Positions 1 to 49,960 of a DNA stretch of 49,960 bases are shown piece after piece; position 1 is the first letter of the stretch, and each line of letters opens with the position of its first letter. Source of the stretch: Magnetococcales bacterium (lineage in GTDB: Bacteria > Pseudomonadota > Magnetococcia > Magnetococcales > JADFZT01); NCBI GenBank assembly GCA_015232395.1, contig JADFZT010000031.1, positions 1-49,960 of the forward strand, read 5' to 3'. The translations under genes and the position numbers were made by a program. Below the pieces are notes generated by a model. The model searched no databases and was not told where the DNA came from. It saw nothing but the letters and a program-made list of their open reading frames with translations.

Positions 1-640
1 CGGAATGTCTCAGCGGCATAGCTTAGAACCGATGGATTTCCAGGCTTCTTCCGCTGACTTTGACGAGTCCCTGGATGGCCCCTCAACGACACCATTCCCT
101 CTCACAGGCTTACCCCTGTTCCATTTTATACAGCTACCCTATTCTCTTTTGGCAAAAGATGCTGTACGGGTAGGCAGACTATTAATAAAGCCAAATAATG
201 ATGCCATAAGAATATTGTTTTGTTGTCGATTCGGGAAAGAAAAGAGCGGGAAAGAGATCCGCAAGCCATCAACATATTCAACCAAATCAAATCGATTGCA
301 ATGACCACTGCTTGACCAATATCAGTATGAATGTCGTGTTATGCAAACAATCTTCACTGTTTACTTTTTGTGAAAATTTTATTCAACAATAAACTCGGAT
401 GAAAGTCTTTTTCAACAAAAATACCCATCAAAAGCCGCCACAACCAGCTGCCTGCAAAGGTCGAAATGACGATCAAGCAACTATTCTTGCAATATAATCA
501 AAGTATTTCTATCATCCATCCTGCAGACAAAACTAATCAATACTGGTATATACTATTTTTTTTGTAACAAGCAGTGCTGAGTTCGGTTATAATTGTTCTC
601 TTTTGACCTTTGGCCAGTGAGTAGAGCCTCTGAGGGAAGC
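1..640. other. Upstream intergenic region of the TonB receptor operon
   Basis: No convincing gene is seen. A 99-codon open frame at 5-304 has no Shine-Dalgarno sequence, no recognisable domain and an unconvincing composition. The stretch from about 300 to 580 is A/T-rich and probably carries the promoter and operators of the receptor operon. No clear Fur box (GATAATGATAATCATTATC type) was found. Confidence 0.6.
588..593 (+). promoter_or_regulatory. Candidate -10 element (TATAAT) of the TonB receptor operon
   Basis: A perfect TATAAT lies at 588-593, about 48 bases before the GTG at 641. No good -35 hexamer is seen at 17 bases, so an activator or an extended element may be needed. The element overlaps the TTG codon at 593 that would open the longest reading frame. 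This argues that translation starts further downstream, at 641. Confidence 0.35.
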
Positions 641-2752
641 GTGTCGATCAAACCTGTCCCACTATTTCTATGCCTCTGTTTTTCAATGGTATCAGCTCCT
701 GATTCCATCGCTTGGGCGACTGAAATAAAGACCGATCCCTCATCAGAAAAGAAGCACTCCTTGGCAACGGGGACATTCCATTCGGATCAGCAGGCCCTTG
801 AGGATTTCAATGATCTCCTCATGATCATGGAGCAAACCACTGAGATCGCCACCCGCACCCGGCTGAATGCCGACTTTGTGCCGGGTATGGTCACGGTGTT
901 GAAGGGAGCAAAATTGGAAGCCAGGGGGGTACATACCGTGCGGGAAGCCCTCTCCCTGGTACCGGGCATCATCCCTTCGGTCGATAAGGATATCGTCGTG
1001 CGGGGAGTGGCGCGATTTGCCTCCGGCAAGGTCAAGCTGCTCCTCAATGGCGTTCCGGTCAACGAAACCCTCACCGCTCAAGGTTCATTTCTCTACTATC
1101 TGCCCGTGGAGATGATCGAACGCATTGAGGTGATTCGAGGGCCCGGGGCGGCTCTCTATGGGGAATATGCCTATACCGGCGTGGTCAATATCATCACTCG
1201 CCAGCAAGGCAAACGTCTGTTTGCCCGATACGGCACCTTCGATACCTATGCCGGTGGGGGGCATTATTCCTACGCACCCCCAGAAAAAAATTGGTCCATG
1301 AGCCTCAATCTGGCCGGATATGTGACCCATGGCGACAACATCTTGAGCGGCCCGGATATTCTCCACTCAGCCGCTTACAACCCCACCGGGGTGGATAATG
1401 CCGCCATCTCCCTGGCACCCGGTTTCACCAACGAGGAAGCCTCCCAGCAGTCAGCCATTTTTTCATGGAACTACAAAGATTTTTCTCTGCTTGCCCAACA
1501 CGTCAGAAGCGGTCGAGGCATTCCCTATAACGTCACCGTGGCCCTGCCCCCCGCCGATAGCGGGCTGGTGATGGATGAAAAGGAGCAGATGATTGAGGCC
1601 CGGTTGGGGTTCGACCTGATGCCAACCCTGGGGGGGGAAATCAAGCTCGGGTGGCAGCAATATATTTTCGATATGGACGACCATACCTATTATCCCCCGG
1701 GCTACACCCAGATTCTCACCACCCCCCCCTATGCCATTCCCTTTGCCGACGGCATGAGCGTCAGCGCCTATGGCAAGGAGCAAAAATTTTACGGCGGTCT
1801 TACCTTCGACTATACCGGGTTTGATCGTCACCACTGGACCCTTGGGCTTGAGTCCGCCTTCGTGGACTTTACCGACTCCGCCTCTTCGTTCAACGGTGAG
1901 GCCTACAGCTGGGACGAAAACTGGTCCACCAGTGAGGTTAACCGGCAAATCATCGGCGTCATGGTACAGGATCAACTGGAGATCACCGATCATCTGACAT
2001 TGACCGCTGGGCTCAGATACGACCATTACGACGACGTAGGTGAAAGTTTGACGCCACGCGTTGCCCTCACCTGGCGTATTAACGACCACCATATCCTCAA
2101 AGCCCAGTATGGTGAGGCGTTTCGCCCCCCCACCTTCATGGAGATGTATTCCGTCTCCCAGCAGATCGGGGATGAAAACATCCAGCCCGAAACCATCCAC
2201 ACCTTTGAGCTGGGCTACATCCATCGCCAACCCGGCTTGGTGGGACGCGTGACCCTGTTTCACTCCAAGCTCAAGGATTTGATCGACCTGGTGGAGAATC
2301 AATATCAAAACCGCGAAGATGTGGAGGTGGATGGCATAGAACTGGAGCTGGAAAAGGAGCTGTTCGGGGGGCTTAAATTGGACGGTAACCTCTCTTATGC
2401 TACCACCGAAGACAGCGCAACGGGTCAAGAGTTGGAAGGAGCTGCCAACTGGCTGGCCAACGCTGGTCTGGTCTATCAACCCGTCACCGACTATGCCCTC
2501 TATCTACAGTATCATTATGTGGGGCGCCGCCACCGGGAAGTGGGGGATGATCGGGATAAATTGGGGGCCTTTGGCACCTTGGATCTCACCGGTCATATCC
2601 ACAATCTCTGGCACCCCGGTTTGACCTTGCGCCTGGGGGTGAAAAATCTTTTCGATGCCGATGTCACCCATCCAGCCCCGGCAGAGACCTACCCGGAAGA
2701 TTTTCCCCGGGAGGGCCAGGAATTTTGGCTCGGTCTCACCATGGTGTTTTAA
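641..2752 (+). CDS. TonB-dependent outer-membrane receptor (first copy)
   Basis: Ligand-gated outer-membrane transporter energised by TonB-ExbB-ExbD; the substrate cannot be read from sequence. The GTG at 641 was chosen because GAGGGAAG at 632-639 is a good Shine-Dalgarno sequence and the protein (703 aa) then begins with a clean signal peptide of about 26 residues ending near SIAWA. Residues about 75-185 are the plug domain, including the EVIRGPGAALYGEYAYTGVV segment typical of the family. The rest is the 22-strand barrel, ending in a C-terminal Phe (LTMVF) as expected for BAM recognition. The segment TEIAT before the plug sits where a TonB box is expected and is shared with the next gene. 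The next gene, only 7 bases downstream, is a diverged paralogue, so this is a tandem duplication. The kinases downstream suggest the receptor takes part in signalling. The TTG at 593 is a less likely start. Confidence 0.9.
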   Translation: MSIKPVPLFLCLCFSMVSAPDSIAWATEIKTDPSSEKKHSLATGTFHSDQQALEDFNDLLMIMEQTTEIATRTRLNADFVPGMVTVLKGAKLEARGVHTVREALSLVPGIIPSVDKDIVVRGVARFASGKVKLLLNGVPVNETLTAQGSFLYYLPVEMIERIEVIRGPGAALYGEYAYTGVVNIITRQQGKRLFARYGTFDTYAGGGHYSYAPPEKNWSMSLNLAGYVTHGDNILSGPDILHSAAYNPTGVDNAAISLAPGFTNEEASQQSAIFSWNYKDFSLLAQHVRSGRGIPYNVTVALPPADSGLVMDEKEQMIEARLGFDLMPTLGGEIKLGWQQYIFDMDDHTYYPPGYTQILTTPPYAIPFADGMSVSAYGKEQKFYGGLTFDYTGFDRHHWTLGLESAFVDFTDSASSFNGEAYSWDENWSTSEVNRQIIGVMVQDQLEITDHLTLTAGLRYDHYDDVGESLTPRVALTWRINDHHILKAQYGEAFRPPTFMEMYSVSQQIGDENIQPETIHTFELGYIHRQPGLVGRVTLFHSKLKDLIDLVENQYQNREDVEVDGIELELEKELFGGLKLDGNLSYATTEDSATGQELEGAANWLANAGLVYQPVTDYALYLQYHYVGRRHREVGDDRDKLGAFGTLDLTGHIHNLWHPGLTLRLGVKNLFDADVTHPAPAETYPEDFPREGQEFWLGLTMVF

Positions 2753-2759
2753 TAGGACG

Positions 2760-5129
2760 ATGACCTTCCCCCACAACACGACCTTTTTTCGGATATCCAG
2801 TTCTTGGGCGAGGGAGAGGGCTGGGTTGCAAAGGGGTGCTTGGGAAACGGGAATTTGGCTCTTTTTTCTGGGCGTTTTGCTCACCTTGATGGTTCTGTCA
2901 GCGCCCCTCCTGGCGGATGAAATCTCAACCGAAGCGGCAACATCTGAACCCTCTGTGGCCGACAGGTTTTCTTCCTGGATGGAACCTTCTGGAAATGTGG
3001 ATGAAGAAGCCCTCGAACCAGAGGAGTTGGCCGCTTTTGACGATCTTCTGGCGGTGATGGCCGAATCCACTGAAATCGCCACAAAAAACCACCTCAATGC
3101 CGATTTTGTCCCCGGGATGGTCACGGTGCTCCATGGGGAAGAGTTGGAAGCTCGGGGAATGCATACCATCGCCGATGCCATGCTTCTGGTTCCCGGGGTC
3201 TCTTCCTTCTCATGGACCGATAGTTTGGCGGTGCGAGGATTGGCAGCTTATGGCTCGGGGAAGGTAAAGGTTCTTTTAAACGGGATTTCCATCAACGAAA
3301 CGCTCTTTGCCCAGGCCAGCCCGATTTTTCTTCTGCCCATTCAACTGGTAGAGCGCATCGAAATGATCCGAGGCCCCGGCTCCGCAATCTACGGCGAGCA
3401 CGCCTTTTCCGGGGTGCTCAACATTATCATCCGGGATGAGGGCAATCGCCTTTTCGGACGCTACGGCACCTATGACACCTATGCCGGAGGGGGACTCTAT
3501 ACCCTTGATAATCCGGATACCAATTGGTCCATGAGCCTGGCTCTCTCCGGTTGGAAGAGCGATAGCGACGACCAGGAGGTGAGCGCCGACTGGTTGGCAC
3601 TCTCCACGGAGCAACCTTTTCCGGAAACGAACCAAGCACTTTCCAATGCACCGGGCCCCTTCAACGAACGCTTTGTCTCCCAAGCAGCCCTTTGGCGTTT
3701 TAATCACCCGGAAATAACCCTCCTTGCCCACTATGCAAAATCCCAGGCAGGGGAAGCCTCCGGCTTTGAAAATTTTCTCCCCCCCTTAAGCGATACCTTG
3801 GTGGAAAAACAGGAATATATGCAGCTTGAGGCCTATCGGGAACAGAAATTGACAGAGGATCTGAGCGCGCAATTTAAAATGGGGTGGATGCAATATGTCT
3901 TTGATGTCGGCCCCTTACACCTGTTACCCATCGGCTACCAACTCCCTTTGCCGGACGATCTACCTACCGATGCCTCCCTATATCCCGACGGCATGGTCTA
4001 TGAGGCGGCCACGGACGATTGGCGGCTGGTTTATCTCGATGGCATGATTGCCAACAGCTATGGCAAAGAAAGAAAATTCTACGGCAATGTGGATTTTACC
4101 TGGAAGGGATTGACCGACCACACCCTCTATCTGGGACTCGACTATGCCAAAATCAAGCTGGCAGAGGTTCGCTCCAGCGCCAACTATGATCCCCAGACAC
4201 TCCTGCCCATCGATCTGACCACCTTTCCCTTCGAAGCGTACTATGGCGAATTTACCAATGGCGCCAACAACTGGCTTGCAGATGGCGCCAAACGGCAGAT
4301 ATGGGGCGTGGCTTTTCAGGATCAGTGGGAAATTACCGAACGCATCGGCCTCACCCTGGGGGGACGCTTTGACCACTACAGCGATGTGGGAGAGAGTTTT
4401 ACCCCGCGCATTGCCGGGGTCTATCGTCTGAACGACAACCATATTTTAAAGGCCCAATTCAGCCAGGCTTTTCGCCCCCCCAGCTTTTTGGAAATGTATT
4501 CCAACAACATCGTGATTCAAGGCAACCGGGAGATCGACCCCGAAACCATCGACACCTGGGAACTGGGCTACATCTTTCGCAATCCAACGACTTTATTAAA
4601 AGGAACACTTTTTCACTCCCGGGTGCGGGATCTGATCGCCATCACCCAAATTTCCCAGGGAACTGAAGGCACCAGCCGCTACGAAAACACCACCGATCTT
4701 GAGCTGGATGGGGTGGAGCTTGAGCTGGAAAGGCAGCTCACCCCGAGTCTCAAGCTGGACATGAACCTCACCTATCTGGATACCGAGGATCTGAAAAACC
4801 AGCAGGAAGCTGCCGGAGCCTCCAACTGGATAGCCAATGCCGCACTTCTCTATCAACCAGATCCTGATCTGTCGCTGGCCCTGCAATATCGTTTTCTGGG
4901 ACCACGCCACCGGGAAAAAGGGGACACCCGGGATAAGCTCGACAGCCAACACACCATCGACGTCACCGCTTCGTTCCATAACCTCTTAAAGCCGGGCCTC
5001 ACCTTCAGAATCGGAGTGAATAATCTATTCGATGCGGATATCCTGTCACCTGCCTCAATGGGAACCTATCCGGAAGATATTCCCCAGGCAGGCGTGGAAG
5101 GGTGGGCGGTGATCTCCTATGATTTTTAA
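2760..5129 (+). CDS. TonB-dependent outer-membrane receptor (second copy)
   Basis: Paralogue of the preceding receptor, with the same order: signal peptide, an acidic linker with TEIATKN (TonB-box position), plug domain with the MIRGPGSAIYGEHAFSGVL segment, then the barrel ending in Phe (VISYDF). The two proteins share whole blocks, for example LNADFVPGMVTVL before the plug and QAFRPP.F.EMYS in the barrel. The ATG at 2760 gives 789 aa, but its AGGA is only 2 bases away and the signal peptide would carry an n-region of about 30 residues. The TTG at 2826 is preceded by GGGAGAGGG five bases away and gives a textbook signal peptide (MQRGAWETGIWLFFLG...); it may be the real start (767 aa). The barrel is longer than in copy 1, mostly through loop insertions, which suggests a different ligand. 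Confidence 0.88.
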   Translation: MTFPHNTTFFRISSSWARERAGLQRGAWETGIWLFFLGVLLTLMVLSAPLLADEISTEAATSEPSVADRFSSWMEPSGNVDEEALEPEELAAFDDLLAVMAESTEIATKNHLNADFVPGMVTVLHGEELEARGMHTIADAMLLVPGVSSFSWTDSLAVRGLAAYGSGKVKVLLNGISINETLFAQASPIFLLPIQLVERIEMIRGPGSAIYGEHAFSGVLNIIIRDEGNRLFGRYGTYDTYAGGGLYTLDNPDTNWSMSLALSGWKSDSDDQEVSADWLALSTEQPFPETNQALSNAPGPFNERFVSQAALWRFNHPEITLLAHYAKSQAGEASGFENFLPPLSDTLVEKQEYMQLEAYREQKLTEDLSAQFKMGWMQYVFDVGPLHLLPIGYQLPLPDDLPTDASLYPDGMVYEAATDDWRLVYLDGMIANSYGKERKFYGNVDFTWKGLTDHTLYLGLDYAKIKLAEVRSSANYDPQTLLPIDLTTFPFEAYYGEFTNGANNWLADGAKRQIWGVAFQDQWEITERIGLTLGGRFDHYSDVGESFTPRIAGVYRLNDNHILKAQFSQAFRPPSFLEMYSNNIVIQGNREIDPETIDTWELGYIFRNPTTLLKGTLFHSRVRDLIAITQISQGTEGTSRYENTTDLELDGVELELERQLTPSLKLDMNLTYLDTEDLKNQQEAAGASNWIANAALLYQPDPDLSLALQYRFLGPRHREKGDTRDKLDSQHTIDVTASFHNLLKPGLTFRIGVNNLFDADILSPASMGTYPEDIPQAGVEGWAVISYDF

Positions 5130-5192
5130 GCTGGAGCCTGTTTTGATAAGGGGGTTCTCTTCAAAGCCGATGATGGATGGGGAGGCTTGGTG

Positions 5193-5756
5193 ATGGGAGC
5201 CTCCGCCCATATTGTCGTGCCCGGCATCCGCTGGTGGAGCCTGCCGGGAATGATGCCGTTTTGGAATGTGCCGGGACTTTGGGCCGCTTCCCTTGCCAAC
5301 AACCGGGATTTCTCCGACCAGACGAACATCTCAGGGAAAACACGCGCTCTGCCTGAAGCCACCCCCGAAACCGTTACATCCCCCCCTTTTCAAGAGGTGC
5401 CTGACAGCAAGACGCTCCCGACAACGCCCGAGGCCGACTTCTGGCTGGCCCAGGGGAAAGCCCATCAAGAGGAGGAGGAAGAGATCAGCCTCGCAGCCCA
5501 ATACCAGTTTATCGGCCCACGCCATAGAGACCCCTCCGATGACCGGGATAAACTGGGCTCCGACGCCACCCTTGATCTCACCGCGACCATTCACGATCTG
5601 GCCTTTAAGGGACTCGCTTTGCGGTTTGGGGTCAAAAACATATTCGACACCACCACCTACGAGCCCGCCCCGATCAACACCTATATCGGGGATTATCCCC
5701 GTACCGGTCGGATGTGGTGGCTCTCCCTGATCATGGATGATGGGGAGTGGCCATGA
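5193..5756 (+). CDS. Truncated TonB receptor barrel fragment (likely remnant)
   Basis: 187-aa protein. Its last ~90 residues align with the C-terminal strands of the two receptors upstream: QYQFIGPRHRDPSDDRDKLG corresponds to QYRFLGPRHREKGDTRDKLD, and GVKNIFD corresponds to GVNNLFD or GVKNLFD. The first ~100 residues match nothing in the paralogues, have no signal peptide and carry an EEEEE run. No plug or most of the barrel is present, so it cannot be a working transporter. The simplest reading is the 3' end of a third tandem receptor left after a deletion. Yet the frame is open, ATG 5193 has GGGGAGG at 5179-5185, and the stop overlaps the next ATG (ATGA), so it is probably still translated and may be kept for coupling to the next gene. 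TTG 5187 and GTG 5190 are alternative starts in the same frame. Confidence 0.6.
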   Translation: MGASAHIVVPGIRWWSLPGMMPFWNVPGLWAASLANNRDFSDQTNISGKTRALPEATPETVTSPPFQEVPDSKTLPTTPEADFWLAQGKAHQEEEEEISLAAQYQFIGPRHRDPSDDRDKLGSDATLDLTATIHDLAFKGLALRFGVKNIFDTTTYEPAPINTYIGDYPRTGRMWWLSLIMDDGEWP

Positions 5757-6322
5757 GGAGAGTCTACCTTCGACGCCTCCTTCTTCTGATGCTCCTGCTG
5801 GCTGGTCCGGTGGGATTGGCCACAGCCGGTGGGTTTGAGCTGGGAGACCGGGTACAGATCGGGGTTCGGATGTTTCCCAAAATGGTCGGGGGCAACCTGC
5901 AAATCAGCACCAAAAAAAATCCTTCCGGCAAGCTGCTGCTCCTGGTCGCCTACGACAAAGATTGGAAAACCGGCCAAAAGGTCGCGGAACATTTAAAAAG
6001 CTCCGTAGACAACATCCACAACCTGCCTCTTGAGGTGGCCGTGACCGGAGATCTCGACTTTAAACCCTATGAGGCGGATCATATCGCCGGTATTTTTCTG
6101 GCGGACAAGCTATCCAAAGGCAAGCTGGATCGATTGATTGATTTTGGCATTAAACGTCAGATCGTGCTTTTTTCACCCTTTGAAGGGGATGTCGCCCGAG
6201 GGGTGACGACGGGCCTCTATGTGGCGACCCGGGTGCGTCCTGCCCTCAACCTCACCACCCTCGTCAACTCCAAAATCCGCTACAACCGCCTCTTTCTAAA
6301 GGTTGCCAAAAGCTATGAGTAA
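5753..6322 (+). CDS. Secreted YfiR-like periplasmic protein
   Basis: 189-aa protein with an Arg-rich n-region and a hydrophobic leader ([19 protein letters not shown]), so it is exported. The mature part has alternating beta and alpha segments ending in [22 protein letters not shown], which resembles the C-terminal signature of YfiR/DUF4154 periplasmic proteins (asparagine and serine before a final helix). YfiR-type proteins are periplasmic regulators often placed beside TonB receptors and membrane kinases or cyclases, which is the context here. ATG 5753 overlaps the upstream stop (ATGA) and has GGGAG six bases before it; GTG 5747 is an alternative. The family call rests on pattern resemblance and position and should be taken as tentative. 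A likely role is to pass a periplasmic signal to the kinase encoded next. Confidence 0.55.
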
Positions 6323-9300
6323 ACCCGGCAGCCTCTTTCCACGCCGATTGGCGACCCGTATTTTTTTGGCCTTTGGCCTGTTTACCACCCTGGTGATGGG
6401 GGGGGTCTACTGGTATTGGCAGGAGGTCGTGGTCCAGCAGATCCGCCAGCAGGAGCAGGCCAAACTGGATCTATTGGCCCCTCTTTTCGGCAAACAGATG
6501 ACCATTGCCCTGGAGATGGAAAATCTGGAACGTCGGGAATTTTTGGTCCGGGAGCTGACCAGTGAAATCATGCTCTCCCGCAACCCCTCGACCGGGCAAA
6601 ATCTATTCGATGGGGTGGAAGTAGAGCTGGCCGACGGTGTCAAGATGGTCAAGCGGCTCCCGGGCGCTGATTTTTCCGGCTTTTCAGCCGAAGTGCTGCT
6701 GGTGAGCGAAGAGACCCAGATGCCGGTGGGTATTTTGCAGCTCTATTACAGCAATACCTTTTTTGAAAATCTGTTGGAAAATGCACGCAATCAGCTTTTC
6801 CTGTGGCTTGGGGGAGTTGCCCTGGCCATGCTGTTTATCTGGATGTTGCTGGGAGTGATGCTCAAGCCCCTTCGGGTTTTGTCCATCGCCTTGAGGGACT
6901 GGGATCCGGAAAAGGGCGGGCAAAAACTCCCCCCTCTGCAAAAACGCGCCGGAGAAGAGATCCGTCTGGTTCAGGGGGCGATGGAAGAGCTTCTGGCCGC
7001 CCTGGAAAAGGAGCGCAGTCATCTGGAAGAGCGGGTACGGCAGCGGACGCATGCTCTCAAGCAGGCCAAGGAAGAGGCTGAAGCGGCCAGTCGGGCCAAG
7101 AGCGAATTTTTAGCCAACATGAGCCATGAAGTGCGCACTCCGATGAACGCCATCATCGGTCTGACTGATCTGGCCATGGGGGTAGAGACCTCCCCCAAGG
7201 TGATGGGCTATCTGCGCAAGGTGCACACATCCTCACGCTCTCTGCTCAGGATTATCAACGATATCCTCGATTTTTCCAAAATCGAGGCGGGCAAACTCGA
7301 TCTGGAATCGGTCGCTTTCATATTGGACGAAGTACAGGACAATTTGGCGGATCTCTTTAAAAAACAGACCGCTGAAAAAAACATCGAATTGATCATTGCC
7401 ACCCCGCCTGACCTTCCCTGTGCCCTGATTGGTGACCCCTTACGACTTGAGCAGGTGCTGGTCAATCTGGTGGGTAACGCCATCAAGTTTACCGAAACCG
7501 GTCAAATTTTGGTCAAAACCTCACTGGTGAAGGAGAGCGAAGAGCGGGTCTGTTTGCAGTTTTCGGTTCAGGACACCGGCTTGGGTATTCCTCCCGGGCA
7601 GCTGCCCAAACTTTTTGACTCCTTTGTCCAGGCCGATGGTTCCATGACCCGAAAGTTTGGGGGTACCGGTCTGGGGTTGGCCATCTGCAAACGCATTGTC
7701 GCCATGATGGGAGGGCGCATTGAGGTAGAAAGCCACGTGGGGAAAGGAAGCACCTTCTACTTTTCCTCATGGTTTGCCAAGCAGCCTGTATCCCACCGGT
7801 GTCTGCCCATCCTTCCGGAAAAACTATCCGGCATGAAGGTGCTGGTGGTGGACGACAACCCCGATGCCCGGGAGATTCTGGCCGAAAACCTGAAAGCGTT
7901 CTCTTTTTCTCCGGCACTGGCCGCCGATGGGGCTGATGGGTTGGCAAAAATGCGCCAGGGGAGTAACGGAGAGAACCCCTTTGCCCTTTTGATGGTGGAT
8001 TGGCGCATGCCCGGGATGGATGGCCTCCAGATGGCCCGGGAAGTGCTGAACCATTTCAGTTTGGCCAAAAATGCCCATGCTCGCCCCAGGGTCATCATGC
8101 TCACAGCCTTTGGCAATGAGGAGATTCAAAACGAGGCCCGGGAAGTGGGAGTGGATGCCTTTTTGGTCAAGCCGGTCAGCCGCTCCCTGCTGTTTGACAC
8201 CATCATGGATCTGTTCGGCATGGAGTCGGCCAAAGATTTCCAGAGACCCCCCAGCCGAGTCGAAGAGTTGGGGGTGGTACAAAAAATAGGTGGCGCAAAA
8301 ATTCTCCTGGTGGAGGACAACCCCATCAATCAGCAGGTCGCCCGGGAAATTCTTGAAACGGCCCAGCTACAAGTCACGGTCGCCAACGATGGCCAGGAAG
8401 CAGTCCAACTGGTGGAACAATCCGATTTCGAAGCGATTTTGATGGATATTCAAATGCCGGTGATGGACGGCTATACCGCGACCCGAATCATTCGCCAAAA
8501 TCCCCGATTTACCGACCTGCCCATCATTGCCATCACCGCCCACGCCTTGGCAAGCGACCGGGAAAAAAGCCTGGCCATGGGGTTGAACGACCACGTCACC
8601 AAACCCATCGATACCCGGCAGCTCTTTTCAGCCCTGCTCAAGGTGGTGGAACATCGAAAACGGGAACTCCCCGTATTGGCCTCTCCGATGGCACCGGAGA
8701 AGGGCAAGAGTCAGGATTCCAGCCTACCCGACAACCTGCCGGGAATCGATCAGATGGATGGTTTGGAACGTCTGGGGGGCAATGTCCGTCTGTTCAAGGA
8801 TCTCTTGATCCGTTTTCGGCAGGATCATGGGGATCTGGGAAAGCAGATCGAATCTGCCATCAAAGATAAAAGCAATTTGGAACTGGCCCGAACCATGGTT
8901 CACACCGTCAAGGGCGTGGCCGGTAACATGGGAGCGGTGAGTCTCTTCACAGCGGCCAGGGAGCTGGAAGTAACCATCAAAAACGGTGACAAAAAGAACA
9001 TTTCTCAAAGTCATCAGGCCTTTGCCGAGCGGTTGCAGGAGTTTTTCGAATCAGTCAATTTTTTGGAAGAGCAGGAGAGACAACGGATCAGTCAGGCAGA
9101 TGACAAGGGCACCTCAGACCACACCAAAATCATGGATACTGCCAGTCTTCAAGAACAGCTGGAAAGTTTACGCAACCTATTGGAAAATTTTGATATGAGC
9201 GCTGAAACCAGCTTTCGCCATTTGTCAGCCCCTCTGAAAGAACTAGGCCAAGGGGCCCGAGTAACACGTATGGAAGATTACATTGGCCGACTGGAATTCC

Positions 9301-9383
9301 CTAAGGCCTGTGGTGTGGTGATAGAAATCCTGGAAGCACTTGCCACCTCCCGGGATAAGTCGATGGATGGGAGTGAATCATGA
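6315..9383 (+). CDS. Membrane hybrid histidine kinase (HAMP-HisKA-HATPase-REC-REC-HPt)
   Basis: 1022 aa. Domains in order: transmembrane helix about 14-35, periplasmic sensor about 36-155, second transmembrane helix about 160-182, HAMP, coiled coil, HisKA with phospho-His 271 ([11 protein letters not shown]), HATPase with N-box near 384-392 (NLVGNAIKF) and the G boxes DTGLGIPPG and GGTGLGLAI. Then come receiver 1 (VVDDN at 511-515, phospho-Asp about 562), receiver 2 (VEDNPINQQ, phospho-Asp about 711) and an HPt domain with His 863 ([14 protein letters not shown]). This is a BarA/TorS-like phosphorelay kinase. The ATG at 6315 overlaps the preceding gene by 8 bases. The periplasmic sensor is small and unlike known ligand domains, consistent with sensing through the YfiR-like neighbour. 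No output domain is present; the next gene encodes a plausible acceptor receiver. Confidence 0.92.
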
Positions 9384-10507
9384 CCGAGGCCGTTCAATTT
9401 GAAAGACTGAAAATCCTGATAGTGGACGACATGCCCGCCAACATTCAGGTTCTCAATAATGTCTTGGGCTCTCGGTTCAAGGTCCACTTTGCCACCAACG
9501 GTGCCGATGCCCTGAAACAGGTCAAGAACAACAAACCGGATCTCATCCTCCTCGACATCATCATGCCCGATATGGACGGTTATGCGGTGTGTCGCCTGCT
9601 CAAGGAAAACCCTGAAACCCGGGAAATTCCCGTCATCTTTGTGACGGCCCGCAACGAAGTGGGGGATGAAACCCGGGGATTTGAGCTGGGAGCCGTGGAC
9701 TATATTACCAAACCCATCAGTCCCCCGGTGGTACTCGCCCGGGTGCGGACCCACCTCCGCCTCCATTCAGCCCTCCAAGAATTGGAACGACAAAATACCG
9801 AGCTGATTGAGGCCAATCGGCTGCGCAAGGAGGTGGAGCGCATCACCCGCCACGATTTAATCTCCCCCCTTTCCGGAATCATCGGCTATACCGATCAACT
9901 TTTGGAAGAAGATAACATCAACGCAGAACAAAAAGATCAACTGGAACGCATCTCTGCCGCGAGCTTTCGCCTACTCGATATGATCAACCAATCCCTGAGC
10001 CTCTTTAAAATGGAGCAGGGAACCTATCGTATGGATCCTCAAGAGGTGGAACTCCTGGCAATCGTTCGCAACGTCACAGGAGAGACCAAGGGGTATGCCA
10101 GCAGTAAAGAGCTGCAAGTAGAAGTACGGGTGGGGGAAGAGTTGGTCAGGGAAGGGGAAAAAGTATTTGTCCGGGGAGAAGAGCTGCTCTGTTATACAAT
10201 TTTGGCCAACCTGGTCAAGAATGCCGTAGAAGCTTCACCCATCGGCCAAAAACTGACCATCTCTCTATTGACCGACAAGCCGGAGACCAACGCCATCGCC
10301 ATTCACAACCAGGGGGTGGTACCTGAGGAAATCCGGGACAGTTTTTTTGAAAAATACGCTACTTCGGGCAAAAAACACGGCACAGGCCTCGGCACCTATT
10401 CCGCCCGGTTGATGACCCTGGCCCAGGGGGGAGAGATGACCATGCACACCTCTGAAGAGGATGGCACAACTGTGACCGTAACCCTGCCCAAAGAAGGGCG
10501 TGATTGA
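9380..10507 (+). CDS. Soluble receiver-histidine kinase (REC-HisKA-HATPase)
   Basis: 375 aa. An N-terminal receiver (VDD at 15-17, phospho-Asp 59, conserved Lys 111) is followed by a coiled coil (about 125-155), a HisKA dimerisation domain with His 158 in the motif TRHDLISPL, and a HATPase domain with [10 protein letters not shown] (N-box) and [11 protein letters not shown] (G2 box). There is no membrane helix. Its ATG overlaps the stop of the hybrid kinase (ATGA), so the two are translationally coupled. The likely role is to accept phosphate from the HPt domain of the upstream kinase and then control its own kinase activity. No DNA-binding or enzymatic output domain is present, so the final effector must be encoded elsewhere. 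This is the last gene of the operon. Confidence 0.9.
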
Positions 10508-10520
10508 TCCGGTTGCTGGT

Positions 10521-10763
10521 TATAGCAATTCCAATCAAGAATTGGACATATGCCGTTGCTCTTTTGCTGTCATTCCCGCGAATGCGGGAATCCAGAGTGT
10601 CTGGCACGAACCTTTCCAAATCTTGCTTCACTTTCAGCAAAACACCGGCCTTTCTTGAAAATTTGGTTTTTCCTTGAGGCCAATCATCAGCTCCCTGGAT
10701 CCCCGCCTTCGCGGGGATGACGAGTCAGGGAAGAGTGTCCAATTTTGAAGTAGAACTGCTATA
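10521..10763. repeat. MITE-like inverted-repeat element (243 bp)
   Basis: The ends form imperfect terminal inverted repeats of 28 bases (10521-10548 against 10736-10763, 22 of 28 positions matching; both ends start TATAGCA and finish AATTGGACA reading inward). Inside them is a second pair of inverted 27-base arms (10569-10595 and 10695-10721, 24 of 27 matching). Each of these is itself a hairpin of the GTCATTCCCGC type. No coding capacity is seen. The structure suggests a non-autonomous mobile element. The ends are flanked by TA-rich bases, so a TA target duplication is possible but not proven. It fills most of the gap after the kinase operon and may also act as its transcription end. Confidence 0.7.
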
Positions 10764-10814
10764 TACACCTCCAAAGAAATGATTCAGCTGTCAGCCAACA
10801 TGGCTGATAGGATA

Positions 10815-11309
10815 TCACACCTGAATATCCAAGGATTCCGCCCTGCTCCCAGGATGACTTCTACGGGCTTTTTCAACCAATTCCCCACTTTGCACATAGC
10901 TTAACGCCGTCAGAAGAAAGTGGGTGGTGGCCCGACGCAGTCGTTCACCCCGTTCGGCATTTTCATGGACTACCCGCTCCAAAACGGTCAGAGGAGGGGG
11001 GAAGAGCCAATCCAAAAACACCCCTTCCGGTGGATCTGAACCAGAGGGTGCCTCCGTCTCCTCCCCTTTGGGATGACCGTGTGAGGAGGGGGGTTGCCGA
11101 TTCTCTTCTGGATCGACGCTACTCTCTTTTCCAGGGTTTCCCCCTTTCCGCAGCCAGGCAGGAACCGGTTGGCTGGCTCGAACATGACGGGCTTCCAACT
11201 CCTCGCCGTTGGCGGTCAGAATATCCTGTAACACCCCCTGAAACCGCGCCACATCGCTCAAGAGATTGGGAATTTCGAAAAAGGTGGTATTTGCCAATGG
11301 ATGGATCAT
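10815..11309 (-). CDS. Hypothetical protein with proline- and acid-rich middle
   Basis: 164-aa protein that I do not recognise. The ATG at 11309 has a near-perfect Shine-Dalgarno sequence (GGAGGTG, about six bases away), so it is very likely translated. Residues 1-45 are predicted to be helical, residues about 50-100 are low-complexity and rich in Pro, Ser, Gly and Glu, and residues about 105-155 form a second helical stretch containing several Arg/Glu pairs. There is no signal peptide or membrane segment. It is separated from nth by about 130 bases on the same strand, so it could be co-transcribed with that gene. No function is proposed. Confidence 0.7.
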   Translation of the reverse strand: MIHPLANTTFFEIPNLLSDVARFQGVLQDILTANGEELEARHVRASQPVPAWLRKGGNPGKESSVDPEENRQPPSSHGHPKGEETEAPSGSDPPEGVFLDWLFPPPLTVLERVVHENAERGERLRRATTHFLLTALSYVQSGELVEKARRSHPGSRAESLDIQV

Positions 11310-11441
11310 GATTCACCTCCTTTTTTTCGCCTCCTCCCTATTTTTCTTATCGGCAGGCGGAAAGAGCAGGATGAAGGGAATCGATGGGGGAACGATCTGA
11401 ATCAGGGAGGGGAGGAGGGGGAAACCGTCGGTTAGATGCCT

Positions 11442-12095
11442 CTAACCCACTGCTTTGGGGGGCTTTTCAGACCAGGTACACCACGCATGAATCGAACACC
11501 CTTCGCAATCGGGCTTGCGGGCTTTGCAAACATAACGGCCATGAAGGATCAGCCAGTGGTGCGCATGCCGCAAAAAAGCATCCGGCACCACCTTCAGCAA
11601 ATCCCGCTCCACGGCTACGGGGGTTTTTGATTTGGCAGCAGCCAGACCGGTTCGGCGGGCCACCCGAAAGACATGGGTATCCACCGCCAGAGTGGGTTGG
11701 CCAAAAGCGACATTCAAAACCACATTGGCGCTCTTGCGCCCCACACCGGGGAGGGACTCCAACTCTTCACGGCTTTGGGGTACCTCACCCTCAAATCGAT
11801 CCAACAACATCTGGCTCAAGGCGAGGATATTTTTGGCCTTGTTGTTAAAAAGACCAATCGTGCGGATGTGATTGCGAATCTCATCCACTCCCAGCTTGAC
11901 CATCTCAGGGGGGGTAGAGGCTTTGGCAAAGAGGGCCGGGGTGGCTTGGTTGACGCTGACATCGGTGGCTTGGGCCGAAAGCACCACTGCCACCAGCAAT
12001 TGATAGGGCGTGCGATGTTTCAGCTCTGTCTGAGGTTCGGGATCCCGCTCCCGCAAGGTGGTAAAGAGGGCTTCAATCGCTTTTTTTTTGATCAT
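11442..12095 (-). CDS. nth: Endonuclease III (base-excision DNA glycosylase/AP lyase)
   Basis: Removes oxidised pyrimidines and cleaves the abasic site. With the ATG at 12095 the protein is 217 aa, close to the E. coli enzyme. The helix-hairpin-helix motif LPGVGRKSANVVLN contains the catalytic Lys (121), and VDTHVFRV carries the catalytic Asp (139). The C-terminal cysteines 190, 197, 200 and 206 have the C-X6-C-X2-C-X5-C spacing of the [4Fe-4S] cluster. An in-frame TTG at 12107 would add four residues; GAGGG lies just before it, so the start is not certain. All catalytic and cluster residues are intact. The next gene upstream on this strand is a phosphofructokinase, about 100 bases away. Confidence 0.95.
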   Translation of the reverse strand: MIKKKAIEALFTTLRERDPEPQTELKHRTPYQLLVAVVLSAQATDVSVNQATPALFAKASTPPEMVKLGVDEIRNHIRTIGLFNNKAKNILALSQMLLDRFEGEVPQSREELESLPGVGRKSANVVLNVAFGQPTLAVDTHVFRVARRTGLAAAKSKTPVAVERDLLKVVPDAFLRHAHHWLILHGRYVCKARKPDCEGCSIHAWCTWSEKPPKAVG

Positions 12096-12154
12096 GATAC
12101 CGTTCAAGCCCTCCCTGGCTCCCTCTTGACGTCAGCTTCCACCTGTCCTTCCTG

Positions 12155-12194
12155 TTCCCTGTCAGGCTCTCCCGTTCCCTGTCAGACTCTCCTG
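12155..12194. repeat. Two tandem 20-bp repeats between pfp and nth
   Basis: TTCCCTGTCAGGCTCTCCCG at 12155 is followed at once by a copy with two or three changes at 12175. A third partial copy follows around the end of the phosphofructokinase frame. No hairpin with a T-run is seen. This is a small local duplication of unknown meaning. Confidence 0.6.
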
Positions 12195-12195
12195 T

Positions 12196-13416
12196 TCAGG
12201 GTTTTTTATTCAGGATCGGTGCGATCAGGGGGGCTCGCAGCCGCAAGGTGGAGGGCATGCGAGAGCCAAGTAATGGGGATAGGTAGAGCTGGAAAGCATC
12301 GGTGATATCGGTGCCGTCAGCAGAGATAAACTCCTTGGGCATGGTTTTGGTCTTGCCTGCTACCGCCTCCAGGGGGGAGAGGCGATATTCCACTGAATAG
12401 TGGCCGGTGCGGTGGATGGTGACAGAGCCGTTCACCCCGTGCCAAAGGGCATACTGTGAGGCCTTTTCCCCCACCTCTCGGGCTTCCATCTGGTCCACAT
12501 CGGACACCACTCCCAAAAAGGAGCGCTGTAGATAGCCGAAGGTATCCCCCCGTACCCGCTTGATGCCGAGCTTGGACTTGATGGCGTTGGTCAAAAGATC
12601 GGCCAGAGCCCCGGTGCCGGAAAGCTGGACATTGCCGTGGGCGTCGGTCTCCACCTGGGTTTTGAGTTTGGTCACCAGGGGGGTGCCCGTTTCGTCGTGA
12701 ATGCCTTCAGAAACCGCGATCACACAGCGGCCCAGGCGATCATGGATGGTTTTGACATTCCCAAGGAACGCATCCATGTCAAAGTTGCGTTCCGGGAGAT
12801 AGATCAGGTGGGGGCCGTCGTCACGAAATTTCCGTCCCAGAGCCGAAGCAGCGGTCAAAAATCCAGCGTGACGCCCCATCACCACCCCGACATAAACCCC
12901 GGGCAGGGCGCGGTTATCCAGATTGACCCCGGCAAAGGCACTGGCCACAAATCGAGCTGCAGAAGGATAGCCCGGGGTGTGATCGTTGACCACCAGATCG
13001 TTGTCGATGGTTTTGGGAATATGGATGGCGGTGAGGTCGTATTGCTCCTTTTGGGCAAAGTCGCTGACAATACGCAGGGTGTCGGAAGAGTCGTTGCCAC
13101 CGATATAAAAAAAATAGCGAATTTGGTGGGCTTTCAAGACCTGGAAAATTTCTGAGCAGTAGGCTGCGTCCGGCTTGTCCCGGGTGGAACCCAACGCCGA
13201 ACCGGGGGTAGCTGCGACCCGTTCCAGGTTGTGGGTGGTCTCCTGGGTGAGATCCAAAAAGGCCTCATCCACAATCCCCCGCACTCCGTGGAGCGCCCCG
13301 TAGACATGCTCCACCTGCTGAAATTTGCGCGCCTCCAACACCGCCCCGACCAAGGATTGGTTGATCACGGCAGTGGGCCCCCCCCCTTGGGCAACCAACA
13401 CTTTCCCCTGTTTCAT
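12196..13416 (-). CDS. pfp: 6-phosphofructokinase, probably pyrophosphate-dependent
   Basis: Phosphorylates fructose-6-phosphate at the glycolytic commitment step. 406 aa, ATG start preceded by AAGGAG. The glycine-rich N-terminus (AQGGGPTAVINQS) and MGRHAGFL are typical of the family. Two sites decide the phosphate donor: the E. coli GGDG motif reads GGND here (106-109), so Asp replaces the Gly that admits ATP, and PKTIDND (134-140) has Lys where ATP enzymes have Gly. Both are features of PPi-dependent enzymes, which work reversibly. Asn 108 in place of Asp in the Mg-binding position is seen in the long-type subgroup. Donor specificity is inferred, not shown. The gene looks transcribed with nth downstream and is near a phosphoglycerate kinase gene at 20.7 kb. 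Confidence 0.88.
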   Translation of the reverse strand: MKQGKVLVAQGGGPTAVINQSLVGAVLEARKFQQVEHVYGALHGVRGIVDEAFLDLTQETTHNLERVAATPGSALGSTRDKPDAAYCSEIFQVLKAHQIRYFFYIGGNDSSDTLRIVSDFAQKEQYDLTAIHIPKTIDNDLVVNDHTPGYPSAARFVASAFAGVNLDNRALPGVYVGVVMGRHAGFLTAASALGRKFRDDGPHLIYLPERNFDMDAFLGNVKTIHDRLGRCVIAVSEGIHDETGTPLVTKLKTQVETDAHGNVQLSGTGALADLLTNAIKSKLGIKRVRGDTFGYLQRSFLGVVSDVDQMEAREVGEKASQYALWHGVNGSVTIHRTGHYSVEYRLSPLEAVAGKTKTMPKEFISADGTDITDAFQLYLSPLLGSRMPSTLRLRAPLIAPILNKKP

Positions 13417-13538
13417 GATGCCACGCTCCTTATACCCAATAGTGGTAGTGACCCCTCAAGCATGATCGGGCTGAGTGCCATCCGGCACTCTCAAACAGAT
13501 CCGACCAAGGCCGCTATCTTAGCCCAATTCCAGACACG

Positions 13539-16500
13539 CTATGAAGCCACGATGGGAATCACCTTGCGTTTTTTCGGGGGTTTGCCAAACACCTTGTTGA
13601 TCAGTGCTTCCCCACCATCCGTCTGATAGGCTTCCAAAACCTGATTCAGCACCCCTTGAGCCGTCTCGGGATCCATGCCGAGGGCCTGGGCGATTTCCTG
13701 GAAAAGCTGCAACTCCTTTTCGGCCCCGGGATCACCGATTTCCCGATCCAGCTGGTAGCACACCCCTAACAGGTAGAGGGAATCCTCCTGCAGCTCCTTG
13801 GCCTTGGCCAGCCGTCCCAATTGATAAAAAGTGGCCGCTTCCCCCTTTTTATCGGCCAACTCACGCTTGATGGCCAGGGATTGCCGAAATCCGTCCAGAG
13901 CCCTGTCGTGCTCCTCACTGTTAAGATCCAGAGTGGCCATCTGGTGCAACACCTGCCCCTCCATCTCCTGCTGTCCGGTGGACCGCAGGTGTTCCAGAGA
14001 CTCCTGGTAGAGGGGGCGCGCGCCTTCCGGGTTGCCCAGACGGAAAACCAACTCCGCCATCCAGGGCAAAAGCCTGGCGAGCCCTTCTTGATCGGTGCTT
14101 TCCCGATAGATAACCACTGCTTGCCACAAAAGCTCCCGGGCCTTGGGAAGGTTGCCCTGTTCAAACTCCAGAAAGCCCACTTTTTCGAGAAATGCCGCCC
14201 GGGCCTCCCCGTGGTCTGTTTCACCAAGAATTTCCAGCCCCTGCTCCAGCCAATTGACCGCAGCGGGCAGATGTCCCAAACGCTGGTCGATGGTGGCCAT
14301 CTCCATCAGAGTGCCCACCCCCTCGCTGCCTTCTCCCAGCAGGGTAAACTGGCGTGCGGCTTCCGCCAACCAGGAGATACGGGAAAAACCCCGATCCATG
14401 GGCAGATCCTGGACCCATTTTTCCACCAACCAAGCCCAGGCACGCTGATGGACCCCTTTTTTGGTCTCATCCGAAAGTCGGGCAGGGTCACTCAGCCAGA
14501 GGCGTAAAAAACCATAAACCGAATAACAGGCAGACTCACCTCGGCCCCCATGGGGATGGATCAACCCCTGCTCCTGCCACTGTTGGATGGTGTCATCAAT
14601 CTCACCCGCCTCCAAACCGCTCACCACCCGAATTCCCTCCCGGGTCAAGGGCAGACGCACCAGCGCCATGGAGGAGAGGGCTTTGCGGGCCTTGGAGGAG
14701 AGGGTTTCATAAATGGGTGAAACAAAGCGATCCAGACAAAAGGCCTCCCGCATGGCCCCTCGCTGCCGGGAATCCGGCTCCTCATCCAGCCGTTTCATCG
14801 CCTCGTTGATACCCTGATACATCTCCTCAAGGGGGGCGCTCTTCAGGGCTTCACGAATTTGGGACAGATAGCGGGGGGTGACCCCGGCAAAGCGGATGAT
14901 CAACTCCGAAAGACCCAGGGAACGGTGGGCATCCAGAATCGAGGCTACCCGACGATCCCGGCGCAGAGTATGGAGAAAACAGGCCTCCGGCAGGGAGTTG
15001 ATCTCGGCATGAACAAATCCCTCGGGCAGTTGGTCGGGATCATCGGGGGAAAAATGGCTGGTGACAATCAGCCGGGATTTGCCCTTCAGGTGAGTCAGCA
15101 TGTGGAAAAAAAAGCGACCCATCAGGGGATCCTTGAATCCTCCCCCACCTGGAATGAGATCGCCATCCAGATTATCCAGCACCAACACGGTCGCGATCCG
15201 CTCGTTCATCATGCGCACCAACAGCCCCAAACGGTCACCAATGCCGATCCCGGGATGGTGGAGCAAAAACCGCTGCTCGTCCGCCAGTTTCAATTCCTTC
15301 AGGATCGGATCAAACGCTTCCAAAACCCGGGAAGGGGTGATGGGATTACCGGGAGAGGCCGCGACCGCGACCGGCAGCAGACCCTCCTTTTCCAGCTGAT
15401 GGCAAAGATGGGCTGCCAGGGCGCTTTTGCCCACCCCCCCCAGACCGGTCAAAATCACCCCTTTGGTCGCCCCGGAACACAGGCCCGGTAAAAATTGCTG
15501 AATCTCACGGCGGCGGCCCAGAAAATCCCCCACATATCCCCCATCCATACCGGGGAGGGGAATCACCTCCAAGCGTTCAGGCTCCGGGGTGACCCGGGGA
15601 GCGTTGGCGGCAGCATTAAAAATGTGCGCCTGATCCGATGCGGCATAGATCGCAGGCAAGCTCCACTCCGGGGCTGACGGGGGCGGCTGGGTCGCCTCTC
15701 CCCCCTGACGGCTCTCAAAAAGGGCCTGATCCAGGCTCTCTCCACCGGCCAAGGCCCGATAAAAAAGCCGCACCGATTCCGGAATCCGGGAGAGGGCCAA
15801 TGGCCAACCCAGGGCCAGAGGCACACCAGCGGCCACCAACCCCTGACAGAGGGCACCCACTCCGGCGACAGGGGGCGGATGGTTGTCATTCTGTCCGGAA
15901 ACCACGACACACTGTACGCCAGAAGAGGCAAACAGCGACTGAGCCATCTCATCCGCCGTGAGCACTTCCGCCATCCCCTGGTCATCCTCAAAAGCAAAGT
16001 GACCGCTCTCCTTGCGGATCAGGGCCGGACCTGCCAGATGAACCACGTGGGGCTGAAAACGGCTCAGGGCTGATTTCAGTTCGGCCACGCTCCCCATGGG
16101 AATACCCTCAAAAGCGATAGGCTCGGAAAGGGTGCTGAAAGCCGAAAGCAGAGCCCCTTGTTCCCGTTCCAGATCCCCGACGGGCTGATCTTTGGGCGAA
16201 GCGGCCAAAAAAAGCACCCGCAAGGGGGCCGGAGCCAGGGTGGGGCAGCAGTGGGCCAGGCCGTGACCGGATTTGGGCTGACGGCGCACGCTGAAAGCAG
16301 AGTCAAGTCCCAGGGGTTGCCCTTCCGGGGGCCGCATGATTTCCCACGGCAGGTTCAGGATTTCCGGCGCTTCGGAGGCGATGGTCAAAAAGAGTGGGGT
16401 ACCGGCAGGAAATTTTTCGGCCAAGCTCGACCACTCAGGCGCCAGCCAGAGGTGAAAAAGCTCCGTGCCAGCGCTAAAGAGGGTGTTGGTCACCATCTCT

Positions 16501-16688
16501 TCGGGGGCGACTTTTTTAAACAGCAGACGATAGCCATCCACCACATCGTGAACCTGACGGTAGGCAGCCTTGGCAATGGCCCGCTCCGGGGAAGGCTCAC
16601 CACCATTGAAGCTGGTGGAAACCTGGTAAGGCGTGGCCTCATCGTCGGTGCGACGGATGGAAAGGGTCAAAACAGGTTGGATGGACAT
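13539..16688 (-). CDS. CHAT-STAND NTPase-TPR protein with degenerate CHAT domain
   Basis: 1049 aa from ATG 16688 (a GTG at 16754 would add 22 residues; neither has a strong ribosome site). N-terminal ~150 residues are of unknown fold and contain the LPWEIM segment often found before CHAT domains. A CHAT (caspase-like) core spans about 155-355. A STAND/NB-ARC NTPase follows: GRRREIQQF near 391, Walker A GLGGVGKSA (415-423), Walker B VLVLDNLD (about 501-508) and sensor-like RLIVTSHF. A winged-helix-like region and several TPRs (about 790-970) follow. In the CHAT core the usual GHG with catalytic His reads AGPA (Pro near 221), and the NAC with catalytic Cys reads SGQ (Gln near 266), so protease activity is probably lost. 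STAND proteins act as sensors that oligomerise on ligand binding, often in defence or cell death. No effector gene adjoins it. Confidence 0.85.
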   Translation of the reverse strand: MSIQPVLTLSIRRTDDEATPYQVSTSFNGGEPSPERAIAKAAYRQVHDVVDGYRLLFKKVAPEEMVTNTLFSAGTELFHLWLAPEWSSLAEKFPAGTPLFLTIASEAPEILNLPWEIMRPPEGQPLGLDSAFSVRRQPKSGHGLAHCCPTLAPAPLRVLFLAASPKDQPVGDLEREQGALLSAFSTLSEPIAFEGIPMGSVAELKSALSRFQPHVVHLAGPALIRKESGHFAFEDDQGMAEVLTADEMAQSLFASSGVQCVVVSGQNDNHPPPVAGVGALCQGLVAAGVPLALGWPLALSRIPESVRLFYRALAGGESLDQALFESRQGGEATQPPPSAPEWSLPAIYAASDQAHIFNAAANAPRVTPEPERLEVIPLPGMDGGYVGDFLGRRREIQQFLPGLCSGATKGVILTGLGGVGKSALAAHLCHQLEKEGLLPVAVAASPGNPITPSRVLEAFDPILKELKLADEQRFLLHHPGIGIGDRLGLLVRMMNERIATVLVLDNLDGDLIPGGGGFKDPLMGRFFFHMLTHLKGKSRLIVTSHFSPDDPDQLPEGFVHAEINSLPEACFLHTLRRDRRVASILDAHRSLGLSELIIRFAGVTPRYLSQIREALKSAPLEEMYQGINEAMKRLDEEPDSRQRGAMREAFCLDRFVSPIYETLSSKARKALSSMALVRLPLTREGIRVVSGLEAGEIDDTIQQWQEQGLIHPHGGRGESACYSVYGFLRLWLSDPARLSDETKKGVHQRAWAWLVEKWVQDLPMDRGFSRISWLAEAARQFTLLGEGSEGVGTLMEMATIDQRLGHLPAAVNWLEQGLEILGETDHGEARAAFLEKVGFLEFEQGNLPKARELLWQAVVIYRESTDQEGLARLLPWMAELVFRLGNPEGARPLYQESLEHLRSTGQQEMEGQVLHQMATLDLNSEEHDRALDGFRQSLAIKRELADKKGEAATFYQLGRLAKAKELQEDSLYLLGVCYQLDREIGDPGAEKELQLFQEIAQALGMDPETAQGVLNQVLEAYQTDGGEALINKVFGKPPKKRKVIPIVAS

Positions 16689-16810
16689 ATTATAAACGTG
16701 AGCCCCTGAAAAAAGAGATAACGCGTTATTTAAACGGATCGTTCCGCCAGGCACAACGCCCGAAAGTGGGGTGATTCTGTCTGCTCACCCCATCCACCGT
16801 CCCAAATGGG

Positions 16811-16859
16811 CCGTTGGATCATGAGCCGTTGGATCAATGGTCCTCTGGATCAATGGATG
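16811..16859. repeat. Short GGATCA tandem repeat
   Basis: Three imperfect copies of a ~16-base unit built around GTTGGATCA or CTGGATCAATGG lie between the CHAT-STAND gene and the deaminase gene. No terminator-like hairpin was recognised. Probably simple-sequence expansion. Confidence 0.5.
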
Positions 16860-16895
16860 CCAATACACTTTTATTCAGCTGTGCCGACAGGTGGA

Positions 16896-18158
16896 TCAAT
16901 CACTGTCACAAAGCCTTTTCGCCCGCTCGGAAGCTTCCCGAAGGATCTCCTCTTCCCCTGGAATCTGCCGATCTTGCATCAAAATTTGCCCATTTACCAC
17001 CACCGTGTCTACCACATGGCCGGTGGCGGCATAGACCAGATTGGAAATAAAATCGTGTTCCGGAGTGAGTTCCACCACCCCTCTGCGTAAAAGCAAAAAA
17101 TCAGCCTTTTCCCCAACAGCGATTTGCCCCGACTGCCCCAACATCGGCGCTTTGGCACCTGTCGCCACTCCCCACGCCTCCCGAGCCGGAAGCAAAGTGG
17201 GATCCTGGGCAGCATGTTTTTGGATCAGGGCGAATGTCTTGAGTTCCTGAAAAAGATCAAGGCTGTTGTTGGAAGCCGCACTGTCGGTGCCCAGGGCCAT
17301 GGCAATCCCCCGTTGGGCGGCCCGGGCATAGGGAAACACCCCCCCCACGGTCAGCTTCATGTTGGAGACCGGATTGGTGATGAGCAGAGCCCCTCGCCGG
17401 GCGATCAGATCCAACTCGGCGTCATCCAAAAAAACCCCATGAGCCAGCTGGGTGCGTTCGTTGAGAAGCCCCAGCCGATCCAGATAGTGGGCTGGGCGAA
17501 TACCTTGTTTTTTCAGACAATCTGCCACCTCACCGGCTGTTTCGGAGAGGTGAATATGGATGGGGGTTTGCCGCTCTTCGGAAAATTGTGCCACCCACCG
17601 CAAGCTCTCCTCGCTGTTGGTATAGATCGCGTGGGGGGTGATGGTATGGCGGATTCGATCTGAAAAATCCCGGGCCTGATCATGGCTTTCCAGCGCCTTC
17701 CGCCGGCAATCCTCAGCTTGTTTGAGCCCCGCCACATCGATCATGGGGGTGCCCACCCCGGCGCGCAACCCGGCATCCTCCACCGCCCGGGCTGCGGGCA
17801 AAAACTGCCAAAACATATCCTGAAACTGCACCGTCCCCGAACGGATCATCTCCAGACACGCCAAGCGGCTGCCCCAATAGACATCCTCATCGGTGAGCTT
17901 GGCCTCAGCGGGCCAAATCCTGGTTTGGAGCCACTCCATCAGAGGCATATCATCCCCATAGCCCCGAAAGAGGGACATGCCGGCATGGGTGTGGCCATTG
18001 ACCAGCCCGGGAACCACAGCCATTCCCCGACCATCGATCACAACCGCCCGGGATAATGGTGAGAGATCCGGACTGAGTGCGGATATCCGCCCTTCCTGGA
18101 TCTGTAAATCCACCAGGCCTTGATCCGGCAGCCAGACATTTTGGATGTGGAGAGTCAT
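16896..18158 (-). CDS. mtaD: 5-methylthioadenosine/S-adenosylhomocysteine deaminase
   Basis: Amidohydrolase that deaminates methylthioadenosine to methylthioinosine (and often S-adenosylhomocysteine). 420 aa. Metal ligands of the fold are visible: HTH (His 56, His 58), His 203 in IHIHLSE with Glu 206, His 240 (LAHGVF) and Asp 292 (GTDSAASNN). The segment HAGMSLFRGYGDDMPLMEWL is characteristic of the MtaD/SsnA branch. It lies 17 bases downstream of a methylthioadenosine-phosphorylase-family gene on the same strand, which strongly supports a role in methylthioadenosine salvage. An 8-oxoguanine or guanine deaminase role is less likely given this neighbour. Confidence 0.88.
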   Translation of the reverse strand: MTLHIQNVWLPDQGLVDLQIQEGRISALSPDLSPLSRAVVIDGRGMAVVPGLVNGHTHAGMSLFRGYGDDMPLMEWLQTRIWPAEAKLTDEDVYWGSRLACLEMIRSGTVQFQDMFWQFLPAARAVEDAGLRAGVGTPMIDVAGLKQAEDCRRKALESHDQARDFSDRIRHTITPHAIYTNSEESLRWVAQFSEERQTPIHIHLSETAGEVADCLKKQGIRPAHYLDRLGLLNERTQLAHGVFLDDAELDLIARRGALLITNPVSNMKLTVGGVFPYARAAQRGIAMALGTDSAASNNSLDLFQELKTFALIQKHAAQDPTLLPAREAWGVATGAKAPMLGQSGQIAVGEKADFLLLRRGVVELTPEHDFISNLVYAATGHVVDTVVVNGQILMQDRQIPGEEEILREASERAKRLCDSD

Positions 18159-18175
18159 GGGGTTGTGGAATTATC

Positions 18176-18913
18176 TTAAAGAGGAGGGGTTGGGTTGGCT
18201 GGCATCAGCTGATGGAGCAGGGCGTTCACACAGCGAAGCAGTTTTTCCTGATTGTGCTGCACCTGCCCCTTGAAAGCCGCGTAGGAGAGCGCCTCCTCTG
18301 CCAGACCGTTGGCCAGATTATCCACCATACAGATGGCGGCGTAGGGAATACCCAACTCTCCGGCCAGGATGCACTCGGAAGCAATGGTCATCCCCACCAG
18401 ATGGGCGTGGCTGGCCAAAAAACGAATTTCAGCCGGGGTTTCAAAACGGGGGCCTGTGGTCTGCCAATAGACCCCCCCATCCAGAGGCGCTGCCAGATCG
18501 GTTTGCTGCCAGGCTGCCAAAATGTCTCTCCGCCAAGCCCCATCAAAAGCGGGTGGGCGGTGGCTGCGGGCATCGTCGAAAAAGCTGAGATTGACCTGTA
18601 GAGCCAGAATATCGTCTGGAACCACCAAGGTGCCGGGTAGAATATCGGTGTGCAGACTCCCCACTGAGCCCACCCCGATGATCCGGGTCACACCCGCCTG
18701 CTTCAATGCCTGAAAGTGGGCCAAGTGGTTGACCCGGTGGGCAGGGGTGTAGGGATGGGTGCCGTGACGCTGCAAAAAGCAGAGCCCATCCCCAAGACTC
18801 AGGGTCACCGTACCGTGGGGGGTCTCCTCCCAGTGGACCCGAGCTTGCTGGAACCAGTTGGCGTCCAGAAGACCGGTGCCACCGATAAGGGCGATTTTTT
18901 CAGGCTGGGGCAT
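18176..18913 (-). CDS. MTAP-family phosphorylase, probably 5'-methylthioinosine phosphorylase
   Basis: Purine nucleoside phosphorylase of the methylthioadenosine phosphorylase family, 245 aa. Family signatures: IGGTGLLD at the N-terminus (phosphate loop), RHG with a TPAHRVNH segment, GVGSVGSLH, TTGPRFETPAEIR, and a C-terminal MVDNLANGLAEE. It cleaves a methylthio-nucleoside with phosphate to the free base and methylthioribose-1-phosphate. As the deaminase gene follows in the same operon, the natural substrate is probably methylthioinosine, giving hypoxanthine, as described for Pseudomonas aeruginosa. Methylthioadenosine remains possible. No methylthioribose-phosphate isomerase (mtnA) lies nearby, so the rest of the pathway must be elsewhere or absent. 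Confidence 0.85.
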   Translation of the reverse strand: MPQPEKIALIGGTGLLDANWFQQARVHWEETPHGTVTLSLGDGLCFLQRHGTHPYTPAHRVNHLAHFQALKQAGVTRIIGVGSVGSLHTDILPGTLVVPDDILALQVNLSFFDDARSHRPPAFDGAWRRDILAAWQQTDLAAPLDGGVYWQTTGPRFETPAEIRFLASHAHLVGMTIASECILAGELGIPYAAICMVDNLANGLAEEALSYAAFKGQVQHNQEKLLRCVNALLHQLMPANPTPPL

Positions 18914-19006
18914 GGGTAGAGATCGGCTAATACCGGCTCAAAGGGTCAACCATTAGAGGGATCGACGACCAAACAAAAAATCGATGACCAAAAAGGGCGG
19001 CTTAGG

Positions 19007-19735
19007 CTAGAAGGGCCACCAGGCTTTAGAATCGCCCTCTGGCTCTGACGGGCTCTCCTCACCGGTATTGCCGCGCTGGGCGGTGGTGGGATCGCTATCC
19101 CAAACATCCTGCCACCAGCCATCCTCGTCGGAGCCGAATTTGGTGGAAGGAGGTGTGGATTTTTCCACCGTGGCAGGGGTGTCCCGAATCAACAGCAGGC
19201 GTTTCCAGAGAGGCCGCCGCTTGGAGATGTGGTGGCTGGACTTGGCACTCGCATCCTTCATCGGGGTAGGCACTTCCCAGTTGGCCGTATATTCCGGACG
19301 GGGAAAGGCGGGAATGGCCGAGTCGTTTTCCCAATCCAAAAACCACGCCCACCAGGAGGTGCCAGGGCGGTTGTCCGCACCGGGAACGGTTTCGGGATCG
19401 AGAATATCTTCACCAAAATTGCGGTGGATGGTTTTGACAATCCCCCAATTGTCAAAGGTGATTTCCACGCGGTTGGCTACCCGGGAAAAAGTGCGCTGAA
19501 TATTTTTATATTGTCGGTCGTGGATATAAATCCAACGCTCTTTTTTAAATACGTTGACGATGGTGGGGGAGCCCAGCAACTCTTGTACCTGGAGTTGGGT
19601 GGTGAGCCCCGGCTGAATTTCAGCCACCGCCTTTGGATCGATAATCACCCCTTTTTCGTGCATCACTGCCTGGCAGGCAGCAAGGGAGAACGTTAGAATG
19701 AGCATCAATAACCAACGGGGCAGAGCAATTTTCAT
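19007..19735 (-). CDS. bamE: Outer-membrane assembly lipoprotein BamE with a long C-terminal extension
   Basis: Component of the BAM complex that inserts beta-barrel proteins. 242 aa. A lipoprotein signal peptide ends in the lipobox LAAC, giving lipidation at about Cys 21. The SmpA/OmlA domain follows (about 40-115), with GLTTQLQVQELLGSPT and a DNWGIV strand. BamE in E. coli is 113 aa, so residues 120-242 are an extension rich in Trp, Pro, Ser and charged residues with no recognised domain. The divergent neighbour is a ubiquinol-cytochrome c chaperone, an arrangement seen in alphaproteobacteria, which supports the assignment. Confidence 0.9.
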   Translation of the reverse strand: MKIALPRWLLMLILTFSLAACQAVMHEKGVIIDPKAVAEIQPGLTTQLQVQELLGSPTIVNVFKKERWIYIHDRQYKNIQRTFSRVANRVEITFDNWGIVKTIHRNFGEDILDPETVPGADNRPGTSWWAWFLDWENDSAIPAFPRPEYTANWEVPTPMKDASAKSSHHISKRRPLWKRLLLIRDTPATVEKSTPPSTKFGSDEDGWWQDVWDSDPTTAQRGNTGEESPSEPEGDSKAWWPF

Positions 19736-19871
19736 GGGTTCTCCGTCACAACGCGGCCAAAAGGACGCCTATTCGAGGGGTCATCATGCAACCGACCACT
19801 CCCATGGCGTCGATACGATAAACAAATAATCCACCAATGATAGCCCCCATCAAGCCTGGAGCAAAGCCTAC

Positions 19872-20546
19872 ATGTCGTGGTTTCGGAAACTTCGTCAGGA
19901 AAAAAATCAAAAAAAAGCCCTTCACACCCAGGCCATGGCCCTCCACGATCAGCTGGTGGAGCAGGCTTTGAGCTTAAGCGCCGAGGATGGATTGGCCGTG
20001 GAGGACAGCTTCGATCTACGTTTTGATCTGGTGGTACTCTTTGTTTCAGCGGCTCTTTTTCGCCTGAAAGGGCAGGGGGGGAATCCCCGGGATATCCAAG
20101 CGAGAGCGGCTTTCAAAGATCAAAATGATACCGGTGAGATAATAACCGAAAAAAATGAAGTCGCAAAAAAGGCAGGCTCCCATGACAACAAAAATGAAAA
20201 TGCCGATAGCCTGAAAGGGGAGACTCCCCCCAAAGAACAGCCGGATCAGAGCCTCTCCCAGGCCCTTTGGGAGATCACCTTCGAAGGTTTTGAGATGAGC
20301 TTGCGCCAACGGGGGGTCAATGATGTCCGCATCGGAGCCCGCATGCGTCAGATTTTTCAGGATGCCACAGGACGGCGCAACATCTACCTTTCAGCCTGGG
20401 AAAACGGGGACCAGGATGCCCTGCGCCGAGCCATCCGCCGCAATGTCCTCAACACCCGCCCCCTGGAAGATCCCGGCATCGACCGGATTCTTGCCGCCCT
20501 GGATCACCTGGCGGGTGAATTCCCCCCTGATAATCCATCGACTTGA
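19872..20546 (+). CDS. Ubiquinol-cytochrome c chaperone family protein (CBP3-like)
   Basis: 224 aa, soluble. Belongs to the family related to yeast CBP3, which helps assemble the cytochrome bc1 complex. The segments ALHDQLVEQALSLSAEDGLA, EDSFDLRFDLVVLFVSAALFRLKG and the C-terminal FEGFEMSLRQRGVNDVRIGARMR are the conserved blocks. Between them, residues about 70-125 form a charged low-complexity insert (many Lys, Asp, Glu), so the conserved halves are split more widely than usual. Its divergent placement against bamE is a known neighbourhood in alphaproteobacteria. It implies an aerobic or microaerobic bc1-containing respiratory chain. Confidence 0.85.
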   Translation: MSWFRKLRQEKNQKKALHTQAMALHDQLVEQALSLSAEDGLAVEDSFDLRFDLVVLFVSAALFRLKGQGGNPRDIQARAAFKDQNDTGEIITEKNEVAKKAGSHDNKNENADSLKGETPPKEQPDQSLSQALWEITFEGFEMSLRQRGVNDVRIGARMRQIFQDATGRRNIYLSAWENGDQDALRRAIRRNVLNTRPLEDPGIDRILAALDHLAGEFPPDNPST

Positions 20547-20658
20547 TGCGCAACCCGGTTGAACAGCTTGCAATCCTGTCTTCCGGCATCAATGATAAAT
20601 GTCAGTAAAGAATCACATCTCACCCATCGACAGCTTAAGTCAGCAGGAGAGCCATTCC

Positions 20659-21846
20659 ATGAACAAACGTCTTCTTCGGGACGCCGATCTCAACGGTAAA
20701 CGGGTCTTCATCCGAGTGGACTTTAATGTTCCCCTGGACCCAAACGGCAACGTCCGGGAGGAGACCCGCATCCGCCGTGCCCTGCCATCGATCCGCATGG
20801 CTCTGGAAAAGGGGGGGCGGGTGGTGTTGGCCTCTCATCTGGGCCGCCCCAAAGGCAAAGTGGTGCCGGGATTATCCCTTAAGCCGGTCGCCGAACGCCT
20901 CTCCCAGCTCTTAGGTCAACCGGTGGCATTGGCTCCGGATTGCGTCGGGAGTGAGGTGGAAGCCCTGGTCAACGATCTCAACCCCGGGCAAGTGCTGCTC
21001 CTGGAAAACGTCCGCTATCACGGGGGGGAGACCAAAAATGACCCGGTGCTGGCTGAAGGGTTTTCGAAACTTGCCGATGTGGTGGTCAACGACGCCTTCG
21101 GCACCGCTCACCGGGCGCACTCTTCCAATGTCGGGGTGACCCGGTTTGCCGGTCCGGCACTGGCTGGGGTGTTGATGGCCGATGAGATCGCCTATTTCAA
21201 CCGCGCCATCCGCAATCCCAACCGCCCGGTGGTCTCCATCCTGGGGGGGGCCAAGGTCTCTACCAAGATCGGCGTGATCGAAGCGCTCCTGGATCGCGTC
21301 GATAAAATTCTCATCGGTGGGGCCATGGCTTTTACCTTTTTCAAAGCCCGGGGGATTTCGGTGGGGGCCTCTCTGGTGGAGCCGGAAATGCTGGATATCG
21401 CCGCCCGGGCCGAAGCCGCTGCCAAACAAAAAGGGGTGGAGCTGCTCTTGCCGGTGGATGCCGTCGCTGCGGCCAAGCTGGAAGCCAATGCCGAAACCCG
21501 CACCGTGGCCATCGAAGCCATTCCCGATGGCTGGATGGGCCTCGATATCGGCCCCAAAACCCTGGAAACATTCAATCAGGCCCTGGAGGGGGTGCAAACC
21601 ATCGTCTGGAACGGCCCCATGGGGGTGTTTGAAACCCCTCCCTTCAATCACGGCACGGTGGAACTGGCCAAAACCGTCGCAGCCAGCCCAGCGGTCTCGG
21701 TGGTGGGAGGCGGGGATACCGATGCTGCAGTGCGAGAAGCCGGGGTAGCGGATCAGATCTCCTATATTTCCACCGGCGGCGGGGCCTTCCTGGAGCTTCT
21801 GGAAGGGAAGGAACTCCCAGGTATCGCCGCGCTGGCCGACGCCTGA
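20659..21846 (+). CDS. pgk: Phosphoglycerate kinase
   Basis: Transfers phosphate between 1,3-bisphosphoglycerate and ADP. 395 aa, the normal bacterial length. The start at ATG 20659 follows AGGAGA at 20645-20650; the reading frame is open 20 codons further upstream but that part is not conserved. Signatures: RVDFNVPLD near the N-terminus, SHLGRPKG, LLENVRYHGGETKND, NDAFGTAHRAHSS, GGAKVSTKI, WNGPMGVFE and the nucleotide-binding GGGDTDAA with a GGGAFLELLEGKELPG ending. All active-site segments look intact. A glycosyltransferase gene follows five bases after the stop, so they are co-transcribed. Confidence 0.97.
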   Translation: MNKRLLRDADLNGKRVFIRVDFNVPLDPNGNVREETRIRRALPSIRMALEKGGRVVLASHLGRPKGKVVPGLSLKPVAERLSQLLGQPVALAPDCVGSEVEALVNDLNPGQVLLLENVRYHGGETKNDPVLAEGFSKLADVVVNDAFGTAHRAHSSNVGVTRFAGPALAGVLMADEIAYFNRAIRNPNRPVVSILGGAKVSTKIGVIEALLDRVDKILIGGAMAFTFFKARGISVGASLVEPEMLDIAARAEAAAKQKGVELLLPVDAVAAAKLEANAETRTVAIEAIPDGWMGLDIGPKTLETFNQALEGVQTIVWNGPMGVFETPPFNHGTVELAKTVAASPAVSVVGGGDTDAAVREAGVADQISYISTGGGAFLELLEGKELPGIAALADA

Positions 21847-21851
21847 TTCCG

Positions 21852-22685
21852 ATGGCGGCTTGGGGACTATCCGGGGTGGTGATTGGGCGGGATGAAGAGC
21901 ATCACCTGCCCCGAACCTTCCCCTTTCTCAAGCGCCTGGTGGATGAAATCATCTATGTGGATACCGGCTCCAGGGATCGCAGTGTCGAACTGGCCCGGGC
22001 GCTGGGGTGTCGGGTGTTGCATCAGCCCTGGAAAGATGATTTTTCCGCTCCGAAAAATTTAGCCATCGACCAGGCCCAATATCCCTGGATCCTCAATGTG
22101 GACTGTGACGAAATGGTTCAGATCACGGAAACCACCCGTGCCAATCTCCAACACCACTGCCAAAATCCCCAGGCGTATGGCTTCGCCATTCAGATCGATT
22201 CGGTGATGGCCGATGGCAAAAGTGTGGCCAGCCAGGCGGTACGGCTGTTTCGCAACGATCCGCGCATTCGTTTTGAAAATCCGATCCATGAGAGTGTGGC
22301 AGGCGCCCTCTACCGCCACTGGCCCCGCCATCCCCCCCGCTCCCTGGATCTCCATCTGAAACATTTTGGCTACCAAGGTGAGCTGAATCGGGAAAAAATA
22401 AAAAGAAATATCGCCATCTTGAGGAAATGGCATGAACGGGAGCCGGACAATCTGTTTGGTTGCTACAAACTCGGCACCAACCTCCTGCACAGCGGCTTCA
22501 ACCGGGAGGGCATTTTTTTCCTGCAACGCGCCTTTGATCTGGCTGACCAAGCCCCTGATAAGGGCAGCTATCCTTTCCTGGAAAAGCTGATCACTATTTT
22601 GTACCAAGGATTGACCGCCCAGGGGGAAGGGGAGAAGGCTGCCCAGGTATTGAAGAGCGTCCGCCAGTGGGGTAGCAGTGATTGA
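21852..22685 (+). CDS. Family 2 glycosyltransferase with C-terminal TPR-like helices
   Basis: 277 aa. GT-A fold: GVVIGRDEEHHLPRTF at the start, then VDTGSRDRS (nucleotide-sugar binding) and NVDCDE (DxD metal-binding motif). The catalytic region ends near RFENPIHESV, a segment found in the SunS/YtcC-like branch. Residues about 190-270 are helical and contain repeats resembling TPRs (KLGTNLLHSGFNREGIFFLQRAFDLA), as in other members of that branch. The acceptor is unknown; cell-surface polysaccharide or peptide glycosylation are both possible. It follows pgk by five bases without a clear ribosome site, so it may depend on coupled translation. Confidence 0.85.
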   Translation: MAAWGLSGVVIGRDEEHHLPRTFPFLKRLVDEIIYVDTGSRDRSVELARALGCRVLHQPWKDDFSAPKNLAIDQAQYPWILNVDCDEMVQITETTRANLQHHCQNPQAYGFAIQIDSVMADGKSVASQAVRLFRNDPRIRFENPIHESVAGALYRHWPRHPPRSLDLHLKHFGYQGELNREKIKRNIAILRKWHEREPDNLFGCYKLGTNLLHSGFNREGIFFLQRAFDLADQAPDKGSYPFLEKLITILYQGLTAQGEGEKAAQVLKSVRQWGSSD

Positions 22686-22748
22686 AAAGCGTTCCGATCT
22701 GGTGCCACGCAGCCCGGCTGAGATGGTCATCGAGATGAAAGGTGTGGG

Positions 22749-23399
22749 ATGAATTCTGAAAAGCTGCACGCAACCGACCCGAACGGCCACTATATCAAAA
22801 CCGAAGAGCGTGGGATTTTGCTTCGGGAAATGCAGGATCACGCCAAAAAACACGGGGATGCCCATCTGGCGGTACCGGTGGTGCATATCATTCTTACCAC
22901 CAGTGATGGTTTGGTGCGTCTGGTGCAGCGGGGAGATAAACCGGAAAACCCTTTCATGTGGGATAAGGCGGTAGGGGGCCACGTGGTCACCGACGACACC
23001 TCCCTCTCCCGACAGGCCTTCGACGACAACGCCAAAAAGGAGATCGCCGAAGAGATCGGCATCACCCAGATCACCATCGCCGAGGATGCCCTCCATTATC
23101 AGCGGCTGCGCCATTCCGGTGGTTTTGACTTTCAGCGGGAAGCCCTGCTCCGCCTGATCGATTATGATCCCTGGCAGGGGGCGGTGGCCCGGGTACGGGG
23201 GGGAGAACCCTGGCTCAAACGCTCCAACACCATGACCTATGCTGGAATTTTCGACGGGCCGTTCCGATTTATGGATGGCGAGGCCATCGCTGAACGCACG
23301 ATGGCCAAGGGGGAGCTGCTGATGGAGATTCGCCAAACCCCCTGGAAATATGCCGATGGGGCGCGGGTGTTCATGGAACGCTATTTTCACCTGATTTAG
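22749..23399 (+). CDS. Nudix hydrolase-like protein with an atypical Nudix box
   Basis: 216 aa. The central fold is Nudix-like: VPVVHIILTTSDGLVRLVQRGDKPENPFMWDKAVGGHVV leads into the signature region. The consensus G-X5-E-X7-RE-U-X-EE-X-G-U is altered: the first Glu is Asp, the spacer is about six residues longer, and RE reads KE (KKEIAEEIGI). The metal-binding EE pair is kept, so hydrolase activity is possible. The substrate is unknown; the layout resembles the isopentenyl-diphosphate isomerase-like branch of Nudix proteins. It follows the glycosyltransferase gene by about 60 bases and probably ends the pgk transcript. Confidence 0.75.
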   Translation: MNSEKLHATDPNGHYIKTEERGILLREMQDHAKKHGDAHLAVPVVHIILTTSDGLVRLVQRGDKPENPFMWDKAVGGHVVTDDTSLSRQAFDDNAKKEIAEEIGITQITIAEDALHYQRLRHSGGFDFQREALLRLIDYDPWQGAVARVRGGEPWLKRSNTMTYAGIFDGPFRFMDGEAIAERTMAKGELLMEIRQTPWKYADGARVFMERYFHLI

Positions 23400-23761
23400 G
23401 TGAGAAATCATTCCCTTGCAAAATCCCATGCCCCTGGTCAAGTCTGGAAGACAACTTTGCAAGGCTTCTTGGTAGGATACCCGACTTCGGCAAACAAAAT
23501 GCACTTCCTCGGGCGCCAGGCAGGAGTCCTCCATAAAAACGGGATCGCCATCAAAAGCCGACAAAGAGTGGTAATGCTCTTTTTTTTTGTTTAAATTTTG
23601 TCTGATATTCCATCGACTTTCATAAACCCATTCTATGCATGGATCAGTCAAATTCGTGACAACATGAAAAGACTCTGATACAGTCTGCTTTTTTCCAGAT
23701 GGGTTTGTCCCATCATGAACCCGTCTGAACTTTACTCCCATACAGGAGGAATACACAGGAA
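23400..23761. other. Intergenic region upstream of the CNNM/CorC gene
   Basis: No gene is seen. The middle (about 23570-23625) is T-rich and probably includes the promoter of the next gene. AGGAGG at about 23745-23750 and a second AGGA just before ATG 23762 are candidate ribosome sites. No clear terminator hairpin for the upstream operon was found. Confidence 0.5.
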
Positions 23762-25219
23762 ATGGACGCAGTTATCTTTATGAAGTTGGTCGCCATCTTG
23801 TTGCTCGTTGTGGGCAACGCTTTTTTTGTAGGTTCAGAGGTGGCCATTACTGCGGCACGACGCAGCCGGATCAAACAGCTGGCCGATATGGGAGACAAGC
23901 GTGCAGCCGTCGTCAAGCTCCTCCATGACGAGCCGACCCGGTTTTATGCGGTCACCCAAATCGGTATCACCCTGGTCTCCATGGCCTTGGGTTACATCGG
24001 TATGGATGCCTTCAAGGTACTCATGTCCCCCTGGTTTGAAAGCTTTTTTGGCCTGTTCATGGGGGCGGAAGCCGCCATACACTGGGGTAGTATCTCCGGT
24101 TTGACCATGGGCTTCATCATCATTTCCTTCCTCCATGTCGTCGGTGGTGAGCTGGCCCCCAAAGTGTTGGCCTATCACAAGTCCGAACAGATGAGCTGCG
24201 CTTTGGGCTGGATGATCAACGGTCTCTACATCGCCTGGACTCCCATCATCTGGGTGATGAACCACGCCTCCAACTGGCTGCTGATCGCCGTTGGCCATGG
24301 AGATATCGTCAAGACCGGTGAAGGGGGAGGTCACGGTCACGACTCCTCTACCATGTCGGCGGAAGAGTTGAGCATGGTGGTCAACGCCAGCAGCTCTTCC
24401 GGTGCCATTCCCCAGGATCAGGGCCGGATGTTGATCGGGGTGTTCGATCTGGAAGAAGAGATTGTGGAAGAAGCGATGGTGCCCAAACCGGATGTGGAAG
24501 GCATTCCCCACACCGCCACCATCTCTGACACCTTGGACTTTTTCTCCAGGAGCAAACATCACTGCTATCCTGTCTTCGAGGGTGACAAGATCATAGGCTC
24601 GGTGCTCACCAAGCGCCTGCTCTTTTTTATGGAAAAAAACAAAGCTGATCTGAACGCCTTTATCAGCCGTCCCATTACAGAAATCATGCGCAGCGATCCG
24701 TTTATCTTTCCCACTGGAACCAAACTGAGCCAAGCCTGGAAGGATTTTCGGGACAATCGGCGGCAGTTGGGTATCGTGGTGGATGAATATGGCTCCGCAG
24801 TGGGCATCCTGACCCCCGCCGACATCATCTCCCGCCTGACCGGTGAGTTCCCCCACGACGAATTTTCACCCAGGAGCGAAAAGGTCCATAAGCTCGAAGG
24901 CAGTCAGTGGGAGCTGGCCGGTTCAGCCCGTCTGGCCGATCTGGAACAACTCTTGAACTTCCCCTTCCCGAAAAAGACCGGTCACGTCACCATCGGTGGT
25001 CTGGTTTTCAACAAGTTGGGTCGGGTACCGGAAACGGGAGATGTGGTACAGCTGGAAAATGGCCGCATTCAAATTCTCGAAATCAAGGAGCTGAGAATTA
25101 TCAAGGTGCTCTTCCAGATCATGAAGCTGGATAGTAGCGGCAATTGGGTGCTGGATGAAACAGACAGCCCAGAAGCCCCCCCGTTGGAAGAAAAAAGCAC
25201 TGAGATAGAACCTGTCTGA
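23762..25219 (+). CDS. CNNM-CBS-CorC family membrane protein (HlyC/CorC, YfjD/PaeA-like)
   Basis: 485 aa. A DUF21/CNNM transmembrane domain (about 1-190) has three or four helices and the conserved GNAFFVGSEVAITAARRSRIKQL and HVVGGELAPKVLAY segments. Two CBS domains follow (about 235-350: MVPKPDVEGI to VVDEYGSAVGILTPADII), then a C-terminal CorC_HlyC domain (about 375-450) that ends at VKVLFQ-like IIKVLFQIM. Members export Mg, Co or other cations, or polyamines, from the cytoplasm. A His-rich loop (GGGHGHDSS, about 185-195) is unusual and might bind metal. The gene is monocistronic: it has its own upstream region and ends at a strong bidirectional terminator. Confidence 0.92.
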   Translation: MDAVIFMKLVAILLLVVGNAFFVGSEVAITAARRSRIKQLADMGDKRAAVVKLLHDEPTRFYAVTQIGITLVSMALGYIGMDAFKVLMSPWFESFFGLFMGAEAAIHWGSISGLTMGFIIISFLHVVGGELAPKVLAYHKSEQMSCALGWMINGLYIAWTPIIWVMNHASNWLLIAVGHGDIVKTGEGGGHGHDSSTMSAEELSMVVNASSSSGAIPQDQGRMLIGVFDLEEEIVEEAMVPKPDVEGIPHTATISDTLDFFSRSKHHCYPVFEGDKIIGSVLTKRLLFFMEKNKADLNAFISRPITEIMRSDPFIFPTGTKLSQAWKDFRDNRRQLGIVVDEYGSAVGILTPADIISRLTGEFPHDEFSPRSEKVHKLEGSQWELAGSARLADLEQLLNFPFPKKTGHVTIGGLVFNKLGRVPETGDVVQLENGRIQILEIKELRIIKVLFQIMKLDSSGNWVLDETDSPEAPPLEEKSTEIEPV

Positions 25220-25286
25220 GGTTGGACTCAGAACCTAAAGAAGGATAAGGCCCTTCATTTCCTGAGAGGGTCTGCCTGAACAAAAA

Positions 25287-25330
25287 AGCCCTCCCAATCC
25301 TGTTTTCAAGGGGTTGGGAGGGCTTTTTTT
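25287..25330. terminator. Bidirectional rho-independent terminator
   Basis: A 12-base perfect stem (AAGCCCTCCCAA paired with TTGGGAGGGCTT) has an A-run on its left and T7 on its right. It lies between two convergent genes, the CNNM/CorC gene and the diguanylate cyclase, and can end transcription from both sides. Confidence 0.92.
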
Positions 25331-25375
25331 TAGATGATTTCAACAGAACGGGGGGAAGGGGAGATTCAGGAGCGG

Positions 25376-26875
25376 TCAGGCTTTTTCTCCCTCAATCGGC
25401 ACCTCTTCCACTTCCGCACCCTCTTCGGAGACATCCGGCTGGAAAAACCAGTAGGCGTTGCGACCAGAGCGTTTGGCGATATACATGGCGTGGTCGGCAT
25501 TGCGCAGCAGCACATCCCGATCCTGGGAGTCGTCCGGGAAAAAGGTGATGCCGATGGAGCCTGAAATATGGGCCTCCTGCCCTGCCAGATCAAAGGGGGT
25601 AGCCAGAGCTATGAGAATTTTTTTGGCAATACTCTTGGTGTTTTCATAATCCCCGATATCAAACAGAATCACGGTAAATTCATCCCCACCCAGACGCGCC
25701 ACCGTATCACTCTTGCGCACACAGTCGGACATGCGTTGGGCCACCTGAACCAACAGTTCATCCCCCGCTGCGTGGCCCAAATTGTCGTTGACCCATTTGA
25801 AACGATCCAGATCGATAAAGAGCAGGGCGACCATATTCTCCTGGCGGGAGGCCAGTGAGAGGGATTGGTCCAGTAACTTGATGAAATAGTTGCGATTCGG
25901 TACTCCGGTCAGGGCATCAAAGTGGGCTTGATAGTGAATCTGCTCTTCGGCCTTTTTGCGGTCGGTAACGTCTCGCATGACCGCCACGAAATGGTCTGAT
26001 CCAGTGATTTTCCAAGTGCCGATGGAAAACTCTATGGGAAACTCGCAACCATCTTTCCTGATCCCGTGCAGTTCGACATTTTGCCCCGACAGTTTGGACT
26101 CCCCGGAAGTGCACATTTGGTGGAAGCCCATCTGGTGCTCCGAGCGAAAACGATCCGGCATGAGGATCGTCAGGGGTTGGCCCAGGATCTCCTCTTCCGA
26201 ATAACCGAATATTTTTTCCGCCCCCCGGTTCCAAAAATGAATGCTGCCGGAGGAGTCGGCCCCCACAATCGCCTCACTGATGGATTGGGTCACCTGCCGA
26301 AAGCGCATTTCACTCTCAGCCAGGGCTTGGTGGGCGGCCAGGTTGTCCAGTTGATGAAAATAGCGGGAGCCGTGGGATCTCAAGCGGGAGAGCATCTCCA
26401 CCTTGTCGGGGAGCTTGATCAGATAGTCGTCAGCCCCTTCCTTGAAGGCGTTGGCCTTCAGCTCTGACTCCTCCTGGGAGGAGAGCATGATGATGGGGGT
26501 ATATCGATAACGTTCCAACCCCCGAAACCGCTTCAACAGGGTCAAGCCATCGATTTCCGGCATAACGAAATCAAGAAGAATGACCGTCGGGTCCATTTCA
26601 TCCGCAACGGCAATGGCTTTTGCAGGATCGGTACAGGGGGTCAATTGAAGATCGGATGCTTCGGAAAACATGATCTTCAGCAGATGGCCGATGATCGCCT
26701 GATCATCCACCAACAAGATGTGGATCTTCCGGGAAGCTGTTTCCAACGCCTTAATCCTGTTCAGGATAAATAGCCATAAAATCGATTGGAATTCGAATCG
26801 TCCATTCGATCCCCCCCAAGGTCCATAGGGTCCATTAAAGCCAAATTGACCGCCATTTACCAGGATGTCCGTCAC
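25376..26875 (-). CDS. Response-regulator diguanylate cyclase (REC-PAS-GGDEF)
   Basis: Makes cyclic di-GMP from GTP. The protein has a receiver at about 50-170 (LVDDQ, phospho-Asp 102 in ILLDFVMPEIDG, Lys 154), a PAS domain at about 190-310 ending in RDVTDRKKAEEQIHYQ, and a GGDEF domain at about 315-480. The active-site motif is an intact GGDEF (396-400), and RKSD five residues before it is an inhibitory RxxD site, so product feedback is likely. The receiver suggests activation by a histidine kinase. The start is uncertain: GTG 26875 gives 499 aa without a ribosome site and with an odd N-terminus, whereas TTG 26746 (AGGA seven bases before) gives 456 aa beginning just before the receiver and is the better candidate. 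It has no membrane segments. Confidence 0.92.
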   Translation of the reverse strand: MTDILVNGGQFGFNGPYGPWGGSNGRFEFQSILWLFILNRIKALETASRKIHILLVDDQAIIGHLLKIMFSEASDLQLTPCTDPAKAIAVADEMDPTVILLDFVMPEIDGLTLLKRFRGLERYRYTPIIMLSSQEESELKANAFKEGADDYLIKLPDKVEMLSRLRSHGSRYFHQLDNLAAHQALAESEMRFRQVTQSISEAIVGADSSGSIHFWNRGAEKIFGYSEEEILGQPLTILMPDRFRSEHQMGFHQMCTSGESKLSGQNVELHGIRKDGCEFPIEFSIGTWKITGSDHFVAVMRDVTDRKKAEEQIHYQAHFDALTGVPNRNYFIKLLDQSLSLASRQENMVALLFIDLDRFKWVNDNLGHAAGDELLVQVAQRMSDCVRKSDTVARLGGDEFTVILFDIGDYENTKSIAKKILIALATPFDLAGQEAHISGSIGITFFPDDSQDRDVLLRNADHAMYIAKRSGRNAYWFFQPDVSEEGAEVEEVPIEGEKA

Positions 26876-29539
<2,664 letters not shown>

Positions 29540-29579
29540 ACAAGGAATTGATCGGGTTATTCACACCGATCCTTCCAGT

Positions 29580-29623
29580 AAAAAAAAAGCGAGCCCGGGA
29601 GAAATCCCAGGCTCGCTTTTTTT
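29580..29623 (+). terminator. Rho-independent terminator of icd
   Basis: GCGAGCC and GGCTCGC form the outer stem and GGGA/TCCC the inner stem around a GAAA loop, with one mismatch between them. T7 follows. An A-run on the left means it could also work from the other strand. Confidence 0.93.
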
Positions 29624-29787
29624 ATGGTGGGTTTGGAAAGTGCTTGGCAGGGAAGTGCACTCAATGGTGGTTCCCATTGAATCTTCGGTTTTGAATGAAG
29701 TTCAAACGCTGGCCTTAAGCTCATCGTTTGAACCAGAATGCGTATTATTTAAACATGGGTCATTGGGTAGAGAAATCATCCCCAGCA

Positions 29788-29825
29788 CAAAAAAAAGCCC
29801 CACCGTTAACCAGTGAGGCTTTTTT
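29788..29825 (-). terminator. Rho-independent terminator, probably for glnA
   Basis: AAAAAAGCC-CAC pairs with GTG-GGCTTTTTT around a short loop, with one unpaired base on each side. Read on the minus strand it follows the glnA stop and has a T-run; it could also back up the icd terminator. Confidence 0.8.
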
Positions 29826-29837
29826 ATTGATGCTATC

Positions 29838-29878
29838 GTCATTCCGGGGATTCTGCCGAGTGAATCTCCCGGAATGAC
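29838..29878. repeat. Extragenic palindrome of the GTCATTCC type
   Basis: Arms GTCATTCCGGG and CCCGGAATGAC are perfect, extended by GATTC/GAATC with one bulged base. The arm sequence resembles the inner arms of the MITE-like element at 10521-10763 and the weaker hairpin near 43308, so this may be a dispersed repeat family. Confidence 0.65.
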
Positions 29879-29884
29879 AGGTCG

Positions 29885-31306
29885 TCAGACCGAATAGTAG
29901 AGAGCAAACTCCATGGGATGGGGGGTGTGCTCAACTGCGTAAACCTCTCCCATCTTCAGTTCAATCCAGGCGTCGATCAGGTCATCACTGAAGACATCAC
30001 CCTTCTTAAGAAAATCACGATCAGCACTCATGGCTTCCAGAGCTTCTCTCAGGGAGCCACACACGGAAGGAATGTCTTTCAGCTCTTCCGGGGGCAGGTC
30101 GTAAAGATTTTTGTCTATGGGGCTGCCCGGATCGATTTTGTTTTCGATACCGTCGATACCGGCCATCAAAATGGCGGAAAAGGCCAGATAGGGGTTGGCG
30201 GTGGGATCCGGAAAACGGATTTCACAGCGCTTGGCCTTGGGGTTGGAAGCCGTCGGGATGCGGATGGAGGCGGAGCGGTTGCGGGCGGAGTGGGCCAAAA
30301 GTACAGGGGCCTCGAATCCGGGAATCAGCCGCTTGTAGGAGTTGGTGGAAGGATTGGTGAAGGCGTTCAGGGCCTTGGCGTGTTTTTTAATGCCACCGAT
30401 AAAGTGCAGGGCCATCTCGGAGAGGTCGGCATATTGATTGCCACTGAAGAGAGGCTTGCCATCCTTCCAGATGGACATGTGCACATGCATGCCGGAGCCA
30501 TTGTCACCACCGAGAGGCTTGGGCATGAAGGTAGCGGTCTTGCCGCTGTTGTGGGCCACGTTATGCACCACATATTTAAACTTTTGGATATTGTCTGCCA
30601 TGCTCAGCAGATCGCCAAACTTCATGTCGATCTCGTTTTGCCCAGCAGTGGCCACTTCGTGGTGATGAAACTCGATGGTGATCCCCATATCCATCATGAT
30701 CTGGCTCATCTCGGAGCGCATATCCTGGAAGGAGTCCACCGGAGGAACCGGGAAATAGCCACCCTTGATAGCCGGACGATGGGCGTGGTTGAACCCGTTA
30801 TAATCGGAGTCGGAATTCCAAATCCCTTCCTCGGAATCGATCTCATAGCTTATCTTGTTCATGGCGGTGGAATATTTCACTGAATCAAACACGAAAAATT
30901 CCGCTTCCGGTCCCACAAAGGCGGTGTCGCCGATACCGGAATATTGCAGATAGGCAGCGGCGCGGCGGGCGACGGCCCGGGGATCCCGGCTGTAGCCTTC
31001 GCTGGTGAAGGGGTCTACCACGTCGCAGATGAAGATCAGGGTGGTGGCTTCAGAAAAAGGATCCAGAATGGCGCTGGCAGGATCGGGCTTGAACACCATG
31101 TCCGACTGATCGATTTCGCACCAACCTTCGATGGAGGAGCCATCAAACCCGAAACCGGTTTCGAACACATCCTCGTTCATCATGGTGGCGGGGGCAGAGA
31201 TGTGCTGCCATTTGCCGTGAAAATCGGTGAAGCGAAAATCGACAAATTTGACGTCATGGGTCTCGATCAAGGCCATTGCGTGGCGGGCTGCGTCCAATTC
31301 TGACAT
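29885..31306 (-). CDS. glnA: Glutamine synthetase, type I (adenylylation-regulated)
   Basis: ATP-dependent synthesis of glutamine from glutamate and ammonia. 473 aa. The true start is ATG 31306, preceded by AAGGAAAGGA; the frame is open far upstream (to 31678) but without family similarity. Signatures: [23 protein letters not shown] (metal Glu), [19 protein letters not shown] (ammonium/ATP site), and [10 protein letters not shown] with RCEIRFPDP. Tyr 402 in [10 protein letters not shown] is the site that GlnE adenylylates in proteobacterial enzymes, so activity is probably modified by nitrogen status. A sigma-54 promoter lies about 240 bases upstream, which also indicates control by NtrC. It stands alone; no glnB or ntrBC is adjacent. 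Confidence 0.97.
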
Positions 31307-31549
31307 ATCGGATCCTTTCCTTATATTACTGGTTGCTTTTCGAGTCTGGAGAGTACGGTTCGGCGGTTGCGGGTTTTGACTGCTGTTGGCAACTTGGCCG
31401 AAACCCCTCATAAAGGGTGGGTGTTCGGAGAATCTTCTCCAATCATCCCATGGAATGCCTTGAAAGTCACCGGCAGTTGCATTCCAATACCCCTCAGTGA
31501 CCCGGCTTTGGGCACGTATATGGGGATCTCCTGATGTTCGCCCTATTAT

Positions 31550-31566
31550 CGCAACCCCTATGCCAA
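31550..31566 (-). promoter_or_regulatory. Sigma-54 promoter of glnA
   Basis: Read on the minus strand it is TTGGCATAGGGGTTGCG. The -24 TTGGCA and the -12 TTGC are at the exact spacing of the sigma-54 consensus (GG and GC ten bases apart). It lies about 240 bases before the glnA start codon. Glutamine synthetase genes in many proteobacteria use such a promoter under NtrC. Confidence 0.75.
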
Positions 31567-31652
31567 CTCTGAAAAGCATTCCAACACATTGAAAACAGTC
31601 AATAAAAAAACATACTGCCTGTTTATTAAGCAGGTCAGGGATGGTTAAACTT

Positions 31653-31710
31653 TGTGCACACCCACTCTTTTTGGTCATTTTTTAACCTTTCATGATTAAA
31701 AAATGTGCAA
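31653..31710 (-). promoter_or_regulatory. Possible NtrC-type upstream sites of glnA
   Basis: TGTGCACA at 31653-31660 and TGTGCAA at 31704-31710 resemble half-sites of the NtrC operator (TGCACC-N5-GGTGCA) and are 51 bases apart, close to five helical turns. The second half of each dyad is poor. The call rests mainly on their position relative to the sigma-54 promoter. Confidence 0.3.
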
Positions 31711-31864
31711 TTCAATCTAAACCCGGGTTCATTTTCAGCTTTTCTTGGAGATCCCTCTTCACACACACCCTTGCCTGCCTTTTTTTGTGGCAAAAACAGG
31801 GACCATCATCCGAAATAAGAGATTAAAAAGTGAAAAATCACCTCAACACCCTGGAGCCGTCCTG

Positions 31865-32944
31865 ATGGAAGCCATGATTGAGCTTGCCCAGGTGAGCCGT
31901 CGTTTTGGGCCTATCCTGGCTCTGGACGAAGTCGATATTACGGTCAATCGGGGGGAGGTGATGGGTTTTCTGGGGCCCAATGGCGCAGGCAAAACCACGG
32001 CCATGCGCATTCTATCGGGCTTGTTGGCCCCCACTTCCGGAAAGGTGCGGGTGGCAGGGGTGGATGTACTGACCCATCCGGAAGAGGCCCGCTCCCACAT
32101 TGGCTTTCTGCCGGAGACCCCACCCCTCTATCCGGAAATGACGGTACGGGAATATCTCGCCTATCTTGCGGCTTTACGGGGTGTGGCACGATCCCGGTTG
32201 AAACAGGCGGTGGAGCAGGCCCTGGAGCGATGCGGCCTCACCCAGGTAGCCCATCGGCTGCTGGCCAATCTTTCCAAGGGGTATCAGCAGCGAGCAGGCA
32301 TTGCCCAAGCCATTGTCCACACCCCCCCGGTCGTCATTCTCGATGAACCCACCGTGGGGCTCGACCCCATTCAAATTCGGGAAATTCGCCAACTCATTCG
32401 GGAACTTAAAGACAACCATTCAGTGCTCCTTTCCACCCACATTTTACCGGAAGTGCGCATGACTTGCAGTCGAGTCGCACTGATTCATCAGGGAAAAATC
32501 GTGGCGAACGACACCTTGGCAGGACTGGAAAGTCGGGCAGCCCAAGCGGGAGAATCGATTCTGAAACTCAGCTTGAACCATCCTCCCACAGCCGAACAAC
32601 TCCTCGCCATCCCCGGGGTTGCCCGGGTTGAAGAACGGAAAGGGGAGTGGTGGCTCACCCAACAACCAAACCAGGACCCAATCCCACAACTCCTGGCCCG
32701 GGCTGTGGCCGAAGGCTGGGATCTCCGCCAGATGACCCCGGCAAGCCACTCATTGGAAGATATATTTGTGCAACTCACCACTCAGGAGGAGATCAGGGAG
32801 CCCCCCGGCACGATTAATCATGAAGGGGACAGCAACGCCACCCCCCAAACCGCTTCCCCGGATCATCTCCAGGCCCTATCCCCAGCCCACCTCCAAACCC
32901 GGCCAATCCAGCCTGCCAAATCCGGCCAGGAGAGCCCATCATGA
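31865..32944 (+). CDS. ABC transporter ATP-binding protein (GldA/NosF-like)
   Basis: Cytoplasmic ATPase of an ABC-2 exporter, 359 aa. Walker A GPNGAGKTT, signature LSKGYQQR, Walker B VVILDEPTVGLDP and the switch His in LSTHILPEV are intact. The region after the ATPase (about 225-310) forms the regulatory C-terminal domain seen in GldA-like proteins. The last ~45 residues are Pro/Gln/Thr-rich and probably disordered. ATG 31865 has GGAG eight bases before it; the frame is open 40 codons upstream but unrelated. The stop overlaps the permease ATG (ATGA), so the two are coupled. Confidence 0.92.
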   Translation: MEAMIELAQVSRRFGPILALDEVDITVNRGEVMGFLGPNGAGKTTAMRILSGLLAPTSGKVRVAGVDVLTHPEEARSHIGFLPETPPLYPEMTVREYLAYLAALRGVARSRLKQAVEQALERCGLTQVAHRLLANLSKGYQQRAGIAQAIVHTPPVVILDEPTVGLDPIQIREIRQLIRELKDNHSVLLSTHILPEVRMTCSRVALIHQGKIVANDTLAGLESRAAQAGESILKLSLNHPPTAEQLLAIPGVARVEERKGEWWLTQQPNQDPIPQLLARAVAEGWDLRQMTPASHSLEDIFVQLTTQEEIREPPGTINHEGDSNATPQTASPDHLQALSPAHLQTRPIQPAKSGQESPS

Positions 32945-33708
32945 GAGCCATCCGGATCATCGCCTTTCAAGAGTGGCGAAGCCTGTTCCTCACCCCTCTG
33001 GCCTGGAGCCTCCTGGGGATGCTTTTTATGATTACGGGTTACATGTTTGGGGCTTCAGTGCTCGACTATCAAAAGCGGTTGATGCGGTATGAATCGTTTG
33101 GGGTGGTAGAAGATCTCTCCCTCACCGACTGGACGGTGGTACCGACTCTGGGCAATGGGGCGGTCCTGCTGCTCTTGATCATTCCCCTGCTCACCATGCG
33201 ACTTTTTGCTGAGGAAAAACGCCGGGGAAGCTGGCCTGCCCTGGCCTCCTCCCCCCTGACCCCCATGACCATTATTCTGGGTAAATATCTGGGTTTGCTG
33301 CTTTTTCTGCTGGTGGCGGTAGGGATGCTGGCCATTCCACCCTTGACCTTGCTCTTTTTTGGCCATCCCGATATCGGACAAATTTTGGCTGGGCTTTTAG
33401 GAGTATTTCTGGTTGGAGCGGCTTTTGGAGCGGTGGGGTTGGGGGCATCGAGCGCCACCGATAATCCCATTGTGGCGGCGGTGGCCGGTTTCGGAGTGCT
33501 GCTCCTGCTATGGCTTCTTTCCTGGATGGGCGGGGTGGGGGAGTCCGCCCTGTTTCAGGTTTTGGCCTACCTCTCCCCCATGAACCACTACCCCCATTTT
33601 TTAAGCGGGGTGATCCGTAGCGGGGATCTCGCCTATTTTTTCCTCTTGTCAGCTACCGGGCTGCTCTTTGCCCGGCAGCGCCTCGTCGCCGCCCGACTGG
33701 AAGGATGA
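32941..33708 (+). CDS. ABC-2 type permease (GldF-like)
   Basis: 255 aa, six predicted transmembrane helices. The first lies near residues 14-38, then LLLLIIPLLTMRLFAEEKR, the short conserved block ahead of the cytoplasmic loop LASSPLTPMTIILGKYL, and four more hydrophobic helices up to the C-terminus. This pattern, and the RRGSWPALASSPLT region, is that of GldF and other ABC-2 subunits. It forms the membrane pore for the preceding ATPase. AGGAGA precedes the ATG at a good distance. The gene overlaps both neighbours by four bases. Confidence 0.9.
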   Translation: MRAIRIIAFQEWRSLFLTPLAWSLLGMLFMITGYMFGASVLDYQKRLMRYESFGVVEDLSLTDWTVVPTLGNGAVLLLLIIPLLTMRLFAEEKRRGSWPALASSPLTPMTIILGKYLGLLLFLLVAVGMLAIPPLTLLFFGHPDIGQILAGLLGVFLVGAAFGAVGLGASSATDNPIVAAVAGFGVLLLLWLLSWMGGVGESALFQVLAYLSPMNHYPHFLSGVIRSGDLAYFFLLSATGLLFARQRLVAARLEG

Positions 33709-35147
33709 GGAAAAATGGCTTGCCTGAATATCGGTGTTCGCCCCATAAAAGTGGCCCCCCCATGGAAATGAACCCAAAAAACCGCCTTAACCTACAGCTG
33801 CAAAACGGGCTGTTTGGCCTCCTGGTAGTGTCCATCTTTGGCGTGCTGGCCTACGCTTCCCAACGTTACCAAATACGTTGGGACTGGACGGCAGGGGCAC
33901 GCCATACCCTGGCTGAACAATCCATTCGGGCGGTCCAAAGCTTTCCGGATGGACTCACAGCGACTGCTTTTGCCCAAAGCCAAGGGGAGCAAAAACCGTT
34001 GATCCAGGAACTCCTGGAAAAATATCGCGCCATCAATCCCAACTTGACAATTCGCCACGTGGATCCCGATCTCAATCCAGCAGCTGCCAGGCAGGAGCAG
34101 ATCGCCATGTATGGCACCATCGTTTTAACCGCCCAGGAACGAACGGAAAAAATCACTGAACTCGATGAACAAGCCATCACCAACGCCCTGATTCGCCTCG
34201 CCAAGGGACGGGAAAAGACCATCCGCTTCATCACCGGCCACGGAGAACATCCCATCCTCACCGATCAGGGCGGGCTACCCTCTGGCTTGGAGGGAAACGG
34301 CTATGAAACAGTCCAACATTTACTCAAAGGGGAGGGGTATGGCGTAGCCACTATTCAGCCAGCCCAAGTTGAAAATATTCCCGATCAGACCGCTCTGCTG
34401 GTACTGGCAGGCCCCCGCAAGCCCTTGCTACCCATTGAGGTCGAACGCCTTACCGATTGGTGGTACAACCATGACGGACGACTGCTGATCTTGAGTGACC
34501 CACAGACCACCACCGGCCTGGAAGAGATGCTCCTGGGGTTGGGTGTGGGTTTTCAAACGGGAACCCTCATCGATCCCGTCGCCCGCACTCTGGTGGGTGG
34601 TCCTACCAATCCCCTGGTGACCGGATTTTCTCCAAACCACAGCATCACCCGAAACCTCAACATGGCTGCGGTTTTTCCCGATGCCAAAGGGGTTGAAATA
34701 TTGGCCCTTTCTGACGAATCCAGCGACCCCTCAAACCGAATCAAGCGGACAGCCCTCTTTTCCGGGGCCGATGAGGGATGGCTGGAAAAAGGTTCTCTTG
34801 ATTCGGGGCAAGTGGAATTTGATTCCCAATCCGACCTTGCAGGCCCTATCACCCTGGGGGTTGCCGTGGAAAGTCGGGAAAGTCGCTTGGTGGTGGTGGG
34901 GGATTCCGATTTTGCTGCGGATACCTCGGTGGAATTTTCCGGCAACAGCGATCTTTTCCTCAACATGATCCGCTGGTTGGCTGAAGATGAACATTTTATC
35001 GCCATCAAACCCAAAAAAATTCACGATTCCGGCCTCGCTCTGCAACGGGGTGAGGGCCTTTTTCTCTTTATCGGCATGGTGATCGGCATCCCCCTCCTGC
35101 TTTTGGCCATGGGGCTCACCATCTGGATTCGCCGCAAGCAGCGTTGA
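33705..35147 (+). CDS. GldG-like ABC transporter auxiliary protein
   Basis: 480 aa from ATG 33705, which overlaps the permease stop; ATG 33762 (461 aa) is equally possible because the first 19 residues look unconserved. There is one N-terminal transmembrane helix (LLVVSIFGVLAYAS), then a large periplasmic domain with RWDWTAGARHTLAEQS and KTIRFITGHGEHP, signatures of the ABC_transp_aux/GldG family, and a C-terminal transmembrane helix before RRKQR. In Bacteroidetes, GldA-GldF-GldG is an ABC complex required for gliding; in other phyla homologues of the three genes occur together without known gliding. The exported or acted-on substrate is unknown. Confidence 0.88.
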   Translation: MRKNGLPEYRCSPHKSGPPMEMNPKNRLNLQLQNGLFGLLVVSIFGVLAYASQRYQIRWDWTAGARHTLAEQSIRAVQSFPDGLTATAFAQSQGEQKPLIQELLEKYRAINPNLTIRHVDPDLNPAAARQEQIAMYGTIVLTAQERTEKITELDEQAITNALIRLAKGREKTIRFITGHGEHPILTDQGGLPSGLEGNGYETVQHLLKGEGYGVATIQPAQVENIPDQTALLVLAGPRKPLLPIEVERLTDWWYNHDGRLLILSDPQTTTGLEEMLLGLGVGFQTGTLIDPVARTLVGGPTNPLVTGFSPNHSITRNLNMAAVFPDAKGVEILALSDESSDPSNRIKRTALFSGADEGWLEKGSLDSGQVEFDSQSDLAGPITLGVAVESRESRLVVVGDSDFAADTSVEFSGNSDLFLNMIRWLAEDEHFIAIKPKKIHDSGLALQRGEGLFLFIGMVIGIPLLLLAMGLTIWIRRKQR

Positions 35148-35170
35148 TTCGCGGAGAGCTATCCACGCTT

Positions 35171-35398
35171 TTTTATTTACAAAATATTTACAAATTAGTC
35201 CTGCCTGTTAACAACAACTGCATTTGATTTTAACATTGGTCGTGTAGAGTCTTTCCCAGGTTCAATCAGAAAAGTCCCCAGGGCGCTTGACCAGATCTTT
35301 TTGATGCAAGAGGGAGGCTTTCCCGGGTTGGTCCAAACACCCCACTTTCCCAAGACACAATCTGGCAGGAGTGGGGAGAAAAGCGGGAAGAGAGGATC
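35171..35398. ncRNA. Candidate structured RNA unit, tandem copy 1
   Basis: First copy of a ~225-base unit. The first ~95 bases are highly similar to copy 2 (for example CTGTTAACAACAACTGCATT and CGTGTAGAGTCTTT). The second half is diverged but alignable and contains a stem CCCCAC/GTGGGG. Aligned bases fall in different reading frames in the two copies, so it is unlikely to be coding. Strand and transcript ends are unknown. No promoter with good -35 and -10 was identified. Confidence 0.45.
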
Positions 35399-35630
35399 TT
35401 TTATCAAATTATTTACAAATTAATCCTACCTGTTAACAACAACTGCATTTCATTTTAACATTAATCGTGTAGAGTCTTTTCCAGGTTCCATCAGAAAAGT
35501 GCCAGGACATTTTATCCGGACCATTCAGATGGAAGATAGGGGAGTTTACGGAGTTGGCCAAAAACCTCACTCCCCAGCCCACACCTGGAGAGAGTGATGA
35601 GAGAACAAAGAACAGCATGTTTTTTTATTT
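35399..35630. ncRNA. Candidate structured RNA unit, tandem copy 2
   Basis: Second copy, starting again with TTTTAT and offset by 225 bases. The stem of copy 1 is kept as CCTCAC/GTGATG with one compensatory change (C-G to T-A) and one mismatch. The copy ends near GCATGTTTTTTTATTTT, a T-run that could be an unstructured end or a terminator tail on the plus strand. Confidence 0.45.
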
Positions 35631-35743
35631 TGATCAGTTATTTTAAAAACAGCCACCACAAACAAAAAACAAATCATTGAAAGAAACCAATCAAAAAACA
35701 AATCACTACAAAAAAGCCAATTAAAGAGGCCGAGGTTATTATG

Positions 35744-36326
35744 GGATCTTCACGATATTGGGAGAGGGGTGAAGATCCACATTAAGTTATTAGAAGGTCA
35801 AGTTATTAGCGGATCCTCGCGATATTAGGGGAGGGGCGGTGGTCCATTTAACTATTTCGGATCCTCGCGGAATTCTTGAGAGGAGTGGGGATCCATTTTC
35901 AACCAGGATTGACCTCTCGTTTCAAGCCTCCGTGGCACTTTAGGGAGAGGGGCGGAGACTTTACTCAATCAATTAAGGCAGCTCTGTTATTTCGAATCCT
36001 TGCGATATTTCCGAGAGGGGCAAGGGTTCATTTAATCATTAAGGCAGCTCTGTTATTTCGGATCCTTGCGATATTTCCGAGAGGGGCAAGGGTCCATTTA
36101 ATCATTAAGGCAGCTCTGTTATTTTGGGTCCTTGCGACATTTCTGAGAGGGGTAAGGGTCCATTTAATCATTAAGGCAGCTCCGTTATTTCGGATCCTTG
36201 CGATATTTTCGAGAGGGGTAAGGGTCCATTTTAAACCATATAAGACGACCCTGTTGCAAGAATCCAATTAAAGATCATTCAGTTATTAACGGGACTCTGC
36301 GGTATAAAGGAGAGGGGTGGAGGCCC
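35744..36326. repeat. Array of nine covarying hairpin repeats
   Basis: Nine ~36-base hairpins start at about 35744, 35811, 35859, 35924, 35994, 36060, 36126, 36192 and 36291. Numbers 5-8 form a regular 66-base tandem repeat (35977-36240). Each has a ~10-bp stem and a loop close to GATATTnnnGAGAGGGG. Stem sequences differ but pairing is kept: GGATCTTCAC/GTGAAGATCC in the first, GAATCCTTGC/GCAAGGGTTC in the fifth, GGATCCTTGC/GCAAGGGTCC in the sixth. Spacers often contain AATTAA-AGGC and GTTATT. Function and transcribed strand unknown. Confidence 0.8.
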
Positions 36327-36667
36327 ATTTATACAACCACCTGATATCCACGTTTTGGTCATGACCGGTTCGGTTGACGGTTTTGTTTTTGATGACTGGG
36401 CCCCACTGTCTCAGGTTCAGACGATCCCCATCACCCCCGTCAAGACTCTGCCCTTTCCAGACACACAGCTTTACCCCCCCCAACAAACACCCCTCGCCCG
36501 CAACCATTCACCCTTCAGACAAAATTCCATCCTCCAGCACCATACTCCCTGATCCAGCAGGAAAAAAATCACTCCACATTAATGGCATCAACCCGTTTTT
36601 GGCTTGACTCCCCATGAAGATCTTTTATTTTGATATCAATGCTTTTTAACGGATGGGGAGATCTTTG

Positions 36668-37669
36668 ATGAAAAAATGGTTTTTTATCTTGCTGGCGCTG
36701 CTTCTGACTGGCTGTGGATCCACACAGCAGAAATTTCGACTACAAATTCTCAATGAACTCCCCGTAGAAACCGTCATAAAGGCCCTGGACAATCCCCCAA
36801 GCGATCAAGTTGCCCAGGATATTGCCACCATATCAGTGGATACGGCCTTGGTGCTCTACCAGGAACGCATGGTGGATACCACCACCAACGAGGGTTCTTC
36901 CTTTCGGGAGGAAATTCTCAACAAAACCATCACCAACGCCATTTCCAACCAGCTGCAACATCACGGTTTTGCACCAGAGGGTTCCAAAGAGGGAACGACC
37001 CTGCGAGTGATCGTTGAAGATGTCCTCGTCACCAACCTGAACAATGTGTTCTATGACTATACCGCCGTCCACATCCGTGGCCGGGTTGCCCGCCTGACAG
37101 GTCACACTATTCTGGTCGAAGAAAACCACGACGTTCACATCAAGTTTGAAGGAAGCCCCTCCCAGTTTGCAGGCTACAGTCACTCCCCAGCCAAGGACAC
37201 AGGCATTTCTGCAGATGAAAAGGCCGCCTACGAAGCCATCTATCTGGCCGCCCGTTATTTCATCTATGTCTTTCTGGAAACCCAGCAGGATGACAAAAGG
37301 GCCCAATTGGAAGGCTCAAACGACAACCCCGAGGAACTCCTGATGGCCCAGCAGGCTGTTGCCACCCAGGCCCAGCAGGAATTTGCCCAGGAAACCCAGG
37401 AAAAAGTCATCTCCACTGCAATAGCTACCAAAACTCGCAAGCAGTCTCAATTGGCAGCCAAGGCCCGTCAACGCCTGGAAGCGACACCCGATAGTTCAGA
37501 TCAGGAAATATTGGTAGAGAGTCGGGAGATGATCGTGAAAAGTCAAAAGGTGGTGGAGTCAGCCATTACAACTCAAAAAGAGGAACCCGCCCTCACGTCA
37601 GCCGAATCATCCAAGGGTCTTTCCAACACCGAAGAACGCATTTTGGGTTGGCCTCTTACCCGCCGCTAG
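36668..37669 (+). CDS. Lipoprotein of unknown function with coiled-coil C-terminus
   Basis: 333 aa. The signal peptide ends in the lipobox LLLTGC, so it is lipidated at about Cys 16. Residues 20-195 form a mixed domain (LRVIVEDVLVTNLNNVFYDY, VHIRGRVARLTGHTILVEEN) I cannot assign to a family. Residues 215-320 are rich in Gln, Ala and Glu and probably form long helices or a coiled coil in the periplasm. ATG 36668 has GGGGAG seven bases before it; the frame is open five codons further upstream. It stands alone, downstream of the repeat region and convergent with another lipoprotein gene. Confidence 0.75.
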   Translation: MKKWFFILLALLLTGCGSTQQKFRLQILNELPVETVIKALDNPPSDQVAQDIATISVDTALVLYQERMVDTTTNEGSSFREEILNKTITNAISNQLQHHGFAPEGSKEGTTLRVIVEDVLVTNLNNVFYDYTAVHIRGRVARLTGHTILVEENHDVHIKFEGSPSQFAGYSHSPAKDTGISADEKAAYEAIYLAARYFIYVFLETQQDDKRAQLEGSNDNPEELLMAQQAVATQAQQEFAQETQEKVISTAIATKTRKQSQLAAKARQRLEATPDSSDQEILVESREMIVKSQKVVESAITTQKEEPALTSAESSKGLSNTEERILGWPLTRR

Positions 37670-37802
37670 CTTCTTTGCTGCACTCAGCCCTGATTGTCTC
37701 CTGCATCCGGTTTAGCTTGCGGGTTATCCGGCTCAACGCTCAGCTCAAGACTCCCAGCCATTTTTTTCGCCGTGGAGCACACGCCCACCAGCCGGATCCA
37801 GG

Positions 37803-38402
37803 CTAATCGGCCACGATTTCATAGTTGTGAATTTCCATCAGCCCCTCAGGTTCCTCCAAATGGTCCAAGGTATTCACAACAAACCAATTGTCAGCCACAT
37901 CACACGCCTCTCCCTGTCCCAGGGAAGCGGTACAAGCCAGCTTCAAAAACGGAAAAAAGAGAGCATCCAATATATTGGTTTTCCGAACCCCGGCCATCTG
38001 CCTGAAAAAATGGATTTCACCCTCCTGAACGCTCACCTCCTGAAACTGAAACAGGCCGTGACTTGAAAGCTGACATTTGACGGTGTGGCGTCCGGGATCT
38101 GCAACCAAACGCAGAGCGTGACCGTTTTTTAACTGTCCCACCCTTTCGCCATCAAAAAAAAGCTCTGCCGTCATCTTCTGGTCGGTCATATCCAGAAACA
38201 TGAAATAAAAAAGTCCCTTATCCGGCACAGCTTCAATATGATCCACAGAGAGAGGCGATGGGGTTGGCTGTTGACTCCAAGGCCAGGTACAACCTTGAAA
38301 AAACAATAAAAACAACACCATGAAAGACACAAACCCTAAATTATCCTGACTTAAGGCCTGCTTCCGCCCCCACCGAAATAATGCCAACTTCTTGCCCTTC
38401 AA
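37803..38402 (-). CDS. Lipoprotein with a DUF2846-like domain
   Basis: 199 aa from TTG 38402, chosen because GGGGAG lies seven bases before it and the resulting n-region (MKGKKLALFRWGRK) is positively charged ahead of a hydrophobic core and the lipobox LFFQGC. The frame is open upstream to 38483; ATG 38321 is another possible start but gives almost no n-region. The mature domain has AELFFDGERVGQLKNGHALRLVADPGRH, the pattern of DUF2846 and related PEGA-like folds (a small beta domain with a ..G..G.L..G..... repeat). Function unknown. It is convergent with the other lipoprotein gene. Confidence 0.7.
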   Translation of the reverse strand: MKGKKLALFRWGRKQALSQDNLGFVSFMVLFLLFFQGCTWPWSQQPTPSPLSVDHIEAVPDKGLFYFMFLDMTDQKMTAELFFDGERVGQLKNGHALRLVADPGRHTVKCQLSSHGLFQFQEVSVQEGEIHFFRQMAGVRKTNILDALFFPFLKLACTASLGQGEACDVADNWFVVNTLDHLEEPEGLMEIHNYEIVAD

Positions 38403-38671
38403 GGAGATTCTCCCCGCAACACAACCATTCAAAATCGCCGATAACTGACTCTCTCTATCGGATGATCGCCTGGAGATTGGCAAATATCAAGTTTGGGATG
38501 GGGCAATCCAGCGTGGCATCCAACCCAAAAAAGAAAAAAGGAATGTGGTGGATATCGACTATTTCAATGATTACAATAAGATCGACAGGAAACGCAAAGA
38601 AGCTCCTGTCAGATGGATGCAAAGGGCTTTTTTTTAAAATGAATGCGTGGTCTGGGGTGGGGAGTTGAAAA

Positions 38672-39109
38672 ATGCGGCCTGATTGGGATCAACACTGGAT
38701 GGAAGCGGCACAACTTGCAGCTCAGATGAGTACTTGTGCATCTGGACGCAAGGTAGGTGCGGTTTTTGTCCGGGACAAGCGGCTTCTTGCAACCGGTTTT
38801 AACGGCGTGCCCAGTGGCTATCCCCACCCAACCACGTGTGCCCGGCGGGAAGCAGGGGTGCCCAGTGGCCAGGGTTTGGACTTGTGCGTCTGTGCCCATG
38901 CCGAGGCCAACGGTGTGGCCAATGCAGCCCGATATGGCATGTCACTGGAAGGGGCAACGGTCTATGTCACTTGCCAGCCCTGCGCCGCCTGCATGGGTAT
39001 GCTGGCCAATGTGGGTGTCAATAAAGTGATTTTCGGCGGTACCTATCCCGATGAACGCTCCCAGGGGATCGCCGACCATGCTGGCATTAAACTCAGCTCC
39101 CTGGAGTGA
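38672..39109 (+). CDS. Deoxycytidylate (dCMP) deaminase family protein
   Basis: Zinc-dependent deaminase that converts dCMP to dUMP for thymidylate synthesis. 145 aa. Zinc ligands and the catalytic Glu are visible: HAEANG (His and Glu) and TCQPCAACM (the two Cys of PCxxC). RPDWDQHWMEAAQLAAQMSTC and GAVFVRDKRLLATGFNGVPSGYPHP are the conserved N-terminal blocks of the dCMP deaminase/ComEB branch. GGGGAG lies about nine bases before the ATG. A cytidylate-kinase-like gene lies convergent just after it. Action on another cytosine nucleotide cannot be excluded. Confidence 0.88.
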   Translation: MRPDWDQHWMEAAQLAAQMSTCASGRKVGAVFVRDKRLLATGFNGVPSGYPHPTTCARREAGVPSGQGLDLCVCAHAEANGVANAARYGMSLEGATVYVTCQPCAACMGMLANVGVNKVIFGGTYPDERSQGIADHAGIKLSSLE

Positions 39110-39366
39110 TGGGGAGGTTTTTTTTGATGAAAAGGTCTAGCCGGGTTGGGGATACAGAGCCGCGGATCAACTGAATCTTCAGGTGAGTCCAGGCGATTGG
39201 GGAGTGCCGCCTGATAGCTGAGTTCTCTGTGAAAAACCTAAAATGGGGTGGGGCAGAAAAAGATAAAGTAGGGCAGGGATAAAAAAAAGAGGGGCCTGCC
39301 AACAAGGGCGGAGGGAAAGGATACACCCCTCCCACTCCGCCACCTGTCAGCACGATCCAGGTCAGG

Positions 39367-40068
39367 TCAGGAAATATTGAAACCCATCTCCTTCATGGCA
39401 CTTGCGATAATCGCCACGGCCTGCTCATTGGTCAACCGATCCGTACTGAGGACCATGTCGAATTCACTGTCCAAGCTTACCGTCGGGTAGCGCTTGCGGA
39501 TTCTCTTGACGAACTTGGCCCGCTCCGCATCGACCTTTTCGATAAACTGAGCCGCCTTGCTCTTCTTAAGCTCCTTGCGTTTGGCTACCCGTTTGATGCA
39601 AGCCTTGCTGGACCCTTCGATCCGCACTCTGAAAACCGGACTCTTTTGGGGGATCAGCAGGTGGGCGCCACGACCGACGATGACGCCGCCGCTGGGGCAA
39701 ATATTCAGAATCACCTTGACCATATAGCGGTAAAAATTGTCCTTGGTGGTGCTTTTCTTGGCAAAAAAGGCGAGAACCAAGTCATCGACAATGGAAGGAA
39801 CCCGCTCATCCAGACGCTCCATCAGGTGCTTATCGGCTTTGGTTTCCTTGACGATGGCCTTCAGCAGATCACGATCATAGAGATGCACACCCAGTCGCTC
39901 AGCCAGTAGTTCGGAGATCTCAGCGCCTCCTGCCCCACAGCCTCTGGAGAGGGTCACCAGTGGCGGTGCAGGGGGGGAGGGGGGTGCTTCTTCGCCGTCC
40001 TTCGCCTCTTGTTGATAAAGCGCTACATTGACCAGGGTTTGGATGATTTCCAGTGAATTCTTTGTCAT
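39367..40068 (-). CDS. Cytidylate kinase-like family protein
   Basis: 233 aa. An N-terminal region of about 35 residues ends in a Pro-rich linker, followed by a P-loop kinase domain: TLSRGCGAGGAEISELLAERLG is the modified Walker A of the cytidylate kinase-like family (PF13189 type), LYDRDLLKAIVKET is the next conserved block, and VGRGAHLL and RVRIEGSSKACIKRVAKRK follow, the last containing LID-type basic residues. It is not the housekeeping Cmk. The substrate is unknown. It is convergent with the dCMP deaminase gene but they do not form an operon. Confidence 0.8.
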   Translation of the reverse strand: MTKNSLEIIQTLVNVALYQQEAKDGEEAPPSPPAPPLVTLSRGCGAGGAEISELLAERLGVHLYDRDLLKAIVKETKADKHLMERLDERVPSIVDDLVLAFFAKKSTTKDNFYRYMVKVILNICPSGGVIVGRGAHLLIPQKSPVFRVRIEGSSKACIKRVAKRKELKKSKAAQFIEKVDAERAKFVKRIRKRYPTVSLDSEFDMVLSTDRLTNEQAVAIIASAMKEMGFNIS

Positions 40069-40155
40069 TCTTGAAGACTCCTTGAATATCCCGGGGCAGC
40101 CCCCGGAAACGTCAGCTTATAACCGTTGGTTCAAACCCACCTGATAGGGATCCGA

Positions 40156-40362
40156 TCATCCGGGCATCTCCTTCCCGGAAAAAAGATGCAGAAAATTCCC
40201 CACCTGAACAGGGTGTGACTGCCACAGCCATGTTGCGGGAAAGATGTAGTGATCGATGCACGTTTCCATCTCTGCCAAGTGCATAAAAAATGCCAGCACT
40301 GCGTCTCCGGACAACATCCGGCTGAGAGGGTTTGTTTCACCCGCCGGAATCATACCCCACAT
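40156..40362 (-). CDS. Small hypothetical protein
   Basis: 68 aa beginning MWGMIPAGETNPLSRMLSG, rich in Phe, His, Leu and Met. AGGAAAG five bases before ATG 40362 is a reasonable ribosome site. A weak hydrophobic stretch (residues 20-35) is present but no clear membrane helix. No family is recognised. It could be a real small gene or a fragment. Confidence 0.35.
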   Translation of the reverse strand: MWGMIPAGETNPLSRMLSGDAVLAFFMHLAEMETCIDHYIFPATWLWQSHPVQVGNFLHLFSGKEMPG

Positions 40363-40690
40363 CGTTCTTTCCTACCACCTTCATGAAACGTTTTTCCATT
40401 GGGAAAGGGCTAAGATCGAAAGAGCGTTGAAAAATCGATATCCCGGTTGGTGGCACCAGGGAAGGGGAAGCTCTGTATCAGAGCAGTGATAGGCTCGATC
40501 AAACGGATGTATTGCTGGAAATCAGGAAAACGGGACCGATAGATGACACGAAATGGTCGTAGCCAACCAGCTTTCAAAAATTGATTGACCGCCAGATCTG
40601 ACCGGGAGTGGTTATCTCCCCCCCCAGGACTGACCATGATCCGAAAGATCCAACCACTGCCCCCCCTCTATGCCTGACTGCAAAAAGACG

Positions 40691-40728
40691 AAAGGGGCTG
40701 CCAGCCATCAGCCAGCAACCCCTTTTCG
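40691..40728 (-). terminator. Probable rho-independent terminator of ppk2
   Basis: AAAGGGG and CCCCTTTT pair around a stem-loop rich in GC/AGCC repeats. On the minus strand the hairpin follows the ppk2 stop by about 27 bases and is followed by CGTCTTTTT. Confidence 0.65.
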
Positions 40729-40754
40729 ACATTGATGCTACGGCAAGGCAAAAA

Positions 40755-41600
40755 TCAGTCGATGCCGATCTCTTCTTGAACAGTACGCACGATGTTCTTG
40801 TCGTAGGTCAGACCGGTTTTCGGTTTACCCTTGTAATTCATCTTGCTCAAGAAATATTTGATGCTGTTGATCCGAGCCTGCTTTTTGCAGTCGGATTTGA
40901 TGATGGTCCAAGGGCACTCGGCGGTGGAGGAGTAGAAAAAGGTGTCTTCCTTGGCCTTGGTGTAGTCTTCCCACTTGTCTTGGGATTCCTTGTCCACCGG
41001 GCTCAGTTTCCACTGCTTGAGGGGATCCTGTGAGCGTTTGTTGAAGCGGCGCAGCTGCTCTGACTTGGAGACGGAAAAATAAAACTTGAAGAGGATGATT
41101 CCGGAAGCCACCAGCATCCGCTCGAATTCGGGCACGGAGCGGAGATATTCACGGACCTCGTCCTTGGTGCAGAAACCCATCACCCGTTCCACGCCGGAGC
41201 GGTTATACCAGCTGCGGTCGAAGAAGCAGATCTCACCTTCGGAGGGGAGATGCTGGACGTAGCGTTGGAAGTACCACTGACCTCTTTCCTTATTGGTCGG
41301 TTTATCGAGGGCCACAACCCGGCAACCGCGGGGATTCATGTGCTCAATAAAACGCTTGATGGTACCACCCTTACCTGAGGCATCACGGCCTTCGAAGAGG
41401 GCCACAACCCGGAGACCTTTTTCCTTGACCGTGCTCTGCATTTTGAGAAGCTCAATATGCAGGGGGGTCATCATTTCCAGATATTCGGGTTCTTTCATCT
41501 TTTTGATTTTGGGTCCGGCTTTGCGCTTGGCTTGTTTGCTGCCGGCTCCGAGGACGATATCGGTCATCGTGATTTTCTCCTGTTCCTTCTTTTTGGCCAT
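40755..41600 (-). CDS. ppk2: Polyphosphate kinase 2
   Basis: Transfers phosphate between polyphosphate and nucleoside phosphates. 281 aa, a single PPK2 domain. Walker A GRDASGKGG (after VVALFE), lid-region GCRVVALDKPTNKERGQWYF, Walker B FFDRSWYNRSGVERV, and RRFNKRSQDPLKQWKLSPVD are intact family blocks. ATG 41600 was chosen because the first nine codons of the longer frame (TTG 41627) are not family-like; the ribosome site is weak (AAGGGA, 12 bases). Single-domain PPK2 enzymes mostly use polyphosphate to phosphorylate ADP or GDP, but subclass cannot be read safely here. The divergent gene encodes a CHAD protein that probably binds polyphosphate. Confidence 0.95.
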   Translation of the reverse strand: MAKKKEQEKITMTDIVLGAGSKQAKRKAGPKIKKMKEPEYLEMMTPLHIELLKMQSTVKEKGLRVVALFEGRDASGKGGTIKRFIEHMNPRGCRVVALDKPTNKERGQWYFQRYVQHLPSEGEICFFDRSWYNRSGVERVMGFCTKDEVREYLRSVPEFERMLVASGIILFKFYFSVSKSEQLRRFNKRSQDPLKQWKLSPVDKESQDKWEDYTKAKEDTFFYSSTAECPWTIIKSDCKKQARINSIKYFLSKMNYKGKPKTGLTYDKNIVRTVQEEIGID

Positions 41601-42100
41601 GACTAGTCTAATCCCTTTCCAAAGCAAAGCCTGTTAAGCTAACGTTTTTAATGAAGAAGGGAAGCTCCCCTCCATCCCAGCCCATGAAAGCTTGGAAGCG
41701 ACTTTCACGGTAGTTTGGATCCTGTTTTGGCATCCCCACTTCAAGGTTTACCGCTAAAGAGTGTACACCCTTTGCAGATCCGGCCATGAGTTCCTTGGAG
41801 CTTCCAAAGGTTTCCCAGACTCTTTTCCCAGAGCCATGCTAAACGGGATGGAAGTCAAAACAGCATGTGACTATAATTGCCGATCCACATGAATGTCCAG
41901 TCCAATTTGACACCAAAGTGGATTTGCCAAGCCCGGGTTGGGGCGGAATGGATACGCCTTTTTGGCCTAATTTCCAATTAATTCAAGGTGAACCACCCAA
42001 CCCTACCAAGCCACTTGTGCAGATTGAGTAGACATTTTCTCCTCAAAAAGAGTATGATAGCCGATCAGATTTCACCAAGTTTTAGGAGTCAATACCTTCA
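41601..42100. other. Divergent promoter region between ppk2 and the CHAD gene
   Basis: About 500 bases without a gene. No Pho box of the CTGTCAT type was recognised. AGGAG at about 42082-42086 is the likely ribosome site for the CHAD gene. A shared promoter region would fit joint control of the two polyphosphate genes. Confidence 0.5.
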
Positions 42101-43033
42101 ATGGCAGCTAAATCCAAAAGTAAACAGAGTGATATACATGCTACCCAAAGCACTGAAGAGGCCTTTGAATCCATTCTGCGGAAAAATTATGCGTATATGC
42201 TGGAATGGGAACCCATCGCCTACAAGGGTGAAGATATCGAAGGAGTCCACCAGGTCCGCGTAGCCTATCGTCGCATGCGCTCAGCCCTGGTGATCTATCG
42301 CAAGGCCATCCCCAGGACAGCCACCGACGCCATTGCCAACGAAATGCGTTGGGCTGCCGGTCAGATGGGCCCGGCTCGGGATCTGGACGTTTTCATTGAT
42401 GAAGGCCTCCAGGCCATGTCCAGCCGGATCCCCCTGGCGAACGGCGAAAAGAAAATGCTCGAACTGGCCATAAAACACCAAAAAACGGCCTACACCCAAG
42501 TACGTCGGACCATCAGCTCCGCCCGCTACAAAAAATTCAAATCCAATTTCGAAACCTGGCTGGATGAAAAAGGGTGGCGAAATGAGGGAATTCCAGAGAA
42601 AAATCTGAGCCTTCTGGATAAAGGGGTCACCAAATATGCGGTCAAGGTACTCAACAAACGTTTCACCCAGGTTTTGACCGCAGGCGAAGCCATGGATAAG
42701 ATGGGGGACGAGGAGCTGCACCAGCTGCGTATCGACTGCAAAAAGCTGCGCTATGCCACGGAATTTTTCACCCCCCTCTTCAACAAAGACGGTATGGCCA
42801 ACTTTACCCTTCACCTCAAGGGATTACAGGGCTTGCTGGGTGTGATGAACGATGTCGCCGTACTCCCCGGCCTGTTGGAAATCCTGCTCAAGGATGAAGA
42901 GGATCCGGAAGTCATCCAATATGCCGGGTCCATCATCGGTTGGCGGGCACGTCAATATGAGGAGATTCGGGGCCAACTGGATGATCGTTGGAGCACTTTT
43001 GCCAACTCCTCCTTCCCCTGGTTGCGGAAATAA
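42101..43033 (+). CDS. CHAD-domain protein (polyphosphate-associated)
   Basis: 310 aa, all-helical. CHAD domains bind inorganic polyphosphate through conserved His, Arg and Lys residues on helices. The conserved sites are visible in both halves: VHQVRVAYRRMRSALVIYR and RDLDVFIDE in the first, LHQLRIDCKKLRYATEFF and LQGLLGVMNDVAVLP in the second. No CYTH domain is fused. Its start (ATG 42101) is preceded by AGGAG about 14 bases away, a long spacing. The divergent neighbour is polyphosphate kinase 2, so a role on polyphosphate granules is likely. It ends at a strong terminator. Confidence 0.92.
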   Translation: MAAKSKSKQSDIHATQSTEEAFESILRKNYAYMLEWEPIAYKGEDIEGVHQVRVAYRRMRSALVIYRKAIPRTATDAIANEMRWAAGQMGPARDLDVFIDEGLQAMSSRIPLANGEKKMLELAIKHQKTAYTQVRRTISSARYKKFKSNFETWLDEKGWRNEGIPEKNLSLLDKGVTKYAVKVLNKRFTQVLTAGEAMDKMGDEELHQLRIDCKKLRYATEFFTPLFNKDGMANFTLHLKGLQGLLGVMNDVAVLPGLLEILLKDEEDPEVIQYAGSIIGWRARQYEEIRGQLDDRWSTFANSSFPWLRK

Positions 43034-43130
43034 ACGCCCAGATAAATCTCAACCCCCCTCGGGATATGGACATCCACTTTCGTGGGGAGCAGCAACGGTT
43101 GGAATCAATAGACCCGCTGCCAAAAATCAA

Positions 43131-43172
43131 AAAAAACGGAGCGCCCTTTTTTTCTGGCGCTCCGTTTTTTTT
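43131..43172. terminator. Strong bidirectional terminator
   Basis: A perfect 15-bp stem (AAAAAACGGAGCGCC with GGCGCTCCGTTTTTT) surrounds a short T-rich loop and is followed by T8. It ends the CHAD transcript and could also stop transcription from the bactofilin side. Confidence 0.95.
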
Positions 43173-43307
43173 GGCGGTCAAATTTTCAAAAACCGGCTGG
43201 TTTGCTCAAACGGGTCAAGGAGCCCGCCCGGCACTCAATAAACTTCAGACGATTATTTCAAGCCAGGACAAAATTCCGATTCCAGGCTTGGTTTACTATC
43301 CGGCAGC

Positions 43308-43333
43308 GTCATTCCCGGCAAGAGTCCCGGGAT
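43308..43333. repeat. Imperfect GTCATTCCCGG palindrome
   Basis: ATTCCCGG pairs with CCCGGGAT with one mismatch and one G-T pair around CAAGAG. It begins with the same GTCATTCC as the repeats at 10569 and 29838 and may be a decayed relative. Confidence 0.4.
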
Positions 43334-43458
43334 AAATTCGGCTGTCACATTTGTCCCGTTTTCCGATGCCGTAGCGTGACTTGCTACCTTGTCTGAATGG
43401 AGGATGGCCACCGGCACCAAGCCAGGGCTGAATTTTGCATCTTCTCTTGGGTTTGGCC

Positions 43459-43932
43459 TCACTTTTCCTCCTTGGCCAATGCGGCATAGAATGCCTGCAA
43501 TTCCGCCTCACCGGTTTCTTTTTCGGGCTGTTCCTGGGGTTGAGTCTGGGCAGAGTCCTGCGTCCCAGCTGGAGAGCGGGTTTGGCTTTCCCCTTCAAAA
43601 ATACTTTTCGGATCCATCACCAGCTTGCGGGAATAGACCTGGCCAACCATCCGGCCACCGGCCAAAATTTCAATTTCATCGCAGTCGGCATTGCCGAACA
43701 TATTGCCAGAGACGATCAGCTTGGAGGCATGCACCTCCCCTTCAACCCGCCCCTTGCGCCCGACGGAAACCAGGTTGGTAGAGTGAATGGGGCCCACCAG
43801 CTCCCCATCGATGTGTAGCCGACAATCGACGCGAACTTCTCCCGTCACTTTTGTGCCAGCTGCAATGATGGCGGTGTTTGATCGGTCAGCCTTCGATTGA
43901 CCAGCTGCAGCAAAGAGGGCCATTTGATCCAT
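43459..43932 (-). CDS. Bactofilin family cytoskeletal protein
   Basis: 157 aa. Bactofilins polymerise into filaments near the membrane and position cell-wall enzymes. The beta-helix core (about 20-110) starts with NTAIIAAGTKVTGEV and has hydrophobic repeats such as LHIDGELVGPIHSTNLVSVG and GEVHASKLIVSGNMFG, the family pattern. The C-terminal ~45 residues are Gln, Glu and Pro-rich and likely disordered. The start is ATG 43932 or ATG 43923; the nearby AAGGAG is two or eleven bases away. It overlaps the end of the upstream M23 peptidase gene by up to 88 bases, and the pair forms a typical bactofilin-peptidase operon as in cells with curved or stalked shape. Confidence 0.92.
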   Translation of the reverse strand: MDQMALFAAAGQSKADRSNTAIIAAGTKVTGEVRVDCRLHIDGELVGPIHSTNLVSVGRKGRVEGEVHASKLIVSGNMFGNADCDEIEILAGGRMVGQVYSRKLVMDPKSIFEGESQTRSPAGTQDSAQTQPQEQPEKETGEAELQAFYAALAKEEK

Positions 43933-44888
43933 TTCTCCTTATTAAAAACGACGTCATAGTTGTCCATACCCCACTCCATGAATGGAGCGGGATCCAGACG
44001 TCTGTGGTTGAAGCGTACCTCATAATGAAGATGGGGACCGCTGCTGAGACCGCTGTTGCCCGTGCGCCCCAGGATATCCCCCCGTCTGACAAATTCGCCG
44101 TTTTTGACGCTCACCTCCGCCAAATGGCCGAATGCGGTTTTGAAGCCGTAGTTATGGCGCACAAGGATGAGATTGCCGTAACCGCTTTTTTTGTGAAAAC
44201 CCGCCCACTCCACCACCCCGTCTGCCGTGGCATGAATAGGGGTATTCATATCAGCGGCCAGATCCACGGCACGATGCCACTCCTTTTTTTTCAGAGTGGG
44301 ATGAATGCGTTTGGCGTAGGGGCTGTTGATCCCCTCGAAGGGAACGGGGTAACCATTGGGAATGTTGTTGAGCAACATTTTTTTCTGGCTGAGAGTCAGT
44401 GAGGCCACATGTACCCGTTCCTGGAGGGTCTGATTGACCTGGGCAGCCAGGCCGATCTCCCCTTCCAGACTTTCCACCCGGGCACCGATCTCCTTGAGCG
44501 CCTTATCCTGATCACCAAACATTTGCCCCGCCATCAGGATCCGCTGGGAGAGGGTATTACCCTCAATCACCTCGACCCCGATCATCTCTTCAATCGCCAT
44601 CACCTGCTGACTGATATCGTCAAACTCCCGCATTTTTTCATTAAACCGCCGAATCAGATGCTCATTTTCCCGCATCAGGGAGGTCAGCATATGGGGGGGT
44701 TGATCTGGTTGGATACTCTGCTGGGCTGGGAGCAAATCACCTTGATTGACCATCACGCCAATAGCCATCACAGCCCCACCGACCGCAGCGACCAGAGAGC
44801 CTTGCATCAGATATTTGACGGCTTTGTGAACTTGGTAATGTTTGGATCCGGTGACATCTGTAACGGAAATGGTCAGGTACTTACGCAT
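43845..44888 (-). CDS. M23 family metallopeptidase (LytM-like, membrane-anchored)
   Basis: Peptidoglycan endopeptidase, 347 aa from ATG 44888; the frame is open to 45056 but that part lacks similarity. A cytoplasmic tail of about 30 residues precedes one transmembrane helix (about 30-50), then a periplasmic coiled coil (about 70-165) and the M23 domain (about 190-310). Zinc ligands are visible: His 205 and Asp 209 (HRAVDLAA) and His 288 (HLHYEV), with His 255 and His 286 as catalytic residues. All are intact, so the enzyme should be active. The downstream bactofilin gene overlaps this one, and the two probably act together in shaping the cell wall. Confidence 0.93.
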   Translation of the reverse strand: MRKYLTISVTDVTGSKHYQVHKAVKYLMQGSLVAAVGGAVMAIGVMVNQGDLLPAQQSIQPDQPPHMLTSLMRENEHLIRRFNEKMREFDDISQQVMAIEEMIGVEVIEGNTLSQRILMAGQMFGDQDKALKEIGARVESLEGEIGLAAQVNQTLQERVHVASLTLSQKKMLLNNIPNGYPVPFEGINSPYAKRIHPTLKKKEWHRAVDLAADMNTPIHATADGVVEWAGFHKKSGYGNLILVRHNYGFKTAFGHLAEVSVKNGEFVRRGDILGRTGNSGLSSGPHLHYEVRFNHRRLDPAPFMEWGMDNYDVVFNKEKWIKWPSLLQLVNRRLTDQTPPSLQLAQK

Positions 44889-45375
44889 GGATTTCGGTAC
44901 TTTCCTATCGGAAAAAATGACCGGTTGATCGGTATATTCAGCCCCTTTTTGCCTGTCATTCCGGAGTGGGTGATCCCTGGCTCCAGAGTAGAGGGTGGTT
45001 AGCAATTCCCATGCCTGATCCCAGACCTGCTCAATCCACAAATAATTATCGTTCATTTACAGATAGAGACGATGAGGTTTTTCATTTTTTACCGACTGAT
45101 TCTCCCCGAAAAACCCAACCATTGGGGTCTCAATCCTTTTCTGAAAGGGCCTGTCCCGATCACCAGTCCAAGGGAGGTATGGGCACTTTTCTGAGCATTT
45201 ATGCGCCACATAGACTCCATCCAGCGGCTATTCCCAAACACATTCAAACCTGATTTGCCATCCATCCAGACAAACCGGTCTGCCCTGATGTGGATTGTCA
45301 ATTTTCACCCGATTGCTTTATGCTGCCGCCTTGACGCTGTTCGATCCCCCCCAAAAAAGTCAGACCTATCCGCCC
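44889..45375. other. Divergent intergenic region upstream of the M23 and oxidoreductase genes
   Basis: About 490 bases without a credible gene. The in-frame extension of the M23 frame (to 45056) covers part of it but lacks similarity and a ribosome site. Promoters for both flanking genes should be here; none was clear. Confidence 0.45.
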
Positions 45376-47448
45376 ATGAATTCCTCTGACACACCTTCCG
45401 CCCCATCATTCAATCAGCACACCACCACCTGTCCCCTGGATTGCCCCGGGGCCTGCGCCCTGTTGGTGCGTGTGGAGGAAGGACGGCTGCTGGAGGTCAA
45501 GGGCAATCCGGACCATCCCTTCACCCAAGGGGCCATCTGCGGCAAAGTGACCCGCTTTCGGGAAATACAGGAAGGCCCCCGCATCGCCACCCCCCTGATC
45601 CGCACCGGCGCCAAAGGGTCCGGTCAATTTCGCCAGGCGGGGTGGGAGGAGGCTCTGGATCTGGTGGTAAAGCGGTTACGGGTGATTATCGACCAACACG
45701 GCTCCGAAGCGATCTTTCCCTACCACTATGGCGGCACTATGGGACTTGTGCAGGGTCGTGCCATGGAGCGTTTGACCCATGCAGCCTGCTTTTCCCGCAT
45801 GAACCGCAACATCTGCTATGCCATCGGTTGGGCTGGGTGGCGCAGGGGTGTGGGGCTTGCGGTGGGACCAGCTCCCCAGGAAATGGCTGAGAGCGATCTG
45901 ATCATCCTCTGGGGCATCAATGCCACGGCCACCCACATCACCCTGATGCATTGGGTCAAAAAAGCCCGCAAGAGGGGTGCGAAGCTTGTGGTGGTGGATC
46001 CCTATCGCAACCGCACTGCCCACCTGGCCGACCTGCACATCGCCCCCAAACCAGGGAGTGACGGGGCGTTGGCGGCGGCGATGATGAACGTCTTGCTGGC
46101 CGAAGGCTTGGCTGACCTCGATTATCTACAACGCAAGACTGACTTTAACGAAGAGCTAAAAGCCCACCTGGCTACCCGCACGCCAGAATGGGCTGCCCCC
46201 CTGACCGGGCTCTCTGAGAAGAGCATCCGTGCGTTTGCCAAACTGTATGGTCAAGCGCGTGCCCCCTTCATCCGCCTGGGGTTGGGGATGAGTCGGCAAA
46301 AAAATGGGGCGGTCAACACCCATGCGGTCTCCTGCCTCCCGGCCATCACCGGCGCCTGGCAGCGCAAGGGAGGTGGTGCGCTCTTTGCCACCGGAGACGC
46401 CTTTTCAATAAAGAGCGAGGCGGTCAATCAACAAAGCCTCATGGAAAAGCCCACCCGGGTGCTGGACATGAGTCGCCTGGGACAATATCTCACCGACCCA
46501 ACCACAGCCATCAAAAGCCTGCTGGTCTTCAACGCCAACCCTGCCGGCTCCTGCCCGGATTTAACCCGGGTTCACAAGGGGCTCCTTCGGGAGGATCTCT
46601 TTACAGTGGTCCACGAACTGGTGATGAGCGATACCGCCCGCTTGGCTGATGTGGTGCTTCCCGCTACCTCCTTTTTGGAACACGCCGACCTTTATAAATC
46701 CTACGGTCAATATACCTTGCAATATGCCGAGCCGGTTTTGCCCCCTTTTGAACAGGCCCGCTGCAACCACGATGTGGTGAATGCATTGGCCAAAGGCCTG
46801 GGGCTTTCGGAAAGATCTCCTAGCTTCAGCCTGACGGATGAAGAGACGGTGGGGCAAGTATTGGCGGATTCCCAGCTCCCTCCAGCAGACAATTGGCATG
46901 GCTTAAGCTGGTTGGACTGTGCTCCCAGCTGGGAGGAGCGTCACTTCCTGAACGGCTTTCCCCAGCCGGATCGCCGTTTCCATTTTTTTCCGGGATGGCC
47001 GGATCAGAGCATGCCCCCCATGCCCGACCACTGGCCGGTCAACCGTCGAGATCTACCGGAAGCCAAGCGCTATCCTCTGGATTTCATGACTCCCCCCGCT
47101 TTGGATGTGCTCAACACCACCTTCACCTCAGCCCCCGAAGCCACCAGGCGTCGCGGTCCCCCAACGCTCTGGATCCACCCGGAAGATGCCGCAAGCCGGG
47201 GAATCGGGGAGGGGGATCCTGTTGCAGTGTTCAATGATCTGGCGCGTCTGAGCCTCACAGCCCATGTCACCACCGATGTCTCTCCCGGGCTCTGTCTGGC
47301 AGAGACCAATTTCAAAGCCGAAGAGTTTCCCGAAGGGATCTCCTTAAACGCCCTCTCTCATAGCGACCCGGTCGCCCCTGATACCGGACCCGCTTTTCAC
47401 GATAATCGCGTGGAGGTGATAAAAATCGAGAAGGCAGGGGAGAGCTGA
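45376..47448 (+). CDS. Molybdopterin oxidoreductase (DMSO reductase family)
   Basis: 690 aa. Cytoplasmic or exported Mo/W-bis-MGD enzyme with an N-terminal [4Fe-4S] site: CPLDCPGAC and the fourth Cys in AICGKV. There is no twin-arginine signal, so it is probably cytoplasmic. Conserved family blocks include GGTMGLVQGRAMERLTHAAC, ILWGINATATHI, KLVVVDPYRNRTA, FIRLGLGMSRQKNGAV, SLLVFNANPAGSCPD and LADVVLPATSFLEHAD. The C-terminal domain (about 580-690) begins PPALDVLNTTF and carries GRDxA-like dihydrofolate-free cofactor contacts. Substrate unknown; formate-like or other small molecule possible. The ATG at 45376 has no clear ribosome site. Its last codons lie inside a 46-bp tandem repeat. Confidence 0.87.
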   Translation: MNSSDTPSAPSFNQHTTTCPLDCPGACALLVRVEEGRLLEVKGNPDHPFTQGAICGKVTRFREIQEGPRIATPLIRTGAKGSGQFRQAGWEEALDLVVKRLRVIIDQHGSEAIFPYHYGGTMGLVQGRAMERLTHAACFSRMNRNICYAIGWAGWRRGVGLAVGPAPQEMAESDLIILWGINATATHITLMHWVKKARKRGAKLVVVDPYRNRTAHLADLHIAPKPGSDGALAAAMMNVLLAEGLADLDYLQRKTDFNEELKAHLATRTPEWAAPLTGLSEKSIRAFAKLYGQARAPFIRLGLGMSRQKNGAVNTHAVSCLPAITGAWQRKGGGALFATGDAFSIKSEAVNQQSLMEKPTRVLDMSRLGQYLTDPTTAIKSLLVFNANPAGSCPDLTRVHKGLLREDLFTVVHELVMSDTARLADVVLPATSFLEHADLYKSYGQYTLQYAEPVLPPFEQARCNHDVVNALAKGLGLSERSPSFSLTDEETVGQVLADSQLPPADNWHGLSWLDCAPSWEERHFLNGFPQPDRRFHFFPGWPDQSMPPMPDHWPVNRRDLPEAKRYPLDFMTPPALDVLNTTFTSAPEATRRRGPPTLWIHPEDAASRGIGEGDPVAVFNDLARLSLTAHVTTDVSPGLCLAETNFKAEEFPEGISLNALSHSDPVAPDTGPAFHDNRVEVIKIEKAGES

Positions 47449-47640
47449 AGCCAAAATGGTCGCGATGAAAACCAAAAGGGCAGGGGAGAGATGAAGCCAA
47501 AATGGCCGTGATGAAAACCAAAAGGGCAGGGGAGAGCTGAAGCCAAAATGGTCGTGATGAAAAACAAAAGAGCAGGGGAGAGATGAAGCCAAAATGGTCG
47601 TGATGAAAACCAAAAGGGCAGGGGAGAGATGAAGCCAAGC
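47434..47640. repeat. 46-bp tandem repeat, four and a half copies
   Basis: The GCAGGGGAGAG marker recurs at 47434, 47480, 47526, 47572 and 47618, exactly 46 bases apart. Each unit also has GAAGCCAAAATGG and GATGAAAACCAAAAG. The first copy contains the stop codon of the oxidoreductase gene. 46 is not a multiple of three, so no repeated peptide is encoded. Only single-base differences separate the copies, so it is recent. Confidence 0.92.
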
Positions 47641-47682
47641 CAGAGGAAGGGGGGAGGGCGATAATATCGGGGTTTTGGGAGC

Positions 47683-48075
47683 TCAGGAGTTGATTCGAGC
47701 AGCCCGAGAACGCCAATAACGCCAGACAAGAAGCACCAAAGCAGCCCCCAGGGCATCAGCCCCCCAATCCAAAAAATCGACCTCCCTGCCCGGCACAAAG
47801 GATTGATGCCATTCGTCACTCGCCCCATAGAGTGCGGCATAAAACCAAGCCCACAAGTCGACGGGTTTCACTTGCGGCCAGCATAAAAAGGCCATTCTTC
47901 CAAGCCCCGCCATCACCCCGTAGGCGATCCCGTGGACGAGCTTGTCCTGATGGGGAAAAAGATCCAACGTTATCATTCCGGGGCGATCTGAGAGGAGATA
48001 GATCAGACCCGAATAGACGATCAGAGCGAATGAGTAAAAAATCCGCTGGTTGGAATCATTCAGGTAAGGGAGCAT
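47683..48075 (-). CDS. VanZ-like family membrane protein
   Basis: 130 aa with three or four predicted membrane helices. The family signatures are DKLVHGIAYGVMAGL in the second helix and YGASDEWHQSFVPGREVDFLDWGADALGA near the C-terminus. VanZ-like proteins are small membrane proteins; one gives low-level teicoplanin resistance, but most have no known role. No ribosome site is clear before ATG 48075. A tandem repeat separates it from the convergent oxidoreductase gene. Confidence 0.88.
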   Translation of the reverse strand: MLPYLNDSNQRIFYSFALIVYSGLIYLLSDRPGMITLDLFPHQDKLVHGIAYGVMAGLGRMAFLCWPQVKPVDLWAWFYAALYGASDEWHQSFVPGREVDFLDWGADALGAALVLLVWRYWRSRAARINS

Positions 48076-48235
48076 GGCAGTCTCATACAGGTAAGGATGC
48101 GTTGGCCTCCATTCCGAAATCGTGAAAGATCTGTAATTTTAACCTGTTAGATCCATCCTTACCAGGAGGGCACTACCAGGTTCCGTAGCTGGGAAAGGTC
48201 AACCACACGATCCTTATATTTTGTATCGGCCAAGG

Positions 48236-48775
48236 TCAACAGCACGATTCCCCATCCTCCCCTGAGCAGCATCCATCAGCCAGAGCCATTTTGGGGTCGA
48301 TTCCCTCCTTTATCAGCCACTCCCGAATCCCCTCCGTGCAACACACTCCCCGAGGATTGAAAATGCTGCACTGACATGGGCGGCCCTTGGCTTTTTCCCG
48401 GATCATGGCGGAAATATCTGTTATTCCGTATATGCGGAACTTATCAAGAACCTCCCCTTTTTTGATCTTAAAGCAGTAGCAGAGAGGGGTCTCCAGGTGT
48501 TCATCCTTTACCGTGACCCGATGGATCAACTGTGGGGTGGTAAAGGTGTGTCCGGTTGGAAATTCAAAATAGACTGTGGGGCAGTCGGGTTGTGGGCAAA
48601 AATAGTAGGCGCCGTTGGCATCAACCTCTTTGCGAAAGGGGGCTTTCAGGGTGTGTTGTGGAGTCTTTGGGGTGATGGCTTCCCCCAAATGATTACAAGT
48701 GGGGCAGGGCCGTTGTTCATCTCTGCTCTGGCTGCTACAGCCGCACCCTGAGGTTGTCTTTGGATTAGATTCCAT
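48236..48775 (-). CDS. CopZ-like iron-sulfur protein without a metal-binding HMA domain
   Basis: 179 aa. The N-terminal part matches the zinc and [2Fe-2S] domain first described for Archaeoglobus CopZ: PCPTCNHLGEAITPKTPQHTLK, YYFCPQPDCPTVYFEF and ETPLCYCFKIKKGEVLDKF, with Cys/His zinc ligands. CQCSIFNPRGVCCTEGIREWL follows as in BFD-like [2Fe-2S] sites. The protein ends before an HMA (copper-binding) domain, and instead has Cys-rich tails at both ends (SGCGCSS and DGCCSGEDGESCC). The role could be redox or metal handling (copper, mercury or arsenic); no metal-efflux gene adjoins. It lies 45 bases after the SLH-SUMF1 gene on the same strand. Confidence 0.8.
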   Translation of the reverse strand: MESNPKTTSGCGCSSQSRDEQRPCPTCNHLGEAITPKTPQHTLKAPFRKEVDANGAYYFCPQPDCPTVYFEFPTGHTFTTPQLIHRVTVKDEHLETPLCYCFKIKKGEVLDKFRIYGITDISAMIREKAKGRPCQCSIFNPRGVCCTEGIREWLIKEGIDPKMALADGCCSGEDGESCC

Positions 48776-48820
48776 GTCGTCAATCCGTGATTTTGGCAGC
48801 CTGCACCAACGGCGTGGTGT

Positions 48821-49960
48821 TCAGGGCTCTCTGACCAAGCGTAGCCCCACGGTATAGATGTTGTTGGTGGGGAGGTAGAATTGGCGATAGCGACAGCGCA
48901 GGCCATTGGCATTGCTGTTCCAGCCGCCCCCACGACGCACCCGGGTGGTGCCGCTCTCCTCATAGAGGGGATCTTCCGAGGCATGGCTGTCATAGGCGTG
49001 GCTGTCATAGAGATCCTGCACCCACTCCCAGGCGTTGCCCTGCATGTCATACAAGCCCCAGGCATTGGCAGTCAACCCGCCCACCGGCTGGATTTGACTG
49101 TTGGAGTTGGATGAATACCAACCATGATTGGCCAACTCTTCATCGTCATCTCCAAAGGGCCAAGTGGTAGTCGTTCCCGCCAGACAGGCATATTCCCACT
49201 CCGCCTCGGTGGGCAGTCGGTAGCTTCCCTCTCCCAGGTCGTTCATGGCGGTGATAAAATCCTGCACATCATTCCACGAGACTTCCTCTATGGGGCAGTC
49301 ATCCCCGCAATTGGCGAAATAGGCCGGGTTGCTGCCCATCACCGATTGCCACTGCGCCTGGGTCACTTCGGTGGTCTGCATGAAAAAATCTTCAGTGATG
49401 GTGACCGTGTGGAGGGGGGATTCGTTGACATAACAGGCATAGCCCGATTCGCTGTCATCGTCTTCACACCCCATCTCAAAGGTGCCGCTGGCAATACGTA
49501 CGAAGTCCATGTTGAGGGAGTTGGTATAGGTATCATCGCTTGATCCGCTACTGTCACCCTCAAGCTGAAAGGTTTGCACCAGAAAGAGCGCCATTTCAGC
49601 CCGGTTGATGGTCAGGCTAGGACAATAGTCCCCCTCTCCATCGCACTCCCGGCCTGGTTCGATGGTGTTGTCGGTGTAACCTTCCTCTGCCAGTTTTTCG
49701 ATATAGGATGCCGCCCAATAGTCGCTGGCGATGTCACCAAATACCGAACCAGTGGCTGTGGGGGGGGCATAATCAACCCCATACTTGGCTCGAACCAGAA
49801 ACACCGCCATCTCCGAGCGGGAGATCTCCCGGCTGGGGCAATAGGTGCTGTCGGTGCAGCCGCTGGTGATCCCCAGCTCTGAAAATTTTTCAATAAAATT
49901 TCCCGCCCAATAATCAGCAGAAACATCATCAAACACGGCACCGGTCGCGGTGGTGGGGTT
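48821..49960 (-). CDS. SLH-repeat and SUMF1-domain surface protein (N-terminus cut by window)
   Basis: At least 380 codons; the frame runs past the window end (position 49960), where the beginning would be found. Two SLH repeats are seen (VSADYWAGNFIEKFSELGIT and its copy ASDYWAASYIEKLAEEGYTD, each ending RSEMAVFL or RAEMALFL). The residues at the very edge (PTTATG) match the linker between the two repeats (PPTATG), so at least one more repeat lies outside. The C-terminal domain (about the last 230 residues) is SUMF1/FGE-sulfatase-like: FVRIASGTFEMGCEDDD, RLPTEAEWEYAC, GLYDMQGNAWEWVQDLY, RRGGGWN. It probably sits on the outer surface. True formylglycine-forming activity is doubtful because the active-site cysteines of SUMF1 were not seen in place. 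Confidence 0.88.
   Translation of the reverse strand, partial: NPTTATGAVFDDVSADYWAGNFIEKFSELGITSGCTDSTYCPSREISRSEMAVFLVRAKYGVDYAPPTATGSVFGDIASDYWAASYIEKLAEEGYTDNTIEPGRECDGEGDYCPSLTINRAEMALFLVQTFQLEGDSSGSSDDTYTNSLNMDFVRIASGTFEMGCEDDDSESGYACYVNESPLHTVTITEDFFMQTTEVTQAQWQSVMGSNPAYFANCGDDCPIEEVSWNDVQDFITAMNDLGEGSYRLPTEAEWEYACLAGTTTTWPFGDDDEELANHGWYSSNSNSQIQPVGGLTANAWGLYDMQGNAWEWVQDLYDSHAYDSHASEDPLYEESGTTRVRRGGGWNSNANGLRCRYRQFYLPTNNIYTVGLRLVREP

Follow-up and report, generated by a model that had tools for sequence, protein, structure and literature searches.

In the CcsR (cuckoo) arrays of Alphaproteobacteria, tandem small hairpin RNAs lie within one operon, and the loops of the cuckoo hairpins are pyrimidine-rich anti-Shine-Dalgarno (anti-SD) sequences. 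These arrays often adjoin a DUF1127 gene (PMC10253847). In the sponge RNAs CsrB and RsmZ, many repeated hairpins on one noncoding RNA display a single loop motif for protein titration, and the Csr RNAs have been described as having repeated GGA motifs in common (PMC11882849). Type III toxin-antitoxin systems (ToxI, CptI, and TenpI) likewise have structured RNA repeats arranged in tandem within noncoding DNA; in ToxI, the repeats fold into an H-type pseudoknot, and the endoribonuclease ToxN is their partner (PMC8860590). TIGR arrays, which include dual-repeat and stem-loop types, are also tandem and combine a constant part with changing flanking arms; no obvious covariation was reported between their spacers A and B, and they are associated with a Nop-domain Tas protein (PMC12045711). 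Finally, in REP/BIME elements, which are imperfect palindromes, the pairing of the stem is under selection. The hairpin array described below, from a Magnetococcales bacterium, was compared with each of these systems.

At positions 35744-36326 of the window (the whole stretch of 49,960 nucleotides that was analysed), nine diverged copies of one hairpin, U1 to U9, were observed on the + strand. All are in direct orientation, with a 10-bp stem and a loop of 15-18 nt close to GATATTnnnGAGAGGG, and the array occupies much of a 1.5-kb intergenic gap. U1 (35744-35778), with the arms GGATCTTCAC and GTGAAGATCC and the loop GATATTGGGAGAGGG, forms 10/10 pairs and has a fold z of -4.6. U2 (35811-35845; arms GGATCCTCGC and GCGGTGGTCC, loop GATATTAGGGGAGGG) forms 9/10 pairs in the alignment, and U3 (35859-35894; arms GGATCCTCGC and GTGGGGATCC, loop GGAATTCTTGAGAGGA) forms all ten. 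The most diverged unit is U4 (35924-35961; arms AAGCCTCCGT and GCGGAGACTT, loop GGCACTTTAGGGAGAGGG), which has 9/10 pairs and a model score of 42 bits. U5 (35994-36029), U6 (36060-36095), U7 (36126-36161, with three G.U pairs), and U8 (36192-36227) are successive copies of a 66-bp tandem repeat on the + strand (35967-36231), for which TRF gave a period of 66, 4.0 copies, and 92% matches, in agreement with the 66-base repeat that a sequence-only reading of this DNA had reported for these units. U9 (36291-36326; arms GGGACTCTGC and GTGGAGGCCC, loop GGTATAAAGGAGAGGG) again forms 9/10 pairs. When U2 and U9 were folded alone, the hairpin was not the minimum free energy structure.

The same reading had described U1 to U4 and U9 as older and differently spaced. 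Their spacing is not free: the distances between unit starts, from U1 to U9, were 67, 48, 65, 70, 66, 66, 66, and 99, that is, 66±4 except for two steps, one of them short and the other long. The element GTTATTwn lies directly 5' of seven of the nine stems and is kept in the linkers, and ATTT follows most stems on the 3' side. The spacing and the linker-borne GTTATTwn thus indicate that the ancestral repeat was the whole unit of about 66 nt. The linkers of U5 to U8 are nearly identical to one another. A CRISPR array was considered and rejected, because the repeats diverge, these linkers are nearly identical, and no cas gene was found among the proteins scanned. An AT-rich stretch (35600-35740) adjoins the array, and an AT-rich 29-bp direct repeat (CAATCAAAAAACAAATCATACAAAAAAAC, 2.3 copies) is located at 35659-35725, just 5' of the first hairpin.

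In the nine-unit alignment, 87 of the 90 stem cells paired on the + strand (96.7%), and RNAalifold, unprompted, recovered the same 10-bp stem from the nine sequences. Sliding the partner column by 1-3 positions lowered the pairing to 43-58%. The stems covary: matched double changes were observed at 6-7 of the ten stem positions, and the covariation score of the nine units was 0.628, compared with 0.402±0.048 in column shuffles, none of 500 of which reached the observed value. When U5 to U8 were cut to one copy (U6), 95.0% of the cells were paired, seven of the ten pairs were double-changed, and the score was 0.667, again reached by 0/500 shuffles. Because the data come from one genome and nine short units, the covariation rests on few sequences. 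Simulations on the tree of units, in which the parsimony number of changes per column was retained, gave an expected pairing of 74.4±7.5% against the observed 96.7% (0/5000); under the tie rule of this simulation, six pairs had double changes (P 0.002). The stem pairing is therefore not a by-product of the kinship of the units. The nine hairpins with matched stem changes and a kept loop, which had been proposed from the letters alone, are borne out by these counts and by the nulls that they exceed; selection on structure, proposed at the same time, is supported by the covariation, the RNAalifold stem, the non-redundant set, and the tree-aware null. In this respect the array also differs from TIGR arrays, since here the arms pair and covary as a helix. 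No Tas-like (Nop-domain) protein was found among the ORFs scanned in the window.

These results bear on whether the array is a neutral tandem repeat, or encodes a repetitive peptide, with the hairpins being incidental. Tandem duplication by itself yields similar copies, but chance pairing was rejected by the tree-aware null and the non-redundant set. An open frame (35876-36271) runs across the array, as a peptide would require, but it covers U3 to U8 only. Furthermore, the pairwise codon changes among U5 to U8 were mostly nonsynonymous (38 vs 5 synonymous), and the variable sites numbered 5, 6, and 3 at the three codon positions, with no concentration at the third. Protein coding across U3 to U8 was rejected on these grounds, as the array has no stable reading frame, and a neutral repeat or a repetitive peptide with incidental hairpins is very unlikely.

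The units were also folded. As single RNAs, U1, U3, U5, U6, and U8 exceeded their shuffles, and U2, U4, and U9 showed no clear gain over their own. In one long transcript, stronger rival folds were found for U2, U4, U8, and U9, and the fold of the whole array (626 nt) was no better than shuffles (z -0.96). Since a global-fold signal is lacking and competing folds occur in these four units, the selected object seems to be the single unit rather than a global fold.

It had been left open earlier whether the structure forms in RNA or in single-stranded DNA, and on which strand. The strand could be resolved to +. Only 74/90 stem cells pair on the - strand, as against the 87 on the + strand, because G.U pairs turn into A.C there. 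The stem wobbles on the + strand reading comprise 14 G.U and 1 C.A; as nearly all of them are G.U, the + strand is the structured strand. Several units gave good RNA folds on the + strand and poor ones on the - strand. As single-stranded DNA, the wobble-rich U7 folded weakly (-2.4 kcal/mol, z 0.1), and U1, which has no wobble, folded well. These observations favour RNA of the + strand over DNA and over the - strand, and it is highly probable that the structure exists at the RNA level.

The hairpins might instead act as DNA, the + strand forming a single-stranded or cruciform array for a replication, recombination, or partition protein, comparable to REP elements, attC sites, or single-strand origins. 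In favour of this, DNA-protein arrays typically consist of tandem direct repeats like these, whose period is mostly constant at about 66 bp; the array also adjoins the AT-rich stretch at 35600-35740, and the local gene order is unlike that of relatives. However, G.U is freely accepted in the covariation, the tested G.T-rich unit barely folds as DNA, and matched stems would be unnecessary in a double-strand DNA site. The neighbouring genes scanned included no integrase, Rep, or transposase. The array is also a single locus without REP-like dispersal; it shares with REP/BIME elements the imperfect palindromes and differs in being one local, direct-orientation array with no dispersed copies. Taken together, these points make action as DNA unlikely.

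The loop is the most constant part of the unit. Its core, GRGAGGR, is invariant across the units, GAGAGG occurs eight times in the array (0.6 expected), and on the tree of units the loop underwent 1.13 changes per column, compared with 1.92 in the flanks. The earlier suggestion that the loop is a binding site gains support from this, the loop being a likely recognition element. Two further suggestions about it fared less well. An anti-SD role of the loop on the - strand is disfavoured by the same pairing and wobble counts that identify the + strand as structured. The likeness of the + strand loop to a ribosome-binding sequence is not consistent across the array, as U3 and U5 to U8 form only 4 bp with the standard anti-SD. 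Pairing energies of the loops with the standard anti-SD ranged from -5.8 to -11.5 kcal/mol, compared with -7.4 kcal/mol for scrambled loops, and were weakest in U3 and the amplified units; as a group, the loops paired with it little better than scrambled loops did.

The loop also distinguishes the array from CsrB and RsmZ, as its core is GRGAGGR and not ANGGA. The genome contains one csrA gene (C23:11536-11691) and GGA is present in five of the nine loops, as would suit a CsrA/RsmA sponge like CsrB, but neither motif is enriched (GGA, 16 vs 19.1 expected; ANGGA, 2 vs 4.8 expected), and GGA is not found in the loops of U5 to U8, the most recently amplified units. We consider such a sponge extremely improbable.

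Alternatively, nine small RNAs might be processed from the array and pair by their loops with targets containing CCUCUC, or the array might be an RNA antitoxin against a trans-encoded partner. Regular units on AU-rich linkers do resemble processed arrays such as CcsR1-4 (PMC10253847) and ToxI (PMC8860590). In contrast to the cuckoo arrays, however, the structured strand here bears a purine loop (GAGAGGG), which is not an anti-SD, and no DUF1127 gene was found among the neighbouring proteins scanned, in which very small ORFs were partly covered. The type III antitoxins differ in that the unit here is a simple stem with long linkers; the genes adjoining the array, as scanned, included no toxins. 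A search of the genome for PF13958 (ToxN) gave no match, yet the control genomes gave none either. A loop-linker pseudoknot, sought by eye, was rejected, since pairing was strong only before U4 (linker CCTCTC) and was not conserved; loop-loop kissing through ATAT was also discarded, as it was not kept in U4 and U7. Processed small RNAs or an antitoxin thus appear rather improbable.

The neighbours of the array are chromosomal and comprise genes for glutamine synthetase, a gldA/F/G-like ABC operon, two orphan proteins, cytidine deaminase, a cytidylate-kinase-like protein, and PPK2. The array lies downstream of the gldA/F/G-like operon, and its units run in the direction of the neighbouring genes. 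GldG is present in 31 of the 47 relatives of the order, at about 39-56% identity. In relatives with a readable downstream flank, an ORF of about 420-490 aa directly follows gldG, and the one tested is DUF4340. In this genome, a homologue of the DUF4340 gene lies apart from gldG (C4:97642-98901, 34% identity). The region was rejected as a decayed DUF4340 gene, since that homologue exists elsewhere and much of the region consists of repeats. A second gldG/DUF4340-like pair was observed at C6:50904-52963. Downstream of the array are a putative lipoprotein (36653-37669, + strand), which is the next gene, and a weakly DUF2846-like protein (37803-38483); neither had a match in the 47 order relatives. 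The changed gene order and these two unmatched proteins place the array inside a lineage-specific stretch. Elsewhere in the window, a 46-bp tandem repeat (47433-47638; 4.5 copies, 93%), with GGCAGGGGAGAG in most units, was found where a molybdopterin oxidoreductase ORF ends, and the repeat folded no better than shuffles.

The position of the lipoprotein gene raises the alternative that the hairpins form a cis-acting leader in its 5' untranslated region and control it. The gene is the next one downstream on the same strand and, like the array, is unmatched in the 47 order relatives. Against this, 326 nt separate the array from the start codon, and this interval contains a promoter-like site of its own (36604-36631); furthermore, the known tandem cis-elements use far fewer than nine copies. 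We regard a leader as improbable.

Possible transcript ends were sought on both sides. Preceding the array are two diverged direct copies (35180-35346 and 35405-35571, + strand; 78% identical) of a 167-nt element that is confined to this locus within the genome and best conserved in its first ~85 nt; both may serve as a promoter or transcript leader. Weak promoter-like sites were found in these copies, the one in copy 1 being TTAACA-17-TAACAT (35208-35236). The two copies may share a common helix with a matched change, a weak hint given that there are two copies. On the 3' side, a weak terminator-like hairpin (36362-36376, + strand) followed by ACGGTTTTGTTTTT is a possible 3' end; the terminator search found one against 1.5 expected in shuffles, which is not significant. 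The promoter and terminator scan around the array gave none that was convincing.

The covariance model matched exactly nine units in its own genome, all at the array, and had no convincing match among 120 relatives or in the 399 genomes searched from the phylum, none of them from the same family. The sequence-only reading had named absence from relatives among the findings that would count against it. None of the relatives carries the array; since no same-family genome was among those searched, this shows restriction and not absence of function. The best outside match (genome G025, E 7e-4) was rejected as a unit, because it is a terminator, in which T6 follows a hairpin with the loop GGGAGAGAGG. 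A genome-wide search with the loop pattern at up to three mismatches gave 346/373 matches, compared with 246/257 for the reversed control; the excess is modest and contained no second array. Three GAGAGGGG at a spacing of 52-82 occurred in at least 119 stretches in genome contigs and in 19 in viral contigs; the stretches inspected were CRISPR repeats, low-complexity palindromes, or repetitive coding DNA, the model found no unit in any, and they were discarded as further arrays. The IMG/VR viral contigs contained none with the tighter unit pattern, and blastn against phages and plasmids gave no match. As had been stated earlier, the array matches no recognised family: Rfam 15 gave nothing above the gathering threshold in the window (sub-threshold matches only, E up to 5), and the literature search found no matching family.

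We propose, with a probability of about one half, that the array is a lineage-specific noncoding RNA that acts as a multivalent decoy for a putative RNA-binding partner. The RNA would be read from the + strand, perhaps over 0.7-0.9 kb, might be cut into pieces of about 66 nt, and would present the hairpin nine times, with AU-rich linkers between the copies. Recognition would take place at the constant loop GATATTnnnGAGAGGG, with the stem serving only as a scaffold, which would explain why the stem drifts by compensated changes. The presence of so many near-identical sites on a single RNA suggests titration; the array may thus be a decoy or sponge for an RNA-binding protein or, with lower probability, for a small RNA that carries CCUCUC. 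The recent amplification of U5 to U8 would fit selection for additional sites. A loop that stays constant while the stems drift, the high copy number within a single transcript-like unit, and the recent gain of copies together point to a multivalent binding platform. It is a more doubtful proposal that the array represents a new class of multivalent noncoding RNA, one that titrates a putative protein through the purine loop and grows by unit duplication within one bacterial lineage.

Most structured RNAs come from genome comparison, so that those confined to a single lineage are missed; here, the covariation was supplied by paralogous copies within one array. If expressed, the array would be a sponge whose loop motif differs from that of CsrB, and one unit would readily serve as bait for the putative binding partner.
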